A stretch of DNA of 64,000 nucleotides from contig OY987298.1 of assembly GCA_963920635.1 (NCBI GenBank), positions 132,217,180 to 132,281,179 on the forward strand, written 5' to 3'. The notes below the pieces were generated by a model that saw only the letters and a list, made by a program, of their open reading frames with translations, was not told the origin of the DNA and ran no database searches. The stretch is from Pseudeuparius sepicola (lineage: Eukaryota; Arthropoda; Insecta; Coleoptera; Anthribidae). Below, piece by piece: positions 1-64,000 of this stretch. Position numbers and translations under genes: made by a program. Each line of letters begins with the position of its first letter. Position 1 is the first letter of the stretch.

Positions 1-1804
1 ACGGGAGAGTTATTGCTGTTTGTTCAGTCCCCTAATATTCAACTTTGGAATTCGGTAACTCGGATACGATATCCTAAATTAATATTTAGATAACTCAAAT
101 CCTGTACAGAATTACAACTTAAATTAGTTTTCCATTTTTTCAGGCCTCAGACAACATATTTACACAACTAAGAAAGAAATACAAAATAAATCAATTTACA
201 GTTTAGAACATAGCGTTACAATTTTCCCCGACAACGATACAACTTACTATTCTCATATTTTGTTCAACCTTGACTCCATGCAGAATAAAACTTTCTATAT
301 ATTTTTTTATTAAAATTTGCCATACCTATAGGAGTTTTGCGTGTACAGATTTTAAATAAAAAAATGCCTAATATGGCTTTTCAAAAAACGCACCCCTTTG
401 AAAAAATCGCAGTAGGCCAGGCTTTCGTGCCAATCCCAAACCAATAGATACTTCGTAAATAATGACTTTCAGGGACATGTCATCTATAAAAAATTGTTTC
501 GTTCAATTCCCGCAGTCTACTTAGATTCGAAAATCAACGAAAAACCAGACAGACTGTATACATATATATCTAAGCACATTCGAAAAGAAAATATTGTACG
601 ATACAAGGATGAAAGGTAGTTTTTTGTAGCCTGCGGTTCGCTAGCCTTGCCAGCGCCTCGGCCGGCGAACTCCGCAAAAAACTCAACTTTTCGTCCTTGT
701 ACCATAAACCACTATTCTACAAAATTAATCAAAATCTGAAAAATGTTACAGTCTCCCGTACCCAGCCTATAGGAGGTGGCTTTAAGGTACAATTTCCATT
801 ATGAAAAAGAGAAAACATACTCAGTAACTGCATTTAGTAGACCCAGATTTTCCATGAAGGTACCATACAATTTTTATGGGGGCAAACAAGTTGTAACAAT
901 ATTTAAATATATCCGCATTTTGTTGTCATAATTTTGATCGATATTACTTGATATTTCCATAGACTTATGCTTATAAGTCTTTGGATATTTCTAATCTTTT
1001 AAAGTCAGATATTTGCCATTTAAATTTGAAATACGTAATTTTTTTGTTAGCCATCAAATTGAAAATTAGATATAGTACCAGGACGTTGACAACAACGCTA
1101 AAATTGAAGCAATCGGTGTTTTGGGGGCATGACGTCACTCCTATAGAAAATGTTGCCTTAATATTTAATTTCAACGCCTTTCCGAGTCACAAATCGAAAA
1201 AAAATATATGTTTGGGCTTTATTTTCAACATACTCCATGACCTCCATGATGCACTTATAAAAAGGTAGTGTGAAAAGTCCCTTCTTTATATATGAAAGAT
1301 AAAGATAAAACAGTGAAGTCTACTAAACTCCCCTCCTTTACCTCTTCCTTAAAATTCCTGTCATTATCCGTGGCTATTTTTACTAACATAATAATAATTA
1401 TTATGTTGCCTTCAATATCGAATTAGAATGAATGACTTTTTCTTTACAAGTCACGAAGTTAAACAATATAATCGTTGTTCCCCCCCGTGTAGTTTTTTGC
1501 GCTATACCAATGCCGACGCAGCGTTTCCAGAGAGCAATCCCAGTAGTGCAGTTTATGCAGTTTTAAGTGGAATAGTTCGAGCAACGGCCCGCGCAGCAAT
1601 ACCCTTTTTATGTTGCAGCATCCGGCAGTTTTAACCGTATTTTTCCGGAGCGGCTTTGTCCCGTTTAAACGGAAACGCAAAAACGGAACGATCTTTGAGT
1701 CACATGTTTCTCAATTTCCCGATCAACCTTTTTGACGGAGAAAACGTATAGCAAAAAGTATATAGTACCTGTAGGACAAACCGTGGATTGCATATTATTA
1801 TATA
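1..1804. other. intron-like sequence, no gene recognised
   Basis: AT-rich sequence with no coding similarity recognised apart from the small hairpin at 602-702. Open frames near 980-1270 and 1430-1680 overlap on both strands and show no domain. Presumed downstream intron of the dpr-family gene. Confidence 0.5.
602..702. repeat. small inverted-repeat (hairpin) element
   Basis: A roughly 100-bp imperfect palindrome. The left arm, TACAAGGATGAAAGGTAG onward, pairs with the right arm ending CTTTTCGTCCTTGTA; the GC-rich loop region is near CGCTAGCC...GGCCGG. It is probably a tiny MITE-type element. No coding content. Confidence 0.5.
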
Positions 1805-3290
1805 CAGTACCGGCCATAAGTTCAGAAACATATCATTAGATATATCATTCTGTTAATTTTATTTAAATTTTGAATTTTTATTAAACTTTGGAAAGCAGTT
1901 TTATGTTATAATGTTATAACACAATATATACTAATTTTAATAACAAAAAGCAATACGTTTAGGGTCAGCATTATTTTATTAATATTTGGGCGGATATAAG
2001 TAAATAAAATTTTTTTAAAAGTTAATTAACAAGGGATATTTTAATAACGAGCCGCATATCCATTATTTTTATAACTTCTGCGCATCTTCTAGATAGAGAG
2101 GATATTAATTTATCAATATATTCTTGCGAAACATTATTCCATGCTATCATGACAGCTTCTAATAGTTCTTCTTTAGATTCATATTTGCCATCGTTTTCTT
2201 CTCTTATTTTCCTATCAATATGATCCCAGAGATTCTCAATAGTGTTAAGATCGTGACTTAATTACATATATTTTTTAGTTGTAAACCTTTCGTTTACTAT
2301 CTTAGCGGTATGCTTCGGATTGCTGTCGTGCTGAAAAATCCACGATAAGGACAAATTGTCTTGAGCAAATGGAAGCATTTGTTCCTTTAAGATGTCTAGA
2401 TAAACAAATCTGTCCATGATGCCGCAGCGATATGAAATAAGGGGCCCACTCCGTGTCCAGAAAAACAACCCCACAACATCATATTTCCACCGCCATATTG
2501 AATTGTACCCTTACTGTATCTAGGGTTAAACCTTTCATTCTTCGGACGTCTTACCCACTGTATTCCATCAGAACTAAACAAGTTAAACGTTGTTTGATCA
2601 GAAAATAAAATAAAAGGTTTTTCCATTGACGAATATCCCAGTTAATATGATTCCATGCAAATTCAAACCTGGCTCATCTGTTTTTAGCAGAAACAAAAGG
2701 CTTCTTCGCTGGTCTTTGTCCATAAAGACCGAATTCATTCAACCAATGCCTAATACATCTTACAGATAAACTCACTTGTCGTATTTCGTTTTTTATTCTC
2801 CCTGCATGTCAAAATGGATTTCTTGAAGAAATCAGTTTTATACTGCGATAGGTAGCTTTATCTGTTTTACGCGGCCTTCCTGATTTTGGAGCACTACTTA
2901 AGCTTCTTTGTTGATTGTACATTGCATTTTCTTTTGTGTTAACACAGCGGTTTAATTTTAATTGCCTTGCAATTTCAACCTCAAAAATTTTCGATAATTG
3001 ATTTTCTCATGTCTTCTGCCAAACTTTTCCCTTTAGGCACAAAATTTTAGTACTACCAACTCTAGTAACATAAGAAATGAGACTAAACTCAAATGTTTCT
3101 TTACTTTTGTCCCCCAAAAAATCAAGGGAAAAATTATTTAGCAAAAACGGAATCGTGTCGCGTTTTTGCCATGTTGGAAATATTTTGGAGGGGAATAGAT
3201 ATATACTCGGCGATTCCAAAATATGATGAATCGTCATCTGTAAATAATTGATAAATTATCTATTTGTTTCTTTACTTTCGGCCGATACCG
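1805..3290 (-). mobile_element. Tc1-like DNA transposon, degenerate
   Basis: A 1.49 kb element bounded by imperfect terminal inverted repeats: CAGTACCGGCCATAAG... at 1805-1829 and its complement at 3266-3290, 19 of 25 positions matching, each next to TATA as expected for TA target-site duplication. The minus strand between carries a Tc1-family transposase remnant in the right orientation and of the right length. Length and structure fit a full-length but inactivated Tc1 element. Confidence 0.85.
2041..2970 (-). pseudogene. Tc1-like transposase pseudogene
   Basis: Cut-and-paste transposase of the Tc1 family. On the minus strand the order is a helix-turn-helix/linker stretch with GRPRKTDKATYRS (about 2880-2830), the first catalytic region FSDQTTFNLFS (about 2610), WGCFSGHGVGPLFHI, then FQHDSNPKHTAK with the second catalytic Asp (about 2330), SHDLNTIENLWDHIDR (about 2230) and the C-terminus ending GYAARY with a stop at 2041-2043. 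Damage: the reading frame shifts near 2440, and a stop after KKYM (about 2260) interrupts the frame just before the third catalytic region. It cannot make an active enzyme. Confidence 0.85.
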
Positions 3291-3546
3291 TATATTATAC
3301 ATGTTTTTCTGTGGGGTTGCGGAAGCGAGTATGAGCATTCGACCACATGTACGCTTTGATCCGCTCTAGATATCGATTTTCTGGTTGGATGGCGTGTATA
3401 ACTGTTTGTTTCTTCAGATAACGAGCGAACGATACTGTTCACACAAAGCAGAAGCTATCAAGACAACAAAATGAAGGCGAGCCAACCAGCAGCGGCTCGT
3501 GAGTTGTAGACGTGGGTGAAATTGTGGTGGATAGTGCCGAAGAACC

Positions 3547-3690
3547 ATGCGGTTTCAACACGACGGAGCTCCACCACACAATGCCAACATTGTAAAAGAA
3601 TTTCTAAATAATGAGTATGGAAACAAATTGATTGGGATCAATGGCCTCATGAAATGGCGAGAAAAGTTGCCAGATTGAAACTCTGTTAGG
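3547..3690 (+). pseudogene. mariner-superfamily transposase fragment
   Basis: Plus-strand remnant reading RFQHDGAPPHNANIVKEFLN, then GNKLIGING, from codon CGG at 3550. The QHDGAPPH block is the second catalytic Asp region of DDE_3-type (Tc1/mariner) insect transposases. The next expected block (WPPRSPDL) has decayed to WREKLPD followed by a stop near 3675. No TIRs recognised, so this is an isolated scrap next to the Tc1 element and on the opposite strand. Confidence 0.65.
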
Positions 3691-5480
3691 TTTCTATTTA
3701 TGAAAATTTCTGAAAAACCTTGTTTACAAAATTTCAACCCGGAATATTTATGATTTAATAGAAAAATAACACCAATAACAGTTTTTTTTAAAGGCGTTCA
3801 TACAGTTCTATTTTTATAACTAATAATAAAAATTTAATACTTTTTCCATAATACATCTGTCCGAGCATCTGTCAATTGTTTCATAAGGTAAAATATGTTT
3901 AACTTGATTTTCATTAAAAAAATACCATGGCATCTTCTTCATATTTTTACAAATAATACCCATAAAACTTTTTAATGAAACAAGATATAAAAAAATGTTA
4001 TCGAAAGTTTATCAGAAAAACGCGCTCTTTCCAAATATAAAGAGAAACAGGATGGTCCTCGGAAAAATATATTTGATGACGTCATAACCTATATTTCCCA
4101 AATTCCTAAAAACTATTATATATATCTTTTGGCCCAAAAGCAAGCTCGAGTGGTCCTACAAGAAACACACAAGCCAAATTTTTACTAGCTGTTTTTGTTT
4201 GCCTATAGTAAAGCTGGAGGATTGAGTTTGGGACACCCTCAACATAGTTGGCTTAAAATACCTGCTAATTTCCTTCCCTCTATCTTTTGAGGGTTGTTTT
4301 TCGATCTAGAAGAGGTTTTGGCCGTCCTTTTTATTTGTAATAAGTCAATGTTCCGCTTAAAATTTTAAATAAATAAGGTGGGTCATTAACCAAATGGTCG
4401 CCAGGCTTGGAACGAACACGGGTGGAATCCCTTCGCTCCCCTTATACATACATCAAAATTGTTGTAAATGCCGGCATAAAATGTTCCCGCACCTCACTCC
4501 AAACGCGAAACACAACTATTTATAAATAACTAGTGCCGGCAGGAGACTAGCATAAATATGAAGATAGGTATTTATCGATTGCCATGCGTTACTTCAGTGT
4601 GCTTTATCCATAAGAGATTCGTAAGCGATATTTTAATGGGAAAAAATAGTTTTCGAAAAAAAAATGAAGTAACTTGTTGCTTCTGGTGAGTACCTATAAA
4701 CAATGATTTGGTTGACCTGCCTAACAATATGTTTCTGTTGAAAATTAGCTTTCCACGCCGCTGACGCCATATAAGGAAACTCGGATGAAGTAAGGACTTC
4801 AGAGGAAACTCACCGGGCAGCAGCGAAGCCGCGCTAGTCGCCACTTAATCTAAGTTATGGGTTTTGTGTAATGTGTAACTAAGCACTGGTTCAGACGTGG
4901 CCTTAATTAATCAGATGAAACGGTGCGTTCCAATTAGCGTTTTAAAGTTGGTCCGTTTACGCTCGAGGTAACGGCTAGAATATTAGGTTTGCGGCAGGAT
5001 TTAAGTTTGTGGGGTGCCTACTCGTGCCTAGGTTTGCGCTTTCGGGGCGAAGTTAGGGAAAATAATGTTAGTCCCGATTTTAATCTTGTTGGAATGAAGA
5101 TCTAAATGAAGGAAACTTTTATATCTATCTCTTTTTCCGAGCGGTTCTTTCTTATTTTATGATTTAGGTTAGGCGTTAGGGGTGATTGAATTTCAATCTG
5201 CAGGGTTTACGCCGTCTATTTGAGTCCACTCCAGTGAATTCAAACCTCTCTCAATCGGATCGAACGCGTCCAGATGAACGTAGTCTATTGTAAATTTTAC
5301 TTTACATCACTAAAAATTAAAACACTTTTCTAACTCCCACTATAAGGGAAATCGACGAAATCGACAAACAATTATTACCTAGGTACAAAAACTGCCGACA
5401 TAGACCATTATTAGGTATTACATTATTTGGCCACATGGTAAAAACGAAATCGTGTCACGTGACCCGCCATTGTACAGGAT
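3691..5480. other. intron-like sequence, partly less AT-rich
   Basis: No gene or transposon recognised. The block at about 4880-5280 is visibly richer in G and C than its surroundings and shows no repeat structure. It could be non-coding regulatory DNA or an old repeat. Confidence 0.35.
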
Positions 5481-5655
5481 GTCCATTCGGAGTGTCCCAC
5501 TAGCCTTAGAAATTTTTAATGTTTTGTAATAGAAAAAAGTTTTAGATAAAAGTTGTAGGGAATTTTATGCAGTTTTCCAGCATAAGGTGTTTATCAAATA
5601 CGTGGTATATAAATCAATCTTATGATTTTATAATGGAACACTCTATATACAGTGT
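5481..5655 (+). repeat. transposon-end repeat (CAGGATGTCC type)
   Basis: Begins with TACAGGATGTCCATTCGG and includes TTTAGATAAAAGTTGTAGGGAATTT. A diverged relative with TTTAGATAAAAGTTGTACCGAATTTC lies at about 18217-18320 in the same orientation. Shared non-coding words of this kind in two places indicate a dispersed repeat family, likely the end of a non-autonomous mariner-type element. Confidence 0.45.
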
Positions 5656-6021
5656 CCTCCAAAAAGATGAAAAATTACTCGCTCAAACGAAGTCACGTGA
5701 CTTTCGCTATTTGTAAAAAATGACATTTAAAAATAAAATTGGTTAAAATTGGCTTATTTTCAGTATTTTCGTCATTGTTTCAATATTTCAATTTGAACGT
5801 TCTAGTGAAAGATTTTGTTTTTTGACATTTTTTAATAATTAGTTTGAACTTTCTAATAATTTAAGAAACTGCGTAAAACTAATTTATATCAATAGCTTTA
5901 TCATATATTAAAGGGAGGAAGGTCCACTTCCCCACTCCATAGATCCCGCCTTCTTTTTTTAGGGCCAGGGGATTCCATTTGGACAAACCTATATTTGGAG
6001 GAAGGCACAAAAGGAACTTAC

Positions 6022-6159
6022 CTTTTCTATTATGCATACTAATTCAATAATGCTTCCAACATCCACGTGGTGTTCCCCTGATCCACCTTGTATAATGGCT
6101 TCTGGCACCACTATTTGGAGATTGACGAAATGCGACACCAACCCTTGATTGCTGGAAAC
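6022..6159 (-). CDS. dpr-family receptor, exon with Ig1 end, linker and start of Ig2
   Basis: Forty-six codons between a TTATTTCAG acceptor and an AAG/GTAAGT donor, phase 0 at both ends. The peptide starts VSSNQGLVSHFVNLQIVVPE, the last Ig1 strand plus the VVPE linker, and ends with GSIIELVCIIEK, which supplies the first cysteine of Ig2. It follows directly and in frame from the ...TYECQ exon at 60099, exactly as in Dpr proteins. The remainder of Ig2 (normally starting SPTPPQY or similar) is not found between 1 and 6021, so the next exon lies beyond the window. Together with the exon at 60.2 kb this implies a single minus-strand gene with a 53.9 kb intron. Confidence 0.88.
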
Positions 6160-6449
6160 CTGAAATAAATTTTGGGCTTGTTGTTTATGAGGAAATGTAA
6201 GAGACATGCTGCATTTTTATTTCGGCAATTTTAAAGAAATCTTCATGGCAAAATAGAAAGTATTCTGCCACCTGGAAACCTGTGTGTCCGCTTTTGCACG
6301 TCTTAATTTTATTTATTTATGTATTGAAAAGATTATGGATTATTTTCTTCCTACATTCCCTTATTATTCTAGTAAAAAGCACTAAACGTTTTTTACACGA
6401 ATGGGAAAAAGGGGCTTTGGAAAAAATGATGTTTCGGAAATGTCTTATA

Positions 6450-6900
6450 ATAATAATTCTTACCCTCACAATACTCCAAACAAGGACTAGGTACCCCAGA
6501 AGCAACTGAATGCTTTTGCGGTGGAGGAGGGCTATTACTATTATTTTGTCTTCGTTGCTATTTGCGACTAGGGCCGACTTTTCCCGATAGAAGTAGAATG
6601 GCATTCGCTGAAGTAGGTACTAAAACCATAGAAAACCGTAGTAATCCCAGCGAGTGTAGGACAATTAGTAAATCACACTGATAAAGCTATTAAGGAGCAA
6701 TACCGTGAATCCACAATTTGTCCAGCGCTCTTGGCCATCAGCGGTGTTTTTGTATAAAGACATATATGCATGAATTTGCTTCGACCTCGGTTTGAACCAA
6801 GGTCGATCAAAGGCAGAAAAACGTCTAAATAGTTCAGAGACGCTACGAACGTCGCCACCGCCACCGATTGATATATTGAAACAATAGCGCATTATTCAAT
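6450..6900 (-). repeat. dispersed repeat with (ATT)n tail, probable LINE 3' end
   Basis: Matches 42900-43430 in inverted orientation. Shared stretches include the complement of TCCAAACTAGGAGTACC, AGAAGCAAC...CATGC, the TTTTGTCTTCGTTGC and CCCGATAGAA region, GTAATCCCAGCGAGTGTAGG, and GGTCGATC.AAGGCAGAAAAA. Both copies end at a short ATT/AAT run next to TTACCCTCACAATACTCC. The trinucleotide tail at one fixed end suggests the 3' end of a non-LTR retrotransposon read on the minus strand here. No coding domain seen. Confidence 0.5.
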
Positions 6901-7066
6901 TCAAAATACGTATTATGACTATAAAATGATATTTGAAGTATAGCTAGGAACGACAAAACCCGGTCAAAATAATGTAACGAAAATAAAGTTTATTTTATTG
7001 CTGGCAATGATCATATTCGGATATTCTAGATAGGTACTTCTTTTACCAAAGAATGACCTGTAAGTA

Positions 7067-7928
7067 AAGGGTGTTTTTTTTTAGAGGCCGAGAACTTTAA
7101 ACTGAAATAAAACATACAAAAATGTTTTTAATATCCATGAAATTATCTTTATTTGAAAGATAATTCTTTGGCATTAATGTTTGAATATGATTTCGGGCAT
7201 CTGGCCTCCGCGGCTGGCGCGTACATGGCGTAATCTGGAGGTTCAATTTTCGCACACTCTTAGCTGTAAATCAGGCTGTATTTCGGCAATAACGCGTCGA
7301 ATATTGGCTTTCCAGTGCTGAGTTGTTTCTGGTTTATCGGCGTAGACATGTGACTTTACATATCTCCAAAGAAAATAATCTAATGGCGTCAAATCGCACG
7401 AACGAGGTGGTCAGTTAAGGAGGTCAATTTCGTGAAATTAATCGTAGGTCAAAAGTTTCTGTCAGTAAATTAATTTTATCGCTCGCTGTTTGGCATGTGG
7501 CCCCGTCCTGCTGAAACCACATGTCTGCAACATTACTGCCTTCCAATTGAGGCACGAAAAAGTTAGTGATCATGTCTCCGTACCGCTTGCAATCGCTTGT
7601 TTTGTGCGCACTGTATGACGTCTTACGGGATGCGTATTATCGTTTAGGTTTAGAGTAAACGTATTGCGAAAACGATCCATAGTTTCTCGATTTAATCGCT
7701 TGGAAGGACGATTATGAGCACCATAAAACTCACGTAATGCCCAATGTGTTTCTTGAATTGAACCATTTTTTTCAGAATAATTTTGAACAATTTGCAAACG
7801 TTGCTCCGGCGTCAGTCTATTCATGATAAATTGCCAAACCAAACTGATTTAAAAAAAAAACAAGAACTGTCAAATCGGCTGTCGCAGGAAACAGTGTTGC
7901 CAATTGCCTCTAAAAAAAAAACACCCTT
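7067..7928 (-). mobile_element. internally deleted DDE_3 (mariner-superfamily) transposon
   Basis: An 862-bp element with TIRs AAGGGTGTTTTTTTTTAGAG at 7067 and the complement ending CACCCTT at 7928, each flanked by TA (7065-7066 and 7929-7930). It encloses both ends of one transposase gene with the middle missing, so it is a deletion derivative of a longer autonomous element. Confidence 0.8.
7174..7824 (-). pseudogene. DDE_3/DUF4817-type transposase, internal deletion
   Basis: The N-terminus MNRLTPEQRLQIVQNYSEKN (from 7824) is the helix-turn-helix module typical of this insect transposase family. It runs about 85 residues, then breaks, and a second frame continues with ADMWFQQDGATCQTASDK (second catalytic Asp) through to RASRGGQMPEIIFKH and a stop at 7174-7176. 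The first catalytic Asp region is missing altogether, and the WPPRSCDLTP region is frameshifted. The gene is dead. Confidence 0.8.
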
Positions 7929-7930
7929 TA

Positions 7931-10411
7931 TAATATTTGTTCATAATTTCCCGACATCCAGTGTAATTCTGAAACTTGTGTGTATAAGGTGGGTGAGCCT
8001 AAGAAGGCCCGGTAGCGTTATAAGGCCCGGTCTAAAATTTAGAGAACGGATAAGTTTTTTTAATTTTTTTAAGTCTTCACGAAGAACACGGCCCTTGAAA
8101 TATCACAAATACATTGATTGCGATCATGCGCATTAACCTCATTAATGTTTGCATTTAAACCTACCTATTTATCGATTAGTGATCTTAGAATATGTATATT
8201 TTTCATTGTAAAGATACGGTTGTCAACAAGTAAAAAATATATATAGCTATTGTGTACATAAGTGAAGAATGAAATTAAAAACATCTGAAAAATTTATATT
8301 TAGAGAGGATCTTACTATTATTATACTATATGTATAGGAAATATAGGAATAGATACATTACCAAAGGGCAACTTGTTTTGTTTCATGATTTTAAAAAGAT
8401 GTTATTGTTGGCACATTCAAGGTTTCCTGTTTCTTTATACGATTTAGGTTATTTTGTAAAATGTAAGTATCTCAAAGCCTTATAATTATAATATGATATA
8501 CAAGTCTATCAAAAAAGTATTTATTATGCATTACAAAATTGGAAAGACTAAAAATAAGAAATGCCAATGTAAACAAATTACCTCGTCTTCTTCCCCCCGA
8601 CCCGCTAATGTCGAAGCAAAAAAACGTGTTGTTTGTATTAGCGTGAGTCTTCTATTCCTATGCATATATCGTTGGATATGAGACTTTGTTCAACGTGTAT
8701 GCGATATGTACTTGAGCCCCACAAAAGAAGACAAACAATCCTACATTCTTATGTCTTTCTTGTGAACAGGTATTTTACAGAAGTATAATAATTATTCTTA
8801 TTATCAGCATTGAACAATGTTTTATTTTAAACCCTTTATACAATAACAAAATTATACATATCTGTCAGTTTAATTTACTAACATTAGGTACGAAGATATA
8901 ACTAAATTTTCCCTAAAAACTCTATTTGGGGTACCTATGTAGGGCCCCTGGTGCTAAATAAGGCCCTTTGTGAAGTTTTCTAAAAATGGTGTTTTTAGAT
9001 AATATTTCATTATTTTTTTACATTTTGTTGTGCATTTGCAGTATAGTTCGGATCCCAAGGAAGATGAAATTAAAAATAAATTGTATAGAATAAAATGCTT
9101 ACATTATATTTTTTAGAACTACCAACGTTACGTGGGCTCTAATGGGCGTGATTTTCGCAAGCGAAACATTACGTAGTGATATTTTCGATACGTTTGTATC
9201 AGACGAATACAAGTTAGAGAGGGGGACCTAAATAAATAAAAAAATATTTATATTCCTCGCAATAATAATTGTTTGAGTTTCAAAAGACCTTCTCCCTTGA
9301 AGAATGTCTAACTGAGAAGTTATTTCCTTGGAAAATATCCTGCTGAATCATTAGATGAAAAATTTTATAAGCACACAGCGTCTCCTCGTTTGTATACGCG
9401 ATAAACGTCGCATTTTTATACTTTTTGCCGATCGAACGGACGTATTGTATCCATTGAAGGAAATAAATTGAATGAAAATGATAAATTTATCGTTTATATC
9501 CCGCATTTTGGTTGCGTACCTAACATTGGAAATGTTGTTATTCAAGAAACTTATCAAATGCGGGTTTGAAAATTGCCTTGGTGATTTTAAACAACGAACT
9601 ATAATGCACAGAGTAGCTATATCCTCTGTCTAAATCCGTGTGTTTTTGATGGCGCAATTGGAGGGGCATGAGGAACCCTTTGTTTACCTTTATTTTATAT
9701 TACTTATAATTGCTATATTACGCTAACTGTTTTCTTGTTGCTGTTGTGGTTTTCGTCGATTCAAGACAAACGGAGAGCGACACTGAATATTTTTGGTCAT
9801 TAATTTACGTCTCAATTGCCGTATAGGTATTTAAAAGATAAATATTCATCGTTCTACATACAAAATTATCGTCGAGAAATGGAAAGTTAAGTATTTAGTT
9901 TATTTTAACCCCCATGTCCCAAATTATTCTCACTATGTTATCGAGGCGACGCCTATAAAAATCAATACCTACTTACTGATGCAATGGTCTCTTGACTGAA
10001 ATATCTCTAACATTTCGGCATAGGTATAAGACACTTGTTCTGCTATAACCCGATAACACTTCAAAACGAGCTTTAATACGGTAGATATCCTACATAAAAA
10101 CGGAAACGGTATCGAAAACACTGCTCGACTGCTTTAGTATTTGAAAAAAAATATATATTTTTGATAGATTCTTCGGCTTGTAACTTTTTTGTTTCAAGAG
10201 TTACCTACCGACAAAATTTCCTGATGATATTATTATTTGTGAGCAAAACTAATCGCTTTAAGCCTACTTTATTAGAATTTGGGAAATGCCATGGTTTACC
10301 AACGTAACAGATTTAAGTCAAAGTATATAATAAACTACTTATTATTTAAAATTATTACTTAATCAACAGTGATATATTTGACGAAGTTACCTATTTTTAA
10401 CTTAAATATTA
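7931..10411. other. intron-like sequence, nothing recognised
   Basis: AT-rich sequence with scattered runs of AAGGCCC-type words (about 7990-8035 and 8940-8970). No protein domain, TIR pair or RNA gene could be supported. Short open frames around 8493 and 9351 show no family resemblance. Confidence 0.4.
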
Positions 10412-11020
10412 AGATTGTGAGTGTAAAATAAATGTAAATACAAGAAAAAGTGGTAATGGGCATAAGCACTCAAAGTTAGAAAACAAAAAAAAACTAGTTA
10501 CACGTGTTTCATGCTATTTGGAAATCATCAGTACGGTGTAACTTCAACCAAATCAAAAAGATAGGAATGATTTGGGAAGCAACAAATGAAGTCCAGGCAG
10601 GAGCCAACAGCACATTTGCGGCTTCAGTCGGCACATCCCCAATTCGGGGCTTGTACTAACATCGCCACGGAGGCTGCTAAAGCAACCTGCGTGGAAATCT
10701 TCATAGCCCAAGATACGAAGACAACAAAGATGTAAGATTGTGAGTGTAAATGTAAATACAAGAAAAAGTGATAATGGGCTTGAAGATTTGAAGATTTCCA
10801 CGCAGGTTGCTTTAGCAGCCTCCGTGGCGATGTTAGTACAAGCCCCGAATTTCCTGGACTTCATTTGTTGCTTCCCAAATCATTCCTATCTTTTTGATTT
10901 GGTTGATGTTACACCGTACTGATGATTGCCAAATAGCATGAAACCTATGCGGTTACTAGTTTTTTGTTTTCTAACTTTGAGTGCTTATGCCCATTATCAC
11001 TTTTTCTTGTATTTAAATGT
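10412..11020. repeat. long fold-back repeat
   Basis: Two arms of about 230-290 bp face each other. The left arm (10431-10702) starts AATGTAAATACAAGAAAAAG and runs through CATCAGTACGGTGTAAC to GGCTGCTAAAGCAACCTGCG. The right arm (10788-11020) is its complement, lacking about 45 bp that the left arm has near 10600-10645. The terminal segment GATTGTGAGTGTAAA is also repeated directly at 10733. A shorter relative sits at 62215-62540. Non-coding; a non-autonomous fold-back family. Confidence 0.75.
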
Positions 11021-11096
11021 TACTTCCAATTCATTACCAACGTCCAATTTTTTACCTCATAGAGAGGTAAACTGGTTTGGTTAAAATACATTTCTG

Positions 11097-11575
11097 ACTA
11101 AACTCTATTCAAACTAAACGCAAGTGAAACATAAACCCAAGTTGTTACATGGCTAGAGCGTGACACGCACGTGATCGTCTTGCTATTGGCTACCCGGCAA
11201 TAAAATCTGACCCGGCGGGCGAGTGCAGCGAGTCGATGTTTCTTACAGAGGTGTATTGGTATTGAGTTGCAAGTGGAACTTTATTTTTTCCGATACAATT
11301 CTTTCGCTGTTGATTAATTACTGTTGGAGCTACGATTTGTGTTAATAGTAGAAATTTGCAGGTAAGTGAATGACTAGGTGTGCCATAAAAGTTTGTTTTT
11401 AATGTTCTTAATACTGGAGCATATTATTTTAATATTTTATATTATAAAATTCATAGACATCGTCCTTAATGCGGTCCTGCCTCGTATTAGCCCTCAGAAT
11501 TTTGCACGTGCTTCTATCGTGTAAATGTTTAGGCGCCACTTTGCATTTAGTTTGAATATAGAGTGTAGTTGGGTA
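11097..11575 (+). repeat. MITE copy 1 (about 480 bp)
   Basis: Bounded by ACTCTATTCAAACTAAACGC at the left and the complement GCATTTAGTTTGAATATAGAGT at the right. The full element recurs inverted at 18734-19202 with matching interior (GGTGTGCCATAAAAGTTTG, TAATAATATGC.CCA, CACGTGATC). Terminal inverted repeats, no coding capacity and two copies in one window define a MITE family. Confidence 0.75.
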
Positions 11576-12798
11576 GTACAAATCAGGTAATTTTACCTGT
11601 GAATATTATTTGTTGAGCTTTCTTAGCACCCAATCAAAAAATTTGCTCATTTTATTGTAGCGGGCCGTGGCATCGATTGCTGTACTTTCGTGTTTCAGTA
11701 TTTTTTCACAACATTATGCTACATTGTAAATCTTGAAAATTTCTCGGAATGTTTCTGTATGTCGCACATTTTAAAAATTTTCTATAGTAAGTAAAGTATG
11801 CCGGATATACTCGTACATTGAGTAATTTCTAAACGCTAAGAAAGCACCCACTAAACCATGGCATTTTCAAAATTCTGATAGAGCACCCTTAAAGCAATCA
11901 CTTTTACCCACAAATATATTTAAGAAAATATCTCGGAAAGTAGGCCATGGTTCTTGAATGTGTTTTTACACAAAGATAGCCCATCAAAAAACATCTTTTT
12001 CTTTCAAAGAAAGTTCTCCGAAAAATGCATATTTGTCAATATATTCTCGAGAAGACCTCCTTTATATTGATAGTTAAGTGCCGAGGGTCACAAGTACATT
12101 GTAGCTTTGAATATAAAATTACTTACCGCCCTTGTTATACACTACTGTTTCATTTGGTGTAAAAAAATTAAAATTCGGTAATCCACGTTAATCCGCTAGC
12201 GTTCGGCCGCGCCGTGGGTCCCGGAATTCAATTACAGATGCCATCGCAAATGTTTGTTCAGAACTTTTCGAATACGCTCTAATGGCAATTGCCGTTCGGC
12301 CTTGCTTCCTTCGGCCGGTGCGGGCTGCCGAGATCCCAACCAATTAATTCCCGAATCCGCCTCGAAGTCTTTTTCCCTCTGCCCGTTTTCGTAAACACTA
12401 ATGCCCCTTCTGCAAACAATTTTTATTGTCCCTGCCGGCAGCGGAATTAGCGACGGGGCGTACCATTAAACAGAAACAGATTAATTCTCTCCTCCGCGCT
12501 GCCTCACACTAAATTAGGATATTAAAGCAAACAGTTTGCGTTAAGTATGGCAATGAAACGGGCTTCTAATATTTTCGAAATTTCTGCTATTCCCATTACA
12601 AGCCAGACAATAGGTTGAAGTAATGCACCGAAAATCAAATAATAAACATTTGACATTTGGTAGGTACGTGGCTTCATTTGCAACTAGGATCCTATAATCA
12701 ATTTAAAGCGGAGACTTCATGCTTTTCGCCAAAAGACGTTAGAATCCACAATCCATTCATTTCAAAAAAATTTCATAAAGTGGACGTTTTTACCTACA
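11576..12798. other. intron sequence with a less AT-rich block
   Basis: No gene found. At about 12180-12540 the composition changes to GC-moderate sequence with many simple CNE-like words (CAATTAATTC, TAATTAGC-type motifs, CCGGCAGCGG) and no repeat partner in the window. This block is a candidate conserved non-coding element of the host gene, on composition alone. Confidence 0.35.
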
Positions 12799-14299
12799 GT
12801 GTCTGCCAGAAAGTTGGACACAAATGGGAATTTTCTTTATTTGAAGTTTCTCAAAAAAAATTATTCTTGATAAAAGTTGGTGCTTGCGCTTAAAATCAAA
12901 ATCCACCCGTAAAAATTTTGAAATTTTTATTTGTATACACGGAAGGTTGAAAAATATGAAAATTAAAGAGTAAAGTACCCTTATTTTTAGAACTACAGCA
13001 GAATGGCACTAAGAAAAGTTGTTTGGAATCCTAAGACAATTTAAAATATGAATTCACAGCTACCTACTCAAAATAAGAAGAAAAATCACACTTTCTAATT
13101 TTTTGTTCACCACGTATAATAGATAATAGTAGATATGTATTTTGAGGCACATCTTCGAGCATGACAGTACGATACCAATGATTTTTATTTACGTTCAACT
13201 AGCATCTTAAAAACACTTAATAACTGAAAGATATGCGAAAATTGTCGTTTTTTTGTGTCCAGGTATAAAATACTCCTACAATTTCAAACATAACATAGCA
13301 ACTAATCTGTGGAACAGATGTTACAAAACGTACATAGCTAAATGAACCGAAGAACAATACTCTGATATTTTTATTGTTGAATTATCATTTATTAAATGAC
13401 TCTTAAATTGTTGCTGTATTAAAATATTTTTGTGTTCCACAGATTAGTTGCTATGTTATGTTTGAAATTGTATAGTATTTTACCTGGGCACAAAAAACGA
13501 CAAACTTTGCATAAGTTTCAGTTATTAAGTGTTTTTCATCGTTGGTATCGTACTGTCATGCTCGAAGATGTGCCTCAAAATACATAGGTAATATTATTTT
13601 TCTACTCCTATACTAGTAACATACCTATAGTAAGTAACGGTTTAGGTTATAAGTAAGTCCATTGTTACGAACACTGACACGTAGTGACTGACACGTAATA
13701 AAAAAATTACATATCTGTTCTTAATTAAAACACAATTATCACGGGTGCCTTGTTAGCGCGGCATCCGCGCCACCATAGCAACCAACCAACATACTAATTG
13801 TTGCCTGTCAGATAATCATAAGTATAGTTTATCTATTATAATGGTTTTTCTTTCGTCGAAGAAAAATTATAGTACAAAACTCGAGTTGTAAGCTTATTAC
13901 ATACTCGTGGAATTACAGCACTCGCCGCTGCGCGGCTCGTGCGCAACTTTTCCACTCATACGTATAATAAGCTGTTTACGACTCTTGCTATGTAATATAC
14001 TATTATTATACAGCGTGGTGAATAAAAAATGCAAAAGTGTGATTTTTCTTCTTCTTTTGAGTTGGGATCCCAAAAAACTTTTATTAGTGCCGTACTGCTG
14101 TAGTTCTAAAAATAAGGGTACTTTACTCTAGAGGAATTTTCATACTTTTCAACCTTCCCTGTATACGAATAGAAATTTTAAAATTTTTACGGGTGAATTT
14201 TGAGTTTAAGCACAAGCACCAACTTTTACCAAGAATTTTTTTTTGAGAAACTTCAAATAAAGAAAATTTCCATTTGTGTCCAACTTTCTGGCAGACACT
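12799..14299. mobile_element. palindromic transposon with nested insertions
   Basis: Outer arms begin CAGTGTCTGCCAGAAAGTTG at 12799 and end with the complement CAACTTTCTGGCAGACACT at about 14298; TA lies outside the left end and TTA at the right. The arms run about 325 bp. Between them lies a second palindrome (about 13129-13320 against 13430-13590, GAGCATGACAGTACGATACC) and a third repeat (about 13600-14005) that also occurs at 33515-33955. This is a non-autonomous mariner-type fold-back used as a landing site by other elements. Confidence 0.7.
13600..14005 (+). repeat. dispersed repeat, copy 1
   Basis: Runs from CTACTCCTATACTAGTAAC to TATGTAATATACT. It includes GGCACTCGCCGCTGCG-like GC-rich words, AAAACTCGAGTTGTAAGC and TTTCTTTCGTCGAAGAAAAA. 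The whole unit recurs in inverted orientation at 33515-33955. It interrupts the inner part of the palindrome around it. Not coding. Confidence 0.65.
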
Positions 14300-15442
14300 T
14301 ACATCTGTAAATGATTATTGAACAGCACCATGCTCGCTAGAACGTCCGAAATGAACTTCCTGCTAACCACCGACAACTACTGTCCAGTCTGAATGTGACC
14401 GGAAAGTCCGGACCCGATCACGTACTTTCTGAGTTGGTCCTGGAAGTTTGCCGCTGGCTAGGGGGTTATGCTGCTCGCCATTCCAAGTTTGAAGTTTGGG
14501 GTAGGGGGCACCATGTGGGAAATCGGTAGTTTGAGAGCAACATGAACATTTTATCTAGAGGCATATATAGTTCGAAAAGTTTTCTGTTCAGTTCTCACGG
14601 TATCAAGAAATATGAAGAATGTTGGGACGGGGGAGACGGCGTACTGATCATCTGTGAAAGAGGTTCCGCTAGTAGTAGGTACAGTGAATATATATGTCGA
14701 TCATTTACTCGATAATAAGTATAAAAAAAATCGTAAAAGTATAATTTTTCGTTGTTAGTCATGATGTTTCAACAAGAATATTTTACAGAAGCAATGTCAA
14801 ATATTTGAATCATGTTCATACCATTTATTTATTTCAGACGCCTTTTCTTCAAAAGCGTTTTCTTTTATTCCATTTATATCCTCCTCAAAAACCCTCTCTT
14901 CCCCTTCGAACATGATTTCTTGTCGTTTCGAGTTATGTTGTTGACATTGGAATTTGCAACTTGTTTGCTACCGGCGGAACTTTCCAAAAAGAAAGAGACT
15001 ATTGTGTAAAACTATTTATTTCAGAATTTTTCATTAATCACCAATAAGCAACAATGTACGAATAACATTCATCAAATAACCTTTATCAAAACATTCGTCA
15101 AAATATTAAAAAAAATCTGTGAAATCTGCACAAATCCTACCCAATTTTAGTGCGAATCATGTAACTCAGAGGGTTTGAAAAAATTAATAAACAATACTAA
15201 TGTTTCTTTCTAGATTCTTTCAACATCTACAACTTATTTATTATTATTTAGTATTATCTATTATTAGGCATACCACGAGTTGTATTTAAAAAGAAAATTT
15301 AACAACTGCAAATAGTTTAATATAATTATTCAATGTGTATGAAGTCATAATTTATAAACCCAAATTCTTACTGATAAATTAACTGCAAGATTTATAAATA
15401 TTTCCCCTCTTCGAAAATGTAATTTAAAATATAAAAAAAGCA
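14300..15442. other. intron-like sequence, nothing recognised
   Basis: No protein domain, RNA gene or repeat pair found. About 14320-14560 is less AT-rich and may be non-repetitive host intron. The rest is simple AT-rich sequence. Confidence 0.35.
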
Positions 15443-15519
15443 ACCACAACCGGGATTTGAATTAAGGTCCCCTCGCACGCAAAGCGAGAATCATGCTAGC
15501 TAGGGGAGCTCATTGTGGT
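15443..15519 (-). pseudogene. tRNA-Ala(TGC)-like sequence, decayed
   Basis: On the minus strand a 77-nt cloverleaf-like sequence. The acceptor arms ACCACAA and TTGTGGT pair perfectly over 7 bp. The anticodon arm CTCGC-TTTGCGT-GCGAG gives a 7-nt loop with anticodon TGC. The T loop is TTCAAAT before CCCGG. The T stem fails to pair (CTTAA against CCCGG) and the D region is longer than usual. A run of seven T follows downstream, like a Pol III terminator. Best read as a tRNA pseudogene or tRNA-derived repeat head; a functional unusual tRNA is unlikely. Confidence 0.5.
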
Positions 15520-15601
15520 CAGCGATGAATGTTTTACCGTATATAAATTTAAATACCATAATATGAAACACAGAAAGATTTTTAGTACCTGTAATAATTA
15601 T

Positions 15602-15929
15602 AAATAATAAATGATGTTTAGTGGCATATCAGGTAAAGGATATCAATTGAAAAAAATGCACTCCAGCCGGGACTCCTACTGTGGCCGTAGGCACTTTAAC
15701 CAACTAAGCTACCGGAGATATGGGTTCCATCGGCTAGGTGTTATTTATTCCAATTGATATATAGTTAGTAGCGGTGAGATGTAGAAGAGTTCGGCGTCTT
15801 CTACAGCTACTAGAAGGTGTTAGAGGGTGTAGGGAAACCATTCATTATTGTTGGTGACTTGCTGGAGTGCATTTTTTTCAATTGATATCCTTTACCTGAT
15901 ATGCCACTAAACATCATTTATTATTTAAA
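15602..15929 (-). repeat. tRNA-like repeat carrying 65-bp terminal inverted repeats
   Basis: Terminal arms AAATAATAAATGATGTTTAG... at 15602-15666 and the complement at 15865-15929 are almost identical. The interior, read on the minus strand, contains a tRNA-like stretch with an A-box-like GGTAGCTTAGTTGG, then GTGCCTACGGCC and AGGAGTCCCGGCTGG. The block ACCCTCTAACACCTTCTAGT to CACCTAGCCGATGG is shared with 63466-63640 on the plus strand, where the tRNA-like part keeps GGGTTCGAATC (B box). It combines SINE-like and MITE-like features. Confidence 0.55.
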
Positions 15930-16385
15930 TACCATGTTTAAAAGCTAAAGTCGATTTGACAGCTGTCATTTAGGTTGAGCTTTCGGTACTGAATATGTTT
16001 TTTGTGCTAATACATATGTAACGATTAATGTGTTAACTGAAAATATATCTTCTAGACCTATATTAAATTTGGTAATGTGAAGAAGGTATCGGGTTATTAG
16101 TTTTAGCTGACACAATATTGGTTTAGCGTAACTAGGACGTAACTAAGAGAGTAGGATTTCAGCGACTATTTCCCTCGTCTTAATTTCCACCAATCACAAA
16201 CGCGCAATTCTGAATTACAAATGGTTTCTAGATGAAAAAACTCTATGACAGCACCTGTCAGCAGTTTTTTCGAGTATACCCGCGGCAAAACTTGACAGCT
16301 GTTGTGTAATAGGTAGTATATTTTGTAAGCTATGTGTACTCGTATGCAGAATAATCTGTTACTCATGAAATAGTCTTGTCAAATA
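15930..16385. other. intron-like sequence, nothing recognised
   Basis: No coding similarity or repeat structure seen. An open frame on the minus strand at 16366-16166 has no recognisable domain. Confidence 0.35.
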
Positions 16386-16387
16386 CC

Positions 16388-16605
16388 ATTCGGGCATCTA
16401 TTTTTTCCTGTCAAAAAATTAAAAAAAAAAAACGCAATGCTAAGTAATATTTTTTTTAACAAAATACATTCGTGCAGGTTCAAAAATCCTCGTCTTCGAC
16501 TCGGATTTTTGTTGCCACCAGCACTCATGCTTCTTGTTAAAATATTACCTACTTAGCAACGTGTTTTTCGATTTTTTTCGGAAAAATTAGATGCTCTGAC
16601 GATAT
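16388..16605. repeat. small palindromic element
   Basis: Arms at about 16388-16480 (GGGCATCTATTTTTTCC, GCAATGCTAAGTAATATT) pair with about 16530-16605 (AATATTACCTACTTAGC, GGAAAAATTAGATGCTC). A secondary hairpin AAAAATCCTCGTC/GACTCGGATTTTT sits at the centre. Probably a MITE of about 215 bp. Confidence 0.5.
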
Positions 16606-18733
16606 TACTTACGAAAATACCATTAGTGGTATATTATTGCTGAAATCATCACCTGATTGGTTCATACTTCAAAAATTATGTTATTTCATTGGTTCATATT
16701 CGCAGGCGTTGCATTCTCAATAGAATGACTTTAGTTTGTGAATTGCTTAAGTTTGGTATCTGCCTATTATGATTTTCATGCAGAAATCTTCAATATTGCT
16801 GTTCCCAAGCGTCTTTCGAGAATTATTATCAAACAAGCAGGTATATACCTAATATTATATTACTGAGCAACTCATTTGTGGAAAAATAACAAGGATAATT
16901 CACAAAAAAAATATTTTCTTTAAAAAGTCCGTAAATTAGCATCCAATTAAATCTGTGAAGTACAATAATAGCGAGTACTTTTTCCGTTTAAATTCGCGTA
17001 ACGCTATGTGGGCGACTTTTTAAAGACAATACTAATATGTGATGAAAGCCATCAAACCAATCAGAAGTGCGGAAATGTTTGAATGGCAATGTTTGAATGA
17101 CAATGGATTCCATCACATGTTTTTGTTGGATTTAAAAACTCGTCCCGTCCCTTAGTTTATTTAAAGCGGTTTTATACACTTTGATGTGTCGATTTTATTT
17201 CAATTGGAAATTAATGAGCACACCTATTATTAGTTGATCAACATCAGTTGTCCATTTTTGTAACTTCTGTGAGGCACAAGTGCTACATTTCTATATTCTA
17301 TAAATTTGAGTTATTCCGCTAGATACATATTAAAAGCACCGAAACGTCTGTACAAGCGAGAAAAAATAAACTGTGTAAATCCTTCTTATGTATCGCATTT
17401 CCCCCAGGTTAGTAACTTCTGGCATTTCCGTGAGTCGTTTCTCATTTACATTCCTAATGCCCGATTGTAATGGAAACATGGAAATGTAGTATATACTGCT
17501 TTTATTAATTAAATTGATTGACGTCCTTCATTACTTTTTCAGCCGAAATAGGTGGTGGCGGAAACTGGGTGGGACTGTTAATTAAATGAAAAAAGTTGTG
17601 TTTATTGAAGGAAAAATGTAATACATTTCAAATCTAACTAATTTTATCAAGTAAACTTGATGTGCAAATACATCGTGTTTCGAAACTGAGTATGGTAAGT
17701 ACCTAATTATAATTTTTCTCTAGGACTAAAAATAAAAAGTTGTATGAGGTAAATGTTAGGTAAATGCCCTGTTTCAAGGAGTCTACGCAAACTATCTTAC
17801 CCTACTTCTCTGTGACCTTTGATATTTATATAAGTATAGGTACTTATCGTTATTGCGAGGCAAAAGGCCTAATATTATTAGGAAACAAAACATTTTTTTA
17901 TTTTAAAATTTGCGCAACATGTGCAAGGTATAAAAATAACGCCGCGTAATGCTCACAGCTCCGCGATATTGAAAACAACGCTAAAAAGGTCATACCTACC
18001 CTCTTCCAAACACCTGGGGCGCCCCACGACGTAATAGTATCGTACACCGAATCCGGATAAACCCTATACAGGATACGTTAGGTATGTTACTAGAAATTTA
18101 GTTAATATAGCAAATTCCCAAATAGTCCTAAAAGTTTAGAAAACAAGTGTGACCGAACCCGAGACTAGAGAATAGGTGTTCACTAATTTCCAATTGTAAC
18201 CAAAATCGATAGATGTACAGGGGAGTTGACGCTAGGTCTCTCAAAAAAAGTTTAGATAAAAGTTGTACCGAATTTCAATAAAGTTGTATTTTTAGTTGCT
18301 TTATAGAGGCACGTTATGAAAATTGAAAAAATATACTGGGCGTTATTATTTTTGTGTAACTTTCCAGGCGATCTGCTTCGTGGGCACGCCCCTGGAATTT
18401 CTGGATCAGCTCTAATATGTCTAAAAGATACCCCATAAATTTGTTAAGATACTCTAAAAATCTTTTAATGAAATCGGCCCAAGAATTTCTTAGGTTTTGA
18501 CCAAAGAAATATTCCCTTGAATTTTTGCCAAGGGTTTTTTTAATACAGAACATACCTATTGTTTGATTTTTTTGTATTTCATTATTGAGTAACGGAATAA
18601 GATTCCTTTACTGAATGATTTCACATAGGTATTTAATTTATTTTCCACCTCTTCATAGCGTGTAAACAGATTTTTTGTGAACATCACAGTTCGCTGAGCA
18701 TTTCAGTAATTCCCAAACAAAATGTAACAAGGT
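16606..18733. other. intron-like sequence
   Basis: No gene recognised. About 18217-18320 holds a diverged relative of the repeat at 5481 (shared TTTAGATAAAAGTTGTA). The remainder is AT-rich intron with short random open frames. Confidence 0.35.
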
Positions 18734-19202
18734 ACACTCTATTCAAACTAAATGCAAGTTGCCCATAAACATTTACACGATGGAAGCACGTGATCAATTC
18801 TGAAGGCTAATACGAGGCTGGGCCGCATTAAGGACGATCTCTATGAATTTTATAATATAAAGTATTAAAATAATATGCCCCACTCCCCCAGTATTAAGAA
18901 CTTTAAAAATAAACTTTTATGGCACACCTAGTCATTCACTTACCTACTGCAAATTTCTACTATTAATACAAATCGTAGCTCCAACAATTAATAAACAGTG
19001 AAATAATTATATCGGAAAAAATAAAGGTCCACTTGCAACTCAATACACCTCTGTAAGAAACACTGATTCGCTGCACTCGCCCGCCCGGTCCGATTTTATT
19101 GCCGGCTAGCCAATAGCAAGCCGATCACGTGAATATCACGCTCTAGCCATGCAATAACTTTTGTTTATGTTCCACTTGCGTTTAGTTTGAATAGAGTTTA
19201 GA
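18734..19202 (-). repeat. MITE copy 2 (inverted relative to copy at 11.1 kb)
   Basis: Starts ACTCTATTCAAACTAAATGC and ends GTTTGAATAGAGT. The interior is the reverse complement of 11097-11575 with scattered substitutions and small indels. GTACA precedes the left end. Confidence 0.75.
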
Positions 19203-19579
19203 CATATTTTTCCTAAGACATAAATCGTGTAATACATCAACTTGTATGTACATCTACTGTTTGGTAAATTTCCGGCAACGGCAAGAAGTGTTTGATATGC
19301 TTCGATTTAATTATTGTGTGCATATGTTAGATATATCAAGTGCGAAGTGCAAAAGCAAAGTGGTGTTTTAACTCCAAAAGTTTAGTGTATTAGTGTAATA
19401 ATTTTGAACGATGGAATACGAAACGTGTGTGGCATGTAAGAAACATCGAATTAGCCTGTGGTCATAGACAAATATTTGTTTTGATTTGGTATCTGGTAAT
19501 TATTACGATGACATTTGTCAGTATTGGCTCCGCATGATATCATTTTACTCGTCGAAATGATATCTTCAATCGATGCTTA

Positions 19580-19828
19580 AGGTGGATTTATAAACTCGAC
19601 GTTTGCGTTGGCGCTCCGAAGTTGACGGTGACCTTCGCAGTTTGCGTCCAGAAATGTGAACGACGGAACGTGAAAGATGAAATTAGTTTATCTCGGACGG
19701 CATCGGACGCAGACGGCAACGTTCGACGGCGTTTATAAACGGTTACACGTAAAAATATTGGGATTGAATTTTAGACGCAAACGGCAACGGCGAGCGCCAA
19801 CGCAAACGTCGAGTTTATAAATCCACCT
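19580..19828. mobile_element. 249-bp MITE with near-perfect TIRs and TTA duplication
   Basis: Inverted ends AGGTGGATTTATAAACTCGA at 19580 and the exact complement ending at 19828, matching for about 37 bp. TTA is present on both sides (19577-19579 and 19829-19831), the 3-bp target duplication typical of PIF/Harbinger elements. The interior repeats short words such as GACGGCAACG and GACGCAAACGG, possibly subterminal transposase sites. No coding capacity. Confidence 0.75.
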
Positions 19829-20837
19829 TTAAAGTTTGTCTGTTTGAAAGCGCGGGCTGACAGACTGCTGACGCAAATTGGTCTGCAAGATAAACGGGGA
19901 TTTTTTCCGTATGTCTAATGATGTACCTAAGTGTAATATACAAATCGATAAAAAATGTATTTTGTGAGATATTTTCAAAAACCTTTTTTTGTTCGAAAGG
20001 TCTTCAAAAAACGCTTCTTTTGGCGTTTTTACTTTTGTCAAAATGCAAATCCAGGGACGGCTACGATTTTTTTATACCCCGATTTTCACAAAAACCATTT
20101 AGCGATTTTTTTATTTAAAATCTGACACAACAGAGTTAATCAGGACACCCCAAAACCCCCATATACTAAATTTGAACAAAAAATGTAGAGGGTGTTCGGT
20201 TCTACACCGTGTTAAAGTTGAGCAAAATAGGGACTTCAAAGGCACCTGGCGAGTCAAGCGTGCCATGGAATTATTTCAAAACAGTGGAAGAATTAACAGG
20301 ACCAGCCAAAGTGTTGATGGAAGAAATTGCAAGAAGAAATATACAGGATGTTTTTCTCTACAGCGTCTCAAATTTCCGATTTTTTTCGAATTTTATGCTG
20401 GTCAAGTTTGCCTTGGATTATTGAAACAATGTTACTAAATGTAAAATAAATTAATTTAAAAAATATATATAAAGATTCATTCAGTCATTTCCCTTGTGTT
20501 TACGAACAATATTCTAGTTTTTGTTTGGTAATAATTTTAAAAAATCTGTCCAGACAGTTTAAATTCGTAATAAAGATATTCGCAAAAATCAGATCTGCCA
20601 TGGAAATTAAAAAACAAGTCAATACAATAAATTTGACAGTTCTGTTAATCTTAATTTTTGGCCAACTTGTATACACAATGGAAGCGTTAACTTTGAGTGA
20701 CAAAATTGAGATTATCAGATTAACGGATGAAAATGTGCCTTATCGTGAAGTTGCTAGGATATTTTTTAATACACGTCATGAACGGAATATCCACTATTAT
20801 ACCCTAACAAAAATAAACAGAACATTTGACCTAGCGG

Positions 20838-20909
20838 GTAAGTGAAGTTGAAGAGCTGGAAAATTAATAAAATGAAATGCAATTATTGTACCTACCTATT
20901 GTTTTGTAG
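20838..20909 (+). other. intron 1 of the transposase gene
   Basis: 72-bp intron with donor GTAAGT and pyrimidine-rich acceptor CCTATTGTTTTGTAG. Splicing restores a Gly codon and continues into NVSITKIRGG. The open frames on both sides have no other junction that fits. Confidence 0.7.
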
Positions 20910-21473
20910 GAAATGTGTCTATAACAAAGATCAGAGGAGGTAATAACAACAACAGAACGTCTGAACAAATTTTAGAATATTTTCAGAACAATCCTAATAA
21001 TTCCTTAAATGATGCAGTTAGGGATTTGCTGCTGAAAAGATCTACAATTTGGAAAAGTTTAAAAATAAATAAATTAAAGGCACACGTTAGAAGTAGGAGA
21101 CATGGAACGAAGACTCGAATATTGTTTGTGGGCGCAAATAGATTATTTACGAATGAAGCAACTTTCACAACAAATGGGGTTGTTTCATCCCAGAATACAC
21201 GTTATTGGTCGGAAGAAAATCCTCATTTTGTTGTACACACTAAAAGCCAGTTCTCGCAAAAAGTAAATGTCTTTTGTGGGATAACTGACCACAGGGTGAT
21301 AGGACCTTTCTAAATGGTGCGCTCTTTCTGGAATTTTTGCGAGGCTACTTTCAAAACGCCCTCGACGATTTACCATTGCGAGAAACAAGAGATTTAACGA
21401 TACAGTTAAATGGAGCGCCTATCCATGGAACTCAAGCTGTCACTGAGTGGCTAAATAATAATTTTGACAACAG

Positions 21474-21537
21474 GTATTGTTATTGTTACACTTACATGAT
21501 TTTAAATTAATGTACTAATAAATTTTACCACTTGCAG
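21474..21537 (+). other. intron 2 of the transposase gene
   Basis: 64-bp intron, donor CAG/GTATTG, acceptor CCACTTGCAG/A. Joining gives FDNRWIGRNSPL, the continuous sequence expected in this transposase family between the second and third catalytic blocks. Confidence 0.75.
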
Positions 21538-22384
21538 ATGGATTGGAAGAAATAGTCCATTAATTAGATGGCCCCCTCGATCGCCAGATTTGTCCTCGAT
21601 GGACTTTTATTTTTGGGGTGCGATAAAGGATAGAGTATATAAAAATCGCCCTAGAGACATAAACGAGCTACAACAAAAAATAATAGAAGCTTGCCAATCA
21701 GTAACAGCAAATGAGTTAAAAAATGTTGTTTGTAACATTAAAAAGCGTATTGACAAATAAATGTATAACCTTAGAAGGCGATTATATTGAGAAAATCTCG
21801 ATAACTTAAGACTTAAGTATTTTATTTGTTGATGTTTTGGTAAAATTTAATTTATTTTACATTTAGTGACATTGTTTCAATATCCAAGGCAAACTTGACC
21901 AGCATAAAATTCGAATAAAATCGTTAATTTGAGACGCTGTAGAGAAAAACATCCTGTATATTACTTCTTGCAATTTCTTCCATCGACACTTTGGGTGGTC
22001 CTTTTAATTCTTCCACTGTTTTGAAATAATTCCAAGGCACGCTTGACTCGCCAGGTGCCTCTGAAGTCCCTATTTTGCTCAAATTTAACACGGTGTAGAA
22101 CCGAACACCCTCTACATTTTTTGTTCAAATTTAGTATATGGGGGTTTTGGGGTGTCCTGATTAACGCTGTTGTGTCAGGTTTTAAATAAAAAAATCGCTA
22201 AATGGTTTTTGTAAAAATCGGGGTAAAAAAAAACCGTAGCCGTCCCTGGATTTGCATTTGGACAAAAGTAAAAACGTCAAAAGAAGCGTTTTTTGAAGAC
22301 CTTTCGAACAAAAAAAGGTTTTTGAAAATATCACACAAAATACATTTTTTATCGATTTGCATACACTTAAAAGTAGACACCCTG

Positions 22385-22715
22385 TATATCTCAGAACGTC
22401 GAATACCTTTCATCCTATATGAGAGCTATTTTATAAAAATGCATACTAAAGTAAGCCATACTCATTTTCCACACGGTCTAACCACTATCGTCGCCACCAT
22501 AACTGGAAAACTTAATTGCCTAATAATAATGAAACTCATACGGGGGAAATAGAACGCGTGGTCTGATGACAGGCAGTAAAACTTTATGAATAGCAATTTG
22601 TTCTGACGTCGCCATTTTCAGGGCGTGTTTGGAAAGTCGTGGTGTTCAACGGCAAAAAAGAAACTGTAGGGTTACCAATTACAAATTACTCGCATTACTA
22701 TATGAAAATATTATA
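22385..22715. other. intron-like sequence, nothing recognised
   Basis: Short gap between the transposon and the trinucleotide run; no feature seen. Confidence 0.3.
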
Positions 22716-22717
22716 AT

Positions 22718-22743
22718 ATAATAATAATAATAATAATAATAAT
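22718..22743 (+). repeat. (AAT)n microsatellite
   Basis: About eight AAT units directly before a LINE 3' fragment. A second short (ATA)n tract closes that fragment at 23032-23046. Confidence 0.9.
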
Positions 22744-23046
22744 GTGTCAACAACTGGTGTTATACCAAAAAGTTTGCTGAGAAACATCAAGGAGCTGGGT
22801 CTAACTGATAGTCTTTACAGGTGCATGCAGAAAGCGGTACTACTTGCGACAGCCCGAACCGTCAGGAAATTCATGGGGAGTGCAGGAACGTCCAACAACA
22901 TCAATGTCACCTAAGGCCCGATAACACGGCAAGGGTCTCGTCCGAGCCAGATCCTTTTGGTATCCGGGATACCCGGGATCTGAGTGAATGTTCCCCGTAG
23001 AGGGAGTGCGAATGCCTTTTGGCTAAGTCGAGATAATAATAATAAT
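22744..23046 (+). mobile_element. 5'-truncated non-LTR retrotransposon, 3' end
   Basis: Coding remnant 22744-22914 reads TGVIPKSLLRNIKELGL, then MQKAVLLATARTVRKFM, and stops at 22912-22914. This is the C-terminus of insect LINEs of the R2-like group with a DVAIPNNNN endonuclease block. A 3' UTR follows and the copy ends in (ATA)n, the expected tail. Upstream pol is absent, as in typical 5'-truncated insertions. A longer copy is at 52742-53600. Confidence 0.7.
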
Positions 23047-23772
23047 AAAGCCATATATTTCCAACAGGTTTACCACCTAATTACGGGAAACACTTACACC
23101 TAAAATAATAAACTTTACATACCAAATTTAAATTACAAGTGATATCAATATTAATATATAGTAAGATATATAGTATGACTAAATACATATTAACAAACCT
23201 CTAATTGCAACTCACTGGATGTCTATTCTGTTAAGAATTTTTTCAGCTATGGCTCGAATGGAAGTACAATGTACATCACAATGGGAAGAGGTCATATTAA
23301 AATTCTGACACATATAGCTTATTGGAGACTATAAATAACTGTTGGTATAATTATAATATATAATGTTGAATCATTACGATGCCATTTGTCATTATTGGTC
23401 TAGTTATATATTCTGTCTGGGCAGTAAACCAAACAAACCAAAACCACAATAATAAATTGTTGGAATTTTTTTATTAAGTGCGAGCGGCCGGATAACAATG
23501 AAAGTGGAAGGGGGGTGCTGCCTCAATTACATTTGCGTTATATAGAAACAAATCGGAAGGTTTGAAGGGCTTATTAAAGCGTTTTCCAAAGCACAAAGAA
23601 AAATTTTCAACCCTGCCAAACGTGTGTTATATTTGGTCAAGAATCAGAGGTAGAGGAATGTTCCATGTAGGTGCAAATCAATATTTTAATTAAATTATTT
23701 CAATACAAAATAAATATTTTACTTTTAAAAATTATAAATTTTCATGGCAATCGACGTAAAATTAATAATACA
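23047..23772. other. intron-like sequence before the LTR element
   Basis: AT-rich with no recognisable feature. The last four bases, TACA (23769-23772), are the target-site duplication of the LTR element. Confidence 0.4.
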
Positions 23773-24174
23773 TGTTACGCGGACCGAGCGGTAAATAACT
23801 TTTTAAAAATTATTTTTTTTTTCACTTGGTTTTTATTTAATTATTACAAGAACCCTTTTTTACAATTGAACTGGATTTAATAATTGTTGGAAAAAATTGA
23901 ACAATTGGACTGAACAATGAATGCTAATAATAATGATTGTCTGTTGTGTGTTACTGTTAACTATTGCCGCCGAATGGCATCAGAGGCTTTTATAGCCTTT
24001 TGGTGCTTGGTAAGGGAAATGCTAGAAGCGCGAGATTTTTCCAGAGAGTCTTGGAACGGATGTGGAGTCTGTGTAATAGAAGAAGTCGAAGTTTGCAGAA
24101 ATTTAAGAAGCGTGATAACGTATTTATTTGAGACGTAGTTTCTGTGATTAGTTAGCGTATTTTCTGATATAACA
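23773..24174 (-). repeat. 3' LTR of the retroelement
   Basis: 402 bp with the same TG...CA ends as the 5' LTR. Preceded on the plus strand by the TACA duplication (23769-23772). The polypurine tract lies immediately inside. Confidence 0.95.
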
Positions 24175-24191
24175 ATTGCTTTCCCCTTATT
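24175..24191 (-). other. polypurine tract
   Basis: Sense-strand AATAAGGGGAAAGCAAT directly upstream of the 3' LTR. It supplies the primer for plus-strand DNA synthesis. Confidence 0.7.
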
Positions 24192-24435
24192 GAAAAAGAT
24201 GATGCCATGCAGCAGCTTTTTATAATAATAATATAAAATAGGAAATATAAAATATACAATAATTGAACAATATAAGGTTATAAAATAGTATCTAAGATAA
24301 GATAATAGGGCTATTGGTTACAATATAAAATAGTTACATAGGTTAGTATAAAACAATAACTAAATTGATAATAATAAGGCAAAAGTATCGGTTAATTATA
24401 GGACAGCTTAATACTAGAGACAAGTTTGTTTAGAC
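24192..24435 (-). other. retroelement 3' UTR
   Basis: AT-rich segment between the env stop and the polypurine tract, with loosely repeated ATAAAATAG/ATAATAAT words. No coding feature. Confidence 0.6.
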
Positions 24436-26320
24436 TTAAGCTACGTTTTTATTAGTATTTAGTTCAACCTCCTCAAAGGTTTCATTTAGTTTTTCTTTAA
24501 AAGATCGTCTTTTCGACGGGATAAATCTTTGAAATATTTTATCTGTTTTTGGAGACTTCGGATTTTGGTTATCATTAGTGATTCTTATTTTAAAATCCTT
24601 AAAGCTACCTTTCTTTTTACATTTACAAAATATATACAATATGATCAATAATATTAATAAAACAATTACGAAGTAGGTGAACCAGGGGTAGTATTTTTGA
24701 GAATAAGGTTCGTTTATCAAGTCATCTAATTGTTTCGAATATTCGTTAAGTTTATGTTTTGCAACGTCTAAATCTTCATAATTTATGTTGTTTATTTTTA
24801 AGGGCTTTAGTTTTGGAATTTGTGTCTGAATGTTATTTGGTAACTTTTCACAACATTCGTAAGGTACCATAATTGGATGAAAGCTATAATTTATGTTTGA
24901 GACTTCTCGATTTTGAGATTTTATATAAATATCACCAATATATGCAAAACAATCGTCCTTTAGAGTTAAAATATAGTTACTTTTAATGGTATCTGAAATA
25001 ACCATGTTTTCTTTACATTTTATGGTGATAGGAGTTTCGTCTATACTTATTATTAACCAAACATTTTCTTGTAGGAATTGAACATTGTATCCTCTAAAAT
25101 CTACGACCATGTTTTCACAGGTAGAGGGTAATTGCATTTGGAATTTAAATAATTGCGCTTCACACGCAGAACTGGAAACAACAGGTGTTGCTATTAAATG
25201 TTTACAAATTTTTATGTTGTCTTGTAAATCTTTACATTTGTCTATATCAGAAACAATAACAAATTTACTAGAATCTTCATTTCTTGCGATATACTTTTTC
25301 TCATTTGGAAATAGCATATGGTACAGTTGGGTTCGATTGTCTTTTATGGGAATAGGATATAAGCGGAACATTATGAAATTTTCTGGCTCTGTTAGTGGAA
25401 TCTCTATTGCGAAAACTATCTTTGTGTCTGTCTGAAAGGCTTTGAGTTCAATTATTCCAAAATAATTTGAGATAAGAGTTGGAAAGACTGGTAATGGTAA
25501 GTGATTTCTTTGTAAATTTTCTGATATGTAACGTAATTGATTAATAAAATCATTTGGAGTTATAATTGAAGTGTGCATTATATTTAAACGAGAAAATGTA
25601 ATTGAATTCAAAATATCGTTTAATGTAAGTTCAATAAAAGAATATGATGCCATTAGTTGTTCTGCAATTTCAAAAATTTGTAATTTTGATTCATAAAAAC
25701 TTAAATCATCAACGATGTTATAAATACTTTCTTCAATTTTGACTATGTCTTCCTTAAACGTTTCTTCGTCTATCTGCAAATTTCTTAAAGTTTCATTGAA
25801 ATTCTTTATAACCGATGTGGTTACTGAGATTTGATTTTTCATTAAATTTTCAATTCTAGTTTCATCTTTACTTATTTTTTCTATACAATCATTAAAATAT
25901 TGTCCATCAGAAGCGTCAAGGTTACCAGTCAAGAATTTAAAAATACTTCCAATACCATTTACTAGACCACGTTTTGACCTGGTAGGCACGTCAAATTCTA
26001 ATTCCTTAAATTTATTTTCTATATCGTTTGAAATTTGGTTTAAGAGGCTAAGATGAGTTTCAACTTCAGACTTAAAGGCTTTCATTCGATTATTAGGAGC
26101 TGATGCTAACCTATATAAATTTTCTAATATAACATTATTTTTCTCAAAATTTTCTTTAAGTGTTGCCGTATCTTTATAAGTTAAAATTGTCCATTTGTCA
26201 TTCGAGATTTTTACATCAAATATTTCGTGATAGTATAAGCCTATAGTGTTTTTTATTGGTTCCAATTTGTATTGGTGATTTTCGAGGGGTATTCCTAAAA
26301 TCATGGCACATTGTAACAAT
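24436..26320 (-). CDS. env: retroelement envelope protein, F-protein/errantivirus type
   Basis: Open exon of 628 codons after a TTTTCTCTTTTCAG/A acceptor at 26321. The first in-frame ATG is at 26304, but the exon can be read from its first codon, so a short 5' exon probably provides the start and signal peptide. Counted from 26319, a furin-type site RSKR ends at residue 117 and is followed by a Gly-rich hydrophobic fusion-peptide-like stretch (118-131). A long helical ectodomain with a Cys cluster (about 365-500) follows, then a transmembrane segment (about 549-566) with a Cys/Lys-rich stop-transfer, and a tail of about 60 residues. This fits the baculovirus F-like Env of insect errantiviruses. 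The frame is intact. Confidence 0.88.
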
Positions 26321-26368
26321 CTGAAAAGAGAAAATTTAAACTTGTATTATTGAGAAGGAATTAATTGC

Positions 26369-26651
26369 TTATTTTTCTTTTATTTTTCGAACTTTTTCCC
26401 GTTGTTCCTTTAAAAATCTATCTATTTCTGCTTCTAAATCTTCTGGAGTGATTTGTTCGGGTGGTATTTTGATTGGTGTATATTTTATAGTAATTTTATT
26501 ATTTTCAACTACGCGTTCCCTCTTAAATTTCATTAGTTTTTCAAATTTTACTTTTCTTTGATTTTTATTTAAGGATATTTTTATTCTTTTAGGACCTATA
26601 TACGGTTCGGATTCAAGTTGATCTCTTAAATTGATGATACATTGTAACGAC
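26369..26651 (-). CDS. small basic ORF between pol and env, exon-like
   Basis: An open frame of about 93 codons that has no ATG near its start but follows a strong splice acceptor (TTTTTCCTTTCCTTCCAG/G). It reads SLQCIINLRDQLESE, then very Lys/Arg-rich sequence (KRIKISLNKNQRKVKFEKL) and an acidic-basic helix-like end (ITPEDLEAEIDRFLKEQREK). The stop is at 26369-26371. Its start resembles the start of env (LLQCAMIL), and both exons take one leftover base in the same phase, so both could splice to one 5' coding exon. No family recognised; an accessory protein is possible. Confidence 0.5.
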
Positions 26652-26685
26652 CTGGAAGGAAAGGAAAAATGAGAAAAAAATTTTT

Positions 26686-27267
26686 TTATTCAACTTCTTG
26701 AGATTGTTTTTTGTTATCTTCATTCTCGTAGTATCTTTTTAGCATGTCAAAATTCACCTTACTAGTTTGCTCAGTGAGAGGGTTATAAATTAGAGCAGAA
26801 TTCCTATAAATTTCTCGAATTTCGAAGGGGCCGTTAAATTTGTTAGCTAATTTATTTTTTATTTGCGATTGTTTAACCCATACCTTTTCGCCTACATTGA
26901 ACTCATGCTGTTCTGATATCGTTTTGTCGAAGCGCACTTTTGCTTTCTGCTTTTTAAGGTCTGTTCGAGCGCGTGCTATATTATAATAATGTTTCATTTT
27001 TGAACTCAGGTCACGCACGTATTTTGTTATCAGCTGTTCCTCGCTGTATAAGGTTTCTGGGTGTCTAGATGATGTGTGTCCGAATATTAATTCGTATGGA
27101 GTATAGCCGTGGGTGTTATTTATAGAGTTATTATAACAAACGCATGCGTATGGGAGCAATTGTAAAGGGTGTTCACCTGGTGTTTCGAGGGTCATAGATC
27201 TAATCATTTCTAATAATGTGGCGTGAAACCTTTCAAGAGAACCGTTCGATTGAGGGTGATTTATAGA
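26686..27267 (-). CDS. retroelement integrase C-terminal part
   Basis: Continuation of the pol frame after the TAG at 27268-27270. It begins with the conserved NHPQSNGSLERFH block that holds the catalytic Glu. It then has NNSINNTHGYTPYELIFG, a basic stretch, and the C-terminal GEKVWVKQSQIKNKLANKFN / GPFEIREI module typical of gypsy integrases. Ends SQEVE at 26686. It lies 34 nt before a strong splice acceptor. Confidence 0.85.
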   Translation of the reverse strand, partial: SINHPQSNGSLERFHATLLEMIRSMTLETPGEHPLQLLPYACVCYNNSINNTHGYTPYELIFGHTSSRHPETLYSEEQLITKYVRDLSSKMKHYYNIARARTDLKKQKAKVRFDKTISEQHEFNVGEKVWVKQSQIKNKLANKFNGPFEIREIYRNSALIYNPLTEQTSKVNFDMLKRYYENEDNKKQSQEVE

Positions 27268-30200
27268 CTAATATGTTAGTTTTATATTATACAATTTACA
27301 AAGGTCGCTCATAATTTGGTTATTAAATTCCTTACCGCTATCGCAGTGTATTCGCATAGGGGCACCGTAGTGTTGGATATAAAAAATGACTTTATCTGCC
27401 ACTTCTCTAGCCGTTTTGTTCTGTAAAGGATATGCTTGGGTAAATTTGCTTAGTTCGTCCCTAATGGTTAGTACTAAATGTTTTGTGGGGATTTCTAAAA
27501 TATCTAGGTTGATTCTTTCGAAAGGGGCCTTAGGCGTTTCCGTAATAACTAATGGATTTGATAAATTTTTTCGACATATTTTTGCCTTTTGACAAATCTC
27601 GCATCGTTTAATGAAATTTTCTACGTCTTTAGTTAGACCAGGCCAATTGTATTTTACTCGGATTCTTCTTATAGTCTCGTTAATTCCTCGATGGAAATTT
27701 GCTTTTCCTGAATGGTAATTGTCTATTATAATTGGTATTTGATCTTCGTCAGGTTTTTGAACTACGTCTTGACATATTACAAGGTTTAAATTAATTTCAG
27801 CGAATATATAGCTAAATATTTCGAAAATAGGTAGTTCTACGTTATTTTCTATGTGGTACGTTTTGGATTCTTCGAATACATGTTTACATTGAAATAATGA
27901 TATGAATAAAACTTGAACAGCTGACTCGAAGTCATAGGGTAAATGAATTAAATAATATTTTCGATTTTTGACTGACTGACTAGTTACGACGTTAACTTGA
28001 TTTTGACTAAAGTCTGGGTTAAGTTCAAGAATATCTTCAAGAAGTTTTTCATGAAAATCAGTAATTTTGTCTTGCTGTAAAAATATAACAATATCCTTAT
28101 GAGACTTATCTAATAGTTGAGAATTGGAGGATTGTATTTTAGAAAAATCTATTATTGATTGAGTTTTATATAAATTTATGAATCTTGTGAATTCTCTTGC
28201 TATAGTTTCTAAATCGACATTAATTTCTTCCTGCGGGTTTTCGACATTCGAAGGTCCTGCCAATGGACTTAAACCAGTATGAAATATGTGATTAATTTTA
28301 ATCCTTGATAAAGCGTCTGCGTTTTTGTTAATTCTTCCAGGCTTGTACAAAATTTCGTAGTTATAGTCTTCCATTTTTAATCTCCATCTTGCTAAACGTG
28401 AACCGGGATCTTTTACATTAAATAAATAGGTTAAAGGACGATGATCAGTAACTAGTTTGAATTTTCTACCATAAATATATGGCCTAAAGGTCTTACATGC
28501 CCAGAGTATTGCCAAAAGTTCTTTCTCGATAGTACTGTATTTTGATTCTGCCGAGTTTAGGGTTCTGGAAGCATAAGCTATCGGGAGATCCTTTCCTATC
28601 GTTCCTTGTGACAGGACAGCTCCTACGGCTAAGTCTGATGCGTCGGTAGTGATTATAAAAGGTTCCTCAAAATTGGGATAAATTAAAATTGGACTTTTGG
28701 TTAAAATATCTTTAAGTTGAGAAAACGAATTTTCGCAATTTATATCGAAGTTAAATGGAACGTCTTTCTTTAGTAGGCTTGTCATTGGTTTTGCAATTTT
28801 CGCGAATTCTGGTATGAATCTTCTATAGTAGCCGGCTAGGCCTAAAAAGGATTTAATATCTTTTGGATTTTTAGGTTGAGGAAAATTTACTACCGCTTTA
28901 ATCTTTTCAGGATTCGGTTTTACGCCATCTTTAGTTACGACATGCCCTAAGTATGCCACTTCTTTTCTTAAAAACTCACATTTATCCGGTTGAATTTTCA
29001 AATTCGCTACGCGTAGTCTATCGAATACTTCAGATATTCTAGAGATATGCTCTTTAATTGTAGCAGAGTAAATTATAATATCGTCCATATACACTAAACA
29101 ACGTTCATTCTGTATACCTGTCAAAATATTATCTACCACCCTCTGAAACGTTGAGGGGGCGTTCTTGAGCCCGAATGGCATCCTAGTAAATTCAAAATGG
29201 CCGTTTTCTACTGAGAAAGCTGTTTTTTCTATGTCTTCTGTTTGTATTTCTATTTGGTGGAATCCGGAAGCTAAATCTAGGGTTGAAAAGTATTGACACC
29301 TGCCTAGTTGGTCTAAGAGATCATTTATATTCGGTAATGGATATTTATCGTCTATTGTGAGCTCATTTAATTTCCAATAATCTATCACAACTCGCCATTT
29401 TTGCTTATTACTGGCGTCCATTTTTTTTGGTACCACCCAAACGGGGGAACTCCATGGGCTAATTGAAGGTTTTATTATTCCTTGATCTAACATTTCTGAG
29501 ATTTGCCTTTTAACTTCTGTTTTGTGAATGTGAGGGTATCTATAGGATTTTGTATATACAGGTTTTGCATTATTAGTGTCGATCCGATGTTTTATTTGAT
29601 TAGTAAAGGTCAATCTATCTCTTTCGAGGTAGAAAATGTCAGAATATTCTAAACAAAGATCAGAAATTAACTGTTTTTCTTCTTGATTTAAGTGTCCTAA
29701 CCTTAACTGATTCCGTATTTCATTTTCTCGATTAATTTCGTTAATATTTAGAATTGGAATAGAATTATTAGGTAAGGGATCAAAATCACAAATTATTACT
29801 TCACATGGCACCGATTGAAATAAAAAGTTTATCATTTGTTTTATTTTATACCATTTTAATTTATCCAACCCACAAGCAATTTTCGGAAGCGCTAACCATT
29901 TGACATCATCAGCAAGAATTTTTTCTCGTAAGTCCTTAAGCGTAACCCATAAAGCATCGTAGTTTGGTTTATCGTTAAAATGTTTTTTCGTAATTAAATA
30001 GTACAGAAATCTATCGTTATCTCTTAACATGGCCACTTGTCCTACCTTCTTATCTTGGTTGAAAAGTTCAGAAACATTACCAAATTTTTGTTTAAATATT
30101 CTAGCTATTCCGGCATTCATTTTGAAATCTTCAGAAACACAGTGTCCTATAGAATATTTCTCCGGAATTAAAAATAAATCTACCTTTATTTCTTTAATTG

Positions 30201-30393
30201 TATCCGGCATAAAATGTTTTGATTTTTTGAAATTCTTAAACTCTTCATCAGTTCCTAAATTGAATTTTTGATAGGGAAAATTAGGTTCAACATTTTCTAT
30301 TGGTATTTCCGTTTCATCGCATGGTTCTATCTTAATATCATTAAATTTGACAGTTTGTTCAGTTTCATTATTATTTAGGATAGTGGTTAAAAA
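27268..30393 (-). CDS. pol: retroelement pol: macrodomain, reverse transcriptase, RNase H, integrase N part
   Basis: Open for 1,041 codons; residues are counted from the Met at 30210. Residues 8-142 read as a macrodomain (separate entry). The RT covers about 220-400, with VVIDYWKLNELT, STLDLASGFHQI, and catalytic YMDD at 374-377. RNase H follows with Asp 523 (TTDASD), Glu 564 (EKELLAIL), Asp 589 (VTDHRPL) and Asp 632 (NADALSR). Integrase has the HHCC zinc finger (His 833, His 840, Cys 870, Cys 873) and the first two acidic residues, Asp 903 and Asp 957. The frame hits TAG at 27268-27270 shortly before the expected catalytic Glu, which lies beyond the stop. The protein belongs to the Ty3/gypsy type. 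Confidence 0.92.
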   Translation of the reverse strand, partial: FLTTILNNNETEQTVKFNDIKIEPCDETEIPIENVEPNFPYQKFNLGTDEEFKNFKKSKHFMPDTIKEIKVDLFLIPEKYSIGHCVSEDFKMNAGIARIFKQKFGNVSELFNQDKKVGQVAMLRDNDRFLYYLITKKHFNDKPNYDALWVTLKDLREKILADDVKWLALPKIACGLDKLKWYKIKQMINFLFQSVPCEVIICDFDPLPNNSIPILNINEINRENEIRNQLRLGHLNQEEKQLISDLCLEYSDIFYLERDRLTFTNQIKHRIDTNNAKPVYTKSYRYPHIHKTEVKRQISEMLDQGIIKPSISPWSSPVWVVPKKMDASNKQKWRVVIDYWKLNELTIDDKYPLPNINDLLDQLGRCQYFSTLDLASGFHQIEIQTEDIEKTAFSVENGHFEFTRMPFGLKNAPSTFQRVVDNILTGIQNERCLVYMDDIIIYSATIKEHISRISEVFDRLRVANLKIQPDKCEFLRKEVAYLGHVVTKDGVKPNPEKIKAVVNFPQPKNPKDIKSFLGLAGYYRRFIPEFAKIAKPMTSLLKKDVPFNFDINCENSFSQLKDILTKSPILIYPNFEEPFIITTDASDLAVGAVLSQGTIGKDLPIAYASRTLNSAESKYSTIEKELLAILWACKTFRPYIYGRKFKLVTDHRPLTYLFNVKDPGSRLARWRLKMEDYNYEILYKPGRINKNADALSRIKINHIFHTGLSPLAGPSNVENPQEEINVDLETIAREFTRFINLYKTQSIIDFSKIQSSNSQLLDKSHKDIVIFLQQDKITDFHEKLLEDILELNPDFSQNQVNVVTSQSVKNRKYYLIHLPYDFESAVQVLFISLFQCKHVFEESKTYHIENNVELPIFEIFSYIFAEINLNLVICQDVVQKPDEDQIPIIIDNYHSGKANFHRGINETIRRIRVKYNWPGLTKDVENFIKRCEICQKAKICRKNLSNPLVITETPKAPFERINLDILEIPTKHLVLTIRDELSKFTQAYPLQNKTAREVADKVIFYIQHYGAPMRIHCDSGKEFNNQIMSDLCKLYNIKLTY
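29782..30189 (-). CDS. OARD1/TARG1-like macrodomain within pol
   Basis: About 135 residues between protease and RT. By recalled family sequence this matches the ADP-ribose glycohydrolase OARD1 (TARG1) throughout. The ligand loop is HCVSEDFKMNAGIARIFKQK (residues 23-42), then VGQVAML, YYLITKKHFNDKPNYDALW with Lys 75/76, and LALPKIACGLDKLKW with Asp 116, then VIICDF. The Lys of TKK and the Asp of CGLD are the positions of the catalytic lysine and aspartate in human OARD1 (K84, D125), so hydrolase activity on ADP-ribosylated glutamate/aspartate is plausible. In most gypsy elements RT follows protease directly. Origin by capture of a host gene is an inference. Confidence 0.85.
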
Positions 30394-31038
30394 TTAACCT
30401 TTTTCGTTTATATGAACGAGTGCATTTGGGAGATAGACTTTATTTATTTCTTGTCCGAGTATAATTGCATCGACGTCTGTGAATTTTGAAGTAGTCAGTT
30501 TACATATTTTCTCAACTCTTGGTTCGATTGTTACAGCATTTATATTTGAAGAAATGTTTTGTTCGGTTGTTTTATTTTCGTCAGTAGTAAAATATAGAGG
30601 GATTTGAGCGTAATTTGTAATAAGTTTTCGTCTTCCATAACTAATATCTGCGTCGAATCTCATAAGAAAATCATTTCCTAAAATACCGTCAAATTCTAGA
30701 GGGAGTTCAAAAACATAAATTTTATGAGGGATCTCTTGTTCACTCATAGGGACTATAACTGATTGAGTTATTAAATGTTCGTCATTCGATATGCCTTTTA
30801 TTGTTATATTTTCCTGGTCGGAGTATTCTGAATAATTTTGGGCTACATGAGGTTTAATAATAGAAATTGATGCTCCCGAATCTATTAGAAGTTTATAATT
30901 TTGATTTGTACTTTTAATATAAATTAATCGTTCTTTAGGTACGACGTAAACACTTAGGTCAATTGGGTATTTTGGTTTATCGACAAGTTCTCGAAAGTTT
31001 TCTCTAAATTCCGGTCCGAGGCTTGTTGAGGAAAATTT
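30394..31038 (-). CDS. retroelement protease region of pro-pol
   Basis: Reached from gag by -1 frameshift. It contains the retropepsin active site in LLIDSGASISII (Asp codon at 30882-30880) and the flap/C-terminal signature FDGILGNDFLMRF. The frame ends at a TAA at 30394-30396 after VHINEKG; beyond that stop the same frame continues open into the macrodomain and RT. The stop is therefore either a recent nonsense mutation or, less likely, a programmed stop. Other copies of the element would tell which. Confidence 0.85.
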   Translation of the reverse strand, partial: KFSSTSLGPEFRENFRELVDKPKYPIDLSVYVVPKERLIYIKSTNQNYKLLIDSGASISIIKPHVAQNYSEYSDQENITIKGISNDEHLITQSVIVPMSEQEIPHKIYVFELPLEFDGILGNDFLMRFDADISYGRRKLITNYAQIPLYFTTDENKTTEQNISSNINAVTIEPRVEKICKLTTSKFTDVDAIILGQEINKVYLPNALVHINEKG

Positions 31039-32111
31039 ATGGGTTCTCGTCTGTCGTTAGGAATAGTCCCGGATGTGGAAGGAGTTGGTCTATGTGTCAT
31101 CGATACGTAGTTTGTCCTTTGTGGGTAGTTATTACTCCGGTAATTATTGTCGCTGTTACTGGTGGATGGTCTTTCGTTATAGGAATTTTGTCTAGGATGG
31201 TAAGTACTAGGAGGATTATAATTATTTTGTCTAGGGAAATTAAAATTGTTCTGTCTAGGAGGGTTAAAGTTCTGGTTTTGTCTAGGGTAATTTGAAAAAT
31301 TAGGACGAGATGGTCCTGGAGAGTTATTTTGAGTATAAAAATTCGTCTGTCTTTGCGAATTGTTATATTGTCTAGTACGGCATTCGTCAATCAAGTGTCC
31401 TGTCTTTTTACAATAGTTACAGACTTTAGTCGGCGTTTGTTGTGCAAATCTTTGCGTAGGTCTTGGGTTTGGATTTCGTGGTAAGGAAAATCTTTGGTTT
31501 TCGAAATATGATAATTGCATTTCCCTTTTAATTCTGGCTACCGCATCTACCATGTTAGTCGGATTACTAGCTCGAATGATCTGGCCTATTTTTGGTTCTA
31601 GCCCTGTTAATAGAGTGTTTAGAGTCATGTCTTCTATTAATTGGACTTGAGCTTGTTTTTGCGCTCGCGTCAAGTTTTGTTTTGAAATAGCCGATTGCAT
31701 TTTGGAATCTAAATTTATTATTTTATTACAGAAAGTTAAGGGACTTTCTTGCGGGAGTTGCCTAAGCCTCTGAAGATCTTGAATTAAAGAATTTAGGTCT
31801 CTCGGGTCGCCAAAGTGGACTTGTAATAAATTAGAAATATCCGGCCATTCGTTAATATCCCGACTGTTAATCAGCTGGGCTGCGCGTCCGCGAAGTTGAT
31901 TTTTTATTTTTATTACGAGAAAGGTAACTTGATCTTCTGTACAGATATCGTATGCCGTATTACAAGCATTGAGGAATGTATTAAGTGCAACTGAATCGCC
32001 GTCATATTCTGGTATTAGCATAAATATATCTCTTAAATCGTAGGAAATTTGTTCAGTAGTTTCGACAATAGTTTCGTTAGGGTCAACATTATCATCGCCT
32101 TGTCCTGACAT
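30954..32111 (-). CDS. gag: retroelement gag polyprotein
   Basis: A 385-residue structural protein from ATG at 32111 (MSGQGDDNVD). An in-frame TTG further upstream would lengthen it but is not needed. The middle has the capsid-like helical region of gypsy Gag (PEYDGDSVALNTFLNACN, then FGDPRDLNSL, LPQESPLTF). It is followed by a single CCHC zinc knuckle CNYCKKTGHLIDEC and a long Arg/Asn/Pro/Gln-rich tail with repeated PRQNN-type words, which suits nucleic-acid binding. The frame is fully open. It overlaps the protease frame by about 100 nt, with a candidate slippery site at 31038-31032. Confidence 0.9.
   Translation of the reverse strand: MSGQGDDNVDPNETIVETTEQISYDLRDIFMLIPEYDGDSVALNTFLNACNTAYDICTEDQVTFLVIKIKNQLRGRAAQLINSRDINEWPDISNLLQVHFGDPRDLNSLIQDLQRLRQLPQESPLTFCNKIINLDSKMQSAISKQNLTRAQKQAQVQLIEDMTLNTLLTGLEPKIGQIIRASNPTNMVDAVARIKREMQLSYFENQRFSLPRNPNPRPTQRFAQQTPTKVCNYCKKTGHLIDECRTRQYNNSQRQTNFYTQNNSPGPSRPNFSNYPRQNQNFNPPRQNNFNFPRQNNYNPPSTYHPRQNSYNERPSTSNSDNNYRSNNYPQRTNYVSMTHRPTPSTSGTIPNDRREPINFPQQASDRNLEKTFENLSINQNTQLT
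31032..31038 (-). promoter_or_regulatory. -1 ribosomal frameshift site, A AAT TTT
   Basis: On the sense strand AAATTTT sits in the gag frame as A-AAT-TTT, a canonical X XXY YYZ heptamer. It lies inside the gag/pro overlap (pro frame open from 31056, gag stops at 30954). The pro frame is exactly -1 relative to gag. No downstream stem-loop was folded. Confidence 0.65.
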
Positions 32112-32452
32112 CTTTAAAATTATTCGCGTATTATGAGAGAAAGTATAAAGCAATCACAAAAATAAAATTACTAAGACTACCAAAGATTATCAAGAAATTA
32201 TTAGAAATTGTCAAAAATTATTAAAAATATATCAAAAATTGCCAAAAATTGAAACAAAACACAATATCAAATAAAATAACTCACATTAGTGAAAACTTCT
32301 GCATCAGGAAGTAGCTCTGGAAGTCGATGTCGCCTCTCTGCCGAAAGTGGAGTAGTATACGTTGGCTCACGCTCGATGCGCTGCTACTAGTGCCTCCGCA
32401 ACTTCGCCGGTTCCCAAGGGATATGCGCCGTTGAAGTTGAATTTTCTTCTGC
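32112..32452 (-). other. retroelement leader between tandem repeats and gag
   Basis: Untranslated leader. The first ATG of the gag frame is at 32111. The stretch 32153-32280 contains repeated AAATTRTYAARAAT-like words on the plus strand. A splice donor for env is expected here or in early gag but could not be pinned down. Confidence 0.5.
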
Positions 32453-32598
32453 GACTGGAGTTTTATCTTGGAACTGGTTTTTCTTCTTTACTTTTCTTGA
32501 ACTGGAACTTTTATTTTCTTCTTTTCTTCTGGAACTGGGACTTTATTTTCTTCTTATCTTCTGGAACTGGGACTTTTATTTTCTTCTTTTCGTTGAGA
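32453..32598 (-). repeat. tandem repeats in the retroelement 5' leader
   Basis: Four or so imperfect units of about 32 bp between the primer-binding site and gag. On the plus strand each unit reads CTGGAACTGGGACTTTTATT then TTCTTCTTTTC. The position matches that of the insulator repeats in the Drosophila gypsy leader, but the unit sequence is different. Function unknown. Confidence 0.75.
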
Positions 32599-32642
32599 CG
32601 TAGGTAAGGATTTGCAGGGTAATTTTTGAGCCCTTTTTGCAA

Positions 32643-32661
32643 AATCCCACCGCTGCCACCA
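32643..32661 (-). other. primer-binding site, tRNA-Leu
   Basis: The plus strand reads AATCCCACCGCTGCCACCA, i.e. the 3' end of an insect tRNA-Leu including CCA, so the sense strand is complementary over 19 nt. It is spaced 4 nt from the LTR. Assignment to a Leu(AAG)-type tRNA is from memory of its 3' end. Confidence 0.8.
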
Positions 32662-32665
32662 AATT

Positions 32666-33066
32666 TGTTACGCGGACCGAGCGGTAAATAACTTTTTAAA
32701 AATTATTTTTTTTTCACTTGGTTTTTATTTAATTATTACAAGAACCCTTTTTTACAATTGAACTGGATTTAATAATTGTTGGAAAAAATTGAACAATTGG
32801 ACTGAACAATGAATGCTAATAATAATGATTGTCTGTTGTGTGTTACTGTTAACTATTGCCGCCGAATGGCATCAGAGGCTTTTATAGCCTTTTGGTGCTT
32901 GGTAAGGGAAATGATAGAAGCGCGAGATTTTTCCAGAGAGTCTTGGAACGGATGTGGAGTCTGTGTAATAGAAGAAGTCGAAGTTTGCAGAAATTTAAGA
33001 AGCGTGATAACGTATTTATTTGAGACGTAGTTTCTGTGATTAGTTAGCGTATTTTCTGATATAACA
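32666..33066 (-). repeat. 5' LTR of the retroelement
   Basis: 401 bp, TGTTACGCGGACC to CTGATATAACA on the plus strand. By eye it differs from the other LTR by one substitution (GAAATGATAG against GAAATGCTAG) and one T in a homopolymer. Followed by TACA target duplication at 33067-33070. Confidence 0.95.
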
Positions 33067-33514
33067 TACATATTCACGAACTTGAATTTTATAATAAGCA
33101 AAAAATATTCTTTTTCTAAAATTCTATACATACACTAAGCCCACACTGAACAGTTTTCTATCTTGTCTGAATTTATCAGTATTTTGTTCTTATACCATGG
33201 GAAATATCTCACTAGAAACCCCTCAAACTTTTTTGTCTTGATTGGCAACAGCCATCGTTGTCCATTAAGCTGCATAGAGTAATATAACAATAAATATACC
33301 TACTACCCTTTTATGCCATTGTTTTTTATTGCGGAGAGGTTTGAACTGGCGGTAGTTATATCTACAATAATTAACTCACCATGATTTCGTTGACTGACGT
33401 AGTATTAAAAACTGCTCACGCCTGTCACGTCTGACACTTTTTGGCTCACTATGCGCTTTATACGCAGAAAAAACACAATGTCGCACATCCCGTTTTAACT
33501 CATAATATGAAAAT
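33067..33514. other. intron-like sequence after the LTR element
   Basis: Starts with the TACA target duplication. No gene or repeat pair recognised. Confidence 0.35.
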
Positions 33515-33955
33515 TGTGAAGGAGAATGAAATAGTATATTACATAGCGAGAGTTGTAAACAGCTTATTATGTATGAATGGAAAAGTTGCGCACGAGCCGC
33601 GCAGCGGCGAGTGCTGTAATTCCACGAGTATGTAATAAGCTTACAACTCGAGTTTTGTATTATAATTTTTCTTCGACGAAAGGAAAACTATTATAAGAGA
33701 TAAACTATACTTCTGATTATCTGTCAGTTAACAATTAGTATGTTGGTTCGTTGCTATGGTGACGCAGATGCCGCGCTAACAAGGCACCCGTGATAATTGC
33801 GTTTTAATTAAGAACAGATACGTAATTTTTTTTATTACGTGTCAGTCATTACTTGCCAGTCATTACGTATCAGTGTTCGTAACAATGAACTTACTTATAA
33901 CCTAAACCGTCACTTAATAGGTATGTTACTAGCATAGGAGTAGAAAAACATACAT
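33515..33955 (-). repeat. dispersed repeat, copy 2
   Basis: Reverse complement of 13600-14005. It shares AGTATATTACATAGCGAG, GCACGAGCCGCGCAGCGG, AAAACTATTATAAGAGATAA and GGCACCCGTGATAATTG, ending CTAGCATAGGAGTAGAAAAA. Here it is not embedded in the large palindrome, which helps define its ends. Confidence 0.65.
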
Positions 33956-34088
33956 TACGGAGCTGCAAAGAGAGTCAGAAGTATTGTGAAAAATAACGGT
34001 CCAATCTTTGCAAAACTAAATTTTTTGCACAATAAGCAGCACATGAACTTTGTAAATAAAATAACAAAAACTAAAACACTTGACCATA

Positions 34089-34838
34089 CAGGATGATTTT
34101 TTTAGGTCTACCACCGCGATTTTCTTGCTCATTTTGCGGCCTACAAAAAAAAAAACGTAAGAAACAAAAATGTGGCAATTTTGGACAGCTAAGTGGTGCT
34201 GCCAAAGAAATCGGCATCCATGGCCAACTTGTCGCGCAATATTAAAAAACCTCAAATTGAGCAAAACTATTAATGGCCGTGGAATGTTTATTTTAAGAGA
34301 CAGAAAAACTTTTATATGGCACTAAGTAGCTTTATGCAAAAGGGTACTCAGATAGTTTCAGAAAATTACACTCTCGCTTATTTTGGGCCGCACAGAAAAT
34401 ATGTAAGAAAACAAAATACGGCAATTATGGTCAGCGAGGCGCCATTAAAAAAGGAATGGGCCTCCATACCCAACTTTTCACGGTGTACTATAAAACCTAA
34501 AATCGACAAAAATTTTCATGGTCTCAAGAGAGCCGAAGACCCTGGGTAATTTGCTGAAACTATCTGAGCACCTGGGTGGATAAAGCTTCTTAGTGCCATC
34601 AATTTTCAATATAAAAGTTTTCCTCTGTCTCTTAAAATAAACATTCCGCGGCCATTAATAATTTTGCTCAATTTGAGGTTTTTTTAATAATGCGCGACAA
34701 GATGGCCATGGATGCCGATTTTTTTTGCAGCATCACTTAGCTGTCCAAAATTGCCACATTTTTTGTTTCTTCCCTTTTTTTTGTAGGCCGCAAAATGAGC
34801 GAGAAAATCGCGGTGGTAGACCTAAAAAAATCATCCTG
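34089..34838. mobile_element. 750-bp fold-back MITE with TA duplication
   Basis: TIRs CAGGATGATTTTTTTAGGTC at 34089 and the complement ending CATCCTG at 34838, both flanked by TA. The arms pair for about 240-270 bp (CTACCACCGCGATTTTC, GGCCTACAAAAAAAA, CAATTTTGGACAGCTAAGTG) and continue inward with CTCAGATAGTTTCAG/CTGAAACTATCTGAG. No transposase remains. Mariner-type non-autonomous element. Confidence 0.8.
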
Positions 34839-37216
34839 TAGATTCTAATAATAAAAGTTAAAATAATGGTTCATAGAAACCACGATAATAATTAGGAATG
34901 AATATGTTCGCAAACTTATTTGTAGCGCAAACAGATTAAACGATTGCATTGATGTCAGAATAGTATTTAAAATAAAAATACATTAAGATCGATACTAGTT
35001 AAAACAAAACCATTTAATGTAATTTTTGCGTGTTTTCACAAGGCATCACAATCTATAACAAACCAAGATATTACGCGTTTCAAAATAATAGATACAACGT
35101 AGGTATAGTATTGCTAAAGTCACTTGAAGCAGCATAAAAAAACTATAAAAATAAAAAGAATATAGGACATAAGGGTCACGCATTTTTCAAAAATATACAT
35201 ATTCTACAAGCAACATAATATTTCACTTTTAAGGTTTTTTTGTCGTCAAACACACCGTAAAGGTTAATGCACCATAATTATAATATCCTCAAAAGGTTTC
35301 TAAAAAGCCATATCGATTATAACTATTTACGCAAGTATATCCTAAGATCTGTGAAATTATGGCACCGCAATCCACCGCATTTCGTTGCACAAGTGGCCAG
35401 CCGTAGAACAGTGTAACTCATGCAAGGATTGGTGATATTATATTAAGCGAGCATGCAGTCCCTTGTTTTTACTACAATATCTATTTTCTCTGTCTCCTTC
35501 ATTTCTTTTTACTACTAATAGCAGGTTCGGTTTAATATGGTTAAAAAGTGTTTTGTCTCGTATTTTATTGCCGAGGCGCCTGTTCTCGAGCTAGCTTGGT
35601 ATAGTATAAATGAATTCACTTGGAACATAGTACCTATGATATACGGGGCGCGATCTATTTTTTATGCTACTGTTAAAAATATCAGACTTATCAGCAGAAA
35701 TCACCCGTATAAAGTTCAAAGGTTTTTAATGCGGTCGACGTTGACCTAGTCAAGGAGGCAGCCAATAAGAAAGCGAGCGTTTCGGAGATCCACGGAGCAG
35801 GTGTCGACGTAAGCCAGTTAATCCAGTATAACCAGTGCCTTGCACGGAAATATGGATTATTAATTAGATTATTTTAGGGATTTTGGTTTTGTGTGGTGTG
35901 GTTTTGTGTGAAACAAAATTAATTATTAATTATATTCTTTTTGAGAGCATTTAAATAAAATTTTAATAATATTAAGGGCCGCGCGCCGCCTAAGACTCGG
36001 TCTTGTTTTACAAAGCAAGCGCCGCCCAAGAGTTTGCGACTTCATTTATACCATACCTGTCTTTTATAAGAAGGTTTTAATTCTTTGCATTAAAACCTAG
36101 GTTTCACTAGGTACAAAAGGTTGTACCTACTTATATTACTTACTCGCTATTCTCTCCGGAACAGAAAGATAAAAATTTATTAGAAAATATTCTATTTAAT
36201 TAGACTCAAAATATGTCTGGCATTCCTGTTCTAACACATGCAAAATCAAGGTTACCTAAATATCTGACATTTGTCGATATGCGAAGTGGCTTAATACGTC
36301 CCTGGGTTCAATACTTTGGATTACTAAATTTAAAAAATTCCATTTCTAGTAACTAGGTAAAAAGATACTTTAGTATAAGATGCATCATCACCGCCACCGT
36401 CTGTTTTTCAGGATATGAAGCTATATATAGGCACGGGAAGTCAGTGAACGCCTATATTTTAAGAGATAAGGGCTTTGGCGTTCACTTTAAAAAGGTACAA
36501 CAAAAGTAAGAAATTATATTAGGTCATATTCCTGCCTTTTATGCGACATTATTATACAGTCGCCCTTCCTACCTCGCCACTCAAGTTGTAAAACGATAAA
36601 CGCTTTACCCGAAATGTTCAAAAAATTCCAGCTTCTCTCGGCTCGAATTGAATTTTCGAAGTAGCTCCAAAATTAGATTCCTCACGGCGGCTGACAGGTC
36701 CCCCGCGAAAAATAATAATGGCTTATTAGGAACGAAAAACTGGGCCGGGACGGTAGAAAATGTAAAAACACGAAAATAAAATTACGAGCAGACGACAAGG
36801 ACTGCTTTCAATTTATCTAATTTATTTTCTGCCTGCGATTCTTGCTCTCCCTCTGCCCCAGTGCTCGTCCTAAAACATCGCCGAATCTTCTCCCCAATGC
36901 TGTTTGCATTAATTCACATTGCCCATGTCATTGTAAAATGCCTGTAAAGAGCATTTTAAAGCACATTCTTATTTTATACCTTGTATTCCTCTTCTTTAGA
37001 TATTATTCAATATAGGTGGCCAGATATGGCAGGAAAAATGAAGAAGTTGTTCGCTCTTTTAAATCCTTACTTTTACATTAAAAACGTGTGCTTTTATGTG
37101 AATGTAAATGGGTGGCAAAAATATTCTACAACCAATTGCTAACGATTTCATGAAGTCTACTTTTCTTAAAGTTCAAAACTACTATTATTATTTTATTCAA
37201 AATGAATGTGGTACCT
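34839..37216. other. intron sequence, partly less AT-rich
   Basis: No gene recognised. About 36560-36960 is GC-moderate, lacks repeat partners, and contains clean homeodomain-like words (TTATCTAATTTATT, GCATTAATTCACATT). It is a candidate conserved non-coding element. The segment at 35740-36030 contains GC-rich words (GGGCCGCGCGCCGCC) and was not identified. Confidence 0.35.
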
Positions 37217-37217
37217 A

Positions 37218-37585
37218 TACTAAAATCGAGCAACTCTTACGCCTGGCGTAAACAAGAGCACGTGGGTTGAAATATCTGCCATAGCCGCACGGAAGTACGA
37301 CCTTTATTTAATTTTAGTCTTACAATTGTGTACATCAAAATATTTCAGACAAGAATTATTGGCTTAATTAAAATGGTTCAAAACATCGATAAAATTATTT
37401 GTGGCAGTGTCTAAATAGCTGAAAACATTAAGATAAAACCGAATATCTACACTTTTGCGATCGAGCACGTCCCTGTTTCCGAGTCGTGTGAAATTTTATA
37501 GCCTACCGACCAATCGCGGATCGTCTTTGAACACATGGTTTTATTTACGCCAGGCGTACGGATTGCTCGATTTTACTATAATCTA
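37218..37585. repeat. MITE of the ACTAAAATC / ACGCCTGGCGTAAA family, copy 1
   Basis: Left end TATACTAAAATCGAGCAAC then ACGCCTGGCGTAAACAAGAG. The right end is the complement TTTACGCCAGGCGTAC...GCTCGATTTTACTATA. TA outside both ends. A relative lies at 51676-51945. Confidence 0.65.
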
Positions 37586-38588
37586 ATTTTACCATATAGG
37601 TATGTAGAAACCAACAAAATCGCATTTCTCCAGAACAAATAGTGATTGATTAATGTAAAATTCAATGAAATTTTATCTTCAAGTGACTGATAATATGAAA
37701 TTATAGCAACATCACAATGTGATTTGCTTTACTACCTATTATTTTTTAGTAGATAAGTATTTTTTCTTGAAAACCGTTCATTTTTTCGTTGCGAAGGCTG
37801 AGTACCTTTTTTATTCTGAATTAGGTGGCGAACTTAAATAAATAATAATTGAAAGTTAAAAAAAGTGGTCGTAAGTCTCGGGGCATTTTATATTAGGGGT
37901 GGCCCGCCCCTGGTTTCAAAGACGAGATTGAATAATTTCACATTATCAGTCCTTATGATTCTTACTTGATTTCTTATTATGGCTATATTCGTACTTTGTT
38001 AATTTATAGACTATTTATCAGTATTTAGGATATAGTGACTGATTTAGTATACATTGGGACACAAAAAGTGTGTGGTGAGTGGCCAAGATGATATTTCTTA
38101 CGACATAAACTATTACAGGTAATGTTTGTTTATACTTTGGTCAATTTTCGTTAGATGTCGCTTGACTACAAATGTGTGCATTTTGATGCTTTTGCTCCCT
38201 CTATCCTTAGATTCTTACCCATGTTTCGCCCAGAGTTCGTCAGAGTTGCCAGCCGAGTATGGTCTGTATCTATATAATTAAATTCAGATAGCAGGGTATA
38301 CATATTTTCTTGAAATACGACGTCATTCGTTAATTGTACCTACACATTTACTGTATTATATTTTCATTTCATCCTTTTCATATTGTATTATTGATTCCTA
38401 ATCATTAATGACAACAGGTTACCATTCCCAACAAACCAAGCATTTTCCCCGCCAAGAAATTGAGTGATTAAATTTACCGCTCGACTGACATATTTCTTTA
38501 TGAACCGATCAAAATCCTATTATTGGATATCTACCTAAGACTAAAGACACTCAGTTCTGCAAATCGGTATCTGAGCACTTTTGCAATA
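37586..38588. other. intron-like sequence, nothing recognised
   Basis: AT-rich with no gene, repeat pair or RNA seen. Confidence 0.35.
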
Positions 38589-38590
38589 TA

Positions 38591-39307
38591 CAGGGTGTCC
38601 GGTTAGTATGGGGCAATCTCGCGGGAGCAGGTAGGGGACGTCATAATATTATCATTGAGCTTAATAACTACGGGTCAAATCTCAATAGTTACCGAGATAC
38701 AGGGAGCTGTATCTCTTTTTTTGAAATTGATTTATGGCAATATCTCCCAAAATAATCAAGCTGCTGAACTGGAATTTGGCACTGCTGTGTTTTTGGGGTT
38801 GGAGAATAAGCTGAAAATGTCAATTTCGTCGTATCTTCAGAGGGCGCCACGCTGTTTTTAGATCGTGCTTTTACTCGTAACTTTTTTGAGGTTATCTTTT
38901 AGGTCCTGCAGGTTCATCATTTTAGTGCCTATTTTCATTCTACTAGAAAAAGGTACTCCTGTTTCATACCGATCAAATCAACCGTTTGCGTTGAAATCGG
39001 CAAAACGTGCCCCAAAACACCTGCTGACGTCAATATTTGAAATATAAAATTTTCACCTACTGCCTTCAAATGTTGCAGATCAACATTTTCAGCTTATTGT
39101 CCATCGCCAAAAACACAGCCGTGCCAAATTTCAGTTCAGCAGCTTGATTATTTTGGGAGATATTGCCATAATACAATTTACAAAAAAGAACTACAACGCC
39201 CTGTACCTCAGTAAGAGATTTGACCCATAGTTATTAAGATCAATAGTAATATTTTGACGTCCTCTACCTTCTCCCGCGAGATTGCCCCATACTTACCGGA
39301 CAAACTG
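38591..39307. mobile_element. 717-bp fold-back MITE, CAGGGTGTCC end
   Basis: Begins CAGGGTGTCCGGTTAGTATG and ends with the complementary CATACTTACCGGACAAACTG, TA on both sides. The arms pair over about 240 bp, including GGGGCAATCTCGCGGGAG, CTGAACTGGAATTTGGCAC and GGCAATATCTCCCAAAAT. The centre holds unpaired sequence around CGTGCTTTTACTCG. No transposase remains. Confidence 0.8.
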
Positions 39308-39311
39308 TATA

Positions 39312-39660
39312 CAGGGTGGGTCAGAATGTATAGTAGATACTTTAAAGGGGTGTTCTCTATTCCCTATTCACCACCACCCGCAGTTATAAAATTCAAATAT
39401 GGGACTACCATGTTTGTGAAGCCTCCTTTTTAAGGTAATTTTGTAAAGAATTCGTGGCCGTTTCATTTTTCGAAATCGGTTGAAAAATAAAACGACATAA
39501 AACTGCTTTCAGCGCTAAACAACTCAATAAGTTTGTTGTTGGTAACGGAAAAGACACTTCCTGCAGATATTGACAATCTAAAACGCAGAATAACTGAAAA
39601 ATGTAGATTGGGGCAATATTTTGCAAAAGTGTGCTCGCTTGCCACCATCTTATTAAATAA
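39312..39660 (+). mobile_element. transposon fragment with transposase C-terminal remnant
   Basis: Starts CAGGGTGGGTCAGAATG just after the preceding element. At about 39540-39610 the plus strand reads VTEKTLPADIDNLKRRITEK, close to the C-terminal part of DDE_3/mariner transposases and to the similar remnant at 55467. No matching right end was found, so it is truncated. Confidence 0.5.
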
Positions 39661-41319
39661 AGAAGTTCAGATAATAATTTAATTTTGTTTTGCCGTCATC
39701 AACGGCAAGATTATTGAGTTGTTTAGGGCCAAGAACTGATCTTTTTGCCGTATTTCTTTATTTCTCAGCGACCCTCCATTCCGGATAATACCTTTAAAAT
39801 GAAGTATAATCATACAAGCATGTTAGTACTAATTAAAATTTTAAAGTGGAATAAAGGTGTTAGTAAATTGCTAAAAACAGATCCCCCTTCCAATGAAAAA
39901 CGGCTCGTTATCTTCAGTTTTGTATCAAAACAATATCTATAAAAAAATTTCATAAACTAGTCAAAACTAGAATAAACATTTTTTTTTATTCTTCATAAAT
40001 TGTTTGTAAGTTTTATAAAGGAGTTTTTTAACTTTTAAATGGTATGCTTGTATTTGTAAATAAGGTTTTCTGTGTATATATTGGATTCTACTTATTGGAA
40101 ATTTATGAAAAGAAAATTTTGACAAAGGTTCAATTTGACAACATTTTATATAATGATTGCTCTGGAGATGCTCGTATCAGATCGAAACATAATGTTAGCA
40201 ACAAATAAATGGAAAATATTAAAATAAATAAAAAATTAACACCACCTTTTTTCAACTAAAACAACAATTTTACCCTTTCATTTAATTTTAACAACCAGCA
40301 GAAAATATAGCAGGCACTTCAATTATTGATGAGTTCTAATGATAAAGTTAAGTTTAATAAATCTTGGCGGTAGGTACCGTTTTCATCAAACTCCTTTACA
40401 TTCGCTGCATGGACTTAATTATTATCATCAGACTAGGAAAAATATGACTAAACAAAACATAAAAGAGAGTTTTTATCAAGGAAATTTATTTTCTCGTTCA
40501 AAGTGTAGTTTTTTCAGTGATTCTAAAATAATAAGGGACGCCTGACTGAGCGTATTTAAGAGAAAGCATTCTCGGATATTCCCCCATAAAATTTCAGTTG
40601 AACGAAAACAGAAAGATGGGATTTCCGCGCATGGGAAAGCTCTGGGGCGTCGGCATCCTACTGTGAATCTAATCGGGAAACACGGCGAAGCCTTTCTGCC
40701 TTAAGCGCCTCTCCGTGTTCCCTTTTAAAGAGGCGTTTTTCCAGTACTGGGCAAGATCGCCTCCTTTTCACGTCGGTATGAACGAGTGCGACAAAACAGG
40801 ACCTTTCCGGTTGAAATAAGATTATATGATATTTTTTTATTCTAATTCTAACATTTGGCAACATCGTGTCCGTCACTCTCTTCGTCCTTCCGCCTGAGCT
40901 TGACCTGTTGTTTGTTGAATGGATTTTGGGTGTTGTTAATCCAAAAGGCTTAAGAAAATAATTTAACATCGTTCTGTTTAGTGTCTGTAAGGCCGACGAA
41001 CAATGACCTACAAGATGCACCTAAAGTGCAAGAGCCAATACAACAAAATTTTTTATTAGAAAACATAAAAATGCTGACGATAAACGTTTCTATTGGCAGT
41101 TTTGTCTAGATTATTTTTGGTCGGAGGTCACGATTGCCAATCGATACGGAACTAGCACGCTACCATGCCCTAAAAAAATTCTTTCACGAAATAAATGTGC
41201 GAATAGGTATATATTAATCAACTACCTTCAAGAATATATTATTCCTAAGTCTCTACATGTCAGTATGGCTGTAGGGGATTGGTCCCTTATCTTTATTATT
41301 GAAACTAAATTTTCATTTT
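39661..41319. other. intron-like sequence, nothing recognised
   Basis: No domain recognised; the 120-codon minus-strand frame at 41020-40658 has no family resemblance. Confidence 0.35.
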
Positions 41320-42540
41320 CAAATTTCCAGATTTTCATAAGCGTCTAATAATCTCCTATCAGGTAGATATTCAAGTAATTTTAAATTTTCCCTTGCTATT
41401 CTACGATTATTTTCAAAAGCGTGTTCGGCAATGCTAGATTTTTCCAAACGACCATATATTTTAAATGTTCTATATGTTCGTTAAATCTACTTTTTATGGA
41501 ACGTCTAGTTTGTCCAACGTCCAACATACAATCTGAACAGCTAACTTCATATTTATATTCAACTTTTTTCTAAAAGGGTAATTTTGTCTTTTGTCCTTGG
41601 GGTTACCTAGTAAGTTCCCTGAAAATTTATATACTAATTTTTATTCTAGCCTATTATTCGTTCTTATTATAAAGGTGTCTAAAAATGGTAATTGTCCGTT
41701 GTTTTTTAATTCGTAAGTGAACTTAATAGTATAAGGAAACGACCATTCAACTTATTAAGAAAATCATCAATATTGGCACGTTTCGTATCGAAAACAGCAA
41801 AAATATCATCTGCATATCTGTACCATATTCTTGGAAAATAATCTGATTCTTGTTGTAGCTTTGTTTCAAAATTGGACATGAAAATATTTGCTAAAAACGG
41901 TGAGAGGCAATTGCCCATTGCGGTATACCTTCAAGTTGTTGTTAATAGTTATTATTATATTGAAAGTAATTATGGTCCATGCATAGTTTTGTCAAAGCTA
42001 AGAACTCTCCGATTATTTCTTTATTGCAATTATTGGATTCTAGAAATTCTTTTAAATACTCCAATGTTGTTGGAATTGGTATATTAGGAAACAACGAACT
42101 AACATCAAATGAAATTAAAACTGATTTTATTAATGAAATCTATTGATTTCCAGATAGAAGAATTTAATTTTTTTGTTTAATTTTAAAATTCATTTTGATT
42201 CACTTTGATAAGGCATAAGTGGGTGATCCTATTGCCGAAACTATCGGTCGCATTGCTTTTCCCGGTTTATTATGTACTTTTGGTAAACCATATAGTTTGG
42301 GCATAGTATAGGATTCCTGTTTGTTAGTTTAAATTTTAAGTTATTAGTAATAAGGTTGTTACATTTTTTAAACGTATGTTTTATCTGTGTTGTGAGTATT
42401 TGTAAAGGGTTTTTTGAAATTTTCTTGTAGGGACCGGTTTCGGCTAGTTTAATGTTATTAACAATTATCATCAAAGATGTTTGAATAATTAATTGGCCCG
42501 TATTTCCACAAACAGCCACATACATCTCGCAAAGTGTATT
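41320..42540 (-). pseudogene. Penelope-like element fragment (RT plus GIY-YIG)
   Basis: Read on the minus strand, several frames give parts of a Penelope-like retroelement polyprotein. There is an N-terminal part LAETGPYKKISKNPLQI (about 42450), then [20 protein letters not shown] / [12 protein letters not shown] (about 42300-42220). RT follows with MGNCLSPFLANIFMSNFE and catalytic YADD in WYRYADDIFAVF (about 41810), NNGQLPFLDTFIIRTNNRL (about 41690), and a GIY-YIG endonuclease-like YKYEVSCSDCMLDVGQTRRS (about 41550). Multiple frameshifts separate them. Domain order is correct for the family, and the copy is clearly dead. Confidence 0.8.
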
Positions 42541-42899
42541 ATCGATTTGTCAAATGGACCAAAGAACACGATATATCAAATTACTAATGGGATGATCGTC
42601 CTACTAGCATGTTTCAACCATTTGCCAGAGATAGAAAACTTCGAGTGTTTTTTTTTGTGTTTTTGCTTTTGCATTTTGTTAAATAAAGTTTAATTGACAT
42701 CCACAGATTGCTAGATTTATTCTTAAAGTGACTATGGTTCATTGCAGCGTTGCCGTTCTTTGAAAATAATTAAGAAACAGCTGCAAATATGAAAAAATAC
42801 TAAGAGACACTTTTTGTTAACCATTCTATTCACCACTCAAAACAAATGAAAAAAATACGATTCTACAGAGTATTCATATTTTTGTGAACTAATTAATTT
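42541..42899. other. intron-like sequence
   Basis: No feature recognised. Confidence 0.3.
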
Positions 42900-43430
42900 G
42901 AATAACACCTTGTATCACCGCAGCTGGGGGCCTCAGAAGCTTCATGTCAATCTTAAGTTTGACGGCTTATCTGCTCGTGTGACACGCCAAGTTTGAAGAA
43001 AATATCTCGCCGCGGTGGCGTCGCTCGTACCGGCGCTGACTTTTTAGACTGCATGTTTTTCTGCCTTCGATCGACCTTGGTTCGAGGCAGGCGCATGCAT
43101 ATACGTCTTTAAAGAAAAACACCGCTATGGCCAAGAGCGGTGGGCAAATGTGGGTTCACGGTATTGCTCCTAAATAGGCTTTATCCGTGTAATTTACTAA
43201 TTATTGTCCTACACTCGCTGGGATTACTACGATTTTCTAGGGGTTTTCCGTAGTTACTTGAGCGAATGCTATCCTAGTTCTATCGGGAAAAAAGTCGGCC
43301 CCAGCCGCAAATGGCAACGAAGACAAAATAATAGTAATTGCCCCCCTCCCCCGCACAAGCATGTGGTTGCTTCTGGGGTACTCCTAGTTTGGAGTATTGT
43401 GAGGGTGAGAATTATTATTATTATACTTCT
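42900..43430 (+). repeat. dispersed repeat with (ATT)n tail, second copy
   Basis: Inverted relative of 6450-6900, longer at its 5' side. It contains CGAGATATTTTCTTCAAACTT-like sequence on the complement, CGGTATTGCTCCTAAATAGG, and CTCGCTGGGATTACTACG. It ends GTGAGGGTGAGAATTATTATTATTAT. The ATT tail marks the 3' end of a probable non-LTR retroelement. A short piece of the same unit (CTCCAAACTAGGAGTA) is also at 53608-53660. Confidence 0.5.
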
Positions 43431-44537
43431 AGAGATGCTAAGAAATATGTGTAATTTTCTCCAAACTTCTACGCTCTATATAAAAAAACTATGGCCTGTA
43501 GGAGAAAAAAATATATTTATTTTGACTCCAAGAATGCATGGTTTCATTTTTGACCATCAGTCCAGTTACACCCTGTATACAGGCCACTGCCTGAGACGTA
43601 TGTATACCTATGTACGTCACCTACTTTATTAGTGGATAATGGTATTGATATTTGCAATATTTGAATAATGTGCAGCACTTCGACAGTTCGATTGGGCCGT
43701 TTTCTACCGTGATTAGGAAAGTATCCGTTTGCGGTACTTATTCGGTGTTTTTACTATCCATATACCTAAGTAACTCCTGCGGACTTCCTGAAACAAAGTT
43801 GAAGAAACTTTCAGTTATATACCTGAAGCCGGTTAAATATCACCTGTCCAGCGATTAGTTTTAATTGATAACAAAACCGTTATTGATATTTATTGCCCTC
43901 TCAAGAAAATAAAAGAAATTTTGCTTCATCGGATGTTTTCAATGTGGCGTCTAAAAATGAAACGCTGTAATTGTACGGGTCAGTTACCGATGCCGGGAGG
44001 TTTTAAGGCCTGTGGTCGGCTTAGGGGGATCGGATTGTGACTTCCTTCTAGAAGTAACGATCCGGATATCTTGAAACACTTTGTGCTTCTGCCGATGGTA
44101 ATTAATTCCTTTAAGCAAATGCTTCAGTTGACTTTTGCCTGGAACGGCCTTTGAAGTGGCCTACGAGATCCCCGGCTTTCTATGATGTTGACCGCGTACA
44201 GAAGGGATACCGCGCCGTTTACTTACTAAATGTTATTAGGGCCCCTGTGTGGCAACACTATGAAATCACGGCGGGCCGCAAATCAGCCGACCGACAGGCA
44301 ATTTGGGTCCCGTTGGCCGCATAGTAAACTCGATAAACTCCATTTCCCCGGGAGGCGTCTTTTCCAATTTCGGTGTTTCTGGCTACATACCGGTTGTAAC
44401 GGTATACCGGTCGCGCTATAAACCATTAAAAAATGAAGCTTAATGTGCATTTAAAACTGAAAATATTGGAGTACTGCGGGGAGTGAAGGAATAGTAGTAT
44501 CTACTAATCAGCAGTAGGTACCTATCTAACAGCACAT
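43431..44537. other. intron sequence with a less AT-rich block
   Basis: No gene recognised. About 43930-44420 is GC-moderate, non-repetitive within the window and without an open reading frame of note; a candidate non-coding conserved block. Confidence 0.35.
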
Positions 44538-44538
44538 A

Positions 44539-46490
44539 CAGGGTGCGCCCAAATCGGTCATTTTTAAATGTTTAAATGTTGGTTGGCTCTGACCACCAAA
44601 AACCGAAACAAGTGTAGTGCAAAAAGTATACATGGTGCGGCGCCAAGACCTTGCATTAAAAATATCTGGAGAACGAAACGGAATAAAAATCTGACAATTT
44701 GTATACTTAAGTTATCGGACCCGCCTGTTTGAACTAAAATATTTTCAACTTTCAATATAACACCCTGTATATTATTACACATTCGGATTCCTGCCATATT
44801 TACACTTACGAAGAACATATCTGTTTCACAATATTATACCGAATATTCAAAATAGAGAATGCTCAAAAACAAAAACTCTACCGTTTTGGCCTCAGCATGC
44901 AGTTACTCTCCTGAAAACCTTATTGTTCGTAGCAAGTTAAATTGAAAGTTTCTTTGGTAGTGGTAACGTATCTGTCATGTCACAATTCATCCCAGATAAT
45001 TCAACTTTAAATTGTCAACAAGAGCGGTATATAAATGTAAAATGTTTCCACTATTTTAAATAATATTTGGGTACGTATGAGATAGATCTTTTTTTCGTAA
45101 GTGTAAAATTTACACAATTTACATTTAATTATTTAATAATAGTTATTTATGTACCAAGGCACTGAAGTTCAACTTTTTATGACTCATGTGGAATTTAGTT
45201 GCCGAGGCCTCTGGCCGAGGCAAATAAACTTCAGTGCCGAGGTACATAATATTGTACTTTTTTTCAAATCGGAAAAAAAAAGTTTTATTAGGCCAGAAAA
45301 AAATCATAAGGGATCACCCGTCCCTGAACCAACTGTGCGTCGCGTTGCTTGACTTTGACGATTGCTCTACCTAGATCAAGTATAACAAGACACGGCGCCT
45401 TCGAAAAGAAAAACCAAACTGCTGCTTGTTGTGCAGCCTACATAACAAGTCTATTGGTATGCAAACCTACTAAAATATTTATACTGAAAGATTGCGCTGC
45501 TATAGGTAACAATTTCGCAATGTGTACGAAAAGTTAAATACGATTTATTCGCCGGGTTTTGAATATTTGGTCACTTTTGACGGGCGATGGCTCCGCGTCT
45601 GACGTTTGATGTTTACATCTCCCCAAGGCCTACTTATTGAAAAAATCGTACAATAATGGCGTTGACTGGAACGATAATGGGCTACTTCAGTGCCGATTTC
45701 TGAGCTTTTAATGACGATTTTGGGACACTTCACTGCCGATTTCAAGAAAAAATATCTTTCCAAAGTACCCATTCGTTATTTAATTTCCAAAGCACTCTGG
45801 ATGGTATGATTCAGCCAAGAATAATGAATAATGGGGAAAAATGCAAACAGAGGCAAAACTATTGATTTTAGATATGTAGTTGCTTAGACAAAGTCGACAT
45901 AAAATTCAGTAGGGAGTTCAATTTTAATACTATTTATAGGGCGTTACATCTGAAAAAAAAAGAGTTTTTGATATTTTTTCATAAGAGTTGGAGACTAATC
46001 TTCGATCACCTTGTACAATCAATATGAAAATGACTGCCTTCTTAGTAGGTAGCAACCAACCTTACAAGTATAATAAAGTGCGGACAAAATTTGAACTTTT
46101 GAAACTGTCTTGAAGTTGGGGAGAATTTTAACAATTCCCGCAAATGTCAAAAATTTCAAAAAGAGGTTGAATACCTCAGAAACTATGAGGTAGAAGTATG
46201 CAGTTTATTAAACAAACTGACATTAAAAAGTTAGCAAGGAATCGGAATATGTAATAATATACAGGGTGTTATATTTGAAATAAGGAAGTTGTCATCAACA
46301 TCAACTTCCGGTATAACCGGATGTTGCAGAAAGTTGAAAATATTTTAGTTCCAGTGGCCGGGTCTGATCACCTAAGTATGCAAATTTTCAGATTTTTATA
46401 CCGTTTGGTTCTCCAGATACTTTTATTGCACGGTCTTCGCACTACACCCTGTATTAGGTACGTTTTTACAATATACAGGGCCTCCGTGGG
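44539..46490. repeat. large inverted-repeat pair with CAGGGTG ends
   Basis: The left arm 44539-44805 starts CAGGGTGCGCCC and includes AACACCCTGTATATTATTAC. Its complement is the right arm about 46215-46451 (GTAATAATATACAGGGTGTT, GAAAATATTTTAGTTC, TGCAC.GGTCTT). The arms are imperfect and separated by 1.4 kb. The spacer carries a compact hairpin at 45147-45247. The unit looks like a fold-back element or two MITEs inserted head to head. Confidence 0.6.
45147..45247. repeat. small hairpin element
   Basis: TTATGTACCAAGGCACTGAAGT pairs with ACTTCAGTGCCGAGGTACATAA across about 100 bp, with an inner GCCGAGGCCTCTGGCC. GTAC...CTTGTAC-like ends recall the hairpin at 602-702. Confidence 0.5.
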
Positions 46491-49400
46491 GACCTCCGTA
46501 ACGATAAGTGAGTAAGTAAGTAAGTGGGTAGTTTAAATTTGGCAAAGTTGCTTACATATGGGTTATGGGCCCAACAATTTACTATTGAGAAACCTTCAAT
46601 TTAGCTTTTTTTTTAATTTTCGTTTTTTTTTAATTTGGAAGTTGGAAAACCATATAGGTATCGTGGAGCCTCGAACAAATCCATCCGCATCAGATATTAT
46701 CCAAATAGGTTAGCCACTTTCGACGCGCTGAGACTAAAGCGTCCATCAACCAGAGGCTAGTAGAATAGATGGCGCTAGTCACATATTTAGTAAACTAAAT
46801 ATAAAAAGATAATTCCAGATGTACTGTTACCTAATATCTGGGTTCGAGTAAAAAAAAAAGAATGATCAAATTTATCGGTATCTTGTAGGATTGACAAAGT
46901 AATTAGGTACCTTTTTGTTATGCACCGACTAGCTCCTATAGGTAAAATACCTTATCGAGAAAGGTATACTTTGAAATTGAGTGCGCCACCCGTTTTTCTT
47001 TTGGTAGTGCCCAACACAGTACAAAGAGGTATAACCCAGATGACTGGGGTTATAAAACGGGAAATAAATATTGTTTGCCAATAACAACAAAATATGTAAA
47101 TTATCAACTATAGGGTATATTCGCAGTTTGTAAACCTAGAGAACATCGGCCAAGCTACTAATAATAAAATACAGCACACCATAAAATAGATATCTCGATA
47201 AAGCAACCAAATATCACAGATAATTAATTAGGTAAGCTACAAACAATTGCATAATAATTATTAACAGGCAGGCTTAAAGAAAAAAAACAGAACAAAGGAA
47301 TCCCCGTGTATAATATTATACCTGGTGCACACGCATAAATATGATAAAAAGGTACGTAACTTGGCAAAATATAGCAGATAACTTTTATAATGGCTAATTA
47401 AGGGTGCAGAATAATTGATAAATTGACTATTTTGTGCAGTTATCTCGCGCTTGGCCACTATGTTAAGTTAAAATAATAATAGTAATAAACTGGAGAGGAC
47501 TTGCCGGTAAGTCGATTATCCACCCAGTCTGGTTGCGGGTTTTTCTTGTGATTACATAAAGTGGCGGGTAGCTGCCCAGAACGGTCGACTTCGCCCTGAG
47601 TATGGTATGTAGGTTTGTTGAAGACTGATTATGCAATGGGGAGACAATCTAACTCTGTCGTCCGGGAAAGACGTCCGGGGTATGGAGAAAAAGGCCAAGT
47701 TGGAGGTGGCCTCGTGGTGTGGAGAAGGGTGTGGTGATGGTCAAGACGAATCCATATGAAAATAAGGTGGGTCACAATATTCCTCAAGAAAATTACGTAA
47801 AATACGTGACTAGCCCAAAACTAAACTATTTGGCGACTAGTAATCTTGCGGTATTGCTGAATGAATTCTAGAAAAATTGGCAAACTGCCCGGTGTAGAAA
47901 ACGTGTCCTCTTCGACCACTCTCACCTCAACCGACCATCACCAAAAAAAAACAAGGAAGCACTTCCCCCCAAGGCGAGCCTCTCCGTGAAGGCGCCAAAA
48001 TCCATGACTTAGGGACTTTTAGCAGAAACCGAATTAATGACACACTGCTCGATCAAATCGGGAACTTGACGTTTGCGACAATTGACGTGTTTGGCAAGTC
48101 GGTTCTCCGAAATATGTGGAAATTGGAAGAAAAATAACAGATAGTTGCAACAATAACAGCAACAATGATGCGGGGCCACGAAATAATATCATAGAAGGAC
48201 GCTAAGGTGAGTGCAACACTTGTAATTATTAAATATTTTATGTGTTTGTTGTCTACCCATCAAACTAATCAGTCGGTTATTTTATTTGTTTTAGGTAGGG
48301 CGTGTGAGGCGAAACTACTACCTATATCTATCTATGATAGCTGGAAAACAATGGTCAGCCAGTAAATTTATTTCAATAAAGAAAGCGAAATTCGTAAAGC
48401 CGATCGCAAATTGTCCCCGAGCCCGCAGAAAAAGGTAAACATGCGCCTACACAGTGGTCGCGCTAAGCAGTTCGAAACGGATAGAAGTATAATGCAAGGA
48501 TTTCCAGGTAAGTTAACAATTAATTTAATTAGTCATAAAAGAAAATTATTTTACTCTACTTTAGGAGGCGAAACCAATTTTATGAAAACATTAGCGGACA
48601 ATAGGAAAGCCAACATGAATTTAAAGCATTACCAAATTAAATGCAACAAAGTTATAGCAAAATAAATAAAGGCATTTGAAGAAGAAATGTAGGTGTTCTA
48701 TTGAAAAAAAAAGGTAATTTCTTTTTTTTTTTCCTTTATCCGCTTGAAACTTTTTGAACCGTAACAGTACCTTGTGAAATATTCAAACGTTACAGTGTCT
48801 CTGGATCGGCTGGAGATAGTCCCTTAAGGGCGTAGACTGCCCACTTTCGAGGCAGGTTATATTTTTTGCGAATTCAAAAAAAACTACACTGACCGGGCAT
48901 TAGGAAATTTTTTAGGGCTATCCGTGTTGTTTGGTTAATTTAAGTCGAACAGGTCTGTTTTTGAGTCATTTCGACCTTCCTAAATATGGTCATTTTATAG
49001 TGTTTTTCGAATAAGTCAACATACCGGACATTTAGAAACTTGCAAGTTCAATTTCGACCGGATTTTCGGTTTCTGCGAATCAAACCGAGTCGTATAGGTA
49101 AGCCTGTTTCTTGCCTGTTTCATATATTTTTTGCGAAATCGTTAACTTTCAGTTACTAAAGAGGTCGACTCTTCGAAAATCACGGGAAAATATTAGCTAC
49201 ACGCGCAGGGAATTTTCGAGGGACCTGATTTTACCTTATCTTATTCATCTCGAGGCGCTGCATCGCTGCAAGATAGAATGTTGTAACTCTTAAATGTTTC
49301 GGCGTAAGTGGCCTTGAGAATCAAGTCGAAACGAAACACTCGAAGTTCGTTTTTTTCCGGTGTAGGTATCTCCGGTGCTGCTGGAGACTGGATAAGGACG

Positions 49401-50800
49401 CAAATTGTTCCATACAATGATATTATGTCATGTATAAATGTCAACACATTTACAAACTATATTTTTATTATTCAAATAAAAAAGCGATATAATTTGTGGA
49501 TAGTAATGTATAATATATGTAAAATTTCTGGATAGTATTGTACAATCTAAATGTACCCGTGACAATCTAGTCAAATTATAAATATTATTCCTATGCATAT
49601 TATAAGCATACACTTGATGTGTATTTTAAACTGTAAAATCATAAGAGAAAAGAGACTATAGCTTTCGATTAGGCATATTGTTTATTAGATATCATTCACA
49701 TCGTTGTTTTTAGTTACGGCTAATTTCCAAAGTCGGTATATTAAATGGCTTTTACTGCACATAAAAATAAAATCTGTCTAGAAAGGATTTCATAGGGTTC
49801 AATGCATCTTTTCTATGAAACTCGAACATGCCTATTTTTGCTCCGGCCCATCGGAAATCTAAATAAATATATGCCAATCGGGGAAGCTGAATGCGGGAAT
49901 TTCTGCCAGATAAACTTCCAAGCACTTATGATATTAGATCCCATAATATTCCATCTGGTGAAAGCATCCGGAACAGTGCGCCAACGTTGAGTTGCTCTTC
50001 GCCTAGAAAGCGAAATTCCGTCGTCATTTTAGTACACTCCCGGAGTAAAACCTCCGCCATAAAACGGCCTTAAATTTAAAATATATTCTATACAATCATC
50101 CCGGATTTTATTACCCATAAGATAGGATCTAGGAGAAATTTTATCGCATGCTGTATGGGCGGGTGCGCGGACGAAAGTCCCTAGCTTTTTACAGATACAT
50201 ATCTCGGGAATGTATAAAATTTATTTATTTCGAAACAATAGGACGATTGGGTAATACCAGAGGAAAAAATTCATTTGAGGCAATGCGGGAGACGTGAAAT
50301 TGTATATGGAAGTGAACGCCCGATTTTCTTATATGGCTCCTAAAACATCGTAATAAACTTATATCGATAGAGCAGGTGAGAAAGAGCATGTTTTACAGTT
50401 TCTTGCATAAGGATTATAAAATATACCCTAGAAGTTTTCTACAAAAGGCAATGTTTTTGTTACAGCCATGAAGTTGCTGATGTCTTCTATAAGGATATTA
50501 TTGAATAATTCCAATATTGATCCGTACTTAGGTGATCTCGTCCTCCAAAAATGCTTTCTCGCATTCACGACAAAGCATCCGCTCCGAGTTTACAGTGTTT
50601 TGTGAGACATTACAACTCAATTGTTTTTAGTTCCCAAACAAATTCCTATACCGCGGAAAAAAGGCCTGCCTCGAGATTTCACAACATGGTTCATCGAAAT
50701 TTTTCGGTTGACGAAAATATTATCGAAACATAAAAGACCGAAAACAAATTAGGTATGGAATCCATGATATATCGAATTACAAAATAAAGAATGCTAATTA
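46491..50800. other. intron-like sequence, nothing recognised
   Basis: No transposase, RT or host exon found. The 84-codon open frame at 48411-48665 has no recognised domain. About 47480-47760 is GC-richer and was not identified. Confidence 0.35.
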
Positions 50801-50803
50801 TAC

Positions 50804-50975
50804 AGGGTGTAAATGAATAAGTGCGAAAAAATTCAAGGGGTGGATCTTTGAGTGATTCTAAGACCAAAAGTCTATATAAACATAGGTCCGCTAATGCTTC
50901 GTTTTCAAAATACGTCAAACATTTTTTAATAATTATTAGATAATAAAACAAAAATTTTTTATAGCTAGCATTACC
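50804..50975 (+). repeat. single transposon end (CAGGGTGTAAATG)
   Basis: Begins TACAGGGTGTAAATGAATAA, the terminal motif shared by many TA-flanked elements in this window. No partner end found, so the right boundary is a guess. Confidence 0.4.
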
Positions 50976-51675
50976 GTTTATAGCAATTTTTAAGACTAGA
51001 ATAAACTATTAATATGAAAAAATATCGGGTATACCCTAGTTTTTGCTAATTGGTAGTTTTAATTTTTTATTATGTTCCATATATGTTCTTCAGATAAGTG
51101 ATTAACTAAGCCATTATTATGATGGAAGGAACTATTGCAATGTGATTCTAAACAACCTCACAAGCGTACAATGTTCAAATTCATGTAACTTTCTAACCTT
51201 GAGTCGACCAATGAAAACGTGGAATGCAAAGTGGGTTTTAGCGTCTCGTGCCGCCAGCCGCTTTCGTCTTCCTTCCCTTCGTCTTCCTTCCGTCGGCTCT
51301 TTTGAAACGCGATGTGCGGGGCGGGAAAGGGCAGTGTTGCCGGATGTCGCTGGGTCTCCTTCATTTCGGAATAGACTTCAGATGGTCTTGCAAGTTCAAA
51401 TTGGCCGCGACTGTACATATAATATCGAAAAATAAATTGTCTAGACACACTAAATATTGAAACTGAAAAATGTTACCACGGATTTTAGGTAATGTGAGTT
51501 TTTTTCGTACGCACGAGCATGTAATATCAAAATAGCTTGAAAAAATGGACATTGATCTTTTGATTTAATTTTGTGCCGGAGGCTATTTTTATATAAATAA
51601 AAATTGTACCAATTTCTGGCTTCAACTTAAACCGGAAGTATTGCATTACACCATACTTTGCCACAATACTATTAT

Positions 51676-51945
51676 ACTAAAATCAAATAACCCTGACGCC
51701 TGGAGTAAATAAAAACATGTGTTCGATGGCGTGCAATACGTGTTCAATAGGCCATAAAATATCAACAGACTCGAAGCGGGCCTGGCAACAGGGATCTACT
51801 CGATCGCAAGTTTATATTTATGCGATTTTATCTTGTTTTCATAAGCGTGTAAAATTCGGTGAATATCTCAACACAAGTGCTCTTGTTTACAATAGGCGTC
51901 AGAATTATTTGATTTTACTATATAGACCGGTTAGAGCTAGAAAAA
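51676..51945. repeat. MITE of the ACTAAAATC family, copy 2
   Basis: TATACTAAAATCAAATAACC with GACGCCTGGAGTAAAT at the left. The complement TTGTTTACAATAGGCGTCAG and TTATTTGATTTTACTATA is at the right. Same architecture as 37218-37585 with a shorter interior. Confidence 0.65.
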
Positions 51946-52741
51946 CTTTATTATATCTAAGTATCTAGACAATCTAGTTAACCAGTCGACGGTTCGGATT
52001 GCTTTTAAGTCGGGTCAGGGCTCGATCGGGAACGTTGCCTCCTTCGCATCTCCAGTTTTTAGTGTAAATTATTTGCAAGTTTTCTCTTGTCAGTAAAAAA
52101 TTGTGATTTTCGTCAAGTTGAGTTTCATTTCTTCTTCATTGGCATTTATAGGTATGTACGGTTATACCTCTCTTTTCGCTTCCGTAATTATCACTTTAAT
52201 TAAATATTTAAGCGCCAGTGAGGTGAAGTGGTAAAGTACAAAGGATTCCAGGAGAATCAAATTATACTGAAGACAAGGCAGAGAGGAATAATTATTTTAC
52301 TTGCAACGGACACAAGGTTCCACCACTTCTGTTAGTTAAGTTTAGTAGCGTCGAGATAGAAATGCCCGGTAAATTTAGTTAACGAAAAAAGTAAAAGTAT
52401 AGTTGTTCTAGCATCATTTTTTTATTAAATAAGTGTAGTCAAGTATAAGTTGAATCGCAAAGAAAAATAAATGAGAATAATAATGTTTAGGCCACGGAAA
52501 CATTCGATAGTGACATATTTTTTCTTATGGTTCAACCTACGTGACTATTAAATTATCTTAAAAAAATTATGCACATTGATAGGATGTAGTTCCGGCCTCT
52601 GTTAACTATATATATTTGATTAGGTTTTCTTGATGCAGGTCTGGGAATGCAACAAAAATCAAAACAATAACGTTGAGATACTCTCTGTCTGTGTCTCTGT
52701 GTGGTTGACTCGTAACAACTCGTCATTTCCTAAAATTCAGT
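51946..52741. other. intron-like sequence, nothing recognised
   Basis: No feature supported by the sequence. Confidence 0.35.
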
Positions 52742-53600
52742 GCAGGAGATGCATCGATAGTGGACGACAGGTGTAGATACGGGTGCCCAATTTCATTGAC
52801 AATCCAGCATATAACACGAGGATGTCAGATGTTCGCATCAACGGAATACAGGGAACGGCATGATTCGGTTGCTAAGATCTTGCACCAGAAATTGGGGGAA
52901 AAACTGCTGCTTGTGTATAGTCAGAGAAAGGCCCATATTATAGCTAACACGCCAGAGCCTGTTCTTGAAAACCGCAACTAACTAAGATGTACTGGGACCG
53001 TACATTTCTGACAGATCAACGAGTTGCCCATAACAGACCGGACAACATTGATTGATGTGGCCATCCCAAACAACAACAACCTGCGTGTGAAGCATGCCGA
53101 GAGAATCGCGAAGTACAGAGACTTAGAAGAACGAGTTAGAAGGCAACGGGAAATGGAGAACGTTCAGACGATTCCAATCCTCGTGTCAATAAATGGTGTT
53201 ATACCAAAAATTTGCTGAGAAACTTCAAAGAGCTGGGTCTAACTGATAATCTTTACATCAGGTCCATGCAGAAAGCGGTGCTACTTGCGACCGCCCGAAC
53301 CGTCGGGAAATTTACGGGAACTGCAGGAACGTCCAGCAGCATCAATGTCACCTAAGGCCAGATACAGTTTGTTCAGCGAATGTTCGGCCCTACGTCACAA
53401 CTCCCGTCCTTGTCTTGCTCGTGAATATACGACCGATATCCGTCGTATAGTCATGAGTAAGACACGGACGGGAGTTGTGACATATTGCCAAACATTCGCT
53501 GAACAAATTGTAACATGGCAAGGGTCCCGTCCGAGCCAGATCCTTATGGTATTCGGGACGCTCGTAGTCTGTGTGAATGTTCCCCGTAGAGGGAATACGA
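52742..53600 (+). pseudogene. R2-like non-LTR retrotransposon, C-terminal end and 3' UTR
   Basis: Plus-strand frames read CRYGCPISLTIQHITRGCQM (zinc-knuckle-like), ERHDSVAKILHQKLG, YWDRTFLTDQRVAHNRPD (an intervening stop lies upstream), then LIDVAIPNNNNLRVKHAERI, RRQREMENVQTIPILVSING, and a terminal part matching the copy at 22744, stopping at 53352-53354. RPD...DVAIP resembles the restriction-like endonuclease of R2-group LINEs. About 12 residues between RPD and LIDVAIP are missing, and two further frame breaks occur. A MITE interrupts the 3' UTR at 53365-53510. Confidence 0.72.
53365..53510. mobile_element. 146-bp MITE inserted in the LINE 3' UTR, with empty site elsewhere
   Basis: CAGTTTGTTCAGCGAATGTT at the left and the complement AACATTCGCTGAACAAATTG at the right, arms of about 65 bp. 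TA flanks both ends (53363-53364 and 53511-53512). The other LINE copy reads GGCCCGATAACACGGC at the same place (about 22915-22931) with a single TA, i.e. an unoccupied site. Confidence 0.9.
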
Positions 53601-55102
53601 ATGCCTCCAAACTAGGAGTATACCCTAGAAGCAACCAACCACATGCATGTGCGGAGAAGGGGTCACAATTACTATTATTTAATGGTAAATCTTTTATAAT
53701 AGTGACAATATAAAATTGCGTCCTAAAAATTTCTTATTTTCGTTATTATTTCGAGAAATCTATGAGCGGATTATAATATTCCATGCAAAAATTAATCAGG
53801 AATCCAGTGAAGATGCAGTCGTCAAAATGCAGGTTGCTTTTCACAACAATTATTTCATATTTGAGTATACACTTTTGCATAAAATTTTGATGTTGCATTT
53901 TAACAAGGAGTGTTATTAGGCACTATAATATTGGGAGTAAAAAAAATGTCAGCTCCCTTTTTTGACTTCCGGTTTAACCGGAAGTGAGCAATACTTAGTT
54001 AGTTTTTTAAACACTATGTTTATTTTTCTGTTTACTCTCCCGTTTCATATAGCTATCTCAAAACCAACGAATATTAATTTCTTGGCAAATTTCGTCAAAT
54101 ATGAGAATTGCATGTAAATTTAAAAATAAATTATAAATGAGAACTATATAAAATTGTATATCGTCGGAATTGGGAGAACAAGAAAAGTATTAAAAAATGC
54201 AAGATATAGGTACAGGGTGTCTCAAAAAATAGATCTCTCCGTGTTAAAAATCAACTTCAAAATTTTATGCAAAGGTTTATGCTAAATTTTAGTGCTTGGT
54301 TATAGTGGGATAATTAATTTAGCCTATATCTACTTATATGTGTATAATATTTATCCAAACCTAAAAATAAATTTGAATATTCCATTCCATCTTGGATTGA
54401 AACAAAATAAAGTGTGTACCTATTTCGCCAACTTTTTAAGGGGGAATCTTAAATATACCGCGCGTTTCGAGACCCAGCCGCCTCTGTCGAGAAGTTTAAC
54501 CCGTTGGGTTAAGAAATGTCACGTGGTGGGCACGGCTGAAGTTATAAATTAAAAGGTAAGATCCATGGGCGTATGAAAAAATTTTTAGTAAGATCTAAAA
54601 AATAGTTGTTTCATTGTTATTTCAAAATATGTAAAAAATCATAAATTTAAAAAACAGATTTCATATGTCCTGAAATTTTTTGTTCAAGATTTAAAAAAGG
54701 TCGATATAGTATCTACTGAATATTGCCAAGTAAAGCGAATATTTTTCAGCCGAATTTTCGTACTCGCGTTCGTTCTCTGACGTTGGTTTGGAGTAGGCAA
54801 ACATAACTTAAAATCAATTGATATAGCTGTCACTTTATGAAACACCGAACAGTTTTACCACCGAATATATGACCACAGAAGGTTCACTTGGCCACGGCAA
54901 AGGCTTGAGGCTATTGGCGCTATTTCCCCTCTAACAATAACAGTTCAGGTAGCGGAGAACGAAAAGTATAATTGGACAATACAAAGGAACTGTTTCTTTC
55001 ATGGATTTCACCGGGGACGAGTGTAGCAAGGTGTTAACCGGTCGGATTGCTTCGGCAGTATTCATGCTTTCGCCAAGTGAACCTTCTATTAGGTATATTA
55101 TA
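53601..55102. other. intron-like sequence with repeat pieces
   Basis: 53608-53660 repeats the CTCCAAACTAGGAGTA unit seen at 43.4 and 6.5 kb. 54210 begins another CAGGGTGTCTC end without a partner. Otherwise nothing recognised. Confidence 0.35.
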
Positions 55103-56005
55103 CACTGTGTTCATTTGAAAACAGTCCTCCCTTAATATTTTTAAAACTACGAAAAAAAAAATCAGAAATCGCCGGGACCCGACAATTTTTGTTCGGAGGG
55201 GGAACTTCTTTGACATACAGGTCATGTTGACAAATTCACCCCTGTAACCCCCACCACCCCTAACTTTAAAATTTCAAATGGGAATACCCCCTTTGTGATA
55301 CATCATTTTAAAGCTGATGTTATTGCGAATACAACTCATTTTTATTTTTTGAAATCCGATGAGGTTTGAAGAAGTTATGGGTAAAAAACGGTTTTTTCAT
55401 AATTTAAAATAAATTACTTTTTACCCTAGATTTTCAACAGCATTGACATGGGGAAATAAAACAAACGTGTATAAAACCCCTCCCACAAAAATTGAGGATC
55501 TGAAGAACAGAATAACAGAAGAATGGCAACGTATTTCTCGCGACACATTTGTTAAAGAGCGGAATGTGAACAGAGATTGTACTACTGTCTAGCGACTAAT
55601 GGAGCTCACTTTGAAAATTTAATAAAATAAGTAGCCACACAATCATTGTGTATTATTTCCCCATGTGAATGCTGTCGAAAATCTAGGGTAAAAAGTAATT
55701 TATTTTAAAGTATGAAAAAACTGTTTTTACCCATAACTTCTCCAAACATCATCGGATTTTAAAAAATAAAAATGAGTTGTATTCGCAATAACACCAGCTT
55801 TAAAATGATGTATCACAAAGGGGCTATTCCCATTTGAAATTTTAAAGTTAGGGGTGGTGGGGGTTACAGGGGTGAATTTGTCAACATGACCTGTACGTCA
55901 AAGAAGTTCCCCCTCCGAACAAAAATTGACGGGTCCCGGCGATTTCTGATTTTTTTCGTAGTTTTAAAAATATTAAGGGTGGACTGTTTTCAAATGAACA
56001 CAGTG
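55103..56005 (+). mobile_element. 903-bp long-TIR transposon with transposase remnant
   Basis: Ends CACTGTGTTCATTTGAAAAC and the complement GTTTTCAAATGAACACAGTG at 55986-56005, each next to TA. The arms match over about 350 bp (CGCCGGGACCCG, GGGTGAATTTG, AACTCATTTTTATTTTTTG). The roughly 180-bp centre still encodes a transposase C-terminal scrap, so this is a deletion derivative of a long-TIR mariner-superfamily element. Confidence 0.8.
55452..55640 (+). pseudogene. transposase C-terminal remnant
   Basis: Reads WGNKTNVYKTPPTKIEDLKN then RITEEWQRISRDTF, the segment after the last catalytic residue in DDE_3 transposases. A frame change gives LATNGAHFENLIK and a stop, the usual C-terminus. Nothing of the catalytic core remains. 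Confidence 0.7.
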
Positions 56006-56437
56006 TATACCTATTCCATGGTTTTACTAATGTAAAGAAGGTATTTTTGATGTTGGGTTTTAACCGATAACCGCACATTTCGGGACTTTTGTATTGCTAT
56101 GGTTGTGATTTACGTACTCAGTCCGCAATGATAGACACCTTTTCAAAATTGTTTGACATATTTTTATAGGTACATTTCAGTGTTCCTCTTAAAGCACCAA
56201 GCACCGCCATTCTTCCGGACACCCATGTTGAGACACCGCCTCCCCTCCCACATTAATTTAAAATTGAAATCGTTTTTCTTAATTACCATTGCGAAGACGG
56301 AATAAATTCTCTCGCGTCGACGGCCGGATAATTTATATTCGGCGCGTAATCAGGCGTCGAGACGCCCGCCTTCGACGCCCCGCGATTGTATCGTCGCTGC
56401 AACCGCCGGTGGAGCTGGAGTAATAGATAAATATGTA
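56006..56437. other. intron sequence with GC-moderate block
   Basis: About 56230-56420 is GC-moderate (GACGGCCGGATAATTTATAT, GCGTAATCAGGCGTCGAG), non-repetitive here and non-coding. Possible conserved non-coding element. Confidence 0.35.
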
Positions 56438-57123
56438 CAGGGTGTCCCATTTTGGGTGTTTTTGGGTGTTTTTCTCAAAAATCTCGGTTATTATTAAAGC
56501 TAGAGGGTTGCGGTTTTCACGTCACTGTACTACTTTTTTGAGAGGAATTTGGTGGACCAATCAGATTATAGATAAGCTTTATAGTTTCCACGCATTGGCG
56601 CAGGACTGAAATTTTCGATTTTTTGGAAACCTCTCTACTGGCTACAACTTATATATATCGACAAATTTAATCAACTATTTTTATAGATTTTTTTGGCGTA
56701 GAATAGAATGGAATAATTAGTTTTTTGGTAGCGTTAATAGTTTTTGAGATATGAACTACGGTTTTCATTTAAAAAAAATATATAACTTTGGTTCATATCT
56801 CAAAAACTATTAACGCTACCAAAAAACTAATTATTCCATTCGATTCTACGCCAAAAAATCTATAAAAATAGTTTATTAAATTTGTCGATATATATATAAG
56901 TTGTAGCCAGGAGAGAGGTTTCCAAAAAAATCGAAAATTTCAGTCCTGCGCCAATGCGCGGAAACTCTAAAACTTATCTAAAATCTGATTGGTCCACCAA
57001 ATTCCTCTCAAAAAAGTAGTACAGTGACGTGAAAACCGCAACCCTCTAGCTTTAATAATAACCGAGATCTCGACCGAGATTTTTGAGAAAAACACCCAAA
57101 AACACCCAAAATGGGACACCCTG
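56438..57123. mobile_element. 686-bp near-perfect palindrome (fold-back MITE)
   Basis: Starts CAGGGTGTCCCATTTTGGGT and ends with its complement ACCCAAAATGGGACACCCTG, TA on both sides. The two arms, about 315 bp each, match almost base for base around a short centre near 56770-56800. Differences are few: a handful of substitutions plus the small insertion CTCGACCGAGAT near 57067. A transcript would fold into a very long hairpin. No coding capacity. Confidence 0.9.
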
Positions 57124-57680
57124 TACACTATAATTTTTTTTTCCAAACAATGTTTTCGGCGTCAGCTTCTGCATAATTTATAACAAAAGAACAGTCGATA
57201 GTCATATTCGCAACACAGCCAATAAGCCATTTGAAATTTATGAATGCCCAACCATTTATTAAAAACAAAGAGAAAAATGTCAAAAGAAATAGTTGCTTAT
57301 AATCGTGTCAAGATGCCAAATACGAAAATGTGTATAAGTATAATTATATTTACTTTTTTGTGTTTTTTTTAAATATTGCTTAGGGAGGTATTGGTATTTT
57401 TTGTGGTCGGTCTACTTTACAGATAAACAATAAATAAAGCACATTTTTTGTCTAACCAAAGGAAAATACCGTTCTATTTTTTGTTCAACTTGATTTTTCA
57501 CAAGAAAAGCACTTGCAATATTGGACAGAAAAATCCTGATCAAATTAAAAGAAATGTGGAATGAAATGGAATTACCTATTAAGTAACAGATAACTATACA
57601 TTTTATTTAATTTGTAATTAAAACAGGATTTTAAATCAAGTTTGTTATGTCAAATTTTACCTAGTAACAAAACGTAAAAA
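57124..57680. other. intron-like sequence, nothing recognised
   Basis: AT-rich, no feature. Confidence 0.35.
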
Positions 57681-58282
57681 GGCCGGTCCACACGCAACGA
57701 TGTATCGTACGATTTGCATGCGCAAGTAAATCGTTACAGGTAAATCTTTACAAATTCAGTGCGTCCACATTATAACAAATTATCGTAGTAAAGCTGCAAT
57801 TTTCGCTTGAGGAAGGGTTTTTGGAGTATTTTGACGTTTTGTTTAAATGTTAAAAGGAAGAGGGAAATCAGGAAACGTTTAAATAGAACTAGATGGTCTA
57901 AAGCATGGTTATTGAAATGAAGTCTATTTTACCATTGAATTCTATTATAAAATTATGCGAAATGGTCGACATATTTTTTAACAAATTTAAAATAAATCAG
58001 TTATTGCTTTAGTTTAATAATTTCCGGACTAAAAATAGGTAGGAGTCAGCTACCGCCGCACCTAAAAACTGTACAAATCTCAGACAAGCGTACACACGTT
58101 ACGATTTGCATGCGCAAATCTCCCAAATCTATATACTTTTCGGCTCAGACTTTCAACTCCGACGTCCAACTTTGCACAGTTCTAAATTTTGTGCAAATCT
58201 GCTGTCAACACGCAACGATTTATCTGTAACGATTTACTTGCGCATGCAAATCGTACGATACATCGTTGCGTGTGGACCGGCC
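57681..58282. mobile_element. 602-bp MITE with GGCCGGTCCACACGC ends
   Basis: GGCCGGTCCACACGCAACGA at 57681 and its complement ending GGACCGGCC at 58282; the arms match for about 60 bp. The sequence TTTGCATGCGCAA recurs near 57713, 58103 and 58240, like subterminal binding sites. Target duplication not resolved. Non-coding. Confidence 0.8.
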
Positions 58283-58709
58283 TTATTAAAAAGACCACAA
58301 AATTTTATATAAGCGATATTAAAAAATATATAAAAAAGTACAAATATTCACTTAGAAGTTCGTATTTGAGACCATGAAGCGATTTTAAACTACAAGGTAT
58401 TTCCTATAAAATTTTTTTCTCTTTTGAATAATAGTTAATAACGTTTTTGGAGAACCAAAAATGTTCAATATATTTGCTGTATCGTAATAATTATGAGGCA
58501 GCATATGTATATTATCGACTCCTATATGCAGACTTTTTTGCGGACATATATAAGGGTACTTTGTACTCAGCAGTTCTATAGAATAGAACGGTGAAGTACC
58601 TACCTGTTACTTATTTACCTGATATCTCATTTCACATTTTTTAATTCTGCAACAGGCATACACTGTGATATGCAATAACCCCTATAAACTTTTTATGTGT
58701 AGGCCGATT

Positions 58710-59010
58710 TCCAAATTTTTGATTGATTGAATTCAGCACGGTCTCAAACCCAAGTGTAAAATTTTTTTGAAATTAGAATAATTTAAAATTGAATTTTGAA
58801 AAATCGCAATAAAATTTCCAACAAAATGCAGGTATTAAGTATAATAAAATTAAGATATCTAATAATTACGGTTTTCTACTATTTTTTCAGTTTTTGCATA
58901 GGATATCTGTATACAACAGTATTTCTACCGAAAATAGACACATTAAAACCCTGCATTCTAAACTCAAAAAAGAGAAATGGTACACTTGTGTTTGAGACCG
59001 TGCTGAATAT
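58710..59010. repeat. fold-back repeat, about 300 bp
   Basis: ATTCAGCACGGTCTCAAACC at 58732 pairs with GTTTGAGACCGTGCTGAAT at about 58990-59008. AAGTGTAAAA/TACACTTGTG continue the arms. The open frame spanning it is incidental. Confidence 0.5.
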
Positions 59011-59332
59011 GAAGTCTTTATCGATAGTTTCTAAACAATTCGCTAAAATAGTAGGTAAGTAGGTAGATAGGTACACCTATTCTTGACATTTTTACCCAAA
59101 CTTTAGGTCGAGGTAGGACTTGATTTAGATTTTTATAATTTTCGAATAATCTCTCTAACAAAAAAGATTTAGAAAATGGTACCATAACTAAAAATTTTAT
59201 GGGGCCTTAAGTGGGGCCCCTTGCATATAGAGTCTATACCTACATATTATGCATAGACAAATTTAGGAAAATCTCAATTTTTTAAGATAGGTAACTTGCG
59301 GTAAAATTAAACATTTGCAAACATGCGAATGG

Positions 59333-59445
59333 AACTCCCTGTATATTGTTTGTTCAAATTTGGTATGTGGGGGTTTTGGGGTGACCTTATTAACGCTGTG
59401 GAGTTAGATTTTAATTTAAAAAATCTCAGCTGGTCATGGAATTGC
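59333..59445 (+). repeat. fragment of the long TIR seen at 20.1/22.1 kb
   Basis: TTTGTTCAAATTTGGTATGTGG...GGGGTGACC...ATTAACGCTGT follows the arm of the transposon at 19906-22384 with substitutions. A stray arm or a related truncated element. Confidence 0.6.
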
Positions 59446-60098
59446 ATTTTGAAAATGGCAGAAAGGTCAAAGGCCTTTCAAACAGAAAAAAGTTCAGGCA
59501 AAAATAAAGATGACATTTTTCCATGTGACCTGATCTGTCCAGCTATTCAGGTTTAAAAAACATTTTTATTATACTTTTTTGAAAACACCTAATTTTCATA
59601 TGTACCCATTGGTAATGTAAAATAGTTTTTCGGGCTATAGCGCACGGAAATAGTTTTCCTGCTCTCCGATTATTTTCGTGCACTGAATAAAAATACAAAA
59701 TATATTATGGCATTATTTTATTCCCAATAGATATATATCACTTTTGAGATAATTTGAGAGTAACCATGGAAACGCTACATCTGTTGCGTTTTAATGGTTA
59801 CCAAACACTGTATTGTCGGCGTTGTTTATTTTCAAAAGTAAAAATATTTCAAGTCTTTTTCGTTTTTATGTTTTTGTTTTCAAAGAAGTAAAATAACAAA
59901 TATCGTTCATTAGATACACGCTCAGAAATAGACATTTCCGTGCTTGCACGACTCCAGTGTTCGGCTTCGACTCGCCCGAGAATTTGCCGCACGCGCACGG
60001 AAAAATCCTTATTTTCAGACTCGTAACGAAATCTATTACTTCAATATTATTTATCAGCAGGATGGAAAGCCACCGGCCTGTGCTGTCCCTAAACTCAC
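59446..60098. other. intron next to the dpr exon donor
   Basis: Beginning of the giant intron in the transcript sense. No repeat or RNA recognised. Confidence 0.4.
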
Positions 60099-60278
60099 CT
60101 GGCATTCGTAGGTGCCGTTGTCCCTCTTCTGCACGTACTTGATCTGCAGCGTCCAGTCGTCGCTGCCCTCGGCGTGGAGCATCTGGAAGCGCTCGTCGTT
60201 CGTGTAGGTGAACACTCCCGACGACAGGATGTGCCAGTCGCGGCGCCTGATCCACGACACCTGCTGCAACGGGTGGTA
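60099..60278 (-). CDS. dpr-family receptor, exon with second half of Ig domain 1
   Basis: Internal exon of a Dpr (defective proboscis extension response) cell-surface protein, a family of two-Ig-domain neuronal receptors that bind DIP proteins at synapses. The 60 codons read VSWIRRRDWHIL, FTYTNDERFQ, SDDWTLQIKYVQKRD and end NGTYECQ. The Ig core Trp (residue 9), the D-x-G-x-Y-x-C motif (Cys 59) and an NGT glycosylation sequon are visible. The 3' boundary is clear: CAG/GTGAGT, phase 0, at 60099. The 5' boundary is uncertain. AG acceptors lie before 60278, 60263 and 60260, all phase 0, so the exon may start with TAC, CAG or GTG; 60278 is the outer limit. The first Ig1 cysteine must be in an upstream exon outside the window. 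Family assignment is firm; the dpr12-like subtype rests on recalled family motifs. Confidence 0.88.
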
Positions 60279-60332
60279 CTGCAAATCAGCGATACGAAAC
60301 ACTCAAGCATCGGAGAAATGCTACGTCAGGAA

Positions 60333-61105
60333 ACGATAATAGATACTTGCACAACCAAACTACAGGCATTGCCGAAAGTTGAGGCATGTTCAATAATCAT
60401 ACTTATTATAGGTGCACTTAGAATGGTTGCAAGTTAAACAGCATACAGGATAGGACGTAGGTCAAAAAAACATAAAAATTGCACAAGAGTTAAGTACCCT
60501 TATTTCAAACAATTCAGCAAAAAGGTTATTAAGAAAAGTTGTATAAAATTAAAAGCTATGCCTAAATACCAAAACATAGCCTCCTTAAATGAACCTTAAA
60601 TGAGAGTTTTTTAATATACACATTATCATTACTAATGTTTTACCTTGTTCAGAAGAATTTTTGCGAAATTTTAAAGTTTTGTTTAATATCGTTGCAACAA
60701 ACATGAAATTTGTTGTGATTCCCTAAAAAATTTAAAATCTAAGTTAATTTTACAAATTGCTTGAATTTGAACAAAGTTATGCGAAATTTATATAATTTTG
60801 ATTGATTTATGAAATTGTTTAGGATGAATATTAAAACATTTTTTTTAGGAAATTATTAGTTTTTCAAAAAAATATATTTCTTTTTCTTAGGAGGCTATGT
60901 TTTGGTATTTAGGAATAACTTTTAATTCTAGACAACTTTTCGTAATAACATTTTGCTGAATTTTGTGAAATAAGGGTACTTTACTCTTGTACAATTTATA
61001 TATTTTTTGACCTATTATTCTAAGGGCGCCTAATATGATTATCGAACCTGCACCAACTATTGGGAATATTTGTATTTGCGTTGTGAAATTAATAAAAAAA
61101 AATCC
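60333..61105. repeat. fold-back repeat upstream of the dpr exon
   Basis: Arms about 60360-60595 (AATAATCATACTTATTATAG, AGTACCCTTATTTCAAACAA, CCAAAACATAGCCTCCTTA) and 60890-61075 (complement). The AAGTACCCTTATTT block resembles the arm of the palindrome at 12.8-14.3 kb, suggesting a common family. Confidence 0.6.
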
Positions 61106-62214
61106 CATATGTTGCACACTTAAATGACCACACTGTATATGTATATAAATACCAACAAAGATAGTTGGTGGTTAGGATCCTTAGATTTAAATATAGACGC
61201 ATCTAGGGGCTCTAAAGTTGGATTTACACTAAACGAATATCATTGAACGGAGTACTAGCATTTCACATTTTTTGTAAAGCAAAATGATTGATTCATTTAT
61301 GTACATGTATTTATAAACAAATCTAGCAAAACGATTGTCACCCTCATCTAATAATTTTAATTGTCATATCGATCTGAAATTATTAGACTTATTCAACTTC
61401 GGTGGCAATACAATATTATGGTATCATCGAGCTTTTATGATAGAGGTGCGGAAAATATAAATTCCCTAACTAGTGCAAGTCCAGGACCAGAGAAGCATCT
61501 GTATTACTGATCTGCCGAAAACTTAGTACAGTTGAAAAATGTTGTTTATTAACACGCTTTTACTAGCCTGACTTGTACAAATCTAGCAAATGGACTTTCA
61601 CTCACCTCTAATTTCCGTAGCAATGTGAAATTTCGCAAACTTATTCAGTTCGGGTGATAATTTAATATTATTTTACCATCGAGTATTTATGTTGTTGGAG
61701 AAAGGAGGTGGTCATAGGGACTCCTCAATGGTTCCGTGTCGTTCATATCAGATATCTGATTAGATTTGGGTGTAAAACACCATGGAGTACTCTAGATCCT
61801 TAAAACTCTAAATATATTTAAGATTAAAAACTTAAAAAATAAAATTAACAGTTTAAAACTAAAGAAACATGCGTTTGTTATTGAATAATAAGTACCTACA
61901 AAATAATTTGATATTTTCCTTAATTACTTAAAATAAAAAACGTGGGACGCTAGGCAGGGCGTCCCGTTAATAATGGAACATAAAGCAACTTCATATAATG
62001 AAAATATATGAATAGTATACTTACTTACTAATTGTTGAAAATACCTATATGAAGTTGCTATATGTACCATTATTGACGAAACACCTTTTATGCAATAAAA
62101 TAAATATGAAGTAAAATTGAGAGCGTTATTATTCATAAACAAGCCATCACTTTTATTTAGAACATAAATAATAATATTAGATAAAAACTAACATAATTTG
62201 TGAAAATAAGGATG
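61106..62214. other. intron sequence with a diverged duplication and small hairpin
   Basis: About 61310-61480 and 61575-61740 are diverged direct repeats (ACAAATCTAGCAAA...CACC.CTAAT, TTATTCA.TTCGG...ATAATATT). About 61965-62075 is a small inverted repeat (GTTAATAATGGAACATA against ATGTACCATTATTGAC). No gene. Confidence 0.4.
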
Positions 62215-62540
62215 TAAGATTAGCGAGTGTAAATGTAATAATTACAAGAAAAGGTGATAATGGGCAAACATTGAAAGTTAACAAAAAGATAAAACTATTA
62301 ACCGCATACACGTGTTTCATGCTATTTGGCAATCATCAGTACGGTGTAACATTAACCAAATCAAAAGATAGGCATGATTTGGGAAGCAACAAATGAAGTC
62401 CAGGCCTATCTTTTGATTTGGTTAATGTTACACCGTACTGATGATTGCCAAACAGCGTGAAACACGTGTATGCGGTTACTAGTTTTTTCTTTTTGTTAAG
62501 TTTGAGTGTTTGCCCATTATCACCTTTTCTTGTAACAATT
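62215..62540. repeat. fold-back repeat related to 10.4-11.0 kb
   Basis: Arms TACAAGAAAAGGTGATAATG...CATCAGTACGGTGTAACATT and its complement meet almost without spacer near 62405 (AGTCCAGG/CCTATC). Same termini and arm order as the larger copy at 10.4 kb, without the inner segment. Confidence 0.75.
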
Positions 62541-63465
62541 TGTGACATTGAATCAATTTGGTGTTGGTTAAATTGTTTAATAACTTAATACTTAACATCG
62601 CCTGTATTATCAAATCTATTTTTAGTTAACAATAAAAGCCTGTTTATTAGTTTCTTCAACTATTAATTTTATTTTTGATCCCGAAAGAGCCAATTCAATA
62701 TTTATTTTCAAAATTGGTATTATATTTTGATTTTCATAGTTGTTGAAACAATTTTAATGTAAAATTCTCTTATTCATAACCATACTGTATTTTTAGAATC
62801 CTAGCAAAAAACAGTTGGTAAGTCGTTCAGTGTCTAGCAGAGGTCCTAAAGCATTCATCAACAGTCGGAAACGTAGTTTTTTCTGTCAAGATTTTAACTA
62901 ATTTCTGATAAAGAAATTATCTTTTAGTTAAAAAAATCTTCCTTTTTCGTAATATAAATACGATATGGCATTTCTTTTCGAAGTCTACTTTGAGAAAACA
63001 TTTTCAATGAAAATAATAATACCTAAACGATTTTTTCTATGAATATTTTGAACAATCTCTTTACAGAGCCTATTTTGAGTGAGTTGCTTAAAATTTGAAA
63101 CTGAAATTGAGATAAATTCAAATAAATTTGTACCTAGGCAGTCCTTTCTTTGGAAGTTAAAGTTGTTAAAGAGATTTTAAGAAAGTTGTCCATAATAATT
63201 ATTTATAAATATGATAGAATGCAACTTTTACATTCCTGAAAATATCCAAGGGTGGTGTCGAACTGTATAAATGGTTGATGTCAGTATTTACATCTTTATG
63301 TTATTTTATATTTCTAGCACACATTGCACGTAGCTACAAAAAACAATTATAAAAGAAATAAAGTTAGGTAAGATTCACTTTTAATGCATTTCTTATATCA
63401 AATATAGATAATTTAATGGAAACTATTAAATCTGATAGCCGTTGTTGGCCCATTCCCGATGTTAA
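62541..63465. other. intron-like sequence, nothing recognised
   Basis: AT-rich; no feature supported. Confidence 0.35.
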
Positions 63466-63645
63466 GATAACCACACGTAACCAACGATGGTTACGCCACA
63501 CCCTCTAACCCCTTCTAGTAGTTGTAGAAGACGCGGGAGTCTCCTACATATCATCGCTACTTACTATGTAGTCAGTTGGATCAAATATCACCTAGCCGAT
63601 GGATCTCTTATGCTCCAGTAGGAGTCTTGGGTTCGAATCAACACC
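63466..63645 (+). repeat. tRNA-like repeat, second copy
   Basis: Shares CACACCCTCTAACCCCTTCT, AGTTGTAGAAGACG, ATCGCTACTTACTATG and CACCTAGCCGATGG with the interior of 15602-15929 (inverted there). Ends CAGTAGGAGTCTTGGGTTCG and AATC, i.e. a good Pol III B box. No flanking 65-bp TIRs here. Confidence 0.55.
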
Positions 63646-64000
63646 TATATTTTATATTATTTCCTCGGATTTGATGACAGTTCCAATATCTGTTTGTTAT
63701 AGGGAATTATTGCATTCAGGCATAAACCATATTTACCATATCCAGGTGACAAATTTAAGAGGATTCAATTCTGCATATCTACATATAGATATAATCAATA
63801 ATGATTAGTAGTCCAACATGTAGTAACGCATTCTTGTGCGACTAGCCACTATTCTCATCATAAAATGCCCTTTGTTTTGTCTCCAAGATAAAATATATCC
63901 ATACTACTCTAAGAACAAAGGTAGAAAACCAACCATGTAGCCAGTGATCTTCTCAGTGATATATGCCTCCGAAACCACTTTGGATATCGCGTGTTTTTTT
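63646..64000. other. window end, nothing recognised
   Basis: Presumed upstream intron of the dpr-family gene. No feature seen. Confidence 0.35.

What the first reader, a model, noticed from the sequence alone, without database searches (positions are those of the whole stretch)
29782..30189. TARG1/OARD1-like macrodomain built into the pol gene of an env-bearing gypsy element
Seen: between the protease (DSGA at 30882) and RT, in the same open frame, is about 135 residues carrying HCVSEDFKMNAGIARIFKQK, YYLITKKHFNDKP and LPKIACGLDKLKW. Known: this is the pattern of ADP-ribose glycohydrolase OARD1, whose catalytic Lys and Asp sit in the TKK and CGLD motifs; both positions are kept. Inference: an insect endogenous retrovirus has captured a host de-ADP-ribosylating enzyme. 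Macrodomains help some RNA viruses counter host ADP-ribosylation, so a retroelement carrying one could be doing the same, or could process ADP-ribosylated integration intermediates. Loss of residues would be expected if it were useless, yet the core motifs look intact.
Basis: partly seen in the sequence, partly recalled or inferred. Interest (0 to 1): 0.88.

Follow-up and report, generated by a model that had tools for sequence, protein, structure and literature searches.

The report
De-ADP-ribosylating enzyme inside retrovirus-like Pol
A family of virus-like jumping genes carries a copy of an animal enzyme (TARG1) that strips ADP-ribose from proteins and DNA, and its relatives hold that enzyme at several different places in their replication protein, which hints at a hidden contest between these elements and a cell defence based on ADP-ribose.

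Summary

It is no one-off. Ten genomic copies, the window's included, are identical over 170 residues. Relatives in this genome carry an intact domain at three Pol sites: PR|RT (window), RNaseH|integrase, after integrase. Selection is purifying (omega 0.09-0.20; RT 0.03).

The parts
32666..33066 (-). 5' LTR (element lies on the minus strand)
   Evidence: 99.5% identical to 23773-24174 over 402 alignment columns, 1 mismatch and 1 gap; TG...CA ends
23773..24174 (-). 3' LTR; TACA on both sides of the element (4-bp target duplication)
30954..32153 (-). gag ORF (399 aa)
   Evidence: PF03732 Retrotrans_gag E=4e-4, 21 bits, below its cut-off 24.1
30394..30939 (-). protease region (DSGA motif near 30882), ended by a stop codon in this copy
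29770..30210 (-). MACRO: TARG1/OARD1-type macrodomain (matched core 29794-30201)
29986..29988 (-). K75 codon = TARG1 catalytic Lys84
   Evidence: alignment; invariant in 18 of 18 rows of A3
29863..29865 (-). D116 codon = TARG1 catalytic residue 125
   Evidence: alignment; invariant in 18 of 18 rows of A3
28801..29595 (-). reverse transcriptase segment used in the analyses (residues 206-470)
   Evidence: PF00078 E=6e-39 on the ORF
28276..28770 (-). RNase H segment (residues 481-645)
   Evidence: PF17917 E=2e-39 on the ORF
27748..28215 (-). LINK: decayed macrodomain between RNase H and integrase (Pol residues 666-821), no catalytic Lys or Asp visible
26686..27765 (-). integrase (H2C2 zinc domain, core, C-terminal part), frame broken between 27207 and 27268 in this copy
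24436..26319 (-). env, baculovirus F-like fusion protein, 627-aa ORF
   Evidence: PF12259 E=2.8e-34

Best explanation
The window holds a young, broken copy of an env-bearing Ty3/gypsy (errantivirus-like) element whose Pol contains two macrodomains. (1) Between protease and RT is a TARG1/ALC1-class ADP-ribosyl hydrolase domain with an intact Lys/Asp catalytic pair. (2) Between RNase H and integrase is a decayed macrodomain without visible catalytic residues, inherited from an ancestral Pol macrodomain of this clade. Relatives repeatedly gained or moved an intact TARG1 domain to other places in Pol, so selection acts on having the activity inside Pol, not on one location. Proposed mechanism: packaged with Pol, the domain strips ADP-ribose put on by host ADP-ribosyltransferases from the element's own nucleic acids (cDNA bases or termini, RNA ends) or from Gag/Pol, protecting reverse transcription and integration. 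Shown here: sequence, predicted fold, catalytic residues, several positions, purifying selection. Inferred: catalytic activity, packaging, substrate, counter-defence.
Against: No activity, expression or packaging data. Many close relatives show no intact macrodomain (P0013-P0044, some of them incomplete proteins), so it is dispensable for many elements. MACRO evolves 3-7 times faster than RT by omega. dS is saturated between families, so omega rests on a codon model and on close pairs. Whether intact copies come from several captures or one is not resolved: AU tests do not reject one retroelement clade (p=0.319) or one own-genome clade (p=0.125). The domain after MACRO in type-B elements did not match the decayed macrodomain (prob 0.6 and 0.5). 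For LINK, direct profile comparison with the TARG1 set failed (prob 1.8) and so did a PDB sequence search.
Confidence: 0.6

Rival explanations
1. One reading: the domain binds ADP-ribosylated chromatin or DNA breaks and steers the pre-integration complex there, as chromodomains at the integrase C-terminus do in chromoviruses (recalled).
For: Type C puts MACRO after integrase and type B between RNase H and integrase. ALC1-class macrodomains include readers (PMC7050489 passage).
Against: The window type lies between protease and RT, away from integrase. Reading does not need the Lys/Asp pair, yet 77 of 80 distinct copies keep both.
Confidence: 0.2
2. Structural spacer or passenger: a foldable host domain tolerated in flexible Pol linkers, with no ADP-ribose function. 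This may now be true of the decayed LINK domain.
For: LINK has lost the catalytic residues but keeps fold and constraint (omega 0.105, 9 sequences). P0013-P0044 show only that one.
Against: For the intact domain: catalytic residues are kept across three positions and several families, and MACRO is kept in 4 of 23 mapped loci that have no detectable RT.
Confidence: 0.12
3. Metabolite clean-up: hydrolysis of O-acetyl-ADP-ribose or ADP-ribose phosphates rather than of conjugates on the element.
For: TARG1 acts on O-acyl-ADP-ribose; yeast Poa1p entries also match the models.
Confidence: 0.06
4. Artefact or one-off: chance similarity, assembly chimera or a host gene next to the element.
For: None found.
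Against: Identical domain at ten genomic places including the window, 9 of the 10 with RT and RNase H in the same frame; other families in the same genome; 11 proteins from other sources with it, 8 of them with an RT domain.
Confidence: 0.01

Closest known systems
TARG1/OARD1/C6orf130 (ALC1-like macrodomain hydrolases, with bacterial DarG)
   Same: Sequence E=1e-36, 43% identity over 141 residues by fold, catalytic Lys and Asp kept, minimal macrodomain
   Different: Embedded in a retroelement Pol rather than stand-alone; substrate untested
Errantivirus / Ty3-gypsy elements with baculovirus F-like Env (Metaviridae)
   Same: gag-pol-env, PR-RT-RNaseH-IN order, Baculo_F env, TG/CA LTRs, 4-bp duplication TACA
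   Different: Extra intact TARG1 domain in Pol and a RNaseH-IN linker recognised here as a decayed macrodomain. Not compared with the named Errantivirus species, whose sequences I did not have
Fish endogenous retroviruses with extra ORFs encoding CNPase or macro domain proteins
   Same: A retrovirus-like element carrying a macrodomain (PMC4977317, one passage, citing Basta et al. 2009, which was not held)
   Different: Ray-finned-fish epsilon-like retroviruses with additional ORFs; here the domain is built into Pol of a Ty3/gypsy element, at several sites among relatives. Their macrodomain class was not checked
Viral macrodomains of alphaviruses, coronaviruses, rubella and hepatitis E virus
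   Same: Macrodomain inside a viral replication polyprotein; for alphavirus nsP3 tied to interference with stress granules and to viral replication (PMC7050489 passage). Their counter-ADP-ribosylation role is recalled
Chromodomain-bearing Ty3/gypsy integrases (chromoviruses)
   Same: Accessory host-type domain fused to Pol (chromodomain as accessory domain: PMC6338049 passage); in type C after integrase
   Different: Enzyme-type domain at several sites; no targeting shown

Membership tests
TARG1/OARD1-type macrodomain hydrolase (window 29770-30210) | Significant sequence relationship to TARG1 | tested here: met
   E=1e-36, 129.8 bits
TARG1/OARD1-type macrodomain hydrolase (window 29770-30210) | Macro fold closest to TARG1 | tested here: met
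TARG1/OARD1-type macrodomain hydrolase (window 29770-30210) | Catalytic pair equivalent to Lys84 and residue 125 | tested here: met
   K75 and D116; invariant in A3, 18 rows
TARG1/OARD1-type macrodomain hydrolase (window 29770-30210) | Pfam Macro PF01661 at its gathering score | tested here: not met
   14.3 bits against 22. Not read as a defining biochemical feature: P0103, with both catalytic residues, also falls short at 17.8 bits and P0108 only just passes at 22.5
TARG1/OARD1-type macrodomain hydrolase (window 29770-30210) | ADP-ribosyl hydrolase activity | not testable with these tools
   Needs purified protein
Macrodomain superfamily (LINK, window 27748-28215) | Macro fold | tested here: met
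Macrodomain superfamily (LINK, window 27748-28215) | Sequence-profile relationship to known macrodomains | tested here: inconclusive
   Direct hhalign to the TARG1 set prob 1.8, to the iterated macro profile 71, no PDB sequence at E<=10; through intermediate linkers prob 91-97, controls under 1
TARG1-type hydrolase (LINK) | Catalytic Lys and Asp | tested here: not met
   YYLITKK of MACRO corresponds to YYLIHLP in LINK and the CGLD stretch has no counterpart (my reading and the hhalign)
Errantivirus / env-bearing Metaviridae | gag, pol (PR-RT-RNaseH-IN), F-like env, LTRs, 4-bp target duplication | tested here: met
   gag and protease by weak or visual match
Errantivirus / env-bearing Metaviridae | Placement by RT phylogeny among named errantiviruses | not tested
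   No named Errantivirus species was in the row set of the tree

The most novel reading that the evidence does not exclude
An ADP-ribosyl hydrolase is an old, overlooked part of the Pol of a broad clade of Ty3/gypsy elements (insect, as far as their hosts are named): their RNaseH-integrase linker is a TARG1-type macrodomain in every stage from intact to unrecognisable. Lineages whose old domain decayed take up a new catalytic copy at another Pol site. That turnover would be the trace of a continuing conflict in which hosts ADP-ribosylate retroelement cDNA, RNA or particle proteins, a defence that I have not seen described against retrotransposons in invertebrates.
Probability: 0.4. Interest if true: 0.9.

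Novelty: new variant of a known kind. Interest (0 to 1): 0.8.

Why it matters
TARG1 is described as the only hydrolytically active ALC1-like macrodomain in animals, and it repairs ADP-ribosylated single-stranded DNA (PMC7050489, PMC8501950; passages). A reverse-transcribing element makes single-stranded DNA outside the genome, so Pol with its own TARG1 points to ADP-ribosylation as a possible, so far untested, restriction of retroelements. A review already speculates that RNA ADP-ribosylation could help recognise transposon-derived RNA (PMC7050489, passage). Because the Pfam model scores these domains below or at its cut-off, existing annotations probably overlook many; the profile made here finds them. 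Two macrodomains in one Pol, one with its catalytic residues and one decayed, make the question testable with purified proteins.

Tried and rejected
Pfam scan of the domain at E<=1e-3 gave nothing; at E<=10 Macro appears at 14.3 bits. Direct profile comparison of LINK with the TARG1 set alone failed (prob 1.8), as did a profile search of PDB sequences; the link rests on fold and intermediate profiles. Comparison of the segment after MACRO in type-B elements with LINK failed, so I do not claim a second macrodomain there. Foldseek of LINK against PDB had no match at E<=1e-3; against viral models 3 of 624 matches with E<=10 had E<=1e-3.

The idea that the intact domain simply descends from the RNaseH-IN site in all families is disfavoured by three positions among close RTs, but AU tests do not settle single versus multiple origin. 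The test of type B plus P0003 as one clade is borderline (p=0.0501). A one-off host insertion is rejected. Host identification, and a search for macro-less copies of the window's own family by RT, were attempted repeatedly but the genome search was busy; two searches were later answered, the others never. The host's own TARG1 gene was not found among the 150 best-scored matches, as retroelement copies fill the list where mapped. An OTU-like motif beside the domain in P0007 and P0009-P0012 was seen by eye; Pfam did not support it for the two that were scanned, P0009 and P0010.

Mended on re-check: a first rate set of 46 copies (omega 0.160; median dN/dS 0.18 for 253 of 1035 pairs) mixed in one place fetched twice, RT-less copies, an after-integrase copy and two of unsure type. 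The set holds 41 copies: those mapped as type B and those at least 85% identical to one. Likewise the count of catalytic residues (81 of 84) held four places fetched twice; one search gives 77 of 80.

Rows dropped: the RT tree used 118 of 135 proteins (redundant own-genome copies left out); the MACRO tree used 55 rows, leaving out redundant copies, 18 linker domains taken as decayed (one of them, P0115, keeps the Asp) and hits under 110 residues.

Full report
Observation. The 27268-30210 minus-strand ORF (980 aa) opens with a domain that phmmer matches to human TARG1/OARD1 at E=1e-36 over residues 4-139. The ORF then holds RVT_1, two RNase H models, H2C2 zinc finger and part of the integrase core; upstream are protease and gag, downstream a baculovirus F-like Env. 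LTRs at 32666-33066 and 23773-24174 are 99.5% identical and the element is flanked by TACA on both sides, so this is a young insertion. This copy is broken: a stop separates protease and macrodomain, and the integrase frame is interrupted. In the host genome 150 of 878 candidate places were scored; 23 belong to the window's family (79-100% identity), 10 of them, the window's included, identical over 170 residues, and 8 of the 23 lie in open frames of 1392-1456 aa.

Several positions in one genome. Of 23 long loci fetched around macro copies and mapped with the window's own domains, 5 have protease-MACRO-RT (L035, L039, L042, L043, L045), 8 have RT-RNaseH-MACRO (L031-L034, L040, L044, L046, L051; integrase follows in 6, not in L046 and L051), 5 have MACRO after integrase (L047-L050, L096), 4 have MACRO but no RT match in the 6.4 kb fetched (L036, L037, L038, L041), and 1 is a distant Ty3 element (RT 43% identical) with protease-MACRO-RT, its protease read by eye (L095). 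Frameshifts break some of these copies (for example L035). RT identity to the window is 82-84% in L039, L042, L043 and L045 and 78% in L047, while MACRO identity is 51-53% and 48%. A search with a shark OARD1 again filled its 150 scored places (of 849 candidates) with such copies; about 23 rows, counted by eye, report a 1498-aa open frame, the after-integrase type where mapped.

Elsewhere. A protein search with residues 1-150 gave 11 proteins from other sources, 8 with an RT domain, including Harmonia axyridis and Leptinotarsa decemlineata. A second search with residues 470-830 gave 119 further Pol proteins among the 120 listed of 4859 hits; this listing was drawn by RNaseH-linker-integrase similarity, not by macrodomain. 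Of 123 proteins with both RNase H and integrase zinc matches, 112 have a linker of 100 aa or more. A TARG1-type profile finds 47 of these 112, and 70 of 112 after one iteration. Four of the 112 came only from the macrodomain search; without them and the window the counts are 43 and 66 of 107. The profile's seed was human TARG1, the window's domain and the 12 proteins, some of which (P0141, perhaps P0134-P0136) may be retroelement pieces themselves. Reversed linkers give 0 of 112. Some linkers keep both catalytic residues (P0102, P0103, P0114, P0118, P0123 and others). In a group of 22 linkers that I call lepidopteran-type, because its five named members are moths and butterflies, 17 passed E<=1e-8: all keep the Lys, and the Asp is Ser or Thr in 16 and kept in one (P0115). 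The 42 not found are the window, P0013-P0044 and nine more. Eleven of 123 have linkers of 0-84 aa (the 0, P0127, comes from domain order), six to fifteen residues in seven of them: an empty-site state.

Selection. IQ-TREE MG+F3X4 estimates: MACRO 0.197 (41 RNaseH|IN-type copies, 36 distinct; lnL -1707.6 against -1769.3 at omega 1), 0.103 (9 sequences of mixed type), 0.090 (10 PR|RT and after-integrase sequences); LINK 0.105 (9); RT 0.029 and 0.028 (9 each); integrase core 0.041 (8); RNase H 0.014 (4 only). In one search fixing omega at 1 lowers lnL by 87 to 442 units. Between families dS is saturated. Closer pairs agree: L089 against L047-L050 has dN 0.013-0.020 and dS 0.23-0.27, and RT-less L028 against L025-L027 dN 0.041-0.050, dS 0.24-0.30. 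Of 820 RNaseH|IN-type pairs, 154 fall in 0.05<dS<1.5, with median dN/dS 0.22. Very close pairs are noisier; one (L041-L038) has dN 0.019 and dS 0.014. Copies of a dead element decay neutrally, so values well under 1 reflect selection during the elements' active history.

History. On the RT-RNaseH tree (118 rows, quick method) the window groups with L042/L043 (98) inside a 33-row set (95) whose other members show no intact domain except the after-integrase family; L043 appears there as 'none' only because its macrodomain lies in another open frame of that copy. Type B (L031/L033) sits with P0003 (99) outside that set; P0108, with an intact domain before protease and a decayed one in the linker, sits inside the P0052 group. 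On the MACRO tree (55 rows) the own-genome PR|RT, RNaseH|IN and RT-less domains form one clade (100/97) although their Pol positions differ, and the after-integrase domains stand apart. So domains have moved between co-resident families, or were taken repeatedly from one source. AU tests do not reject a single retroelement clade (p=0.319) or a single own-genome clade (p=0.125).

Mechanism. In the loci mapped the domain lies in the pol part, not within gag or env, and several sites serve. That favours an enzyme acting inside particles or replication complexes over a site-specific structural role. TARG1 activities fit substrates a retroelement offers: thymidine-linked ADP-ribose on ssDNA, phosphate-linked ADP-ribose at nucleic-acid ends, and Asp/Glu-linked ADP-ribose on protein. 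I rate hydrolase activity about 0.8 likely and protection of the element's nucleic acids or proteins about 0.6. The chief rival is a reader or tether role near integrase.

Literature. Eight searches combining macro domain, macrodomain, Appr-1-p, TARG1 or OARD1 with errantivirus, gypsy, LTR retrotransposon, endogenous retrovirus and like words showed no report of this arrangement. I saw listings only, cut short in three: 20 of 38 papers, 20 of 1,142, 15 of 271. Beyond listings I saw passages of PMC4977317 and PMC6338049. The library is open-licence PMC only. The nearest precedent is fish retroviruses with macro domain ORFs (passage only).

Limits. The host was not identified and its own TARG1 gene was not isolated. 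Named relatives with a macrodomain match come from beetles, moths, butterflies, a bee and an ant (names; matches). Named errantiviruses were not compared.

Noticed in passing
L036, L025-L029; L037; L038; L041: Elements with no RT match in the stretch fetched that keep gag, protease and MACRO, or MACRO-integrase-env: probably non-autonomous derivatives that retain the macrodomain (of L025-L029 only the L026 place was mapped, as L036).
   Followed up: partly
P0007, P0009-P0012: Distant Ty3-type proteins with MACRO near protease also carry a DGDCGAHAL stretch that looks like an OTU cysteine protease (recalled motif); Pfam did not support it for the two scanned, P0009 and P0010.
   Followed up: partly
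P0006: A Leptinotarsa decemlineata gene model called tropomodulin isoform X2 is fused with a macrodomain-bearing Pol, probably an annotation chimera.
   Followed up: no
L095 (G000:C5:25754153-25762596): A distant Ty3 family in the same genome has a protease-like end, MACRO, and RT about 2.4 kb further on.
   Followed up: partly
L092, L093, L094: TARG1-like macrodomains in IMG/VR contigs with no RT match in the stretch held, 33-41% identical.
   Followed up: no
window 20525-21313 +: Two short ORFs, the first with a weak CENP-B_N match (E=7e-4, below cut-off), probably remains of a DNA transposon.
   Followed up: no
L061, L084, L039: Three own-genome copies with the catalytic Asp changed (Asn, Asn, Gly) while Lys is kept.
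   Followed up: no
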